64,000 bases of DNA. Origin: Sphagnum magellanicum. Lineage: Eukaryota; Streptophyta; Sphagnopsida; Sphagnales; Sphagnaceae. Each line of letters begins with the position of its first letter. The stretch's first letter is position 1. The position numbers and the translations under genes were made by a program. Shown one piece after another: positions 1 to 64,000 of this stretch. Location: the NCBI GenBank assembly GCA_021904315.1, contig CM038921.1, positions 9,640,146 to 9,704,145 of the forward strand, written 5' to 3'. Below the pieces are notes generated by a model. It was not told where the DNA came from, did no database searches, and saw only the letters and a program-made list of their open reading frames with translations.

Positions 1-228
1 AGAAAAATTATCCTTGAGAGACATAAACAAATTGGTGTGTCTAGGCATCTTCCCTCGAAAACTAGGAATTTTAATCGAATTCAAAAAAACAAAAAAAGGT
101 ATAGGAATGAGAAAAAGTTTTTCGTGAGCAATGCCCAGGATGGAGCTTCGCCATTGCTAAGAGCTTCTTATTAGAGAGCCCTGGGACCCTATCCAATTGC
201 TTGGCAAATGTTGAAACATTTTCAAGAA
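1..228. other. No gene seen
   Basis: No supported coding region. The last part (about 130-228) contains very diverged relatives of the minisatellite unit that follows, for example a 'ccattgct' core. Confidence 0.5.
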
Positions 229-655
229 CTCAGCCTAAGAGGGAGTTTGGCAATCGCCAACCCCTTCCCATGACCCCGGTTCATAACTCCGCTCGGCAAA
301 TGTCAAGACCTCTCCCCAAGAACATGGCACCCATCCCCCAAGAACCCACCACCCCACTAACTAAGCTCGAGAATGAATTTGGCCATTGTTGAAACCTTCT
401 TGTGAACCCAACGTGAGAATGAGCTTGGCCATCATTGAAACTCCCCATGCAATCGGCCTAGGAGAAAAGTCGATAGCCATTGCCCACCCCTCCCTATGAG
501 CTTGACTCAGGAACAAGGTCAACCATTGCCGAATCCTCCCTGCAAGTTCGGCCAAGGAGTGAGGATGACCATTGTCGAGACCTCCTAGCGAGCTCGGCCT
601 AGGAGCGGCCTTGACCATTGCTGAAACCTCCCCACAAGCTCGACCTAGCAACCAT
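229..655. repeat. 46-bp tandem minisatellite, degenerate
   Basis: Successive units share the skeleton 'agctcggcctaggag', then 'gaccattg', then 'gaaacctccc'. The units beginning near 518, 564 and 610 are 45-47 bp long and align base for base with substitutions. Earlier units from about 229 are more diverged. A 46-bp period is not a multiple of three, and short ORFs across it on either strand run through different frames in each unit, so it is not protein-coding. Copy number is roughly nine by eye. Confidence 0.75.
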
Positions 656-3600
656 TGTGCACCATGACTTCAATTCGGCATTAGGTTGGGCCACCATTGC
701 CAGGGTACCATTTACCTTTCGACGGTAGAAAAGGAACACATCTTGGGAATGAAGTTTTTGAAAGCCCATTGCTTGGGAGCTCCCTTGAGTTTGCAAGTGC
801 CATCACTCATTTGAACTTTGGCCTAGGGTCATTGGGGCTCCTCAAATGCATTTCCTTTAACATCTAAAGAAAAAAAACAAAGCATCAAATTGAAGGAGGA
901 AACATAAGCTTACCTCTTGGCTTGTGGTCATTTGTGTTGGAGAATCCTCAACCTGAAAATGAAGAAGAATCACATATTATACACATTGAAACCCTAAGAG
1001 ATAATTTTTGCAAAAAGTGAACCATAAATATTTGAGAAGTTAACAACTTCCTTACCTCTTCTTCTATTTCTTCCTAGTGTTGTAGCATGAGGTTCCTCCT
1101 CCTTGCTTGTGCAATTTCTTTTCTTTTCATGCATTATTTGGAGTTTATCCATAGATAAGACTATTGCCTCCTCTTTGTTTTGGGCTTTCGATGTTGTTTT
1201 TCTCTGTTCTTGCATTTGTGTAATCAAATCTATTAGGTATCAACAACACTTCTACCAATTTGAATTTATATTACCTCCTCTTGGTTCGGAAATTATTATT
1301 ACCATTATAGATGAAAGGACTAACAGTTTATTATTAACCTATAGTTATTATGGGAATATACTTATTATTAACGATGTAACTATTTTGTGATTCCAAGGGA
1401 ACGTGTAATAATTATGTCAATGATTTTGCCAATATTCCTTAAAGAATTGGTCAAACAATAGTGGAGTGGTTGTAACTTTTACTCGTCCTTCTACACAGTT
1501 CTTCAATATTGCCCAATTTAATAAAGTTTGGAAAATCTTAAAATTACAGTTGAAGTGTATTAGTTCACCTAACATGTAATACTGAGTAATTGTGGAAATT
1601 TTGGCATGAGAAAGGATGAATGGCTTGCATGGCTATCTATGCGAGTGTTGGTGTTGGGGGAGACTTGGTCTATAAGGTTATTCTTTTTGGCTAAATGTTG
1701 AGCAAAAGTTTAAAATATAATTTAAAATTAGATAATTAAATTATTATCAAGGTTTTTTATTGCCAATGTCAAAAATAGTACATTTAGAATCCCTAGAATT
1801 TTTTTTTCAACTTTTACTCTATAGTTAAAAATAGTGATGTTTAAACAGTTACAATGGTAAAAAATTGCACTTCATAGAAATTTTAAGCTAGTGTAATCTT
1901 TAAGTGAATGGTTGTTTTTTTCACCCCAATTTCATGAATTTGTAATACTTTTGCAATTTGTTCCACCTAAGGAAATGTAATTAAATAATCCACACATGAT
2001 AGTGCCTATAAAATCTCATTAAAAAAATTTCATCACCTCAAAAAATGGAACCTGGTACCTTCTTCACATTCACAACAATTATCTATTTCATTTAGATACA
2101 TGCTTCATACTATTGATCTCTAATAAAAATATAATTGGCTTAGGATTAGTTGCCACAATTCCCCATATCAAACAGTATCCCTATCTTTATCCATGCATGG
2201 TGATCCCAATGAAGTGTGGTGAAGGCTTAATTAGTTAATCCAAAGATCATATTAAATTAAAATTTTATTGGATAAATTTTTTAACTTACTCCTTTGAAAT
2301 TTTTTCTTGATGATAATGGTCATCAATGATAAACATATCTATATTTTGCATACATCCCTCCAACTTTTGAAAGTTTTTTCAAAAACATTTTGATTCAAAA
2401 AGGGTTTTATCATTTGTGCATTTGAAACATAAATCAAAATATGTTTCCAATATTGTAAAGTGTAGTTCATCTTCATCAACCTGATTTATTTCAATGAGTA
2501 TAATTATTCATTGCATTTCATGGCAATTGTCCAAATTTCCAATTTCAGTTTATCCTTTAGAAGAAAATGTTGCATATGATTTCACAAGCATTTTCATTTT
2601 AAATTTCCCCATTACTTATCTCTATTAGACATTTTGTAGGACATTCCTTTCAAAGTAATGTTTTACTTTCCAATAACATCTTTTTTTTTATTGAATTTCC
2701 AAATAATTCATGTTTTTTCAAATGCGGCTTGTAGTCTTGTTGGAATGCCCTTTCACTTAATATTAAATAATCCACTTGCAATGTTACATCTGATATTTCA
2801 AAACAATTGTGCCTTTGTCACCACACCTTTAGAAATGATAAAATCAAGTTTGACCAACACGTTTGGAAATTCTTACTTTGGAGATTTGTTGCATTTTGTA
2901 TATATAGACCACATTGCTATGGATGTGTGTTCATTCTATTAATACAGGTCATGATCATCCCCACCATGTTTTTTAAAGATCTCAAAGGGAAATGAATCAT
3001 TTGAGTAAAATATTTTATTTATTCTTTTTATTAATCCATGTTCACCCATATATGTGGGGTGATGATAACTTATGTGTGTGATGTGTGATATATCCAAATT
3101 TCCAATTATTGAATAATTAAATGTGAAATATGCATGTGAGCTTTATCTCATCATAATGTGACTAGCACATGTTCTATTCTCATGTCATGATACATTTGCC
3201 ATATTTACACATGGTGCATATACAAATTGTTTTAGAGGATGTGCATATGCCACAAATAGCTTAATATGTTCTAGCTTCTCACATGCATATTTCCCTAGAG
3301 AATTTGATTGGTGCTTAAATATTAATTGCACATACATTAAGTACATGCTTCTTGCACATATAGATGGTAGATATGTGTGGAACATTCACATGCTTGGTAT
3401 AATCACATATGTGGGATGTAAATCCACATCCAAATTTGGAATATTTCAAATATTTAAATGTTAGATGCACAAAATCTTTTCTATATGCTAGAAGATTACC
3501 ACATTGCATATGTGTTGGAATCCCAATGGGTTGTGATTTGTTTACAATATATGATTCTTATATTAATTATGTTTTCCCATGAAAATGCAATTTTGTTTTT

Positions 3601-5100
3601 GATAGAATATATCCTTTTATTTATGTTGATTTATGGCATCCAATTTTGAATGAAATATCTTGATTTTGTTGGGATCCCATTAACTGTGTGCTTATTACTT
3701 TTTGTTTGCGACATGTTCTATTTCCAATTAATTCTTGTCCTATTAAAATCATGCCAGTAGCAGTTCACATGATTCGATTAATCTATGTCAGAGTTGTGAC
3801 TTTGGAAATCATCATTGTATTCTGTATTAACTACTTCCTTTACACTTCTTTCTATGGTCTTCCACCCATCTCTTCGTTTCTCTATTTCTTTTGAGATTTT
3901 AAATGAAGCCAAATTGATTCATCATTATGTCATTGGCAATTCCCATAAGATTAACCTCATTTTTAATGTCCTATTACCATAGTCATTCTTGTGGTGATGG
4001 TATATTACTTTTTTGTTTCATGTCTTTTCAAATGAAAATATGTCAAATTGTGGTTATTGGTGATCAGGGAATCAATTGAATGCCAAATTTTTTCGATTGT
4101 TCCACACTTTTTAACTCCTTTCAACAAGTCACTTCATTTTTCATTTGTTTCCTAGTTTCGAGAACAATTATGGAATTCAAGTAATGGAATCCAACTAGGG
4201 TCTTGAATTATGGTGGTTTTAATTTGATCACCTCGTTTCACTTTTAATATTCTACCTAGAATCCCATAATCTCTGGCTACAATAATCTTTTAGTGATTAT
4301 TTTTTTATGTGCGTCAAATTGACGTTGTTCTTTGTCCGATTCCATATTCATCCTACTTCTTTTTTTAAACATATTGCCAAGTTTATTTTGATATGCATTC
4401 TATTTGTTGTCTTCCCCATTCCTTGTCCTCTATAACATTCAAATTCATGCTTTGCATTTTATTGCATTTCATTCTATGTTTCCTTCTTTCTTTTTCATTA
4501 CTATTCGTGTGTCCTTGGTAACATGGTGACATTTCATGATGTTGGACATTCAAAGCTAACATTCATGCTGTCGATGATTTAAGGACAACTTTAGTCTTTG
4601 AACAATGTTTGTGTGCTATGTTTTCTTTTTAGCTAAGATCCTTGCATGTATCCAAGGATGTTTCATGTGATTCTAATAACTTGGTCTTAAATTTGTTGTA
4701 CTAGATTCCTATGACCTCCTCTCAAGGGAGACAATGGGTGGTTGGTTGTGGGTGTCATTGCATTGTTGGCGATAATCTTATTCATAACCTTCAAGAAACA
4801 ATCTTGATGCTAAGAACAATAAGGTCTATGGTCAAGATTGTGAAGCAAAAACATGAAATTAGCAACATTCAACTTCTGTTTTTAAACAAACCTTCTTCAT
4901 ATGTTTTCATTGAGTTGTTTGATTCTTCCTCAAGTAACAACTTGATACCCCATTCTTCATCCACAATATCACCAAATTTGATTTCTCAATTTGGTTCCTT
5001 ATAACCATAGTCTCCATCGTCATGGCTGTTTTCCACCTTGTCATCACAACCTTCCACCTTTTAAAAAAAAAATTAATCCATGGTTTCTTGCTTATGTGTA
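656..5100. other. AT-rich intergenic DNA without recognisable genes
   Basis: AT-rich sequence with only short chance ORFs (the longest about 95 codons). None shows a recognisable domain, codon bias or transposon hallmark. An ORF at 4711-5004 lies just upstream of the MULE-like pseudogene on the same strand and might be a remnant of its N-terminal part, but I see no motif to prove it. Confidence 0.5.
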
Positions 5101-5109
5101 ATGGCGCTT

Positions 5110-6770
5110 CTAGGATAGAGCTGTAATAAGCTGTGGAATTTGGATTATGACAAAATACCTATTCAAAAATGGTCAATTGTTTTTGATGGGGATGTTTTGT
5201 TTGAATTGCCGCCTTTGTTTCCCAATGTTCATGGCTCTTCAAAAATGCATGGCATGGATAGAAAAAACAATGGCCATATTTGGTGTAAGGTGATCACCAC
5301 CAATATTAAAAAATAGTTTTGGGTTAAACTTCAGGAAGTTTTTTTGCTTAGGTCACCTGTATTGTGTGCATAATGATTGTGAGAACTTTGTGTGCTCTGC
5401 CTTTCGCAATGAAACCTTTTGGTGCCATGAGAACATTCATATTCCAATTGTAGGTCAAATGCAATTAATTTTGTCCACTTCCTTACTTGATACAGATTTT
5501 GTCATGTTCTTGGACCCTTTGTGTTGTTGGTTATAGTGGGAAAATCAATTATGTTGTGCATAAATTCTAATCTTTGTCGAGAGCGACAATTCATCTTGGG
5601 GTACACAACCATATTATTACAGATGGTAAGTGTAACGAGTTTTTGGAGGAGACTAGAAGGTTGATTGCAGAGGAGGTCGTTTGCATGCTTGATGTGAAGA
5701 TGTTTATAATTTCCATGAGTGTTAACAAGACCTTGGCTAGGCATTTCTTCAATGATTGTAGTTATGGCATAGTGGAGCTTTTCAAAGGTGAATAGTTAGA
5801 GCACATCCAAGATAAGTTCTATGAATTGAACTTTCCCAACGTTCGTAACCTCGTTGCTACTTTCAAGCATTGTCTATGTGGTGGTTACATTGATAACATC
5901 TTTGAATTAAAGTCTAAGAGTCAATATGACTACATCCAAGAATGTTTGTTTCCCTAGACAAGTTTTTGGACAAAAGGTGTTCATTTTTAAGATGTCCATA
6001 AATGGTGTGGGGAGTGGAGTGAGTCTTGTCACAAGAATGTAGCCTACAAGCCAATTGGAATGTAATCAAAATTGTTGTTGATCAAGGGACCCCTTTGTGA
6101 AGGTGGTTGATAAGGAGCCCACATGTCTATTCCATTGGACTCAATCGTTTGATAGGCACACCAAATGATTGATCAAACCTAAATTTCAAGATCAACACAT
6201 CTGTCTTTGTCACCAATACAAGGGTGCAAAATCCCTCAGGTAGGCTAACAGTCTATATATTTTAATTTGTTATTGATGGCTTTCGTTAGGGGGCTACTTC
6301 TAAGGTACGTGTCCATGAGTTTGGCAATTGGTTTAACTTCTAGCATATCCGTGTCAAACAATGGGGAAGGTTCATCGTCCATGTGAGTATTTCATTTCTT
6401 AGCTTTTTATGACTTTTTTTTCTTTTGTTTACATTCAAAACAAGAATTCCATTTGCTCTTTAATTCCATTTGCACTCTTGCTCCAACTCTGTTTGACATT
6501 TTAAATTTTGTTGACATTTTCTTTCCTTTGAGTTGCAAAAGTTCAATGATGGGGAGTGGGCGGACATGCCCACTTGCAATTTGGTATAAACTATGCATAA
6601 CATCTAGTTACAGTAATTGGGAAAATGGGGCACTTGTTTGTACACAACGACATTCGATGATTATGTTCGTGCTTTCAAACAATCTACATTGTATAGATAA
6701 TACTTGCAAGGTGGTTCACTTGGTCATGGACCCAAAAAGAATGAATTGTTGTTGAAGAGGGCATAAGGAT
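5110..6770 (+). pseudogene. Decayed MULE-like transposase with WRKY-GCM1-type zinc finger
   Basis: Reading across frames gives a once-continuous protein. A conserved N-terminal block lies at about 5130-5320. A zinc-finger half with Cys codons at 5363, 5378 and 5393 (YCVHNDC then FVC) follows, and a closing H-x-H (codons at 5604 and 5610, VHNH) comes in another frame. Next come FIFKMS near 5990, GSGVSLVTRM near 6010-6040, QANWN at 6047-6061, TCLFHWTQS at 6121-6147, QWGRF near 6360 and SLGHGP near 6710. From memory these blocks match an uncharacterised transposase-like family with a Mutator-type core that is abundant in seed-free plant genomes. Stops include TAG after RM (about 6038) and TGA after HTK (about 6166), and at least three frame changes are needed. 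The jump from VTRM to QANWN is much shorter than I remember in the family, suggesting an internal deletion of the part carrying the catalytic acids. The family assignment rests on recall and has not been searched. Confidence 0.6.
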
Positions 6771-6789
6771 TAATGATCTTATTAGACTT

Positions 6790-7640
6790 GTGGCCATTGT
6801 GGCAAATTACACATTTGGGTCATCTTTGACAAATTGCCTTCCACGCCTCTAAGGAGAATAGGTGTTTGGTTTGCCAAGCGACTTGCTAATTGTCCTTTAG
6901 GTGCAAACAAAGATTCGCATCATCTTGATTGTGTGAATTTTTCTCATCCATGGGTAACTGTTCTTGTTGTTGAACCCAATATTGTGGAAGATGTACAAAT
7001 TCAACAATCGCCATTTGGTTCTAGTAATTTGCTACCTTTGGTATCTTGAGGTGGCCTGGAGTTGAAGGAAAGTATTTGTGTTGATGGCCAGTGGTGTATT
7101 CAACACTACCCACCCAAATTTGCAATTCAATGTTTTGCACTCCAAAAAACCATGGTGTTCAAATGTAAAGCAAGGATCAACCTTTACAAATCAATAAATG
7201 GAACTACTACTCCATGTTATTCATGTTTCTAGTTTGAATATCATAGTGGATCACACGAACACCATAAACACTAGTTTTGTCTTGATGACTTGAACCATTG
7301 TGTGGGTGGGACAACTTGAAAATTTGTAGTTGCTAAGCTTGCAGTTCCAACCATATGGCCCATCTAAGAAGGTATTAATTTGACCCAAAAGGAGGTAACA
7401 ACTCTAGAAGAGGCAAGGTTTTCCTTTGATTGCTTGCTTAAAAACAATGTTTGAAGTTTATTTGGCTTGCAATTTTCTAGTTCAAACAATCCCATGTGCA
7501 TGTCGTGAGTTGTCACATCTTTGTGAGGTCATTTGGTGCAAGTTGTTGGCCTACAACTTGTGGTGGCAAGAAGGTGAGATGGCCTTCCATGTTCAAAATA
7601 ACACATCACATCAACAATTGGGAGGCTAGCAAGTTACTTT
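6790..7640 (+). pseudogene. Probable 3' continuation of the MULE-like gene
   Basis: Broken open frames on the same strand continue directly from the transposase remnant. Examples are 6834-7049 (71 codons, no stop) and protein-like stretches near 7270-7440 (DDLNHCVGGTT, VPTIWPI, LTQKEVTTLEEA) interrupted by TAG, TGA and TAA. The composition looks like ancient coding sequence rather than the flanking AT-rich DNA. I recognise no catalytic motif in it. It could be the C-terminal region of the same element or an accessory gene. Confidence 0.35.
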
Positions 7641-8400
7641 TCCAATGCACTATTTTATGCAATGTAAACATGTGTATCATGTCTTGTAGATGATTATGTT
7701 CTATGGGCTCATGAAAGAGTTCATTCATTACTGCATGTGGAGTTGGGATGAAGTTTAACGTTTATTAAAACATTCTAAAGCCTTTGGACTTTAGTGATAG
7801 TACATAACAATTGCATTTGTTTCAAATCAATTATGTTTTTCTCATTCATCAAGCTTGCTGTACTTGCCTCCACTATGTAAGAAGTTTAGTTTCAAGTTGC
7901 GACTAAACAATTTTTTATCCACTATGTATTATTTCAATCATTCTTATGAAATGTATATGTTTTTTTTGTTCTAATGATTATACATAAGTGGTGTGGCATC
8001 AAAGTATGTGACTTGATAAAACTGTATACAATTTATTTGCAATAAACCCATTAATAGTCATAATGTGCTTTCATGTATGTTGTTTTATTCTATAGAATAT
8101 CGTAATACCTTACCATTGTAACACATGTTTGTCGAAGAATTAATATATTTATTAATTTAAATTCATTAAATATTTCTCAAACATGTAGTTTATCATCATT
8201 TCAACAATTCTGAAAATATTGAAAGTATTATATAAAAGCCTTAGATATTTGGAGCATTCATTGCACTAGGAATGATAATATGCATCTTTGTGTTTTTTTT
8301 TACTTCAAACCTTCACATGATGCTATTGTTGATAATTCTGTTAGTTAAATCTATGTTTAGAGTCAATAAATCATTATTGATTCCCTAAAAACTCACACAT
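7641..8400. other. AT-rich DNA, no gene
   Basis: AT-rich sequence with no ORF or motif that I can support. Confidence 0.5.
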
Positions 8401-8401
8401 G

Positions 8402-8516
8402 TGATGTGGCAAAATATTCCACACCTTGTCATGGAATATTTTGCCACGTCATATGTATTATTTCCACATGGTAGACAAATATATTAAGAATATTCCATGA
8501 CATGGCATGGAATATT
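8402..8516. repeat. Foldback repeats with 'aatattcca' arms
   Basis: The arm at 8402-8421 (tgatgtggcaaaatattcca) is the reverse complement of 8432-8451 with one mismatch in 20, separated by a 10-nt loop. A second hairpin at 8489-8499 and 8506-8516 uses the same core (aatattccatg) in a perfect 11-bp stem with a 6-nt loop. This looks like a MITE or foldback remnant. It has no coding capacity. Confidence 0.7.
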
Positions 8517-8583
8517 TTTTAAGATTCCTTTTTGCTCATGTTCATTTCTTCATTTGCTCATTTGTTAATGTCATTGCCAAAAA

Positions 8584-8885
8584 AGGACAAACATGATTAG
8601 GATCACGACTCAATTGGAGAACTAGGAGGAACTAGGAGCTAGGAACCAAAGGAAGATGAACATGATCAAGGAAGAACCATTAGGAATTAGAAACTAGGAT
8701 GTAGAGGAAGACGAACATATTCAAGGTCATGAACCAATCATAACTAGGAGCTAAGAAGAGCCAAGATGAACCATGACCGAGAAACCAAGCATAAAGGAGG
8801 ATGAACATGATCAAGATCATGATGATGGGGGGATTGGGGGCTCCAAAAGAGGATGAACATAATCAAAATCACAACAAGGAAGTTG
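8584..8885. repeat. Degenerate tandem repeat, 'gatgaacatgatcaa' units
   Basis: About five or six units carry the core 'gatgaacatgatcaagatcat', followed by variable 'aactaggagctagga'-like tails. Spacing is irregular, roughly 35-70 bp. Imperfect units and no fixed frame argue for a decayed minisatellite. Confidence 0.5.
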
Positions 8886-11860
8886 GGCCCACATCTGATG
8901 ACAATCACTAAGAGGTGGACTATGATGGAAAGAGGGGTTGGACCTACATTTGAATGTTTAGGCGATGAAAATCATGATGAAGACCTTCTGCACACCATCA
9001 CCATCGCTTGCACAACACAAGGTATAACCAATATTATTTTTTTTTCAATAGAAGAAAACAAATTTGTAACAAACACCACTTAGGATTGAAGACGAAACCC
9101 AAATGAAATTTCATGGAGATGATGATGATCAACCAGTCCTTGGCACTAATGCCTAGCTACAACCAACAAACTCCAAAGTTTGACCATCCAGAATCCAAAC
9201 TCCAAACCAAGGAACGTTGATATCCAAAACCCAAAGTGAGGTGTAGCACCACGTGGAAATTTAGGGTTGGAAAACATAGGGTTTTGTATGACAAGAATTT
9301 TCTTCATTTTTTTGTGAACGTTGATTTTGGAAGCAGATTTATGATGAACCTTTTTGCATTATGTAACCAACAAGTTTCATTCCCATTCCATTCGATCAAG
9401 GGTCAAAATTTGTCCATATTTCAATTGTTGACACCTCTTTCATAAGGCAAAACATGTTTGGTTATTAGGATGACAAATGTTTGTTCTAGTTTTTTTTAGC
9501 AAGTTCACCCCCCTTCATTTGGGGGAGCATATCTTGGTCATTCCTTGACTAAATCACACAATCTAAACATCTATGAATGCGCCTAGAGATGGGGTACAAA
9601 TTCTTTTGAAACCCTAACCCCAAAAAATCAACATATTTAACACACACTTCTTCACTGAGTCTTTATATGTTTAGTCATTGGCCTATTTACCCTAGTATTA
9701 ATTAAAATCAATGTTTTTGATATACCCCATGACAAGGGTATATACAAAATGTTAATTTATTTACTCAATGAATAAATGTATATTACGATTTTTTTCATTA
9801 GGGTAAGGTGTGGGTAAATTTTTTATAATTTTTGGTACATGGGTATGGTTTGGATGCCCCTTATAATATACCCTTGGTTAGGATTGAAAATAAATAAATA
9901 AATGGTAATTTTTTTCTTATTTAATAAAAAATGAGATATTTCACACTAAATTTTTTATTTAGACAACTTTGATAGGCCTAAATCTAGTGGGACAATACAC
10001 ACATATGATATCAAATTTTAATAATAAAATTATGTAAAAACATTTCAATTTTTACTCGTAAACATACATAAAATGAGAGACCATTAAGATCAAATTGGAC
10101 AACATGTCATTTACCTTATTAAACATAAATGCAAATCTGAAAATAAAAATTTATTATATCAACAAGCTCAACATAATGATTTTCAAACTTTTAAATCTAA
10201 TTAAAAAAATTTGCTTCACCATCCCCCAAGTCCTCAAGAGTCACATTCTTTCTCAATATAAAACACCTTGCACAACAATCAAACATATGATTGGCAACAA
10301 TTTTAAGGTTTAGGTTGGGGTTATAAGGTTTAGATGAGGTTTACCCTAATGATATTTACCTAGGTTTGAAAACATACCCAATTTTGGGTATGAGTATTTG
10401 TGAAATATATCCAAGGTTATGAAATGAATATATTTTTCAAATTTTTATACCTTTCAATATACATTTAATTAAGATATATAATTTTTTGAAATAATAAAGC
10501 AAAATTAATAATATACCCTACATGTACTTGGTAGGTATACATGATATACTTGCACAACACTGGTGAAAAGCCTTCAAATGCAACCTGAAATAACATTTTG
10601 ATGTACTTGGAAATTTATTTCAACACTTCAGTTACAATAGCATAGGGGTTCATTTTGTTTTTGAAAAACATAAGGACCTTGTAAGGTAAAACAACTCATG
10701 AGCGTTCACTTAAGCACTTAGGACATGTTGGATCCAAGGGGAAGGCTCCATTGTTTTTAGTGTCCAAATGAAACTTGAACCCTTCCTATTGGTGCATCTA
10801 ATGCACTAAAAATTGTCAAAAGAAAATTAGAATTGGGAAAGTTACGGGTCCCCTAAAGTAGAGGGGGTCAAGAACTCAAAAAAAACAAACCATTGAACAT
10901 TACAAAGCTGGTTCCCAATCACCCAAAAAAATCATTGTATATTTCTTTGTTGCTATTAGAGTTCAAACATGATTTGTAGAATTGAAGGTGGTGCTCCTAT
11001 AACACTTTAAATTGCTTTAAATGAACAAGAAATGATGAAGTTAGAAGCTTTGAAAGTAGGACAGGTCCAAAGAGAAGAAAAAAGAAAAAAACGCATTTTG
11101 TGAGTTGGAAAGCTTATTTTTTTTCTTGCTATTTTTCATTACTCCTTTTCATTTGCACTTCAAAGATGATTTCTAGAGCTTGAGGTAGCGTTCTCATAAC
11201 ATTTTAAATCAGTCACAATGAAGCACATATGACGAAGATCTAAAGAAGTGATTGGTGATAGGGTAGCGATCAATGATGGGCAGTTCTACCCTAGTACTTT
11301 TACTTTCACAAAACCCAGCAAAAGCAAGCAGGGGATGGGCCCACCTAGAAGAAAAGACATGAGGCACCATACATACCATCTGTCTTCTGTTTTCTGAAAG
11401 ATGTACAAGTTTAACAAGAATCTCATGGAAGCCGCCTTGTGTTTGATTTTCTTTCTTGTTTCTTGTTTATGAGTGGAAATCCAAATTTCATGAATGGTTT
11501 CTCTATCCATATGATACTGAATGTGTATGTGAATGGCAGGTAATATGGGGGTTTATGTGTAAGGTCGGGGCATTCCAAAGAAAGGCATTTTGGGAATGTC
11601 CCTGACTTATTTTGAGAATGCCTCAACCCCTAGGCTTTACCTATTGTATGGGACTGCTAGAAATTTTTTTAGTGTATGTTGAGGATGCCCTAAATTGCAG
11701 AATGGGATCTTATAGGGATTCCCTGCAAGACAATCTTGTAGAGGATTTCCTGCAAGACAATTTCAACTCGAAATTTTACCTGTTCTTACTTAAAGCAGGA
11801 GGCTATCATAAACCTAAACACACATTTGATCATGAGGCATAGGAAGTGGATGGTTCTTAA
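8886..11860. other. AT-rich intergenic DNA without recognisable genes
   Basis: Only short chance ORFs (up to 76 codons) without domains. Locally A/T-rich, with short ATAA/AAAT runs near 9890. Confidence 0.5.
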
Positions 11861-11869
11861 ACCTAATCA

Positions 11870-11925
11870 TTAAGAGTGAGAGAGATCTTGTAGGCTTGTA
11901 GGCATAAGATTCCTCGCACTCTTAA
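11870..11925. repeat. Hairpin repeat, copy 1 of a foldback family
   Basis: The arms 11870-11889 and 11906-11925 are inverted copies with 3 mismatches in 20. The right arm and its flank ('cactcttaaggagtag' then a pyrimidine-rich tail) reappear at 30202-30240, where the hairpin is longer and better preserved. Confidence 0.6.
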
Positions 11926-12041
11926 GGAGTAGCGTAACATCCCTTCCCTTTTCCAGTAGTCCAGTCATGGATGTGAAGTGCTCTCCAAATACTCAATGAA
12001 TTTTGTCCAAGTGCTCCTCAAGCGTAGGGTAACTCCTCAGG

Positions 12042-12114
12042 CCATGGGCATAATTGGAGTAAGGGCCCACATGAGGTGAAGCTAAGGCAGTCCCAATTCC
12101 AATAATGCCCATGG
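12042..12114. repeat. Imperfect inverted repeat around 'ccatgggcat'
   Basis: 12042-12060 and 12096-12114 are inverted copies matching at 17 of 19 positions, with a 35-nt loop. No coding content. Confidence 0.6.
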
Positions 12115-13130
12115 CTGAAGACTTTACACAACATAAAAATGGATGTGATGGTAATATTTTTCAATTATGATATTTGGCGGATATCACAATAAAAAATGAA
12201 AAAGTAATATGATCATTTCAAAAAGCAAAACACCCACAAAGGCGAGCATTTCACTTTCTGAAATGCCCGCTCATGGCTGACACCAGATTAAGTCAGGTAA
12301 GGTGTCCTCCATTTACACTGCTGGAAATGGTGGAGGTTTTTATGTTGTTTGAGGGCATGGAAACAAGCCTGGTAGCCCATGTTCTCAAGCCCAAGCACAA
12401 TATATAACCCCCAATGTGACCTGTCGTTTGTCACATAAAAAATCTGACCTAATTTGAATCTGTATCACTGGAAGAACATTGTAGATTTGTGAGGTGCCTC
12501 AGAGGCATGCTTCGTCAGGTATCTCCAAATAGAGAACAAATATTAGGTTAGGTTTTGATGGTCATAATGGGCTATACCCGGATCATTCATGCAATATTTA
12601 ATTCCCTGAGAATTTTCAACTCAGAAACCACCAAGTGGATATTAGCTCTTTCTGGAACACAATCTTGAAAGTGTAACAGGATGCCAGTATCTCTCCAGTA
12701 CCTAAACCTGCAGTTGTTGGCATCTATTTACAATGCAAATAACAGCAAGGAGATGAAGGAAATTTAGGGTCTCCTGCGTGCCTAGCGACCTACCTCTTTT
12801 TACTTTCGGCCCATATAACGCAAAGCCAGGCTATGCCCTGGGGGTGCTAAAAAAACTGGGGATGAAACGAATAACCCCGATTCACAGAGGTACGCACGGA
12901 TGTAGGACTGGTGTTCCAAGTTTGCACTTTCCACTTCCCGACTTACCTTTTGTTCGTGACCTGAATGACTTTTAGCTAGCACACTCACATGGAAATACTC
13001 CAAAAATGCTGTTAATACTTGTGCAGTATTCTGTAATACAACTACTTTCTTTATCTTCGTCATGCAGACAGCGGTACTTAATAAAAGTTCAATTGCTACT
13101 TTCTTGTTGCAATTTTCTCACAGAAAATAA
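12115..13130. other. Intergenic, no gene supported
   Basis: The short overlapping ORFs near 12780-13063 on opposite strands are mutual shadows. They have no recognisable domain. Confidence 0.4.
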
Positions 13131-13132
13131 TT

Positions 13133-13201
13133 GGGGGGCGGGGGGAAGCGCCGGGGCGGGGGGGGGGGTGAACATGGGTTAATCAATCAATCAATCAATC
13201 C
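13133..13201. repeat. G-run cluster followed by (AATC)n microsatellite
   Basis: 13133-13168 is almost pure G in four or more runs separated by C or AAGCGCC, a strong G-quadruplex-type sequence on the + strand. A run of five AATC units follows at about 13181-13201. Confidence 0.8.
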
Positions 13202-15600
13202 CTGGACCAAATAATGGAGGCAAATCTTTGCTAAACCTTAAATCACTCCAAACTTCAAAGTCCTTGTTATGACTTATAGGCAATTTTTCCAGCAACGTAA
13301 ATGAGTTTTTCCCATTAAATGGGGCCTTATTTATTATGCAGACTGTACTGAATTGCAATCACCCGATGCACACTAATAATATTCTACAGGAACACAATGA
13401 ATGTACTCGTTTGCTATTGATTGTGCAGCCTAATATTCCTGGTTTTTAGTACTTCTTGGAGCATTTAACCTTGCAAGTTGCTACTGGTATAGGTTTCCTA
13501 CACTATCATTATTAGTGTTATTATTATTCTTTAATGGGTGATTATGGACCTGATAGGTTTTCAAAACTTTGCTTGCTTCTTCTTTTATATGTGTTTTTTT
13601 TTCCTGACATTTTTTTTCCCAAGGATCATCAGCATCACACACGATGCCATAATTAAGTAGGGTTTTGGCTACATCCCTTCTTCTTTTAATAGTACCACAG
13701 CCCTGTCTGTAAGTATATGACAACCTTCCCCATCTTCTAAGTACAAGGCCACTAGTAGCTAGCATGCGGGCCAATGTTTGCATGTTGCCAGCATATTTTT
13801 TGTTGCAAGTGGTTGAGTCAAGTGGTTCAAGCCGAACTCAAATTCCCAGGAAAGCTTCCTCCCTCCTGCTGCACGTTAGACTTTTACCCCGGAATAGTCC
13901 AATGGGAGGTTGGGGACCACATTGGGTAGGATGTGGGTCATGCCATGTGAGAGTGGAACCTAAAGGCTTTGGAATCCTGCAGAAATTTGGGTACAACTTT
14001 TAAGTCTCCTTTTGGGTTTGTAGACCGACAGCGTGCTGTTGGTGTTCTTGTTGGGGCCAACACTTGTGGGCTACAAGTGTTTAGTTCAACGGTAGTCCTG
14101 CAAAATCTTGTACAGAGATATCTATCCCCCTAAAAAGTAGGTAAATTGTTCTAAGGAAAGGCGAAGGGGGCAAAATGACCCAAGTGGGTCCTCTTTACCT
14201 AACCCTTTTTTGAATGAAATGCCTTTGTGTGGGCCACACCCCCATCCCCTAGCATGTGTACAGGTAGCCCCTCGTCCCAGAATAACGTGATGTAGCTAAT
14301 TGTTCCAAGGAGGTAGACAGGTGGGTCCTCTTACCTAACCCACTACTGGTTGGAGGCTGGTCTCATGTGGGGTATGGGGAGCGAGGGACCTGCACTGTAC
14401 ATTGGTAGGTGAAATTGACTTTACACAGATGTGACAAAAAAGATAAAGTATTAAAAATGCATACTGCTGAGCTGTGATGGATGCATGGATGGATGGATAT
14501 CTGTGTGGATAGATAATGCACTTTCCATATGTCCTCATTACTTCAACAGTTGAGTTCAGACTATACTGGACTTCTAATACTTTGTGGGCATGTTTACTTC
14601 CATTCTGATCCATTGATTTAGAATGTGTAAATACTATCTCTACTTGGTTTAATCCATTCCCTGAGGATCATAGCTTGTAATGCATACTCTTTTCTGCAGA
14701 ATTGGATGGTCTGTTTCCTTGTTTCCCCCCTCTTTGCTGAATTTATTTTTCTGGGGTAATCTTGAGTAGTAGTGACCAAAAGTGATGGCCCCAATCCCTG
14801 TTGTATGTCTTCCAAATCCACCCTTAGAATGCAGAGAGAGGTTAATGACCATGTATGCCTCCCATATGTGGAATTCCATGATTCGGCATCTGTTTAGTGT
14901 TGTTGAAAAAGAAGGTTATCAGGCTAAACATTTTCAGTGTGTGAGAGACAGAATAAATGACTAAAGTCCAGATAAAAAACAACCATGAATAGTTACCCGA
15001 CATCTGTCTTTCTCGGTTGTCCTTTTGACGTCTTGACCTACCCTGTAGAGCTTCAGGCACCTGTTGAACAGCCGTACCAAGGGAGCAACTTGGGGCCAAC
15101 TTTAAACTTGGTTGGAATTTGGGACCCCATCATTCTTCTCACCGTAGTTACTTGGAATCAATCCCCTTATGTATCTACTATGAACTCACTCCCCTCACCT
15201 GTTCCAGATCATGCTTAGAATTAAACCCCAATAACAATACATAGTTACCCTCCCAAAATCATACGCTTTCATCTCTCATATAATTAATCAGAACCTCCTA
15301 CTTAGAAGGGTAAATTATTGATCATCTCTTGAGTCTTGACAACAGGTGCTCAAGGTCATTTACTCACTTACAGCCAACAGACTGCACTACTCTGCCCACA
15401 AAACCTGGCAGTTCAGTTCAGTTCAGTTAAACGTTTAACAGACTATCTCCCGGGGGCCTTGGCCCCATAACCCCTTTCTTAATTACGCCTCAGGCTTTTT
15501 ATTGTTTGCCATCCCCCTTCTTGGGTGGAATAAGTAACAAGCTGTATAGGGGAAAAACACCCAAACTCTTATTCCTACTCCCTCATCTCTCTATTGTCCA
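13202..15600. other. Intergenic, moderately complex, no gene supported
   Basis: Contains a partly duplicated segment: 14140-14205 and 14290-14343 share 'aattgtt', 'aagg' and 'gtgggtcctct' with 'acctaaccc'. ORFs of 60-100 codons occur on both strands without recognisable domains. Confidence 0.4.
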
Positions 15601-15622
15601 CCCCCCCCCCCCCCCCCCCCCC
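15601..15622. repeat. Poly-C tract, 22 bases
   Basis: Uninterrupted run of 22 C on the + strand. This is a slippage-prone homopolymer whose length may be assembly-dependent. Confidence 0.9.
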
Positions 15623-16010
15623 GGCCCAAATCAGGCTACATGATTACCCCAAACCCAAAGACCTGCAACCAAATAACCAGAGGAGCTTAAGCTGCTAAAC
15701 TGTACTGTGGAACGCAAACTGAATCGAATATATCTCTCTGCGTCTGAACAAAGCAAGGACAAACAAAACGAAGTAGTAAGTAGATCATCCTGGAAAACAC
15801 ACCCCCATGGAGTAAGTAAGTGAGTGACCCAATGAGTCCCTGCAAGGTTAGAACTTAGAAGCATGCTTTCAACAACATCAGTGAAACAGCCCAGTTGCTA
15901 ATTACAGAAAAAATGTGGAAATTTATCTAATGTTTTCTGGACACTAATATTAATTATGATGAACTAATGAGCAGATAGATTTCCACCCTCTCATATGCAT
16001 GATTCCCGCG

Positions 16011-16032
16011 CCCCCCCCCCCCCCCCCCCCCA
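16011..16032. repeat. Poly-C tract, 22 bases
   Basis: A second uninterrupted run of 22 C on the same strand, about 400 bp from the first. Confidence 0.9.
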
Positions 16033-17980
16033 AAGCCCAAAGTTCGTATAAATGCAAGAGCCTTTAAACATACCCACAGCGGCACCAAAATTATATACAT
16101 AGCTTTCTGCACAGACAGTTTTAATGGGGTGGTGTTTTGTACTCTGAAATAAAGAACACTGCCCAGTGCCAAGTGACCAGGCAGGCGTTGAGAGAGAGAT
16201 CTATACTCTTCCTAAATCGGTTGTCAAGTGAAGAAACCCCCACCATTCCCACTCCTCCCGCCCCCCAAGTGAATTTATCACCAATGTAGCTTTTACTTGT
16301 TACAACGTTGGGCCAGAGTGAACCAGCGCCCACCACGAAGGAGGGATAGTAAGCTGTCACTAAACAGTTTTCTGTTGGGTTCCGGTTCCCTAGATAACCA
16401 TGGTAGTTAGGTCAGTTGCTTTTACCAACAACCTACTAATAACCTTCTTGGTTAGGTAGTGAAAACAGTCCTTCCCTATGGATTGACCATTTACTCACGT
16501 ACCGGTCACGTAATTTTCTACCTATACATCATGGAGTTACCGAGATGAAATCAGTTATTAACTCAGTTGAGGTTCATCCAAACCGAGTCATAAGGGGCAT
16601 CCAATGGATGATACGATGGTGGGTGCTGGCTCATCTGGCCACAAAATTGTACAAATTACAAACCGCAGCAGCAGATGATGAAGTATGTGTGACTACTTAC
16701 TGACTGGCATTTCTAACTGTGGTCACATAGTTTTTTTCTGTGTTCCGTTGCAGCCTCACAGTGATCGGGCTAGTTGAAAAGGGTTTTGAAGTATATATAC
16801 AACTGCACAGGTTTCCAATAACGACGCTGATGATGACAGCAGCTAGTTGCAAGCTACAATGGCAATCAAGCATTTAGATAATTTCGGTGCAGCAGGAACA
16901 GATCAGTGTTTCTTTCTTTCACTGGTCACGGTGCCCCCTCGAAAAGATAAAGTCGCTGAAAATCTTATTCAAGAAAGATTAAAAAAGAAAATATTATATA
17001 TCCTAGTAGAGGTCATCGCTATAATAATGATTCAATCCGTGTGTTTTTTGAAATATCGTAGTTGAGGATCAATGAATATGTGTGTGCAGCATATATACAC
17101 AGTTTAATAGTAGTGAATTAATGCGGGGGTTGATAGATCAGGAAGTAAAATTATGTGTGGAGTTCATAATCAATTATGTTCGCAATCTTAAGATCACGAG
17201 CCCATTTCTTTTTCCTTTTTTTTGTGTGTGGTGACAATCAGACTTCCAGGGGCTGCTTATTTGCTGTGTTGATCTCTTAAATTCGAAATTCTGGGTCGTC
17301 CGATCGTTAAAGTAATTGACAAGGCCTGCTGGATCGCTCTAGACAATTTATTATCCCGTGAACTTACCTAGTAGTCTTTGGTAATATATTGAGATCGACA
17401 TGAGCCCATTCCTCACGTTTTAAATTAGAAATCATCACTACTTACCATGTGGCAAAAATTATCGGAAGTAAAACATTACTGCTCCTGTATAAGTGACTGG
17501 ACTTTCTCCTTTTTCCTTTGAAGTACGGTTTGGCGAGCTCTAGGAATTTTGTTGTTGTTGTTGGGAGAGCAGCACTTGGGTCATCCATATAAGGACAGAT
17601 CATCCACAACCCCTTTTTGAAGTCAATGATTTAAATAAAATTTGATCATCAGCTGCTACTGTGGTGACCTTGAAACTATCATCAAATTTTAGTACTTATT
17701 AGTCGTTGCACAACATGATTTTGAAGTAGATATTAAAATAGTGTTTCTTAAGCAGTTTTCAATGTGCAGTTGCTTCGTTCAATTATATAATTTTGAAGTT
17801 GAAGCTAGTATATGATAATCGGTCAAGTGTGCAGGAAATAAAATGATGATGTGCAACTTCAGATTTTGAACTTTGAACTTATATATGTCGGCACTGTTGT
17901 TTGTGCTTGGTTCATTCATCCGTAGTTTTAGTCGCACCTGGTCCTTGCAGATGATTACACTCTTTCTTAATTGTACATAT

Positions 17981-18000
17981 TGTGTGTGTGTGTGTGTGTG
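17981..18000. repeat. (TG)10 microsatellite
   Basis: Ten uninterrupted TG units. Confidence 0.95.
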
Positions 18001-18510
18001 TATTTATTTGTATAACTGTTGCAACAGGCAGCCTTGGCGGGAGCTTGATGTGATCCGAGCCTGTAAATTAGTACCCCGAAATGCAAAGCAAACATCTGTA
18101 CGATTTGACGTTTGACCTTGGAAAACTTTTTTAAAATCGACTTATTAGCTGGAACAAGAAAATTTCAAACAAAGTTTTAAATGGGGGCCCCAGGCTGCAA
18201 GATCCTTGCACGAGTCAGGTCACCACAGAAAATTCCGGAAAAGTCTTTTGAATTATTAGATCTTATATAGTATAAATAGTCGAGTAATCTACAATCCCCA
18301 GGCTCTCATATCTTTGTCCTTTCAATGAGCAACAGTGTCTTCATCCTCAGTAACAGCAGCAGCTAGTAGCTACAGTAGTGCGGCTACGCGAGATTTGTGA
18401 AAAAGGACTCCTGCATTTGATTATAAATCTCCGTACTTAGCAGGGAATTTTGACATCATGATGCTCAAAAGTCGAGACTAAACTTGGAAACCGCTTCGAA
18501 CGACTCAGGT

Positions 18511-18536
18511 GGACGGACGGACGGACGGACGGACGG
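18511..18536. repeat. (GGAC)6 microsatellite
   Basis: Six GGAC units plus a partial unit, followed by aagg. Confidence 0.95.
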
Positions 18537-21500
18537 AAGGACTCAAGGTTCAAATTAGTAACACGGCCGGGGTCCCGAATTAGGTAGGTGGATTTCCACT
18601 AACCTTGGATTGACGAACTAAATCCAGAGTCGTCTAAAGGTGATTGCTACATTTGGGATTCCAACATGATGATTGTTAATGTCGATCCGAATTCTACTTG
18701 GTACTAGCCTAGCTCGGACAAAGTATATCAGATAGCTATCTATGTACAGATTACGCCCATACCCACATTGCTAAATTTATCATCGCCTCTAGGCATTTGG
18801 AGATTCGCAATTACGAAACTAACAAACTACCACAGCTAAGTACTGAGGTACAGAGCACAAGTCAGACTTGTGCGTACAACCACGATGTTAGATGTGCAGC
18901 AGGTGCACCCTGGACTAAATTAAATATATTTCACATTCTGTAATATATAATTTTCTAATTTATCGTAGTCTACTGAAGGCGTTAGAATTCTTCACTGGAT
19001 TCGCTCAAGCCTGCTGATGTTTATTGGCAAACATAAAATATCGTCTTGACCCTCAGTGTTGGATGATCACTCAGGACTAATTTAATAGATTTCAAAGTAC
19101 TTGAAGTTTGGAGCCTTGAAACGGTTGTTTCGTAAAAAAGTTATGAAATGGCTTCTAGCTGCTAATAATTCGTCGCCCGTTGACTCCGAAACCACACGAT
19201 CATTTGCTGGAAATGAGATCAGAGACCATGGAAGATCTATCAATTTCTGAAACTCCACATCAATTGTCCAAATGTTGCAACCAATTACTTGAATAAAAAT
19301 TACGAGAACTTAATTAGCTGATAATATGCAAACAAACCAGGTACAGGGGAGCACGAAATTAAGGGAAACTTAAATAAGGAGGATGGGTGATCGGCTGAGC
19401 TCGAAATTTTTTAATCATGCAAGTTTAGCTGCAGAACAAGGAGCCATGGTCGTGAAAGCTTAAGGTCTGTAGGTGCTGATGAATGAATTTTTTTGGTGTG
19501 ACGAAAAAACATGACAACTTGACTTGAAGGACAGACTCGAGATGAACTTGACATCAACTGTGGATGATCAGGATGGTATGGCCATGGATAATCTTGGGAG
19601 CTATAAAGGAGGGTCCACGACGTTGCTGCAATGGGGCCCCGAAAAGAACATATCTTCGTCGTCGTGCGAGCAGACTTTCCCACATGAGCATCAGGTGGGT
19701 GGGCAATCATCTTTTTGCTGGTTCCCTCATTTGGTACCCAGCTTTTTCTTGGTGTTCCTGCATGGCTTGCTAGCTATGGCTTCGCCTAAAGTTCACGTTC
19801 ATTTCACGCGGCGCAATCTCAGTGGGCTGACGGATGATCCAACCCCTGGTCTGATCATCGGCATATGTCATGGTTCATCACCATCATCCCCCACCACGAT
19901 GAGCCTCAATTAGTGAAAATTGTCTTCGCAGCTCTGGATTATCTGAGAAATGTACAAGCTATACTTAAAGGAAGACGGCTTCGATTATATATAGGCATGA
20001 TAAACAAGGGGAAAGATTCAGAGTGTAATTGGGGCCGTAATTATCAACCGCGCAAACGCGACTCCCTCGAGAATTGCTAGCTAGGTTCGTCAATGAACTA
20101 GACTATCAGAACCAGTGGGGTTTTCCCCGACTAGAGATTCAACTAAGTAGCCTGAGGTGAAAACTTGTGCTCACTGATCAAATGCTGAAAAGGCCCGATT
20201 TGAAAAAGAGTCTCGATTTGACAAGCTACACTCAAATTTTCTAGGCTGGATTCCTTGTCTGCTGTATATATAATTGTTGCTGAATTATCACAGTTCTCGG
20301 ATCGATCCAACATTTATAGCTTCACCGCTCAATGCAATTCTGAAGCTGATCAGGTCTACACGATTGAAGAAATCAAATAATTGGACATAGAGTGTTGATC
20401 GAGGCGGTGTCATCCTTGTGCTTTCTCTTGTCACAGTGTCTATGGATCTTAACAAGTGTCGTAGTATTGACATTCATTCCTAAACTCATCCGGACACCGA
20501 CAATCCAGCTGGAGCCGTATAGCCGGGAACTAGTATCATGAGGCTGTACTCTGATTGACCTCATAGGGCCGAATGGGAAACTGGCCTCAATATAGTAATA
20601 AAAGTGAACTTGAAGACAAATTTCAAGTCAAGAGTTGTGTTCCTGAACGCGTGTATGCCTATTAAAAAATTTCGAACAATACGACATACTCCATATAAGA
20701 TTATCTCTGGATCTGTCCATAACTATCTTGCCATAAAGCTCGACCTGATCTATGCCAAAATGAAATTTAGCACCTGAACTGCATATGGGGAAAGGACACA
20801 GAATAGATCTGTTCAGACAACCTTTTAGTAATTTGCTATCCGATCTTAGTAATACCCAAGTTCTACAATCACTACTGAACCAGAAGCTGCTAATCCGTCC
20901 TTCAAATCTGTCTACGAACACTTTAATTTCATAAAAGAGGAACTGAAGAGCAATCTGAAGCATTCAATGTGAAAGCTGGCTGGTAGTCCATGTTCAGGAG
21001 GATTCAATGAACGACTAAACTTTGGAGGAGTGCACTGAAGCGATCGATTTGCAGCTTAGTCTGCCAGGCTGCTTCGAGTTGATTTGACCCCAAAGCAGGT
21101 CACCAAGCGACAGATCTTGCCCCTCCAGAAAAGATTTGGATAGCAGGCAGTTCACTGTAATCTTGCGCCATCAGTCAGCACTTCCGAAGCCGGTTGCCAT
21201 GGATAAATTAATGACTGCTACCAATCGTACTAAAGTTGTAGATATCTGCAATTACCAGTTCAAAAAAGCCATCTAGTTAGTCTGCACATAGAAGAAATTA
21301 CATAAATGCACGCAGCTAATACTCGTGGTCGATCCACTGTGCGACCCTCTATTTATCCGAGTTGTAAACTAGAGGTTTGAATCAGTTTAATGGTCATTTA
21401 GATCATGTGCAAAACCAAGATGCTACAATCTCATCTTAATCCACATCTAGAACAATTCATTAGCTAGACCTGTTGTTACATCTAGCTAGCATAATTCAGA

Positions 21501-24500
21501 CACTACTCTACTAGAAGCCCGGCTAGGTTACAAGCCCAAAAATCTAGAAATAACGAATAAAATGTTCGAGCGGGTTGTGGTCAGTCCACAAGCCACAAGC
21601 TGCTGGTGTGTACAGCTACTGATGATGCATGTTGTTCAAGGCCTATGTTTACAAACCAATTTCAACTACTAGCTTGTGAGCAGCCAGTTTCAATAAATTC
21701 CTGTGATGTTTAGGATCAATCCAGGTTCACTAAGCCTGCCTGCATCACCGGAGACATGTATTATTCAGCTAGGATCTGAGATGATCATACAGACCTGACA
21801 GAATATTCTTCATACGTGATGTACTGAAGCTTAAAGAGGTGCCTTCAAGACCAGTATACATTATTGAGCTCGTATCATTGACTGTTGAAGCCTGAGAGTA
21901 TGCAGCTATCCTGGATGAGAAGACAGACACCATGAATTGGGCTCCATGGCGCCCGAAGTGTGGGTTACCTGAGCTGCACATGACAGTTTGCCACCCGTGT
22001 AAAATATGCACTAAGCTAGATTTGAGTAGCTTGGAACACATGCAGACTCAAGTTTTGCTGTAGATCATGAAGGTTTAGACAAAAAATACTTCTTGCACAA
22101 CCATGAATTCAGACTCTCTTAGAAAACTGTTTTGATCCACACAGTGAGCTGATCCCCTATCAAAGACCCAGATCTTGTGGACTCTTGATTGATTACACTT
22201 TTAAAGTCTTTTGCATTTTCCACACTTGATAGTTCAACCTCCTTTAGGCAGTAGCACTGTAATCTACCACTGTTGGTATAGAGGTCTACCCATTCTCCAT
22301 CTACTGACTGTAGCCAGTGCAGACATTATGGACTCAGGACAATGCACCAATAATATGTTCATGTAAATAGCATATATGAAAAGCTTCCTGATCAAGGCTG
22401 TAATGCTGACATTGGCCTCACATCTATCATGGAACTGATCCCTGAGAGAGAAAGTCTTGTGGCAAATTGCCATGCATATTAATTAGGTTGGATGTGAACT
22501 GAACGAGATGGGTATTCAAGATCAAGATCGAAGTACCAACCAACAGCATATCCATCTCACCCTGAGTATAGCAGTTTGCTGTATAGATCATCTAGATACT
22601 GGACGAATCAAAAGCTTCAAAGGAGAACTTGCTGGACGACGTCAAGAAGTCTGGACTCTGTACCACATTCTAATGCAGGTTCGTTCTACAGATCTCTCTA
22701 CTAATTCCTACTGATTTTTGATAACAGAGAATTTAAGCCCTATTGTCAATGTGAAACTCAAGATCTTTGATTGCGGCAGAAGTAGTACTGGCATACCTGC
22801 AAAGACCCATGAGAGCTGGCACAAGTAGTCCAAATATTGGCACCTCAATGTCCTGCAGCATCCTAGGCTTTCCACAATCCAATCCCAATAGCAGAAGCTG
22901 GACCAAATCTCGAATTTGGTTTGAATTCACCCTGTAGATTCAGCAAGTCACGGGTATGCAAAAAAATAAAGCACCAAACATCATTAATGTTAGTGGTAAC
23001 GTATCATGTGCTCAAATGCGAACCAAAGCTAGATCACCAGGAATGTGTATGGACAGTTCAGCAGAAGCTGCTAAGTACTAACTCCCTCTTATCTCACCAG
23101 GTTAGAAAGTGTTGTTCATAACATGCTTGGAAATCAGGAAAAAATGGGAATTTTAGAGGATTCAAGGTTTGCACTTACCTCTCGAGGATTGTGTATAATA
23201 CAGGCTACTTTTCAGTTGATGTCTTTAGTGCTTATATATCTTAGTAACTATTTCTAGTTTCATGGAACACCTGCATGTTTCCTAAACAGCCTGAAGCACA
23301 GTTGCTGATCGATCTCTTCTTACAAAACTTGCGGTTCATTTCGTGCAGCTGTTAGCACTCGCATCACAAGATCCAACTCAGCATATAAGCCCTACCATAT
23401 ATAAACCTGCAGCAGCCTCCTCGAGCATTGCACATTATCACAACAATAAGAAGCATGTCGCATGAAATCTTACAAGTACAAAAGAGGATTTAAAACTTGG
23501 TGTAACTTCTCGAAATGACAACAGCTTAATCCTACAGCAGAAGATAGAAGCAAGTGTTGATAGGGATTTTGGATCCTCGCATTGGTCCTGAAGACACCAT
23601 GACCGTGAGCACAGCAAGTCATAGCCGAGAACATTTTGAACTAGTGGAATTCATACAATCGCGTGTCTCAAATACCTGTGGAAATTGAGCTTTGAATTAC
23701 AAGGAAGAAGCTCTGAACATGGACATTTCTCAATCTTCACTCACTGTGCACAGTACATGAACATCAAGCTTGTCGCAAAACTTGCAGGTGCCTTGCTAGG
23801 AGTCCAGTGAGCATCAAATATGACTAGTTTCCCGGATCTGAAATGTTGCGAACCCTTTACTGGATAAGAGGCTAACTCGACAACCCCTTTCTACATGTAC
23901 ACTACCAAAAATTTCTCAGGTGAAGGTGTGACCTAGAAAGGTTTGCTCTGCTGTGGGGTACTAGATCATCTCAAGTCTCGCATCTAAACCTATCTACATG
24001 GACAGTCGGGCTGAAGTCACGAGAGTTCACTTGGCACCAAATAATGCTCGCTGCAGATCATCATCACTCACCTTATTAAGAATTGGAACTCTGTACCGCA
24101 GCTATAACATTTTGATCACATGATTCACCTCGATCGCCTTTAGAAGAGTAAGGAGCCTTGATACTGCAAGACTAAGTCTAGGTTCCTCTAATGCACTAGG
24201 AAATCGCGTGAACGTCTTCAAGTCCTTCAAGCTGGGTATTGCTGACAAACCCCGAATGATCTGTATTCACACTCCATGGATGACGATGTGGAGACGACAG
24301 AAGGAGACAGAGACAGAGACATCTGGACAGAGAGACAGAGAGCGCGAAAGAGTGAAAGGTTTGAAGAAATTTGTAGTCGGGGAAAAATTTAAGATTGGCC
24401 TTGAACTAGTAATCAACGATAAACATGAAGAATCGATCTACAATTTACATCAAAGCTTCTACAAGCTTCTGCAAATTGCACTGATCGCATCACTGATCCA

Positions 24501-24737
24501 GACAGAGGCATGCGGAAGAGGAGGAGGTGCGCGGCCGCATACGAATCTTTTCACTGGCCTGAAATGGCGATAGATCTCCGACCTGAGCTCATGTGGAGCA
24601 GCTCGGCTGATGAGAGCTGAACAGCAGCAGCTAGCTAATTAAAACCCACTTGTAACCAGTTCGTGACCTGGAGATCCAGCTCGAAGGCACCTTGAAAACT
24701 GCAGAAGAGGGGGATCCATAGCCAGCCATGTTTGACA

Positions 24738-25577
24738 TCAGTACGGAGGGGGCCGTTGAGTGTGACTATGACTACTGCCAGCGGCCCACTGGCTTAGAAC
24801 ATCTTGTGTGGACATGTGAGGGTTGCTGAGGTTTGGGTTTTGAGGCACGATGTTGTAGAGCGATTGTAGGGCAGGGTAGGAAGGTTCAAGCTGCTGCTGC
24901 TGCTGCTGCTGCTGCATCGCTCCTTGGGGAACAGCCGCCGAAGTCGCGACCATAGCCAGGCCTTCCTGCTCGTCGTCGAGCGGGAGACGGTCGTAAGTTG
25001 CGCCCAGAAACGAAGCCACGACGATCAGAACCGGGCCGGCTGCCGTGAGAGTGCCCACCACATTGCCACCCAGCACTTGTCCAGCTGCTCCCGCGAGGGA
25101 GACTGTGAATCCGGTAGTGGGCGCAGGGGCTGGCGGGGGTAAGAAGGCGCCTGAGAGCGAGATGATCTCGAACCGGCCATGGAACGTGACAGTCGCACCC
25201 GGCGTAGTGGGTTGTCGCAACGTGACGTTAGAAACGGTTCCGCTGGCGCTCATCACGCACACGCCTCTCTGTCGCCTCCGAGCGAAGGAGGCCACGCTCT
25301 CTCCGACGTCGCACCCTCCGGCCACCTCCAGTACATGCGGCCGCATCGCATTCCCGTTGTCGCGGGTGATGATAATAGGAGGCTTTGGCTTGTTCTTGGA
25401 GCCTGGAGGTCTTCCTCTGGGCTTCCGACCAGCCTCGCCTGGATGAGACCCACTTTCACCCTGCCCCTTGCCTCGCCTCCGTGTGCCTCGTCCTCCGCTG
25501 CTTCCACTCTGCAGCTCCTCGTCAGAAGTGGCGCCCGCTTGCGAGGCCCGAGCTCCCACTTCTTGCACCCCGGCCAT
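24738..25577 (-). CDS. AT-hook motif nuclear-localised (AHL) protein, PPC domain
   Basis: Single-exon ORF of 279 residues encoding a plant AHL DNA-binding protein. An AT-hook at residues 52-67 has the R-G-R-P core followed by GSKNKPKPP (type I). A PPC/DUF296 domain spans about 80-205 and contains the diagnostic GRFEII hexapeptide (134-139). A Q8 run (222-229) and a C-terminal QWAAG follow. AHL proteins bind AT-rich minor groove in the nucleus and form homo- and hetero-trimers through the PPC domain, repressing genes in growth, flowering and hormone pathways. A single type-I hook and the absence of introns fit clade A (the AHL15-29 type of Arabidopsis). I chose the ATG at 25575-25577. The open frame extends 13 codons further, but only to a TTG at 25614-25616, with an in-frame TGA at 25659-25661 and no earlier ATG. 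The stop is TGA at 24738-24740. The coding region is GC-rich against AT-rich surroundings. No disabling change is seen, so it is probably functional. I cannot assign a specific orthologue. Confidence 0.95.
24898..24914 (-). repeat. CAG trinucleotide run encoding poly-Q
   Basis: GCT/CTG repeats on the + strand encode the eight-glutamine run in the AHL protein. It is a length-polymorphism candidate. Confidence 0.8.
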
Positions 25578-25740
25578 GCACACATACCCGTCCACCTCCC
25601 CTTGTCTCTTCTTCAAGTTCTGGCCCCTTCCCCTACCTTTCCTCCTTTCCCTTTTCTTTCACTCCCTTCCAGGTTCTGGTATTTCCCACGAATCCTTAAG
25701 TCTTTCTCCTGTGTTCTGTCCCTGTGCGAGTAAATAGTGC
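25578..25740 (-). promoter_or_regulatory. GA-rich 5' leader of AHL with overlapping upstream ATG
   Basis: On the sense (minus) strand, 25620-25680 is almost pure purine (GGAAGGG and AAAGGAGG runs). Such GA tracts are common in plant leaders and are targets of GAGA-binding BPC proteins. An out-of-frame ATG at 25583-25585 lies 8 nt upstream of the AHL ATG, has G at -3, and opens an overlapping frame that runs to 25253. Its use would compete with AHL translation. The leader extent is inferred; the transcript start is unknown. Confidence 0.5.
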
Positions 25741-28430
25741 CACAGGGGGTAGTCAATAAAGCCTCTTCCTCGTTACGTGTGCAGGCCTTGCGCTGCAGGA
25801 CGGCTGTCCTGCGGGAACCCGTGGCCCGCTGGGAGCGCGTGCGTAGTTCGTGCGTTAGAACCAGCCGTCAGGTCGGAGTGTTAGCTATGTACTCTCTATA
25901 TACACCTAAAAACGCCGACTCCACACTCGTGCTGTTATTTCACTTCGCCAACACATCATCATTCGGGCCGATGTCCGATCGAATTCCACAGCGTTGCGGC
26001 GACGGGATTAGGCATCATCACTCTAATTGTTCGTCATATCCTGATCTCCGATAACATCAAGCAGAACTGAAATATATTTTGCCGGTTCACCAGCCAAGAC
26101 GATCTCTGGCCGACCAGTCATCCTCATATATATATATAAGCTACTGTTATGTGCACCAGCAGGAGATCGAGGAAGGTTTGAACATACCAGCAGGCCTGGA
26201 GAGATTATGAGATATAAGTACCTACTGATGATCGTCCTGCAGGCAGGAAGCACAACAGCTGCTTATCTCGAGAAAAGGCCCAGGCCCATAATTCCCCCTC
26301 TTTAACCCCATGAGGCCTGTGAGTACTTATGCATTCCAGAAGCTGCCTGATCACGTTCCAGACGACATAGCAGGAAGGCCGAGAAAGCGAGAGCATGAAC
26401 ACAGAATTTGTACAGGCTGATCGACAATATAGAAACCCCCATCCCCCCCAAACCCCTAAACAAACCCCCCCCCCCCCCCAAAAAAAAATCCTCTTAAGGT
26501 AGGAAACGCAGAAACAACCCTTAGCAGAGTAAATTATGAATGCTGCTTCTGCTGGTCCTCTCGACTCCTTTCCCCTTGCCTTACAGTCAGCTTGCCCGCC
26601 CAGACAAGTTGGCTGTGTTATCCACGGTGTCAGATCCAATTCTAGACTTCTTCCCTTTGCTATATATAATCCCCTGCTCCGACACACACTTCCCCAAACG
26701 GTCACTCCCTGAACGTTTGCGGGCACCCTATTTTAGTCTTCTGCTAGAGCGCACCCCCCCCCCGGGTCGCCCCATCTAGCCCTCACCCTCTAGATGTCTT
26801 TCTAGATCATTTACTAGTCCTGCTCAAGTAAAAACTCTGATTTATACTTTTAACACACTAATTTCTTCGTACTGCAGCGGCAGCAAGGCGCCATTGATCC
26901 TCAAAAGCTCAGCAGCAGTTAATTAGTGTGTGACTTTGAAACCTGTTCCTGCAGGTGAATCCACAAAAAACCCATTTCCTTACTTGAGGCTGCACGACAG
27001 TGTGTCGAGATTTAAAAACAAAGTGTCCAGCATATAACCTGCTGGCGGAGTTTATAATTACTGCCCCCATGAAATCTACCCGTGCAACAAGAACAGCAAC
27101 AACTACTACTACTAAAACGACACTGACGTTATGCAGGATAATCAGGCGCTGTCGGTTACCCTCACTAGCTAGTGGAGATGAGTTCGCGGATCGTAAAGCC
27201 ACCTAGCCAGTGGCACCTACAGACTTCTACTCTCGGGGTGGATATATGCAAGTGTAAAGATGACTGATCTAGGGCACCAAGTAAACCTAGAGGGGGAAAA
27301 AAACAAACAAACCCAAAGGAACAAGCTTTTACTCCTCTGCCACCGTTCCAAAAGTTGTGTACCCGGCATGTTAGTACTTACTCAGGACTCCCCCAAGTGT
27401 TCGTGCTTGAAACCTATACCAGAGCTACTTACAGCCAATAGCCCATCCTTCAGTTGGGGAAGAGCACCGAATCTTGGTAAGGAATTGTCCGTCCCAAGAA
27501 CAGTGCTGATCCACAGTCCATACGTCCACATATGAGAGAAGGAGTCCTAATCCTCCGGCTAATGTCTCTAGCTTACGAAATTAGGGGTTAATCCATCCTC
27601 TAGGTCATTAAGGATTAATCCTGATACAGCTCAGCTCACGGCTCCCAAAAAGGATAAATTAACGCACTCGTTATTAATAGTAATCCAGCTCTTAATGCCG
27701 CTCTTAAGCTATTATACAGGCTGTTAGTGCTTTGATGAGAGCAATCAACAAGCTGCCTCGTTGAACGTCAAATCAAAATAAATAACAGGAGGCCGGCCCT
27801 GTTGGTAATAAAACTGAGTAAGTCGCAGCCGTAGTTGATCCTAATCCTTTTTCTACCAGTCGTTGCTGCCCGTTTATTTTGCTATGAAGTTAGTACATGT
27901 AAAGATGCCATTTGGAAAGAAAAAAAATGAAAACGAAAAAAACACAACTGGGTGGACGCTCCTCAAGAGACCAAAAATAAACCCTGTTTTAGTTATTGAT
28001 CCCTGAGAGATTTGTTTTTTAAATCGGCTATACAAAAATTTGAATTTTTTATTTGCCAAATTTCCAAATATCTAAATTAAAATTAGCCAGATTCCATCCC
28101 AAGATGCAGCAGGTAGCCAAACATATAGAAGGATGTTCGAATTTTATTGACATTCATATTTTTATCCCCAAATCTCGCTAAATTGTCTTATGGATGATCG
28201 TCACGTCAGCTACATCACAAAATTGAAAAAAAAACCCTGACTCTCAGTCCCTCTCCCCAAATCCTCCCCGCCACCCTCCATGGACATTTCTCCAAACCCA
28301 CCCCGGGAACACGTGCATGGAAACGAAAATAACAAAATTAATCAAAACAATCGTAAGTGAAGAATAAACAATGCTAGGGCAGTGATAAATGAATGAATCT
28401 GAATATTGATGAGTGCCTGATGATATACTG
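25741..28430. other. AHL upstream region, no further gene supported
   Basis: Contains a C15 run at 26465-26479 followed by A9, and a C10 run near 26754-26763. Overlapping ORFs on both strands (the longest is 173 codons on the minus strand at 26205-26726) lack domains. The region probably includes AHL promoter sequence. Confidence 0.4.
25897..25902 (-). promoter_or_regulatory. Candidate TATA box of AHL
   Basis: TATATA (read GTATATAG on the minus strand), about 320 bp upstream of the AHL start codon. The position is plausible for a promoter with a GA-rich leader. Other TATA-like runs at 26127-26139 and 26663-26670 are alternatives. Confidence 0.25.
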
Positions 28431-28433
28431 GGA

Positions 28434-28456
28434 ACTCTCTCTCTCTCTCTCTCTCT
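28434..28456. repeat. (CT)n microsatellite
   Basis: About eleven CT units. Confidence 0.9.
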
Positions 28457-29821
28457 ATCAGTCTCTCTGCCTTTCTGAATCCTGCTGGCCTCGCCTGCCC
28501 TGGCTGCCTACCTAGTACAGGCTTAGTGATTAAGTTCCAAATGGAAACAAAATCTGTAAAGTCCACCATAGACACTGGCTCCAATACCCTCCCTTCATCC
28601 CCCCACGTGGATTTCACGGTGCAACGAAGTGGCGTAGGATCATCCTCATCTACCCAAAGTCGGCGCAGACTTAGTGGTGGGCAGTGGGCAGGGAGAAGCG
28701 GGAAGAGAAGGATACCTTTAGGAAGAGGTGTGATTTTTCTTCCTAACAGCAAGGCTGCAGGTGTAATGTAAATGGCTCCATTAATCATAAATCAGTGCAT
28801 AATCATAATCAGCTAGTAAAAATCCCAACTTCCCCCCCTTTTTCCCCTGCTCTCTGTCATCAACGCGCGTAGGCTACTCATGGCCATGTCTGTAGCTATA
28901 GCGCGCGAGCTGCGGCGAGTGGAGCAAGTATCGCGCCGATGTTTCTGCTATTGCTCACTGTTACACTGTTCAGCGCGGACCCTCGTATTCACATGTCTCC
29001 CTTCTGCATGCGCGCCCTGCCCTACGCTGCCCTCACTCACTCACTATTACTCTCCATTAATTTAAACCTTTGTTATGTTTTTCTTTTCTTCTCAACGGTA
29101 CAAGGTTGAAAGAAAGCTAGCTACTACACCACTTTACGAATATTGTGTGTTTTTTTTATCACCAACTTCATCATCTTTAATTGCTACGTCCGTTTTTTAT
29201 AACCCCCCCCCCCCCCAGAGAAAAAAGGCTCCTTCGGACCATAGTACATGAGAAGGTAATGCCATGTTTTCTGTCCCCCCCTCGCCCCCCCCCCTCGGCC
29301 CCACCTCCCCGGCCATCAATCAAACACCCCATTACATAGATGATCATAAGTGGAGATGATCAAGAAATGGACTCCAGCAGAAGCCCCTGCTAGTACTTAC
29401 TACATCATAAACACCTTATTGAGGTGGTTGTATACCTTATGTACCACTTCCGACTATAAAAGTGCCCTATGATTACCTATCAGCAGCAGGAGCCTTTGAT
29501 GACAAACTAAGTATGTTTGTTCTAGACTTATCATGAGTTTAGTTCCAAGACCTAAGTAGTGCTGACAACTTATTGTTCCTTTTTCTAGGTTAAATTGGTG
29601 CAGCTCACATTTTGAAGGGAAACACACTGGGAACTTCAGAGAGCATTTTGGGAACCGGTTGGGAGCATATTGGGAAATTTATGGGAACACAAAAAAGATT
29701 TCCGTCCCCCTCCCCACCCCCCAAAACCCAAAAGAAAAAAACTAAGGTCCCCTGGGCTTTCTCATTGTCTGCATTCAAGTTCTATTTTCAAAACAGGTTG
29801 TCACCATTTTCAACCTGGACT
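28457..29821. other. Intergenic, no gene supported; C14 run at 29203-29216
   Basis: Includes a poly-C run (29203-29216) and a C-rich stretch near 29275-29310. ORFs are short and unrecognised. Confidence 0.4.
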
Positions 29822-29854
29822 AATACCCCCAGTTTATTATAAACTGGGGGTATT
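29822..29854. repeat. Perfect 16-bp-stem palindrome
   Basis: aatacccccagtttat (29822-29837) is exactly reverse-complemented at 29839-29854 with a single-base loop. On RNA it would form a strong hairpin followed by a T run (29853-29858). Confidence 0.9.
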
Positions 29855-30118
29855 TTTTATGACAAGCTGTTTTTACATGTTTGTTCTAGGCTAGACAGTT
29901 TCATGTCTTCATTTGTTTAGGGCCTTTTGTGTACAATAAAGCCCCAGGGTGGTGGCATTCCCAAAATAAGGGGTGCAGGACATGCCACCAGCAGAGTCCG
30001 ACCCATAGTTTGGGATTGTCCCCCCACCCTTGGGCATTACCCATGGGAAAGCATATGAAACTAAGGTCATCAGGAACTTGAATGTATGGAGATCACAAGG
30101 GGGTAGAAGGGTAAAGCG

Positions 30119-30224
30119 TATTATGCCTACTCCTGAAGAGTGGGTGCGATCTTTATTGTGGGAGGGATCTCATGCCTAATCATAGGACTAAGATCCCACC
30201 CACTCTTAAGGAGTAGGTATAATA
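30119..30224. repeat. Foldback element, copy 2, 35-bp arms
   Basis: Arms 30119-30153 and 30190-30224 are inverted copies with 3 mismatches in 35, one of which would be a G-U pair. The loop is about 36 nt. The right arm and flank match the hairpin at 11870-11940, so this is a small non-autonomous repeat family. Confidence 0.8.
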
Positions 30225-33200
30225 TCCCTCCTCTTTTCTAATACGGATATTCATGGATTTAACCTCCCTTGCAAATACACTAGGAAGCTTCTTTGAGTGC
30301 TTTACTATGACAACTTGTATCTTTGATTGTGTGTTTGTTCTAGTTATTACAAGGTTGTAGAGGACATGTTGATGACATCTTGTATTTTACTTTCTGTGTT
30401 TGTTCTAGGTTACATGGTTGTAAAGGACCATTCAATGAGAACTTGTACCTTTGTTTTTGTGTTTGTTCTAACCTCTAGGTTACATAGTTGTAGGATTTGC
30501 TCTTGAGGGCATATTCTCCTGGAGGAAAAGTGGACTGTCTTTCAAATTCATTACCACTTCACCCTTATTTGTTCTTTGTCACTGCAAATTAAACAAACTC
30601 CAAAAATTCTCATGGTTTCATAATAGTGATATGTACATGTTATATGACCAATTGTCATGCCTTTTCCCTTCCCTTTTACTTTTAGGCAGCTCTGTTCTTA
30701 CTTCTCAGCCTCTGGTTTTGTTTTTCCCCATTTTGAGTTTTGCTGTTCGCAAGTAAGCCCGAAGGTATTATTTACCCCCATGTCTAAAGGGAAGGGAGGC
30801 GGGGCAGACCCCCCTCCCGCCCCCCAGCCCACCCAAATTAGTTCAGATGGCCAGATTCAGGTTTAAACACTTGCTGAAATTTTCCTGTGGTGGGAGCAAA
30901 GTAACTTTTGGGAGTAAGAGAGTTTTCCAGCTTTTTCTCTGTTTATGGGCAAATTATGGGCATCCGATGGGCGAATCAGGATGCTTTGAGGTACCCCCTC
31001 CACAATCTCCTTCTTTTAATCTTTTATTTAGTGACTGGATATTTTTGTTTTCTGGGTGTACCCTACCCCAATTCAGGAACTAAAAAGTTTACTACCCAAG
31101 TATAGTTTGTTAGTTCATTCAGATCGTATGGATATGGGACCTGATTGTTTCGTTACCTTGCCTTCAGGATTCAGATACACAATACATGCAATCTTTTATT
31201 CAATTTTCTTTTCCTTTCAATCTAGCTATGCACAGAACAGTAGCAAATAGAAACTATAGGTTAGTCAAGTTGATATATGAACTTTGTGCCAGGAAACACT
31301 CAATCACAATAAGTTACCAAACTTATTGAACTCACGCCTCTCTGTCCCAGACATCCAACAGGGAGTCTACACACATTGTGGAAGCGAGAAGAAATTGGCT
31401 TTGTCATGGCACCCATGGTGTTAAACATGTTAGTGTCAAATTTGTGGTAGGCATTTTTCTGGCCTTGTGTTTCGTCACCTTCTTGTTGATGCTTGTTTGA
31501 CATATTTCAAATGAATTATGTGAGATGTTAGGTTTCTTCTTTGTATGTGTGAGAGTGTTGAGTACATTTTTTTTTCGGTTGTCTACTAGGTCTAAAGTTT
31601 ATATTCATTATATTTTTATTGTATAATTTCCATAAAATTTTAAGACCTTTTTCCCATTTCTGACATGGCCCAAAATTAGCTTGACTAAGGGGACCATTCA
31701 TAAGAAGCACAGAACTGCCACAACCTTTGGTGTTAATAGTTAGTACACGCTGAAGCTTTAAGGTCGGCTCTGTTGATTAGTGTTGCTTACAATTTATGCT
31801 GATGTGTGATGGCTATCCCAATGGTTAGCATCTTTACAACATTGAAATAGCATATTATTGTGCTCATAGAGAATCATAGTAGGGTTTTGTCAGGTCTCAA
31901 TTAACCTAACTCAGTTTTGGTTAGGCATAGGTAAGTCGGCTAATAAAGTTTTAGGGTTAACCCAAGGTTCATGGGATAAACTTGACTAACCTATAGTTTC
32001 TTGATGAGGATTGTAAGATATGGGCTGATGTGGGGCTGGACGTAACATGAGGGGTCAAAGCAATAGGAAGAGGCTACTGCATCATGAGGAGGTGAGCTTC
32101 CTAAGTGCGCCCAACCAAATAGCACAATGGAAACATAGGTCAAGGCATCATTAGTGGGTGATGGCAACTGCTGAAAGGAGGTTTTCAAGAGAGGTGATTC
32201 AAGGGTGAAAGGAGGAAAAGGTACAAAGAACCTGTGCGAAGGTTGGTAAAGTAGGAGCAATAAAAGGGGATGGGTAGGAAGGAGGAGGGGTTTGACCTAG
32301 AAGGGAATGGAAGCTCTGCCTTCCTGTGGGAGAACAAAGGAAAGTAGTGAAATAGAGGAGTGATTTCAGGGAGCTTGAGCAGGTGTGGGCTATTAGTATT
32401 GCTAGGAGTAAAGTGTTGTAAGCAGGAAGAGAAAGAGAAAGTAGGACTGCTCATAGAAGGGGGGTGGGTTTGGTAAGATGGGAGTAGAAGCTTGGTTGGA
32501 GTGGGAATTTAGCATTTAGGAATTAAAGACTATAATGTAAGTACCCTTTTTTCCTTGATGTGTGAAGATTTGTTTTGAAAAACGATGGTTTCCATTTTAT
32601 GCATGTTGTGTGTTCCTGCTATAACTCACTTGTTGAAGTATAGGGCTAGTTATAGTTTGAGCAAAAGGAAGGGGGTGTGAGCCAGGAAGGAGGTTGTTAT
32701 TTAATTTTTTTAAAAACAAGTTAAAATCTAAATTAGAAAGGAGGGTGGGCAAATTTTGCTAAGCAAAGGGTCACACCTTTGCATTAGGCTAGTTAGCCTA
32801 TCTTAAGCAAAAGATAACAGAGGAGATACTTCATGTGACTTTGTTGTAACTTTTTCTAATAGGTTTGTTATATTGGTGTTATTAAATTAATCAGGAGTGT
32901 TTTGGGATAAAAGGGGTTAGAAGGGGGAAAACCTTACCAAACTGTGACACCTCTTGGATGTCCTCCAATGGGCGGGGGAGTGACGCAAGTAAGGCTGCTA
33001 GGGAGGCACTAATTTTGTCCCTAATAGGTTGTAGCTTTGATATTTCATTCAAAAAGGAAATAATCATAATTTATAAAATCAGAAGAAGCTTATGTAATAT
33101 CAAATTCATGTCAAAATAACATTCTATGGTGAGTTTCTACACATTATGGCCCAAGCAAACACCTTGAACCCCAATCAAATTTATTGGCTTTGTCCCACAC

Positions 33201-33582
33201 TTGGGATAGACATTCCTTTTGGGTGGGTACAAGGGATGAAAAATCAAATTAGGTTAAAGGGAGAAGGTTTTGGTAAGAGTAGGTGGAGTTCAATTTTTTT
33301 TTAAATTCAAATTAATTTTACATGACATATTTTTAAGTTGTTTATGATATCACCATATTTTGTCTTAAATGCTTTGTCCATAATTTTAAATCTAATTTAG
33401 TGAGAATTCCATTTTTTCAATTTCAAAATAAACTAATCTCTTTTTACTCTCTATTATTCTTCTTATTTCACAACTTTTTCAAAAATCATTTTCTAAATTT
33501 TCTAAATTTTTCCCATTGCATTCCATGTGTGTCACACATATTCCCATTGATGTCTGCATTATTTCTTTTTTAATATTGGGTA
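30225..33582. other. Intergenic, no gene supported
   Basis: Only small ORFs (up to 89 codons) without domains. Purine-biased between about 32000 and 33000. Confidence 0.4.
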
Positions 33583-34100
33583 AAAACATAGTCAAAGGAG
33601 CCACCCAAGTGAGTGGACACTCCTTTAACACTATATTTTTGTATGTTTGAAAAATCACAAGTGAAATATAATTGTTTGGATTGTCATAAATAAATAAATA
33701 AATATTTTTCATTAATGACAAAGTTTACATGTTCAAAACACTTAAATCTTGAAGGTGGATAGTTCTTTTTTTCTCAAATGTACTTTAATTTTACCAAATG
33801 TACACCATTCCTTTTGAAAAGTTGAAGAGGATTTTAACATTGATAATTAAAAGGGCAAAAGGACTTGAACTAATGAAAAAAAAAATTATAATTGATTTTA
33901 GCACATTTGGCTCAAAAGTGTTATATTGACCTTGAAAATTATGGATTTTGAAAATGTGTTTTTAACAAAAGTTGTTCATGTTTGTGATAAAGGGCATGAA
34001 TGCATATTATACATGATATAAAATCAATTTGTAATCAAAATGTATTTTTATTTAAAATGCAATGTTAAAGGGAGTACCCAAATTACAAATTTTGAAGTGA
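33583..34100 (+). repeat. Dispersed ~530-bp repeat, copy 1
   Basis: Begins 'gggtaaaaacatagtc', 'ggagcca', 'ccaagtgagtg' and ends near 'aatgcaatgt', 'aaaggga'. It aligns along its length with 50755-51315 in the same orientation, with many substitutions and small indels. There is no coding content. Confidence 0.75.
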
Positions 34101-34631
34101 TTCTTTTTTCATTATTATGGTGAAATAGTATCAAACAACTACCCACCCAGAAGAAAAATATAAAGCATTAGGTACTCACCTGATGCTAAATTAAATAAGT
34201 TTTGTTTTTTGGTATTCCAGGGAAATAATATCAACTACTACAGACCATTCATTTATAAGAAATTGTAGAACATTCCTAAGGCAACCACCCCATGCTAAAT
34301 TTTGAGCTTTTTTTTTCTTTCATTTCTTTTGATTTTGTGGGGGAATATTATTGAGTAGCATTTCATGTTAATTTAAGTTTTTTTATTTTTAAGGAAATAA
34401 TATTGAGTAGCCACTTGATTTTTTGGGGTTGATTTTGTGGGATGGCATGAACATAATAAAGTATGTTAACTAGAGACACTTGCTGTTTTTTTGGAAAGTA
34501 TCATAAAATATGCCTTAATATATTGAATTCATGAATATTATTTAGATTAATGATCAAAAATTAAAAGTTCTTTGACTTCATTACATAATATTGAAAACCA
34601 CATGTTTTAATATGCATTTAAAGGTGAAAGT

Positions 34632-34700
34632 AGATAAAAAGGAGCCAAGCAATGTGTGGACACTCCTTAAAAACTAGTTTTTGAAATTTTGAAAAATCGC
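34632..34700 (+). repeat. Partial third copy of the dispersed repeat
   Basis: Shares 'aaggagcca' and 'tggacactcctt', and then 'tttgaaaaatc', with the start of the copy at 33583. Only the first 70 or so bases match clearly. An A23 homopolymer follows (34720-34742). Confidence 0.4.
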
Positions 34701-34719
34701 CATGGGAACACCATATGTC

Positions 34720-34742
34720 AAAAAAAAAAAAAAAAAAAAAAA
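34720..34742. repeat. Poly-A tract, about 23 bases
   Basis: Uninterrupted A run. It could be a retroposed tail, but no retroposed gene is recognisable upstream. Confidence 0.9.
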
Positions 34743-36182
34743 TTCAAAAAAATTCTTATACTTTCAAAGTTGCAACCACAAAATTTTCATGAAAATTCGC
34801 CATGTTTCAAGAGTCCTTTAAATGTTTAAATCATTCAAAAAAACATGTGGACATGTGGTTTTTTTGTATCAAAAGTTTTTTTCCCTTTTGAAATGCTCAC
34901 CAAATTGTTTCAAGATTTTTGGGAACTTTAATATATTCCACAAGAAAGGATCCATGTGTTCAAAACATTCAAAAAATAAAAATACATATACATTTTTAGA
35001 TTTTAATATTTGAATGTCCTTTTACACTATTATAGTTTTGAATTTGTAATCATAATTCAAAGTAAAGTTATAGATTTGACTATAATGTAAGGCTTGACAC
35101 CAAAAAAAATTGAGATTTTATCATGTTATATGTCATATTTGGCCTCAAATTTGATATTTAGTTTTTAAAACTATGTGAAAAATGTAATATAAACCAATAA
35201 AAAATTACCATGTGGAAAATGCAATCCTTGGAAATGACTTTAACCCTGGTGGAACTACCTATTTTTTTCATGTTTTCACCTTTAAATACATTTTTTGAAA
35301 TGCAAGTATTAGAAAATATGTCATAATTTTGCAAAATAGACTTATTGTATAACATCAATTAGAATTATTGTACTTTCAAGTTAATAAAGGCCTAGTGTGT
35401 ATGGATATAGTTTTAACGTTTCACATTATAATGATAATCTATCAAAATTTTAATGTAAAAGTAGGAAAATTTGAACAACCAACCAATTTAGAACATCCTT
35501 TTCATTCATTTTTCTTATATAGAAATTCTTCAAACTTTATGTTCAATTTACAAATAAACTCAATGAAGTGCTCTATGATTTCAAAATGTAATTTAAATAG
35601 GTTTTTAATATCTTTTTGAATGTGAATGTTGAAAAGAAACTATTTTTGAAATTAAATTTTCTTAAGACTACTTTTTTAGCATACTTTATCATGCTTGGAC
35701 TTAGGATTTTCCCCACATTGATTTCAATTTCTTTTGGTGTTTCAAAAAATAATATTAAGTTTTTAAAAATAAATCCATTACCTAAATTACTTTTACAAAT
35801 ATTTGTCAAATCCCCTTTCAAAACCTTCATTTCCTTTGCCATTATCTTTGTCATTTCTCACATACACTTTGAAAACTTCCATTTCAAAGTGAACACTATG
35901 CCAAATGTGGTTTCTATGATTATGACATGTTGCAACTGTTGCCCAAAATAATCATGTAGTTGTCAGTGGACTTGAGTTGGAAACATTTTGATAACTATAA
36001 TCATAATTGTGAATCTTTGACTATAAATATGATTATGATTACAACTAGAAGTAATTATGATTACATATATGACTACACAACTAATGTAACCATATTGAAA
36101 TAATTCCTTGACCTTGTTTCAACAAGTTTAAAAAAAAACTAAAGTACATATCAACATGGTCAAATTTATATTGGAAGCCTAA
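34743..36182. other. AT-rich intergenic DNA
   Basis: Low-complexity, AT-rich, no recognisable gene. The overlapping ORFs on both strands at 35573-35951 are shadows in AT-rich DNA. Confidence 0.4.
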
Positions 36183-36225
36183 TTTAGCTTAATTTAATTT
36201 AATTTAATTTAATCTAATTTAAAGA
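36183..36225. repeat. TTTAA-type tandem repeat, left fragment
   Basis: Runs of 'aattt' units end where the retrotransposon begins, and the same motif resumes at 43890. The element therefore interrupted one array. Confidence 0.8.
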
Positions 36226-36230
36226 ACTAG
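36226..36230. repeat. Target-site duplication, left (actag)
   Basis: Matches 43885-43889 immediately outside the right LTR. Confidence 0.8.
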
Positions 36231-36930
36231 TGTAGCCGAACAACGGGTGGCAGGACAGTGACTCCATGAGTGTGCAGTTGGTGTGAACACAAACCCCTTG
36301 ATATGGGTAATCTGGCCGCCTCCATTGATGAGTGGCGGCGGATTTCCTCTTCATTAGTTTGAGAGGGAAACTGGATATGCATGGAGTGCATCGGAGAAGG
36401 TGGTCTGTCTGTGTGGGATGTGAGGACAGGAAGATGGCGGCGCGTTTGATGAAGAGTAGCGGCGCCACATTGATTAGGGATGGAGGAAAGCCGTTGGTGA
36501 GAAAAGCGAGGAGGAGGAAACTTGCAAAGAAAGCTAGATCCAGGGATACAGAAGGGAGGATGAGGAGTGGAGGACATTACCAGGTTTTGGCAGAAGAACA
36601 AGGAGCTTAGAGAATGCTAGTCTGGTCGCTCTCTTTTTCCGCTACGATTAGTGACCTGAGAGATTTTCGGCTCCTTGATCTAGAAGAGCTTAATGAAAGT
36701 TCAGGAGCAGGCAATCGAGATAGCAATTGTGAGGAGGCAGAAGAGTGAGTTCTGTACAAGACATTGTGTGTAATGAGAATTATGGAATTTTGCCCCTGAG
36801 ATCCATTTCGTTTGAATTGTATGTTGCATAGTTGTGGAATTGCATCGTGCGCGCTTTGTCAGAACGCGGCAGCGTCGAGAGAGGTCTGGTTAGTGTTGTG
36901 TCCTCTTCGTTTCTCTGGATCCCTCCTTTT
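36231..36930 (+). repeat. 5' LTR, 700 bp
   Basis: Starts TGTAGCCG and ends in a T-run directly before the PBS. Near-identical to 43178-43877. Antisense or sense ORFs of 80-125 codons inside it occur in both LTRs and are not recognised as genes. Confidence 0.9.
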
Positions 36931-36942
36931 TGGTATCAGAGC
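36931..36942 (+). other. Primer-binding site, initiator tRNA-Met type
   Basis: TGGTATCAGAGC is the standard plant PBS complementary to the 3' end of initiator tRNA-Met, placed immediately after the 5' LTR. Confidence 0.95.
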
Positions 36943-37801
36943 AGGTTACGTGGTTGTGGCCAGTATAGAGCTTGTGACAATCGAGGTAATATGAGACGTG
37001 AGGACCATGTCTTCGTCTAGTAGAGAAGAGATCCCTGAGGAGCTCTTGACACAGGAAAATCATGAGCTGAACTTGGTGCGTAGATTCGATTTCTGGACCA
37101 TTCAAAACGGGCCACAAAGGGGAGCCGTGATCTTGCGATTTCTGGGTTTTGGCATAGTTAGAATTGTAGGTATAAATCTTGACCAAGCTCGAGTAAGGGA
37201 CATCGCTGTGGAAGTGTCCCACAGTGGATTCTACACCAGTGCACGAGTATAGGTGAGAGTTACAGATGGAACAAGGGGGTGGGCATGGACCTCAGAACTT
37301 CAAGACAACTTCCACTTCACCTCCTACCTTGCGTAGGGTCGCTCTTGAACTGGCAGAAAGGCAATGCAGTGTCCCAAGGCTGGGGGACATATGGATTCCT
37401 AGATCGGAAGTGTCGCCGAACCATTTTGTGAGGGTGTACATACCTGGAGTAGAAGACTTGTTTCAAGAGGGAGATCGCCTGCTTCGGGTGGAGCATAGCG
37501 GATCCCGATCCCGCCTGATTAGCTAGAGGGTGTGGTTAGGACAAGACGGGCTATGGTGATTTCAACAGCAGTCGACGGATGAGCAACATTTCTCTGCCAT
37601 CCCATCAAACTTTGAACCTCTGAGACCTGTGTATGAAGGAGCTCAGTCAGAGTTCAATGTGTAGCCCAACATCTGTGTTTTTATGATCAGAGTTGAGCGA
37701 CAGCAAATAAAGCAGTTGTTAAGTTTGTACATTTTTGTCTAAAGACTTTGTGTGTGTGAATAGCTTTACAATTTTCTCTGTCTTCATTTCACATCTGCAG
37801 A

Positions 37802-39541
37802 ATGACTAGTTCACAAGGTATGGACGAACTGTTCTGGGGATGCGACCACGAAGACGTCAACGACTGGGCAGAAAGGCTCAGTATGGCTGTTGAGGTGCGG
37901 GACTTCAATGTAGATAAACTTTTTAAGATTGCAAAGCTCAACCTGAGAAGCAAGGCCAAGGATTGGTACCAGAGGTTACAACTAGCCCCAGCCGATTGGG
38001 ATGAACTGAGGACCCTCATCTTGCAGAAGTATGGAGGTGTGGACGCAGATGACATCAGAGTAAAACTTGATGCCATCAAGCAGGAGCCTAGAGAGAGGGT
38101 TCAGAGGTACTTTGAGCGTATGGATAGGTTGTTCCAAAGGGGGAGAATCCCTGATGCCGAATAGCGAAGGAGATTTCTGGCTAGGCTCAGGCGGGAAATT
38201 CGAAAGTTATGTGTTGTCAGAACTTTTGCTGACGTTGAGGAGCTAGTGGGTGCAGCCACTGAGCTCGAGCGAGTGCTGGGCGAACTTGGGGAGACTCCAT
38301 TCGAGCCCCTCAGAGAGGAGCAGGAAGAGGGAGCAGCTGAGGCGTCCATGGAACATCAGGTTGCCGCTTTGAATAATACTCTGATCAATTTTTTTAAGGG
38401 AGGTGTGCCGAACTCTATCCCATCGCCTTCTTCTACCCTGTTTAGAAAATGTCAGGTCTGTAAGGGAAGGGACCATATAGCCACAATGTGTCCAAGGTTA
38501 AATGAGCCACGGCCAAAATGCGCCAAATGTGGCATGCCTCATAGGACAAAAAACTGTGGTGTGAAATGTTCTTTCTGTTCAGGTCTTGGGCATTCAGAAA
38601 ACAGGTGTTGGAAGAAATCCAAGGATGGGAGATCAAATTCTAGAGCGGCGAATTTCCTTGAAGTATTGCTGGATGACGAAGCAGTAACTATACAGCAGCT
38701 CGATAAGTTCTGTGAGAACGAAAATGTGTTCTCATACACTCGCATACCCAGGCGAAGGCAACCGGTTGAATTGCCACCAGCAACTGCTGGACCGTCGACC
38801 GAGGCTGCCGGAGATGGCACTGGCACAAATCGGGAGCATTCCATCAGGTCAAAGATCCTCTCTCATTTCATCAAACGGAAAATCTCCCTAACTCCAATGG
38901 AAACTGTGATGATGATACCAGGAAAATTGGAGCAACTGGAGAATTTAGTAAAGGTTACTAGGAGGAAGAAGGATGCAGAGATTGAAGGTGCTCAGGTATC
39001 AATGGTATCTGCAACACCAACTGTGAGGAGAATCTGTGTCAACAAGACACACAAGAGTAAGACTTTGCATCTGTCAGTCGAGATAAATAACTACCTTGTT
39101 GAGGGATTTGTTGACACTAGCGCGTCCATGTTTGTCATGGCAGCTGCAGTTGTCAGGGAATTGGGTCTGATGCATTTGGTGGTTGGGTCTGAGACATACA
39201 AGACGGCTTCAGGCACCGTGACCCAGGCACTCGGCCGGATCGAAGAAGTGCCAATTAAGGTTGGGGGAGTACAATGCAATATGACCTTCATGGTTGTGGA
39301 CACAGACAACTATGATGTCTTGCTTGGGCTTGATCTGCTGATCAAAATTGGCACGATCGTTGATGTTGAACAGGGGTTAATCCAGGTCAGACGCGGTCCA
39401 GGTACCAATGTAGAAGTGCTACCACTGACCGTGGTGAACTTGATGCAGAGGTCAGCCTCGAACACTGATGTCTGCAATGGAGATGGTGCCATGAAGCATG
39501 CAATTGGTAAATTGAATGCTAAGAACGGATCGTCGCCCTAG
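37802..39541 (+). pseudogene. gag: Gag with zinc knuckles, plus protease; nonsense-interrupted
   Basis: The ATG at 37802 follows an 860-nt leader after the PBS. The first about 170 codons are a retrotransposon Gag capsid domain (AKDWYQRL, DWDELRTLIL, YFERMDRLF). TAG at 38162-38164 cuts it, but the frame continues unchanged. Three zinc knuckles follow at 38450-38610: CX2CX4HX4C, CX2CX3HX4C, CX2CX4HX4C. The nucleocapsid binds RNA during packaging. The protease active site reads VDTSAS (D codon 39113-39115) where the family has D-T/S-G. Gly to Ser, a single G-to-A change, would inactivate it. The downstream LGLDLL segment fits an aspartic protease. A second TAG ends the segment at 39539-39541, still in the same frame as the RT that follows. 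Confidence 0.85.
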
Positions 39542-39565
39542 TATGCGCATGGCACTGGTCAACAA

Positions 39566-41446
39566 ATGATTACACATGAGTCTGGGTCGGAATATGACTC
39601 CAATGAGGATTCCGATGAGGGGTCTCAGCCGGGGATCCAGGTTGAAGGTGAGTCCGAATTTGGGGACACGGAGCTAGAGAACTTGGTGATGATGGAAGGC
39701 CCGCAACAAATCCTGCAGCTGACACTGCAACATCAGGCTGATGATTTTATGAAAGAGGAAATTACAGATGCTGACAACTATGCTGATTGGATTCAATGGG
39801 CTGTTGATGGGGAGCATCACAAGCAAAACCTCCCCGAAGCAGTGAGTGCAACAAGAGAATCTGTGTTGCTACAAGTTCAACGGATAGAGATCACTGCCTT
39901 TGGCAACAACGTCAGGGAGCAAATCATTGATAATGTCAAAGGGGATACAAGGTGGAAGGACATTTGCCAGAAGCTCAGAATCGATCAAGACCTCGACGAA
40001 CTAAAGAGGCCATTGCTTTGGAAGCTTCTGGAGAGGTACCAGGATGTGTTTGCCTGGAACAAAGGAGAATTGGGGTGTTGTACAGTCAGGGAGCACTCGA
40101 TCAACACGCAAGGATTTCCACCTTGTCGGGTAGCTCCTGGACAACTGTCATATTGGGAGGAGGCGAAAGTGAAACGCTAGATAGATGTGTTGGTGGACCT
40201 AAGCAAGATGAGACCAAGTGACTCAGAATATGCCTGTAGGGTGACTTTGCCGGTGAAGAAGGATGGAAGCATGAGGTTCTGTGGGGACTACAGACCACTC
40301 ACTTTGCAGACTAGGAGGGACTCGTTCCCCATGCCCCTAGTTGATGAAGTTATATCCTAGCTGGGGAAGTCGGCTTGGTTCACTGCATTAGATCTGCAGT
40401 CGGGTTTCTGGCAAATTCGCATGGCTCCTGAAGATGTGAAGAAAACTACACTAGTCACTAAGACCGGGCTATATGACTGGACTGTCATGCCCTTTGGTCT
40501 CAAAAATGCCACTAGTACTTTTACCAGAACAATGTCCCTGGTCTTCAAGGAGTTGGGAGGCGAATTCCTGAAGGTGTTTGTGGACGATCTCAATGTCCAC
40601 AGCGAGATTTGGGAGGACCACCTTCAACACCTGGAAGCTGTGTTCGCCAAATTAAGGGAAGTAAACCTGAAACTGAATCCCGGGAAGTGTTGTTTTGCTG
40701 CCAGGAGCATCGCTTTCTTAGGACATGTGGTCAGTAGCAAAGGAACCAGGCCAGATCCTAGTAAAATTAATGTTGTAGTACATTTCCCTGTGCCGAAGAC
40801 AGTCACAGATGTGAGGTCTTTTCTGGGACTGACAGGGTATTATCGAAACTATGTGCAAGGATACGCACGGCTGGCGATTCCACTGTTCGAATTGACAAGG
40901 AAAGAAGTGGCTTTTGTATGGGATTTGGGTTGTCAGGGTGCGTTTGAAGCTCTAAAGGGGGCACTTGTGGCTGCTCCGGTGCTCATTCAACCTGACTTTG
41001 ATAAGCAGTTCTGCCTTGATGTGGATTGGTCACCGAAGGGCGTCGGTGCCATCCTATCTCAAAGAGAAGGTAGGAAGGAGAAAGTTGTGGCATATGCCAG
41101 CAAGGGACTGACATCTGCACAAAAGAAATTCCATCCCATGGAGGGAGAATGTTATGCACTAATATGGGGCATCATGCACTTCCGTCAGTATCTGCATCGC
41201 ACCCATTTCGTTCTTAGGACGGATCACAAGCCACTGGAGTGGTTGGCAACGGTGTCCGATGCATATGGGAGAAGAGGACGTTGGATCGACATGCTCCAGG
41301 ATTTCAATTTCAAGATCCAGCATCGACCAGGCGTGAAACATACTAATGTGGATGCGCTAAGCCGGAATCCCGTAGGAGCTGCTGATGATGACGATTTTGG
41401 TTGTGAAATTCAGGTTTCTCGCGACCAAACCAGGAAACCCAATTGA
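39566..41446 (+). pseudogene. pol: Reverse transcriptase and RNase H, nonsense-interrupted
   Basis: Same frame as gag. An acidic linker leads into RT. FCGDYRPL near 40280, FTALDLQSGFWQI near 40380, PFGLKNA near 40490 and the catalytic FVDD (Asp codons 40583 and 40586) are the RT blocks. FVDD is a tolerated variant of Y/F-x-D-D. RNase H follows with DVDWS near 41020, E in GECYAL near 41145, RTDHK near 41218 and VDALSR near 41350, so its catalytic acids look retained. TAG codons at 40178-40180 and 40358-40360 interrupt the reading; the second lies inside RT. TGA at 41444-41446 ends the frame. RT and RNase H copy element RNA to DNA in cytoplasmic particles. Confidence 0.9.
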
Positions 41447-41591
41447 GCCATCGGGAGGGATATTCTCTATCCAGTGTGGTAAGGAATCTGACTGGCTTGG
41501 CCTGAGGAGACGATCAGGACGACTAAAATAGCACTACGAATGTTGTTTTGGCATCAACCATTGGCGATGGCCGAAAGAGCATTAGCTGTGT

Positions 41592-42998
41592 ATGCTTGAG
41601 GTATTGACTGAGGCAAGTCACGATGAGAAGGATGACTCACCTGGAGATGGAGATGAAGCTATTGTTGGAGAGGAAATCAGGGATTCGGAATCTTCCAAAA
41701 GAAAGCAGATCCTTAGGAGAGGAAAGACCAAATACTATGATAAAAAGCAACAGCTTGAGCTGGTACTAGCTGCCCAGGCGCTGTTGGAAGATGATGGACA
41801 GGGGACTCACGATGCAAGTTCTGGGGGTGAAGAAGCCTATGCTGATGACACAAGCAAAACTGACATTTGGGAGGATGCGGTTTGTATGGGATTACTGAAG
41901 GAAGGCTTCATCCCAGATGCTATCGATCTCCAGGAAAGCAAGAGAGCAAGGAAACGAGCAATGCACTATTGCTGGAAGGACGAAAGGCTCTACTTTAAAG
42001 GGTTGTGCGTGCCCAGACCTGAGGATAGGTTGAAGCTGGTGACACAAATGCACGAAGATTTGGGGCACTTCGGGGAACAAAGAACCTTGGCAGAAATCTA
42101 CTAGAGGTACTTCTGGAACAACCGAACAGAATGTGTAAAGACAATTGTCAAAACATGCCAGCAATGCCAGCTGGTGAAGAGTGAAGGAAGCATTCGCTCT
42201 GGAGATGAGCGTCTGAAGAGCATCCCGATTTGTGACCTGTTCCACCGAATTGCACTCGATATAGCTGGTCCACTACCTGAGACGAAAGCGGGCAATAAGT
42301 ACATTCTGGTGGCCATCGACCACTACTCTAAGTGGTGCGAGGCCAAGGCGGTGGCTGATCATGGGGCCAAGACTGCTGCTAGATTTCTGGAGGATGACCT
42401 AATCTGCAGGTATGGAGTTCCTAAATTTGTGTTGACTGACAATGGCGGGGAGTGGGGTGCAGAATTCGAGGTGATGTGCAGGGATTATGCCATACAGCAT
42501 CAGCGCACTGCACCACAATGGCCCCAGTGCAATGGGATCGCAGAGCGCATGATCAAGACGCTCAAACATGGCATCACTGTTTTGGCAGCCGATCTTACAA
42601 ACGTGAATTGCTAGGATGAGCACTTGGCTAAGGTCCTATTCGGTTACAGGTGTGGAGTTCAGGTAAGCACGAAATTCTCACCTTTCATGGTTCTGACCGG
42701 TCGATCACCACGTCTCAAGGTGGACAACCATTTGAGTGCTTTGACCAATGAGGTTAATGATACCTCCAGTGTGGAAGATACTGCAATCCAATTCCTGGAA
42801 AAGGTACAGCTCATAGCAAGTATACACAAAAATGTCTTGCTCAACGTTGAGCAAGCACAGAAGAAGCAGAAGAACACATATGCCAACCGGCCAGGCAAGC
42901 ATCTGTTTGAAGGTTTGGTGGCTAGGGAGTCGATGGTGAAAATGAAGAAACCAGGTAAGAGGAGAGCTCTTGTTGCGAGTTGGGAAGGCCCCTACTAA
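41592..42998 (+). pseudogene. pol: Integrase, nonsense-interrupted, in a shifted frame
   Basis: Reads in a different frame from RT, so a frameshift or loss lies in 41447-41591. An H-x4-H (HEDLGH, about 42050) and C-x2-C (CQQC, about 42160) form the HHCC zinc domain. The catalytic core has D in ALDIAGPL (about 42255), D in LTDNGGEW (about 42437) and E in NGIAERM (about 42542), all intact. TAG at 42102-42104 (between the zinc-domain halves) and TAG at 42612-42614 break it. The frame ends at TAA 42996-42998, straight after WEGPY, the GPY/F motif of gypsy integrases. No chromodomain follows before the PPT. Integrase joins the DNA copy to the host chromosome. Confidence 0.9.
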
Positions 42999-43157
42999 TT
43001 TGTAGGACATGCTGATGGGAAGAGAAATTTTGATTTTGAAGAAGGTTGCCGGCTTTGCATAGTCCAAGATGCGAATGGTCGACAATGGGAGAGGTCACGA
43101 AGAGACCTACAGATCTATTACGCTCCTTCGGACTGAACTGAGGGACTCAGCTTTTTC

Positions 43158-43170
43158 AAAAAGGGAGGGG
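43158..43170 (+). other. Polypurine tract
   Basis: AAAAAGGGAGGGG, 7 nt upstream of the 3' LTR start. Primes plus-strand DNA synthesis. A PPT usually abuts the LTR, so the 7-nt gap (ttacata) is slightly unusual. Confidence 0.85.
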
Positions 43171-43177
43171 TTACATA

Positions 43178-43877
43178 TGTAGCCGAACAACGGGTGGCAG
43201 GACAGTGACTCCATGAATGTGCAGTTGGTGTGAACACAAACCCCTTGATCTGGGTAATCTGGCCGCCTCCATTGATGAGTGGCGGCGGATTTCCTCTTCA
43301 TTAGTTTGAGAGGGAAACTGGATATGCATGGAGTGCATGGGAGAAGGTGGTCTATCTATGTGGGATGTGAGGACAGGAAGATGGCGGCGCGTTTGATGAA
43401 GAGGAGCGGCGCCACATTGATTAGGGATGGAGGAAAGCCGTTGGTGAGAAAAGTGAGGAGGAGGAAGCTTGCAAAGAAAGTTAGATCCAGGGATACATAA
43501 GGGAGGATGAGGAATGGAGGACATTACCGGGTTTTGGCAGAAGAACAAGGAACTTAGAGAACGCTAGTCTGGTCGCTCTCTTTTTCCGCTGCGATTAGTG
43601 ACCTGAGAGATTTTCGGCTCCTTGATCTAGAAGAACTTAATGAGAGTTTAGGAGCAGGCAATCGAGATAGCAATTGTGAGGAGGCAGAAGAGTGAGTTCT
43701 GTACGAGACATTGTGTGTAATGAAAATTATGGAATTTTGCCCCTGAGATCCATTTCATTTGAATTGTATGTTGCATAGTTGTGGAATTGCATCGTGCGCG
43801 CTCTGTCAGAGCGCGGCAGCATCGGGAGAGGTCTGGTTAATGTTGTGTCCTCTCCGTTTCTCTGGATCCCTCCTTTT
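43178..43877 (+). repeat. 3' LTR, 700 bp
   Basis: Exact length match to the 5' LTR. The next 7 bases (tggttac, 43878-43884) precede the target duplication and are not part of the repeat shared in full with the 5' LTR. Confidence 0.9.
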
Positions 43878-43884
43878 TGGTTAC

Positions 43885-43889
43885 ACTAG
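43885..43889. repeat. Target-site duplication, right (actag)
   Basis: Copy of 36226-36230. Confidence 0.8.
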
Positions 43890-44800
43890 TTTAGTATATT
43901 TTAATTTAATTTAGTATGAATTAATCTAAACTTAATTTAGTTTAGATTAATTTAATTTAATCCAATCTTAATTTAACCTACTTAAGGCTAGTTCACCCTA
44001 AATAGCTTAATTTATCTTAAATAACCTAATTTATTCTAATTAATCCTATATTTTCGTTTAATGTAACATATTTTTAAAATATGTAAATTAATTTAGTTTA
44101 GTTTAGCCAAATGTAACCTATTTTAGCAACACTTAAATTTTGTCAAGTTTATTCAAACTTAATTAACTCAATTTAACCTAGTTGGCTTTAGTTCCAACAA
44201 AATACATTTAAAAACCTTATTTGCCAAAAAAATTCAAATTTAGCCAAGTTTAATTAACCATGTTTAACTTAAGTGTTTTCATGTAACTTGATTTTGCCAA
44301 TTTTAACCAAATTTAACTTCAGTATTGAAGTTTAACCTAAATCTTTTAATTTATCCAAGTTAAGCCTAATTTATTAAAATTTAACCAAATTAAACTTTAT
44401 TTTTTCTAGGTTTAGCCAAATTTATTCAATTTCAACAAAAATTAATCGAATTTAATTCAAATTTTGGTAGGTTTAACTAAATTTAGCCAAAATCATTTAG
44501 TTTAGAAAATTTTATTTTCATTTAACCAAGCTTAACCAAGTTATAACCAAGTTTATCAAAATATAAGAAAATTTATCCTATTTTAACCAAAATAACCCAC
44601 TTTAGCCTCATTTATATTATTTTAACTAAAACTAAACAAAATTAATGAAATTTAGCTTTAGCCTAGCCAAATTTCATTTAAATACTCTATTTTAATAATT
44701 AAAAATTTTAGTTTAACAAAAATAACACAATTCAAACAATTTCATGTATTTTTAATTCAATCTAAGAAAGTTTTACCAAATTTATCAATGGCTTTAATAT
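43890..44800. repeat. Degenerate TTTAA / TTTAACC short-unit array
   Basis: About 0.9 kb dominated by variants of 'aatttaacc', 'tttagccaa' and 'aatttaattt' with a loose 5-11 bp rhythm. It continues the array seen left of the retrotransposon. No coding content. Confidence 0.6.
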
Positions 44801-47259
44801 TCATAAATTTATAACATATTAAATTTATATATATAATGACCTTTTAGAAAAATATGATGAAATATAATTTACAAATTTTTAATTATAATTTTCTTACAAA
44901 AGATTTGTTGTTTTATGTATATATTTTAAACATATTTCAATAAATATTTATATACATATGACATTGCATATGTTTGTGTGTATATTGTATTAAATGTGTA
45001 GATTTTAATAAATATAAAATTATTAAAATTGAAATAATGGAGAAAAAAAACAGTTATATTGTTATGTTAAGTGGTTGGATTATAATAAAATTAATCCGTA
45101 AATATTTTTTCTAAATATCCATTCTATAAATTAACTTATTATAAACTGAAAATAATATGAAATTGGAATTAATATATGATTTTTAAATTAAATGATATAA
45201 TGAAAATTAAATAATTGTATATAAAATATAAATATTGAATGTATGTATATATATATACGTATATTATAATATGTGTAATATATATACATATGATATATAA
45301 TATTTTGTATATTTTAATACATCAATACTAATATATTCTATGCATATTAATATACACATACATGTATGTGTACATTAATAACTTATGTGTAAATTTATGT
45401 TATGTGTATATAGTATGGTACATAACATATATACATATATTATATTAACAATATCATATTTCAGAATTAAAAAATAAATTTAAAACGATCAATGTTTTAT
45501 ATTCAAATTATATATATTTATTAAAGTTCATCATCTACTGAAACATAACGGATATGTTAAAATTTTAAAAATTCAAAAGTGGTTTTCTATGTACAAAATT
45601 TGTTGTTTGAATTTTTAGTTGGTCCACATATATAGATTATACTCCAAAATTTAATCATTTATTATTCATATTGTCATTTGAATAGGTATTGGAAAAGAAA
45701 TTACATTTTAAACTTTGTGTTTTTATATATTCAAACATTAAAACATGATAAAAATTTTATGTGACAACATTGTGTCACATGTAATGCGGTAGGTGGATGG
45801 CAAATCCTTTGGCCCATTTAAAGCAAATTCAAAAACCAATATTCGAAATACTTTTTAATATTATTATAATATACACAAATATATATATTATATTATGTAA
45901 TCATAGGTGTAGTCACAATGGTGATTATGACTATGACCATTTTAACAACTAATGACATTTATGACATGGTCTTTTGGACTACAAAATCATGTAGTCATAA
46001 ATGCCACATTTTGGCAAATGATCTTAAAATTTTCTTTAAATTAATTCAACTAATAGAATACAATTCATAAAAAAATTTAAATACTACAGAACCAATTAAA
46101 CTCCACATTTTTTACCATTATTATTGCATTGTGTTTCTTGCATATGCTTAGAAAGCTTCCCTTCCAAAGTGAAGCTAAATGACCTTTCACATAAAAAATT
46201 TGATCAAAAATAAAAAATAAAATGATCATGAGTATTTAAAGAACTAGAATGATCATAAAAAATAAATTCAAATTTTAATCTAAATGATTTTGAATTTTTT
46301 TGGAAAACTAAGAAAATATTAATTCATATTTACTTCTCTTTTATTTTTGCATTAAAAATGAGAATGTTTTCACATTTGTAAAACTATTACATATAAAATT
46401 ATCTTAAATATTACATTACAATGTTATCCACCATTGTAGATGTTTAAAAATAATATTTAAAAAAAAGATCTACTCCCTTAATTTTTTACAATTTTTAAAT
46501 CATAGGTCAACATTACATAACCTTAGATTAATTTAGAGTTTTTTCTCCCATCCATGGTGTTTTAGTATTCAAGCAAAAGGAAATAGAATTATTACTATCA
46601 AAACAAGAAATTATAAATGTTTAATATGTAAAATGAAAGTTTAAAAATGAAAAAAATGATTTTTAAAAATATAGTAGTTTAAGGTTTAAGGGTTAGGTGT
46701 TTCATTTTAAACTTAGGATCGAGGCATTGTACAATTCCTTTTAAGAGACTAAATTGTAGTAAAAGGTTTATGGTTTGGGTGTGAGACATGAGCTACATGG
46801 TTAAAACCCATGGGATGGCAAAAGTAATGATATTTTTGTTTAATTTTATTAAACCATCATATTTTTGTCAAATTATGAATAAGGTTTTGTAGAATGAAAT
46901 TGAAATAAAAAACATTTAAAATCAACTAGAATTTTTTAAACAATAAATGGTTTAGCGTTTGGGTGGTTTGTGGTGCATATTTCCTTTTCCATTACAATGT
47001 TTGTCATGTCTAATTTAAGCTTTCATTTTGATTATTGTTTTCTATTGCCTTTCCAAGCATGTGCCTTTCTAAATATGCACTTTTATATAACCATTTTTTA
47101 TTTATTATAAATAATTTGTATATGGGAAATTATTCACCTCACAATTTTGATTTGCATAGTATTAATTACATAGTCTTTTTCATAATTATTTTTAAAATAA
47201 AAAACATATTCTTGTACATCAACATTTCATTCTATCGAAAGAAATTTTATGTATAAGAA
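44801..47259. other. Very AT-rich DNA, no gene
   Basis: Long AT stretches, including alternating TA/ATAC sequence at about 45240-45300. No supported ORF. Confidence 0.5.
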
Positions 47260-47525
47260 ATTTTTTTAATGTAAGACATTTTTTAGTACAAGTGAATTTT
47301 CAATACAAACAATTTTTCAATTCAAGCAGTTTTTTATTGTAATTTTTTCTCAATGCAAACATTGTTTTTCCAATATAAACAAGTTTTTAATCCAACCAAT
47401 TTTCCAAATGCAATCCTGTTTTCAATGCAATGAACTTGTTTTGTTCAAGCAAGATTTTAAATAAACAATTTTGTCAATACAAGCATTTTTCAATTCAAGT
47501 AGTTTTTTTCAACCTATGTGTGGTT
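47260..47525. repeat. Degenerate ~18-bp tandem repeat
   Basis: About fourteen units of the form 'caatacaagcaattttt', with the pattern (C/A)AA(T/G)(A/C)(C/A)AA(A/G)CA followed by a T-run, each 15-20 bp. Too diverged for exact period assignment. Confidence 0.5.
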
Positions 47526-49790
47526 GTAACTTTTGTTTGTGTATATGTGATGTGTGATTGTGTGTGTAGGGTGCAAGAAAGCATAAGTTCAATGATTATG
47601 TGTGAGATGTTAACTCTATGTATACATAGAAAACAATATGATTGTATGTGTTCTTGTTACATGCTTTGATATGTTTCCAAAATGTGGTAGGGATAACATT
47701 TTTTTTTGATGTTTGCAATTTACAATAAACATTTTGGAGAAGTTTGTGTTTTTCGAAATTTGTAACTTAGTGCAAGTTTTTTCCTTATTAGGATTCTTGT
47801 GTCAACTAGTGATCAATTATGGGTGGGTACCATGTTTGGTGGGTTTGAACTAGTTTTGTTCGATTTGTCTTTTTTAAAAGAACCTCCAATCCCAATTTTG
47901 ATTCTTTAAAAAAAATTGGAAGTTCTTTTGGTGCAAGTTTGAGCCTAGTTCTTCCCGTTTTAAAACCTTCCAATTTGAATTCTAACACACTTTTTCAAAT
48001 TCAAAAATCTTCAAGCCTAGTTCAAAATCGAGTCCAATCCATGTAAACATTCCACACTCCCTTATGCTAGATATTGTATAGATTTAAAAAATTATATCAA
48101 ATTAAACTCAAGATCTATATAGGTATGGAGTTCAACAACTAATAAAAGTTAATGTTTAACTCTAAAATTGAGACTACTTGTCAACTTTTCAAAAAGAAAT
48201 CAATTTGTTTACTTAAAAACTTACCCCTATTTTTTCATGGTTCTAGGTTTGGGTCTAGATCTAGCAAAAGACTAGTTCCAATGTCCAATTCTTATGTCAA
48301 TTCCAACAAAAAGATGTGATTATAGGTCCAAGTCACAAAAACTTGACCCTAAACCCCACATCTTAACATTTGAAACTAAATAACCTCACAACATTTATTT
48401 GAACCATTATTTTTGGTTTTAGTTAATTAAATTCAAATCAAATGTAGATTTGATTTTGTAACTAGTATTAAAATAGGATTATTTTAGGAATTGAAACTAA
48501 AACTAGGTTTCCAATTCCATTTTGTGTGGAACTAGAATCGAAACAAAAATTCCTAAATTTCAAAAATGGATTTGAAAAATAAAATAAAATTGAGGGCTAA
48601 ACAAAGGCTAACTAACAATTATCCATTAGTTGCAATTTGAATTGCCTAAAATTGTACTAGAAATAGGTCTTAATTTCAAATTTGGAACATGAACTAAAAT
48701 TGGGCAAATTGAACCAAGAACCAAATTCTAAATTCTATTTATTTGTAAAACCAAAGTTGTTTTAATTTTTTAAAACCAAAATCAGAGATTTTTCATAAAA
48801 GTAAAGAACTACCCCACATAAGTTGTGACTTTTAGTTGAATAGGCTTGAGTAGGCTTTTACCTTAATGCCCATCCTCATGGGCAAATGCAAATAGGATAA
48901 CACAAGCCACACCTACTTGTTTTTTGACTATTTTTGTAATTATTTTTGTGAAAATATTCTTAAGATATTCTTGGAATACTTTAGAAAAAATCTTTGAATT
49001 TTATTTTTTTAATTCATATTATTTTATTAAGGTTTATGTTAAAAATTTGGTAGAAATTGTCATTTAAAAAAAAAATCAAATCCATTTACAAGTCCTTTTA
49101 CTATTTAAAAACAAACATTATAGTGTTTAATGAATGTTTCTGTTAATTTTTTACTCATTGGATTAATTTTAAATTAATTCACATGTTCCCATGATATATT
49201 AAAAAATACAACTATATAAATAAATCTTACAATTTCAACATCAAATTAAATTACGACTTTAAAACATGAAAAAATCAAATAAGCATTAAACTTACTATGG
49301 TATGTGTTATCGTGATTGCACTTGTGCTCACCTTGAGTTGCTTAAATATGGTTATAATACACACTAATTGACATCTAAAAACATAAAGGTTTAAATCAAT
49401 GTTGGGTGGATATCATATTCTTATGATATCCATTGGAATCCAATTTTCAAAATAAGTTTTAAGAAACAGGTTAGATCTTCCATTTAATTTTTTTTCCTTT
49501 AGAATATTCAACAAGGACATCAATTATTTTTTGAAAATCTTAGTGTTTCATATAACTTAAAAAATAATATCAATCAAATATTCAAGATGATTATCATAAC
49601 CCAGATAACAAAACCCAACAAGTTTAATACAAACAACGTATATACAAGGAAATGAAATTACAAATTATATGTTCACAAGTTCATCTTGCTCAAACTTACT
49701 TTCATAGTTTTAAAGTTTTCTTTTAAAGAAAGTTGAAACATTAATATCAATCGATTCTATCAAGCTAAAAAGCAAACTACAACCCACCTT
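47526..49790. other. AT-rich DNA, no gene
   Basis: No recognisable gene. An A/T-rich sequence with short dispersed inverted bits (for example around 47870-47960). Confidence 0.4.
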
Positions 49791-49799
49791 AGGATCATT

Positions 49800-50645
49800 G
49801 TTGCAAGGTCTTTTTTTGTTTATAGTTATTAACTTATCTAAATTATTTGATCGTGTTGGCATCTCTTCAAATTCATAAGTATTTTAGCTAAGGAAAAAAT
49901 CCTTTTAATTTCAATTTGGGGTCTCATAATGTCAAAAATCTAATAAGAAAGGAAAATAACAATTGGAAACAAGAATTCATGTTTTCTCTATCAATTTAAA
50001 GAACATTTAATGTCCTCCACATTGATTTGGTACCTCTTAAACATCTATAATTTCCTATTCAATAGCTCCTTGGTTGGCTCACTAGTTGGACATTAATCAT
50101 CTCAAAAATGTCAAGATTAGAAATTTCATCATTTAGTTGACCTACCACATATTCAAATTCTACCACTAGGTGTAGTACATGGTGGCACTTTAAAATCATT
50201 GGAAACAAAGAATGTTTATCATCGTCTTCCACAATGCTTCAACAAATTGTTCTCAACTAACTAAAAATTATTAAATCTTGGGTTTAACATTAAAATTAAC
50301 ATGTTATGGGCTTTTTTTTCCTCATGCAGTTCCTTCGAAATGAAAAAAGCCATTTCAAACCACACATACTTCCTTTATGACATTAGATGCAAACATTGAT
50401 AACTCCAAAGCCACTCAAAAATCATCCTCCATCAAATTATCCATAAACTATGCAATTCCAAATTCTTTTTTTAAATCTCAAGGTCATGGTAATTGTTGCA
50501 TGCAAAACATTAAAAAGTAACCAATGCCCATGGGATTAGCTTAGCACTCAAACACTCACAACTAGAAAAAGAACATCAACAATGATTTCATATATGTGCC
50601 AAGTCAAAGATGGAGGAACATGGCTAATAATCTTCATTAATGTCT
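49800..50645 (-). pseudogene. Decayed hAT-family transposase, C-terminal half
   Basis: On the minus strand the segment 49838-49982 reads, in one frame with one TAG, FPIVIFLSY, then RPQIEIKRIFSLAKIL, then LKRC. This is the hAT C-terminal dimerisation domain, whose signature resembles SQIETERIFSLAGIL. Upstream (50150-50330) are VVEFEYVVGQLNDE and AHNMLILMLNPRF, the latter matching the hAT block around LDPRFK with Asp changed to Asn. Several stops and frame changes separate these blocks, and no N-terminal BED finger or terminal inverted repeats could be found. The family assignment is from motif recall and the copy is clearly dead. Confidence 0.65.
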
Positions 50646-50754
50646 ACTAATTATAACAAAAAAACAATTGTTGCCCTAAATTACAATTTGTTTTAAAATA
50701 ATATGATTTTACATGAATACTTATGTGAACAATTCATTTATTAACAAAATAGTA

Positions 50755-51315
50755 ATGGGTAAAAACATAGTCTTGAAGGAGCCATCCAAGTGAGTGCACA
50801 TTTTTTAAAATTGCATTTTTGTATGTTTAGAAGATCACAAGCAAAGCATAGTAGTTTAGATTGTCAAAAAAAATTTGAATATTTTCCATTAATTGCAAAA
50901 TTTACATAATTGCTCAAAGCTTGACACAAATAAAAAATGTTTTTGCATGTTCAAAGCACTCAAACCTTAAGAGTGGATAAACCTTGTTTTTTTCAAACGT
51001 TTTTTTTTTTACCAAATGCGCATCATTCCTTTTGAAAATTGGAGAGATTTTAAAATTGATGATTAGAAAGGAAAAAACACTTGAATCGATGAATTATTTT
51101 TTTATAACTGATTTGAGCACATTTGGTCAAAAGTGTTTTTGACCCAAAAAATTATAGATTTTGAAAATGTGCCTCTAACAAAAATTGTTCATGTTTATAT
51201 GATAGAGGGCATGAATACATAATATACATGATAATCAAAATCAATTTGTAGTCAAAATGTATTTATATCTAAAATGCAATGTAAAAAGGGAAACTTGAAA
51301 TACAAATTTTTAAGT
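50755..51315 (+). repeat. Dispersed ~530-bp repeat, copy 2
   Basis: Direct repeat of 33583-34100 at 17 kb distance, beginning 'gggtaaaaacatagtc'. Both copies share the run of landmarks 'catcattccttttgaaaa' type, 'tgttcatgttt', 'gagggcatgaat' and 'atacatgata'. Confidence 0.75.
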
Positions 51316-52239
51316 TATAAACCAACACAAAATTGACATGTGAGTGGTTGCAAGCTAGAATGTCCATTTTTGGGCATTGTAGAAGCAATTTTTCTACACC
51401 TTATGAATTAGAATTTGTGTCAATTCAAATTTTTATTATTTTTTATTAAACATGACTCATTTATGTGTTTGTTATATAATTTAGTTCGATACAATCTTGA
51501 ATTTTTTGAAATCCAAATTGTTTACACCAAATGGGGGACTTTTACTTGCATACAACTTATAGGCTTACAATACATAAAATATATATATATGTGGACTCAC
51601 CATATGTTGAGTTTGTAACCAAATAAACTCATTTTTTGCCATAAATTCAAAAATGTGATTAGCAATTTAAAATAAGTGTCTACAAGTCATTTGATTGTGA
51701 CATGAAAGTCTTATGGACTTTTAGATAGGCCAAAATTTAACAAAAACAATAAAGTCCTTCCCTATTACACTTTTGTGAAAAGTTCATGGGCTAAAAATGA
51801 TGACATCATATATAGTGTATTTTATAGGGTTTAGGGGTCCTATGTGTAGGTTGTTACCTTAGGATGTACGTTTTGACTAGAGTGTTTGTTGCACTGTGTG
51901 AATGTGCTAATTTCAAGCAAACAGATTGTTTTGCTCAACACTAATGTGTTTCAACAACCTAACTTAGAGGTAGTTCACACACAATGAAAGTCAAAACTTG
52001 TTGTTGAAGCTAATATTTTTATGATGTTGTGGTGTTTTGATATGAGGCCTTGTGGAGCAAGCTTTGAAGATTAACAAATTGATTGCATGTTGAGATTTCG
52101 TTTTCATGTTTTCATGTGGAAATAAAAGTTTTAGCATCGAATCTTCCTATGATATTCATAAGAAGCTTTTGCTACATTTTTTCAACATGTTAATGTCAAA
52201 TGAGCATGGTTTGCTCAACATTAATGTGTTTTAACGACC
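51316..52239. other. AT-rich DNA, no gene
   Basis: No supported gene. Two related 'tgctcaacattaatgtgttt' segments at about 51930 and 52210 flank the region and may be remnants of a local duplication. Confidence 0.4.
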
Positions 52240-52244
52240 TAACA

Positions 52245-53216
52245 TGACACACCCCCAACTCCTTAAAGGATTCAAATGTGAGCCCAAGTAAGAAACATTG
52301 GAAGAGGGAGGAGTCGGGGCACGCTCCCTAACTCACAACACTTTGAGGGGTAAAAGGGCGTGTTGGAGCTCCGGGATGGGACTACGAAGAGTTGACAAGC
52401 TTTACTCACTCACACAGGCCTGCACACAACCCACACAAAGTGGTTAGTACATAGTTGGAGCACCCTTGGTGCTAGGATGAGCCACGGGCAACATGGACAC
52501 ACAAGATTCACCACGGCCCGGACTTGGGGGAAGCCACCACCTTCCCCCTTATAGTATATTATGTGACTAGTTGCAGAGGCTACATCCAAATGGCTTTTCT
52601 CTCCCAGGACTCCCGAGTGGGAGTCCCGAAATCGCGCCAAATGGGACTCCCGCGACTTTGGAACCCCATAATTTTGCAAGCAAACCTTGGATCACAATGC
52701 GATATAAAGCAAAGTTATAGCTCTCGTCAAAAGTTTTCTAATGGTATGTGACATGCCCCCTGCAGCCAAGTAAATCGGGTTGATTACCGACTTTTTATGG
52801 TCGGGAGTCAAATTGCCAATTTGACTTCCGGCCCTTCTTTTGGCCATAACTTGTGTTTCAGATGTCCAAATGAGCAATACGAGCCCATTTTAGACATCTA
52901 CGTTCTAAGATTTTCCCAATGATATAAGGAACGCCACAAGACATTGAGTTTTGACCCCTGCAATTGTTCTCTGAAGTTTTGGGAGTCCACTAGGACTCCA
53001 TCTCCCAAAGTGGGAGTTGCCTTGGGGGTGTGAGAGTTCACTCCCTCATACTCCCTCACACTTTCTAACACTCCCGGGAGTATGTGATGTGACTTTCGGG
53101 CTTCCTTTTGCCTTGACTCCCGAGCTTCTTCTTGCCTTGACTCCCGGGCTTCCTCTTGGCTCGCAACCTTGTAAACCTTTTGCCTTGGTCGCAAGCCCAA
53201 AGCTAGGGTTGCGACA
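52245..53216 (-). mobile_element. Solo LTR A (family 1), 972 bp
   Basis: On the minus strand it starts TGTCGCAACCCTAGC and ends GTGTGTCA, so TG...CA. It is flanked by the perfect 5-bp duplication taaca (52240-52244 and 53217-53221). It is an inverted relative of solo LTRs B and C. It is longer because a 24-bp unit (gaagcccgggagtcaaggca type) is tandemly expanded at about 53092-53160. No internal retrotransposon sequence is attached, which indicates LTR-LTR recombination. Confidence 0.9.
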
Positions 53217-53738
53217 TAACATAAAGGCATTACACATAATGAGAGTCAAAGCTTTTTGTGGAAGCTGATTTTTCAATGATGTTATGGCGCCTTGATGTTA
53301 AGGCCTTGTGGAATGAGCTATATTGTAAACTACTTACCAACTTATAATTTTTTTCCCAAGTTTTTCTTACCATGTAGGTTTTTGGAAGTTTTTGCATGGC
53401 ATTTGTTTGTCCATTGAATGTTTAATCCAAATTGGATTTGTCAATTGACTATTCAAGTCTAATGTGTTTAGCTTCTCAATTAAGTTATTCTAATCATATT
53501 TGTGTTGTTTAGTTCAATTACTTTCAAATTATTTTAAGTTTCTTGACATGGAGTGAACCCATGGTGCAAGAATGTTAGGGTTGCAACTGATGATCTAATG
53601 ATGGCAAGGAAAGGGTTGCATGGTTCCCATTCATCATTTTTCAATGGCATGACATTTTAGTTTAGTGAAATAATTTTTACTAAAATGTTTTAGGCTCTTT
53701 TAATGAACATTGTAATTTATTTGAACATAATGTAGTGG

Positions 53739-54653
53739 TGTCGCAACCCTAGCCTTGGGCTCACGACTAAAGCAAAGACTTGCAAGGTTGCCGCCAAGAG
53801 GGAAGCCTAGGGGTCACATCTCATGCTCCCGAGAGTGCAAAAGAATGTGGGGGAATGAACCCTCACACTCCCAAGTGAACTCCCATTTTGGGAGTTGGAG
53901 TCCCAATGGACTCCCAAATTTTTAAAGGGCGATTACAAGGGTCAAAACCCATTGGATTGAAAAGTTCTTTATATCATTGAAAATCTATTGAAACATAGAT
54001 GTCTAAAATGGGATCGCATGACCCATTTGGACATCTAAAACACAAGTTATGGCCAAAAGAAAGGTCAAAAGTCAAATTGGCAGTTTGACTCCCGACCACT
54101 AAAAGTCAAGAATTGACCTGATTTCCTTGTGTGTAAGTGACATGCGACATACCATTGAAAAGTTCTCAACAAGGGCTATAACTTTGCTTTATACTTCATC
54201 TCAATCAAAAGTCTGCACACAGAGTTATTGGGCCCCAAAGTTGCAAGATTCCCAACTTTCGGAATTTTGGAACTCCCATTTGGGAATCCCGGGACAAAAT
54301 GCCATTTGGATGTGGGCCTCATGGAGAGGCACAAAGTATACTATAAGGGGGAAGGTGGTGGCTTCCCCCAAGTCCGGATTGTGGTGAGTCTTGTGAGTCT
54401 AAATTTGCCCATGGTTTATCCTAGCACCAAAAGTGCTCCAATTATGCACTAATTAACTTGTTATTTGGTCTGTGCAAGTTCGTGTGAATGATTGAACTGC
54501 TTATCAATCTTCCTAATCCCATCCTGGAGCCTTAGCACGCCCCTTTACACCCGAAGTGTTGCGAGCCAAGGAATGTGCCCCAACTTCCTACTTTTCCGAT
54601 GTTTTCATCTTAGACTCACATTTGAGTCTCTTGAAGAGGTTGGGAGTGCGTCA
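53739..54653 (+). mobile_element. Solo LTR B (family 1), 915 bp
   Basis: TGTCGCAACC ... GTGCGTCA, with the perfect duplication agtgg at 53734-53738 and 54654-54658. It contains a TATA-like 'actataaggggg' at about 54340, shared with the other copies and a plausible LTR promoter. Confidence 0.92.
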
Positions 54654-54658
54654 AGTGG

Positions 54659-55251
54659 AGTGATGAGAAAAATAAAAGTACATAATATTTAGTTATTTAC
54701 ATCTTTGAACTATTAAGTTATACTTTATAGTTGTGCGGTAAAAAGTACAAGGTAGGTAGGTAGGTAGTTTTGTAAGATGGTAGGTGGGTAGGTATATAGG
54801 TAGGTCTAAGCTATTGCTTAACAGAGTTAGTAGTTATTTTGACCAATTAGGTAGCATAGGATGTCCATTTGACTACAATGCCATTTTCCATCTTGATTAA
54901 AGATGTCATTTTACTTTGTCCAACTTGATTGGATGTCCCAATTGACTGGTTCAACCATTGGTCAATTTTTTGTCCAACTTGACTAGATGTTCAATTTGAC
55001 ATATAGTCAAATAAGTCATTTTAATCAAGTTTAACATTCAAAAATCAAAAAAAGAAATCTTGTTTTTTCCATTATTCAAATTCACTAAATTATTTTTGAA
55101 ATAAAACAAAATTGATTAATATGCAACTTGTATGGTTTTGGTAAAAAAGGATTAGTTGATTAGGACATTTTTATTGAAATATTTTTTAATCGTTTTAGAT
55201 AGTCACATGTTACATTAGATAATTTTTAATTTAAAAATTGTGACATGGATA
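54659..55251. other. Spacer with (GTAG)n microsatellite
   Basis: Holds GGTAGGTAGGTAG-type repeats at about 54752-54806. No gene. Confidence 0.6.
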
Positions 55252-55256
55252 TATGA

Positions 55257-56173
55257 TGTCACAACCTTAGCCTTGGGTTCGCAACCAAGGCAAAGGCTTG
55301 CAAAAATGTGGGCCAAGAAGGAGGCCCAGGAGGCACATCTTATACTCCCAAGAGTGCAAGAAAATGTGAGAGAATGAACCCTCACACTCCCAAGTGAACT
55401 CCCACTTGGGGAGTTGGAGTCCCAATGGACTCTCAAATCTTCAAAAAGTGATTGCAAGGGTCAAAACCCATTGGATTCAAGATTTTTTTATATCATTGGA
55501 AATCTATTGAAACGTAGATGTCTAAAATGCACTTGCATGACCCATTTGGACATTTGAAACACAAGTTGTGGCCAAAAGAAAAGTCGGGAGTCAAATTGGC
55601 AATTTGATTCCCAACCACTAAAAGTCATGAATCAACCCGATTTCCTTGCGTGCAAGTGGTGTGAAACATACTATTGAAAAGTTGTTGACGAGGGCTACAA
55701 CTTTGCTTCAAACCTCATCTCAATCGGAGGTCTACACAGAAAGTTATCATGCCCCAAAGTTGCGGGATTCCCAACTTTAGGAATTTTGGAACTCCCATTT
55801 GGGAGTCTTGGGACAAAATGCCATTTGGATGTGGGCTTCGTGGAAAGGCACAAAGTATACTATAAGGGGGAAGGTGGTGGCTTCCCTCAAGTCCGGGCCG
55901 TGATGAGCCTTGTGAGTCCGAGTTTGCCCGTGGTTTGTCCTAACACCAAAAGTGTTCCAACTATGCACTAACCAACTTGTTGTTTAGTTTTGTGCAAATC
56001 CATGTGAGTGATTGAAGTGCTTGTCAATCTTCCTAGTCCCATCCCGAAGCTCTAACACGCCCCTCTACCCCCAAAGTGCTACGAGCCAGGGAACGTGCCC
56101 CAACTCCTTGCTTTTCCGTTGTTTTCACTTCAGACTCACCTTTGAGTCTATCAAGGAGCTTGAGGGCGCGTCA
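55257..56173 (+). mobile_element. Solo LTR C (family 1), 917 bp
   Basis: TGTCACAACC ... GCGCGTCA, with the perfect duplication tatga at 55252-55256 and 56174-56178. Aligns end to end with copy B. Confidence 0.92.
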
Positions 56174-56178
56174 TATGA

Positions 56179-57400
56179 AATCCCAAGTTAATATGACATG
56201 GAATAATGCACCACATCATCATACTTCACTAACCCATTCAAATACAAATGTAAAGCATGAAGTTGTTATGTGTGTTTCAATATATACTAGTAAATGCAAT
56301 ATACAACATTTGAATATTGATTTCAATAAGCTCAAACTTCAAAGTGGATGATTCAACTCATGTAAAGATGTTGTTAATTCAATAAATGTGAAAAAATCAC
56401 TAAACCATTCAAATATAATTACAAAATACTTAGTTGCATGTGTTTTGGTATATTATAATAAATGCAAGATGTAATTTTTGAGTAATGATTTTAACATATT
56501 AAAAGTGAATGGTTCAATTCTAATAATTGAAAAGATGTGAAAAAAATCATTAATTCATTTCAACATAAATGTGGGGTTTTAAATTATTACATGTGTTTTA
56601 ATAAATTATGGTAATGGTAAAATGCAACTCCTAAGTAATGGTTTCAACCTAATAAAAGTTGATGGTTTAACTCGTGTACTATGTTGATAGTTGAAGAAAT
56701 GTCAAAAAAATTATCAACCCACTATAATGCATTGTGTAAATAAAGTTAAAAGTTATTTCAATTTCCACATCAACAATTTTAAATAATTAAAATTTTAAAT
56801 AAGGACCAAATTATACTCATAAATGGATAACATAATGAACGTAACAATTATGAACAATATTGACCATTAATTAGTGCAACAAATCACTTGCAAACTTAAG
56901 ATGGCCATGTTGTGCATTCCCATGTCGGTGCTTATAACCATCATTGTTATTACACTCACAACACATAACATAAAAATACTTTGAATGGTACACCACATCC
57001 AAACCAAAAGATTGACTCCCTTGCAACAACATAAAAATCCAAGCCCAAAACATAAAAAATCAAAACACTTGTATAACAAAGAAAACAACAAAGCAGAAAT
57101 TATGCTTTGGAATCTCAAATCACCAAAAATGATTTGAGGTCACACAAGATGGGATTATATCCCATAATAAATATCTTAAACCCCATTCACACATGAATTA
57201 ATTCGAAATTAACTAATTAGTTTAACTAACCCAATTTATCCCTAATTAATTAAAACCTAACTAACAATTAAACTAACACATTTGACAATTATCGTGCGTT
57301 CCTATGTCGGTGCTTATAACCATCATTGTCACCACACTCACAACACATAACATAAAAATACCCTAAATGGTACACGACATCCAAACCATCCCCCTAAACC
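56179..57400. repeat. AT-rich DNA with an ~85-bp direct duplication
   Basis: Segments at about 56917-57004 and 57296-57387 share 'atgtcggtgcttataacc', 'atcattgt', 'cacaacacataacataaa' and 'catccaaacca', 379 bp apart. The copy at 57296 abuts the PHD-finger remnant. The rest of the interval is AT-rich and gene-free. Confidence 0.6.
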
Positions 57401-57413
57401 CTAAACCCTAAAC
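57391..57413. repeat. Three plant telomere-type units (CCCTAAA)3
   Basis: CCCTAAACCCTAAACCCTAAACC lies exactly where the PHD-finger frame of the element loses its last zinc ligands. Confidence 0.9.
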
Positions 57414-57610
57414 CATTTGCCAAGTGGCACTTCTTCCATTAGTGGCATGAGACATCCCATATGCCAACCGCGAGAACACTTGTCACAAATCAACATAGTG
57501 GTGGCTCCTAAAGCTTGCCCACATAACATACATTGTAGGCCAGTTAGAACCATGACTAAAGATGGGTCCATTTGGTCATCCACATTGGGAAGATGACATG
57601 GTGCACAATT
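57413..57610 (-). pseudogene. PHD zinc finger downstream of integrase
   Basis: The minus strand reads CMLCG (about 57520-57533), CDKC, four residues, then WHMGC, then PLGKWF. That is C-x2-C, C-x2-C, x4, H-x2-C and the Trp of a C4HC3 PHD finger. The final C-x2-C after the Trp is missing; the sequence turns into TTTAGGG-type repeat instead. PHD fingers read histone H3 tails, so in an integrase tail it could direct insertion to particular chromatin. That role is inferred. A stop-free 66-codon stretch covers it. Confidence 0.75.
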
Positions 57611-57949
57611 ATGCACATGGTCCTCCCATGTCTAACCATCTCAACCCTCTAATAACAACATTCTAAAAGGTAAAACCTTTTTCATACATAGAATAATACA
57701 TCCTGCAGTCACATCCAAAGTAGTTGATGTTGTTTGATATTGGTAAACATAATCTCCTCATTCAAACCTTTGAATCTAAAGCTAATAACCACCTCCACAT
57801 ATGGTGGCATAATGCAATGTATCCTAATGTTGGGCAATTGCTAGATTTTCCATAGACATGGGCATAACACATCAGAACAAGGTGACTCGTTACCCACATG
57901 CCTAAATCCATACATTAAAATCATCCATGTTGATTATTGCCATTGCATC

Positions 57950-58730
57950 TTGTCAAATTAAGGCTAGTAATTCAGGTTCATGGCCAAACAATAATAAGTA
58001 TGGTGAAAAAGATGAAAGAGAAGATTGCCAATTGAACTTATACCCCATAGCTAGCCATGCTAACTGTAAGTCCCAATCTCAAATATGACCCTTGTGAAAA
58101 CCATATTTTTGCAAACCCTACTTCACCATTTGCACTATCTGCTTAACTAACTTGTCTGCCTCAGGGTGGTCTTGTGAAGTCGTGCGATGATCAATGAATG
58201 TTTTCTCACATAGCTCTTAGAATTCCCCATGGAATTCTATACCTTGGTTAATGAGAACTTCGACTGGAACCCCAAACCTATTAAATACCCTGTCCAAAAA
58301 TGCATATGTTGCTTCTTCATTACTACGATTCGACAATGGAACCAATTCCAACCACTTGGAGAAATGTTCAATCATAACCAAAACATATTAGTTATGTTGA
58401 AGTGTCAAATTCAATGGGCTGGCAAAATCCAAACTCCATTGGTACCCAAGCCCCATAATTGGTAAAGGCTATAGGTGAGGTGTAGCTGCATTGAAAGATG
58501 CCTGAACTCAGTCACACACCATGCACCTAGAAACAAATTGTTGAACTTCCAATTGCATCCTTCGCCACCAATATTATGTCTCGAGCAAACTATATGTCCA
58601 TCGGACCCCAAAATGACCCAACTTTTCATGAACATGCTTCATAAGGCTCTCACGTTGCTCTAAGCAAGGCACAACCTTCACTTGTCCATTTGCCCACATC
58701 TACAGGAAGGAATTACCTTCCCATTTGAAC
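57950..58730 (-). pseudogene. Integrase of the MTase element
   Basis: HEKLGHFG (H-x4-H, 58601-58631) and CMVC (about 58515) form the zinc domain. SLDFASPL (about 58420) keeps the first catalytic Asp. LINQGIEF (about 58240) has Asn for the second Asp, and EADKLVKQIVQ (about 58140) has Lys where the catalytic Glu is expected. HFSKWLELVPL supports a gypsy-type core. Dead by stops and by active-site loss. Confidence 0.85.
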
Positions 58731-58879
58731 CGTTTGGCACTATGCACAACACGGTCCCTTTCCTTGGGTGTTAATCCAATTGGAACTTCACATGCTTACA
58801 AATAGGCAATGATAGGTGCATCATCATAAATATCCAAGGCACCATTGCCCTCCAACTCCATGTCCATATGATGGGGATC

Positions 58880-59690
58880 CCCATCATCCATACTAGTCTA
58901 AAGTACATCCCTAGAACACCCCGATAAGGTACAAAGGTATGCAGAAGCATGCATCCTGATATTGCCTCCAAATCCACATCACCATGCCAACGAACCCCAA
59001 TGGTATCCTCCCTGTTGGAACTTGGGTTCCAACTCAACCCATCAGCATCTCAATTGATCCTACCAAGCTTGTGAATTATATCAAATCTTACTTTTATAGG
59101 ATAAATGCCCACATGGCTAACTTTCCTGTGAGTCGATCTGATTCCATAAGGAATTTCAAAGGTTGGTGATTGGTAATCAAAATGAATGGGCTACCATAAA
59201 GATAACATCAAAATGATGAAACAACCTAAACAATTGCAAGGCACCCGCCCTCATATGAACTTTACTTGGTTTGTGTTTTGTTATTGGACTGACAACATAT
59301 GCCACCACAAATTTTTGACCATCATCATCAAATTGGATAAACATAGCTCCCAACCCTAAAGTACTCCAATCAATGTGTAATTGGAATGGTCATCCTTGAA
59401 TGGGTCGCCTCAAAATGGGGGCTGATGAAAGCCTAGCTTTCAACTCATGAAAACATGTTCTTATGGTTCATCCCAAATGAACTCTTGGTCAATCTACGTT
59501 AGTCGGGTTAAGAGTTTGGTTATGCTACTGAAGCCTTTCACAAACCTTTGGTAGTAATTACACAAGCCCAAAAAAACTCATAATCGACTAACATTTGTTG
59601 GTTGGGCAACCTGTGAAATTGCCTCAACCTTAGCCTTTTGAACCCCCAATCCTCCTAGATAAATCACGTGACCTAGGTACTCTACCTAAA
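58880..59690 (-). pseudogene. RT connection and RNase H of the MTase element
   Basis: GLCNYYQRFVKGFS near 59540 is the post-RT segment. RNase H follows in other frames: DWSTLGLGAMFIQFD near 59350, ITNHQPLKFLMESDRLTGKLAMW near 59130 (usual TDH reads TNH), DADGLSWNPSSNRED near 59020. Several stops and frameshifts. Confidence 0.8.
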
Positions 59691-59699
59691 TATGAAAGA

Positions 59700-60320
59700 A
59701 CTAGCACTTACCTAGATGAAATTTAAGGTTATGTTCCTTAAGTTTTCGAAATGCCTTTCGCAAATGGTGCATATGATCCCCTGGGATTAAGCTAAAAACA
59801 ATGATATCATTAATGTAGCATTTGGCAAAACCAAGACTCGCAACATTCAATCCATGACCCTTTGAAATTCTACAAGGGCATTTTTCAAACCAAATGGCAA
59901 AAACTTCCATTGGTACAAACAATCCTTCCCATGGGAGTCAATTCCCCAAAATTTTGTCTTGACCTTATCACCTTCCCTCAATGGCAACTAATGGTAGTTA
60001 GACCTTAAGACTAAGGTACTAAAAACCTTGGCTTGAACAAGGGCATCAAAGATCTCCTCCAGTAGGGGCATGGCATATTTGTCTAAACGAGTCTGTTTAT
60101 TCATTAGATGATAATCCCCAACATGTGACATTCAATCCAATTGCCAAAAATGTCCTTCTTGGTTGGCATCACTATTGTTGAAGCATATTCACCCCTAGAT
60201 AGTTCCACCAAACCAACATCCAACAACTTTGTGATTCGAGCCTAAACCAAAGCTTTCTCCACCTCACTAAGCCTGTAAGGTCACTTAAAAATTGGATTAT
60301 CATCCTCTAATATGATTTAA
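59700..60320 (-). pseudogene. Reverse transcriptase of the MTase element
   Basis: The minus strand gives LSRGEYAS, VMPTKKD, then after a frameshift DALVQAKVFSTL, LPLREGDKVKT, WKFLPFGLKNA, EFQRVMD, and after a second frameshift GFAKCYINDIIVFS. The catalytic Y-x-D-D reads Y-I-N-D (first Asp to Asn). Stops include TAG and TGA. All RT blocks are recognisable, so the assignment is firm even though the gene is dead. Confidence 0.9.
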
Positions 60321-60324
60321 ACCT

Positions 60325-60735
60325 CTTATCCCCTTAACTAACCCAATTCTTTCAAATTAAAAGCAAAACATCTAATGAAATATCGTATTATCTGTTGTGT
60401 TTCATGCACCTCACCTCTTGTAACTATTGGGCTAATTCTTGGGTCCCATGTTTCTACAATCACTTGTACCTTGGGTTGGGATGATGGAACATCCCCAGCA
60501 CTTGAGGTTGAAGGCATGGCTTATGATTGTTATGCAAAATGTGGAAAGGTGCCATCATGTCCTAACACCCCCACATCACCAATTTCCTATTCCACACCCA
60601 TAAATGTCCCTTAACATCCCTAATCCCATAATTGCCAAGGATTTACTTGTCATGTTATAACATCACCCCCCCTTGCACCGCCATAGTTGATCTAGCAAAA
60701 GGTGCAACAAGTGAAAGATGGGGTGGAATGGGTGG
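60325..60735 (-). pseudogene. Spacer between methyltransferase and RT
   Basis: Presumed linker of the polyprotein, with multiple stops and no recognisable motif. Confidence 0.4.
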
Positions 60736-60739
60736 GTGT

Positions 60740-61720
60740 GATTCACCAATTGTTATGCCACGACCAAGTTGAAAATTCATGTGAGGTAATTGAGATCCAT
60801 AACTTGCCCCAAAATCTGCCTACGGGCTCCTTTGGAAATGCCTAGTATAGTTGTGATGTTGGTGCGGAACCCCATGGCCTATTCCCTTTCATATGCATTG
60901 GGTTTTTCCATACTGGATGAATGGGAGTCCCAAACCATCCCTAGGCCCCCATTCCTAAATGCATGAAAATGTGGAAAACTTAAAAATGTTGGTAGGGCTA
61001 CTTGTGGAAGGCCAACCTTATTGACCATAGCCAAAGGTGGTTAATCATCATGACAAACCGTGCATGAATGGCTTCCTAAATCCAATATGTCATCCACCAA
61101 ACATGTGGATGACCCATGAATGAGCTCATATGCTCATTGCATCACCTATGGTGGTGTTAGGTTAGTCCACATCCATTGGAATTAATGAATTCATGAACCA
61201 ACTGAAGCAACATCCACTTGCATTAGCTCACTGATCCAAGCCCTAACATGTTGCCATCCAACCAAAATAGTTGGCTTAAAATCCCCCAATGGTGGGACAT
61301 TCTCTAACAAATATGCACATGGGTGCATATGTGATTGTTGCAAATGTTGCACAACATGAATCAATTCCCAATATAAACCTGACCTAGGATTGGAAAGTCC
61401 TCGACCTATACTTGCATGTGAAAGACCTTAGCACGGCCATCCAAAAATGACCAAATCAATTGGCCCAATCCTTGCCAAATTTAACACCCCCAGCAAAGTG
61501 ATGTTACTTAGTAAGGAACGTTGATAACCTTGTATGGCTGATGTTGGTAACAAATGGGGATACCTTTGTTGCAACATCATGACATGTTGCATGGAGGTTT
61601 ATCTAGCTTGTGGATCCTTCTCCACATAATGGTATCTCCAAACTAGGATGCCCAATTGTAGATTTGCAACTAATCCAAAACTAATGCCTCTAAACAACTC
61701 AAGTAGGCATATCCCATCCT
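60740..61720 (-). pseudogene. DNMT3-like C5 cytosine-DNA methyltransferase domain inside the retroelement
   Basis: One continuous minus-strand frame (no frameshift) gives the C5-MTase motifs in unpermuted order. Motif I is LLELFRGISFGL (Phe codon 61692-61694; AdoMet loop, Arg in place of the usual Gly/Asp). Motif II is YVEKD. Motif IV is GWPC with the catalytic Cys codon at 61431-61433, followed by TAA (61428-61430) where Q/N is normal, then GLSHA. Motif VI is LLENV (61296-61304 encodes ENV). A motif VIII-like WMWTNL lies at about 61160. The C-terminal block has MGFRT, SKGARRQILGQ (about 60800-60880), matching the ERVFGF and RLLGRSW region of DNMT3. The unpermuted order argues against plant DRM, and the short length argues against MET1/CMT. 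It would methylate cytosine in DNA. About ten nonsense codons kill it, including 61599, 61428, 61191, 61182 and 61146. Confidence 0.85.
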
Positions 61721-61967
61721 TGGGAATATCCCATTGAATAACCCTAGTATCCAATGGGTTTAAACCTAGAGGCCCATTACCAAGGTTCACAAGTGATTGA
61801 GGGTTTGATGACGATAGAATGTGCCAAGCCTGATGAATATAATGGCCGGCCGATGTTTGGAGTTCAATCAATGTGCCCCATGGTGGCCTAGGATCTAATG
61901 GATAAACTTGGATGATTGGCATCCCATGTGGCCCTGACATTGCCAATTCACCATTTGGAAGTGCATC

Positions 61968-62237
61968 CTAGTCATGGATGTTACCTTCCAACAACTCAAG
62001 TCCATGTGGAAGGCTTGAAAATCTAGCCAACATAGTTGGTTTGTTAAATTTTCCTACTTGCCCCCCAATGAATGTCACTAGTAATGAAGCCTTGTGGCTA
62101 ACTCCTGTTTGCCAGCTTGGATGGTAATATGTAGTTTCTTCCCAAAAATCAATGGTCACCCCTATGGGATATAACACCACACCTCCAACCAACACATCAT
62201 AGGATGTAACATGAATGACCATTGCTCGGGTTGGCAT
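61968..62237 (-). pseudogene. Uncharacterised conserved-looking segment between protease and MTase
   Basis: 89 codons without a stop, reading VTSYDVLVGG, LYPIGVTIDFWEE and FIGGQVGKFNKP. It has the composition of a folded protein region and unusually few lesions for this element. I do not recognise a named domain. It may extend the protease fold or form an N-terminal cap of the methyltransferase. Confidence 0.5.
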
Positions 62238-62312
62238 AGTAATGTAGTTTGTTGGTTTATTGGGATTAATCTAAATCACAATTTCTTACTTGGTTAACCT
62301 CCATGCTTTCTC

Positions 62313-62579
62313 TTACCCACCCATGGATGTCAAAATTTGATATGGGCATGGGTCAAGATCAGCATCAATCAATCCAAGACCATCAACAATAGTTTTGCCC
62401 AACATCAATGGTTGAATACCAAAATCTAACAACACCTTAAGGGGTCGATACCGGCGTGCCAATGCCCCCTTCAATTGAACCATTCCTTCTTCATTGTGCA
62501 CAACCACAACCCTAGGAATAACACTAGTTCGATCAATGGGTAGCCATGATGGAAGGTCATGAAGTTTGGCCATAACCAC
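62313..62579 (-). pseudogene. Retroviral-type aspartic protease of the MTase element
   Basis: Reads KVLLDFGIQPLMLGK. The family active site is D-S/T-G-A; here the Ser/Thr codon is Phe (62421-62423), with the Asp codon at 62424-62426. The downstream GLGLIDADL and TSMGG fit the flap and second half of a short pepsin-like retropepsin. It would cleave the polyprotein; this copy is inactive. Confidence 0.65.
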
Positions 62580-62785
62580 ATGCCAAAATTCAAGTTAAAC
62601 CTTGGACACCTCTATGCAATTGGCTTCAAAATTGGATGGGGAATTGTAAGAGTCACAAAAATGTCCTCCAACCTAACCATCACTTGTGGTGTTCCACCAT
62701 TTTCACATAATGTGGCCATTAATCGAAACACAACTATTAGTTAAATAGTTGAAATGGTTAATGATTCAACATAAAACAATGGTGC

Positions 62786-63606
62786 CTAACACATTACTTT
62801 GGCCACCCCCATCAAACTTGTGGGTGCCTTAGACCTAGGAATAGAACTAGGCATTTTCCTTGACACCGCAATGGGATTGGGAATGGTGTTTGTCAACACA
62901 AATGATCGTGGAACCCGCATTTGGTGTTGAGCCTCACCACACTGAGGATTCAATCTCTCATCAACACCTTGTGGTTCTAGCACCCATGTACTAGCTCCTG
63001 TCACTAGTGCAATTGTGGAAATCATCTTATTAGGATTTGGAACCATAACATAGTTTCCATCATCTATTGCCCATGGGTCATGATTTCTTGACATATGTGG
63101 CATCATCTCATTTGGTGCCACTGATCCTAAAAAAATGTTAACAAATAGGAGATCTACTCAAGTGCGAACATAAATCTTTATTAAAAGGAAACTACAACAT
63201 GATGCTCATAACACGAAACATAACATCAAGAACTCCTCAAGGTTCTTGTCACATGAAATACACAAACTTGTGTAATGAAAAAAAAAAAAAAACCAAACCA
63301 TCAACACCAAGGTATTTAACTAGAAAACCAAACCACAAATAACCAAACTAATATAAGTAAAGAAAGTAATTCAACCTTGTGAAAGTAACCTAGTTACTTT
63401 CCTACTCTAGTAACTAATGAAACCTAACTAGTTGAGCTTGAATTCTCAACAAAAACTAGCTCCACAAAAGAATCCTTGATCTGCATTTGACCACATGATT
63501 GGTCATATTCCCTATCCTCAGCTTTCCTTGGCCTAGATGTAATATATTTCACTTGGGCCACCATGCTTGTGACTAGGGCCTCCAACCGTGTAAACCTAGC
63601 CTCCAT
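62786..63606 (-). pseudogene. Gag-to-protease linker region
   Basis: Two open pieces (63424-63606 and 62786-63121) continue the element on the same strand. The first has a heptad-like MEARFTRLEALVTSMVAQV that looks like a short coiled coil. The second holds VPRSFVLTN and no known motif. No function assigned. Confidence 0.4.
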
Positions 63607-64000
63607 GGTGTTAAGTTGGCCTTGAATTAGCTTGGTGGTTAGCCTTTTGTTGGTTACACCTTTCTTCTTCCAACCCTTCCCAAAACCTTGGCCCTCATTG
63701 GCATTGGTGTTCTATGATTGGCCTTGTTGTAATTCTAGGAAAAATGTGAAGCAAATATCAACATCATGCCCATATGCATGATAATGGGAACATGGTTGGC
63801 TAGGATTAAAATTGGAAGTTATGGCTTATGGTGGATTGGGACAATTATTTTTCTTACGAGGCCCACCACACCTCCAACATTTGTCTTCTCCACCTTGTTC
63901 CATTGAATAGGATGTGGAACCACCACTTGAGTCTGGTTTGGCCTTCTTGGCCTTGTGTGGTGTGGCCTTGGTGGGCTGACTTTGTGATTCTTGGTTTGAT
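63600..64000 (-). pseudogene. Gag C-terminal zinc fingers of the MTase element (partial)
   Basis: The minus strand reads CWRCGG..K.NNC at about 63845-63885, a CX2CX3(R)X4C knuckle with Arg where the His ligand belongs. About 25 residues later comes CSHYHAYGHDVDIC (about 63750-63795), a second knuckle with Tyr at the expected fourth-position ligand. The frame hits TAG near 63714. Both finger losses are single-base changes. The true N-terminus is off the right edge. Confidence 0.6.

Follow-up and report, generated by a model that had tools for sequence, protein, structure and literature searches.

The minus strand of a 64,000-nucleotide stretch of the Sphagnum magellanicum genome (hereafter the window) encodes, near 61 kb, a region resembling a C5 cytosine methyltransferase, and this locus raises the question of whether the enzyme belongs to a retrotransposon or to the host. 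Cytosine methylation silences retrotransposons, which makes an element encoding its own de novo methylase a paradox. The original prediction, made from the letters of the window, was that a DNMT3-like methyltransferase is embedded in a land-plant Ty3/gypsy polyprotein. The best explanation, with a probability of roughly 80%, is that the locus is a dead member of a Ty3/gypsy family of bryophytes in which pol includes a DNMT3-type methyltransferase, placed between protease and reverse transcriptase, and ends in a PHD finger behind the integrase; this explanation includes a putative role in live copies, namely cDNA methylation and PHD-guided integration.

The decayed element comprises, in minus-strand order, gag zinc knuckles, protease, DNMT3-type methyltransferase, reverse transcriptase, RNase H, integrase and a PHD finger (Table 1). 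The gag-PR-RT-RH-IN order of Ty3/gypsy elements is present according to Pfam and tblastn, and the methyltransferase lies on the same strand as the flanking protease and reverse transcriptase, where it had been placed originally. The profile searches proposed at that time matched DNA_methylase, RVT_1, rve and PHD. The protease and gag-linker pieces of the window had no Pfam match, while both align with proteins of relatives by tblastn; in relative P0013, Asp_protease_2 was matched (E = 0.0012, 20 bits) below the cut-off of 24.3. The PHD profile was among the checks suggested earlier, but a PHD finger had no part in the earlier reasoning. The last CxxC pair of this finger is unreadable in the window copy, and residues 336-602 of the Marchantia protein P0078 align with positions 58213-57413 at 58% identity (8e-101), reaching into the finger. 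No chromodomain was matched in the integrase and PHD pieces of the window, nor anywhere in P0078, a PHD finger being found there instead. The 5' end of the element lies beyond base 64000 of the window, and Rfam at gathering scores returned nothing in the window.

Table 1. Features of the methyltransferase-bearing element in the window.
Feature	Position	Strand	Evidence
gag nucleocapsid region, zinc-knuckle (CCHC-like) part	63721..63879	-	tblastn, Marchantia P0045 residues 345-400, 36% identity, E 5.9e-6
gag-to-protease linker region	62705..63064	-	tblastn, P0010 residues 94-225, 33% identity, 58.9 bits
Aspartic protease region	62118..62585	-	tblastn, Sphagnum P0003 residues 139-295, 1.9e-28
DNMT3-type C5 cytosine methyltransferase domain, single frame with internal stops	60750..61718	-	Pfam DNA_methylase 8.6e-8; tblastn P0010
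Motif I, LELFRGIS	61703-61680	-	Read from translated frame
Motif IV Pro-Cys (WPC), catalytic cysteine	61431..61436 (Cys codon 61433-61431)	-	Translated frame
Motif VI, ENV	61296..61304	-	Translated frame
VIII-like motif, GS...WTN	61199-61161	-	Translated frame
Motifs IX/X, AMGF...RRQILGQVMDLN	60789..60878	-	Family profile to DNMT3A 245-280, weak alone (10.7 bits)
Reverse transcriptase, best preserved part; onward with frame changes to ~59.5 kb	59841..60187	-	RVT_1 2.5e-8; Marchantia P0031, 66% over 94 aa
RNase H	59097..59452	-	RT_RNaseH_2 1.2e-13; P0031, 62-65% across two frames
Integrase, H2C2 zinc finger and rve core	57956..58753	-	Integrase_H2C2 1.4e-13; rve 9.4e-11
PHD finger, end of pol	57410..57532	-	PHD 2.7e-7; P0078 alignment

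The Pfam DNA_methylase profile matched the methyltransferase piece with 32.4 bits (cut-off 22), covering mainly the motif IV-VI part, and the whole domain was recovered with relatives as queries. Residues 259-870 of P0010 align by tblastn with protease and methyltransferase in one frame (62585-60750, 43% identity, 473 bits, E = 1.2e-146); the maximum score with 20 mononucleotide shuffles of 57400-64000 was 24.3 bits. Inspection of the three minus-strand frames of 56-64 kb located motifs I, IV and VI, a VIII-like stretch and motifs IX/X in this order in a single frame at 61.72-60.75 kb, so that the domain is not permuted, as the original prediction had it. Compared with the extent stated there, the domain begins a little upstream of the stated end, at about 61718.

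A search of the window domain against 5.8 billion proteins yielded five matches, and a second search, for which four of these five were aligned, yielded 294, of which 120 were listed. All 15 rows bearing an organism name among the 120 of 294 matches listed are bryophytes, namely Marchantia polymorpha (9), Calypogeia fissa (3), Sphagnum troendelagicum (2) and S. tenellum (1); the name Klebsormidium does not occur among these 120, and all listed proteins are 1035 aa or shorter. In Marchantia, Calypogeia and Sphagnum relatives the methyltransferase is fused to the protease, and it is joined to gag and/or protease in P0003, P0010, P0045 and P0043, the metagenome protein P0010 being of the gag/protease-DNMT type without reverse transcriptase. 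Protease, DNA_methylase, RVT_1 and RNase H are united in the single Marchantia protein P0031 (Mp_2g26090), in which both termini of the methyltransferase are missing. Another Marchantia protein, P0078 (Mp_7g09570), contains methyltransferase pieces, the integrase tail and the PHD finger; it has no catalytic part, and from there to the integrase tail only the methyltransferase end is present. The named Marchantia, Calypogeia and Sphagnum proteins, including these two, are gene models, which may hold predicted introns, splice around stops or join pieces.

These proteins bear on the reading in which the methyltransferase comes from the host, as a DNMT3 gene or pseudogene that adjoins, or is interrupted by, an unrelated gypsy element. 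Mosses do possess a host DNMT3, as described in the text of PMC6453930, but the same order recurs in Marchantia, Calypogeia and Sphagnum proteins with the methyltransferase fused to protease, reverse transcriptase or PHD finger, and in the window protease and methyltransferase share one frame. The host plant DNMT3 of Physcomitrium is likewise a non-permuted DNMT3-type methyltransferase; it differs, as far as its description in PMC6453930 allows comparison, by a C-terminal DUF3444, whereas none of DUF3444, PWWP and ADD was matched at E 0.05 in the seven element relatives scanned, some of which are truncated proteins. A neighbouring host gene is considered extremely improbable and was rejected on account of the fused proteins of the relatives. 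The DNA_methylase profile matches the window and the relatives place the methyltransferase inside a Ty3/gypsy polyprotein, P0031 joining it with reverse transcriptase and RNase H and P0078 with the integrase tail and PHD finger. The presence in land plants that had been proposed also holds, the host of the window being a moss, within or close to Sphagnum, as judged from the AHL gene described below; the related copies in peat mosses and liverworts show that the methyltransferase was a lasting part of the element.

The type of the enzyme was assessed with a profile of ten family members, including the window, which was searched against all PDB chains. DNMT3A was found first (2.5e-18, 69.4 bits), followed by DNMT3B (4e-17), and at lower significance by plant DRM (4onj, 2.2e-9), HaeIII (4e-8), DRM2 (2e-6) and HhaI (5.9e-6); none of the 57 matched PDB sequences (E of 10 or less) is named DNMT1, MET1 or CMT. 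The alignment with DNMT3A runs in linear order. With DRM, the best stretch places motifs I-VI on residues 227-351 of a 357-residue chain, towards its C terminus, which is the pattern that a permuted enzyme should give. An AlphaFold2 model of P0006, produced with 33 alignment rows, is modest (mean pLDDT 58.1, compared with 44-50 for the other four models; pTM 0.63), 162 of its 472 residues having a pLDDT of 70-90, mostly within the domain's N-terminal half; no residue exceeds 90. In a Foldseek search with this model, rows 1-50 of 120 (E of 0.001 or less) were all DNMT3 entries, with TM by target of up to 0.72, rmsd of 5-8 and 19-22% identity. Profile and predicted fold together indicate that the domain is of the non-permuted DNMT3 type, in agreement with the initial assignment.

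Capture of a bacterial or viral methyltransferase instead of DNMT3 is the reading to which the scores of prokaryotic and phage enzymes with the family profile (57.5, 52.7 and 40.8 bits) lend some weight, being not far under the 69.4 bits of DNMT3A. These prokaryotic enzymes had been picked for similarity from whole collections, and DNMT3A and DNMT3B are ahead of them both by sequence profile and by fold. The DNMT3 type is favoured over a bacterial one, the margin in sequence being not wide, and a bacterial or viral source is regarded as improbable. The 42-row tree described below does not decide between these origins because it is rooted on three outgroup rows. The phage and bacterial enzymes, L001 from viral_contigs and L002 and L003 from genome_contigs, were tried as relatives of the element and rejected, since their match to the family is only partial (in L001 mainly motifs IV-VI, and motif X weakly); they were taken as ordinary methyltransferases. 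Single-protein scans of viral_contigs confirmed nothing.

Conservation was counted in 122 family proteins, the denominators being the proteins that cover each site. The catalytic cysteine is retained in 96 of 97 and its proline in 94 of 97, the motif I phenylalanine in 83 of 84 and the motif VI asparagine in 77 of 78. The motif VI glutamate is found in 68/78 proteins (replaced in 10/78) and the first arginine of motif VIII in 45/71 (replaced in 26/71), and because of these replacements part of the family is probably inactive. Six open-frame members of 472-961 aa were compared (P0006, P0010, P0011, P0013, P0014 and P0019). The domains of the other five diverge from that of P0010 by 28-36%, and such divergence with frames kept open suggests that the protein has been under selection.

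A maximum-likelihood tree of 42 rows was built from the window, 38 of the 122 family proteins (15 with an organism name and 23 long or divergent ones, cut to profile columns) and three outgroup rows on which it was rooted (human DNMT3A segments and two prokaryote/phage rows). L003 was not included, P0004 was left out as partly in another frame against the family, and alignment A1 was set aside as dominated by long gag ends. The window groups with P0001 and P0112 (100/100), apart from a 24-row set (89/99) in which the named proteins of Sphagnum, Marchantia and Calypogeia are found. The nearest relative, P0001, looks damaged too and has an unusual letter make-up. Each of the three named groups is split from the other two by one branch (100/99, 100/100 and 100/100), further rows fall inside the Sphagnum set, and the deep forks among subclades lack resolution. 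With one group for each host, the tree is compatible with vertical descent in bryophytes; horizontal transfer may be an alternative origin of this grouping. A divergent methyltransferase subclade (100/97) is formed by P0005, P0093 and P0103 from ENA contigs.

The window copy itself is a pseudogene, because the frame of protease and methyltransferase contains 14 stops in 613 codons. One of these directly follows the catalytic cysteine codon, so that a complete enzyme is not encoded, and the reverse transcriptase, RNase H and integrase are read in shifting frames with stops. The CpG observed/expected ratio of the element is 0.20, compared with a median of 0.41 for 254 other segments of equal length, overlapping one another, elsewhere in the window, of which 4 are equally low and 13 have as much TpG/CpA. 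The low CpG indicates decay, is consistent with prolonged methylation and deamination, and is not peculiar to the element.

Because this copy is dead, self-methylation can be proposed only for relatives with open frames. In live copies the most likely role of the enzyme would be the methylation of the element's own new DNA. The protease would free the methyltransferase along with the other pol products, and the freed enzyme could act on the cDNA of the element, either inside the particle or ahead of integration; the methylated cDNA would then resemble, or be tolerated as, host DNA. The PHD finger may read histone H3 tails and steer the integrase by analogy with chromoviruses, whose chromodomains are thought to steer integration. 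Both kinds of element have a module of histone-reader type after the integrase at the end of pol, but chromoviruses carry a chromodomain, whereas the moss element has a PHD finger in its place and, in addition, a methyltransferase between protease and reverse transcriptase. A broader scenario, put forward tentatively and at somewhat less than even odds, is that of an ancient bryophyte gypsy family, inherited since before the moss-liverwort split, whose single polyprotein would write chromatin marks through DNMT3 and read them through the PHD finger, so that the element would premark its own cDNA and choose the chromatin into which it integrates.

Instead of methylating DNA, the retained domain could also act on RNA, or serve pol as a structural module or by binding nucleic acids. 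For a LINE enzyme from a dinoflagellate that was inactive on DNA in yeast, RNA methylation has been raised in the main text of de Mendoza et al. 2018 (PMC5890265). Such a role is rated unlikely here, given that the domain appears to be of the DNMT3 type and that the catalytic Pro-Cys and the asparagine of ENV are kept in nearly all relatives covering them. Methylation of DNA by live copies is preferred, and with a genetically tractable liverwort among the hosts the role of a retrotransposon methylase is open to direct test.

The closest system described is KnitGypsy-Dnmt3 of Klebsormidium nitens, in which, according to the main text of PMC5890265, a DNMT3 is encoded in a gypsy Pol with Ka/Ks under 0.2, purifying selection being reported for this element of the alga. 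It resembles the bryophyte family in its non-permuted DNMT3 domain within the gypsy Pol ORF and in its streptophyte host, but differs in that this host is an alga and its repeats are called DIRS-like, the comparison being based on the description in the text. SymbioDIRS-Dnmt3 of Symbiodinium is likewise a retroelement-borne DNMT3, for which de novo CG methylation was shown by its authors, but this dinoflagellate DIRS element is of another element class (PMC5890265). For DIRS elements the same authors proposed methylation of cDNA upon reverse transcription, and they also discussed whether methylation keeps the element from being recognised as foreign DNA, shields it from deaminases, influences the insertion site or benefits the host by slowing the spread (PMC5890265). 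The main text of that paper contains none of the terms moss, Physcomitrella, PHD, Selaginella and gymnosperm, and bryophytes are mentioned in one section of it, only for host-type DNMT3. PHD and methyltransferase are absent from the main text of a survey of plant LTR retrotransposons (PMC6317226), and no publication on DNMT-bearing retrotransposons in bryophytes was found among the papers listed from open-licence PMC text. The occurrence of DNMT3 in a gypsy Pol is already published for K. nitens, while neither the family in bryophytes nor a PHD finger behind the integrase was found in print; with the Sphagnum, Marchantia and Calypogeia copies, the arrangement, described from one alga and from dinoflagellates, extends to land plants.

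Other repeats are present in the window. Just downstream of the PHD finger is a direct repeat of 95 bases (56912-57006 and 57294-57388, 91%). The region 52242-56174 contains three related copies of a ~0.9 kb repeat, two of them direct, 84% alike and 1.5 kb apart, and the third inverted (76%). They are possibly the LTRs of another element; an assignment as the LTR of the DNMT-bearing element was tried and could not be demonstrated. A much younger gypsy element occupies 36231-43881 on the plus strand; its LTRs (36231-36934 and 43178-43881) are 96% identical, and its frames for gag and pol are long. Its reverse transcriptase region is 37% identical to that of Marchantia P0031, and none of six family proteins matched a methyltransferase in it by tblastn.

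The window also contains an intact AHL gene (AT-hook and PPC domain) at 24741-25577 on the minus strand, in a single open frame. Among the best 120 of 3708 matches to its product, proteins from JGI, NCBI and ENA contigs are at 98-99%, those of Sphagnum jensenii and S. compactum at 87%, a match that may be to a paralogue, AHL genes forming a family, and those of Physcomitrium patens at 72% or less; proteins of liverworts, lycophytes, ferns and seed plants come next.
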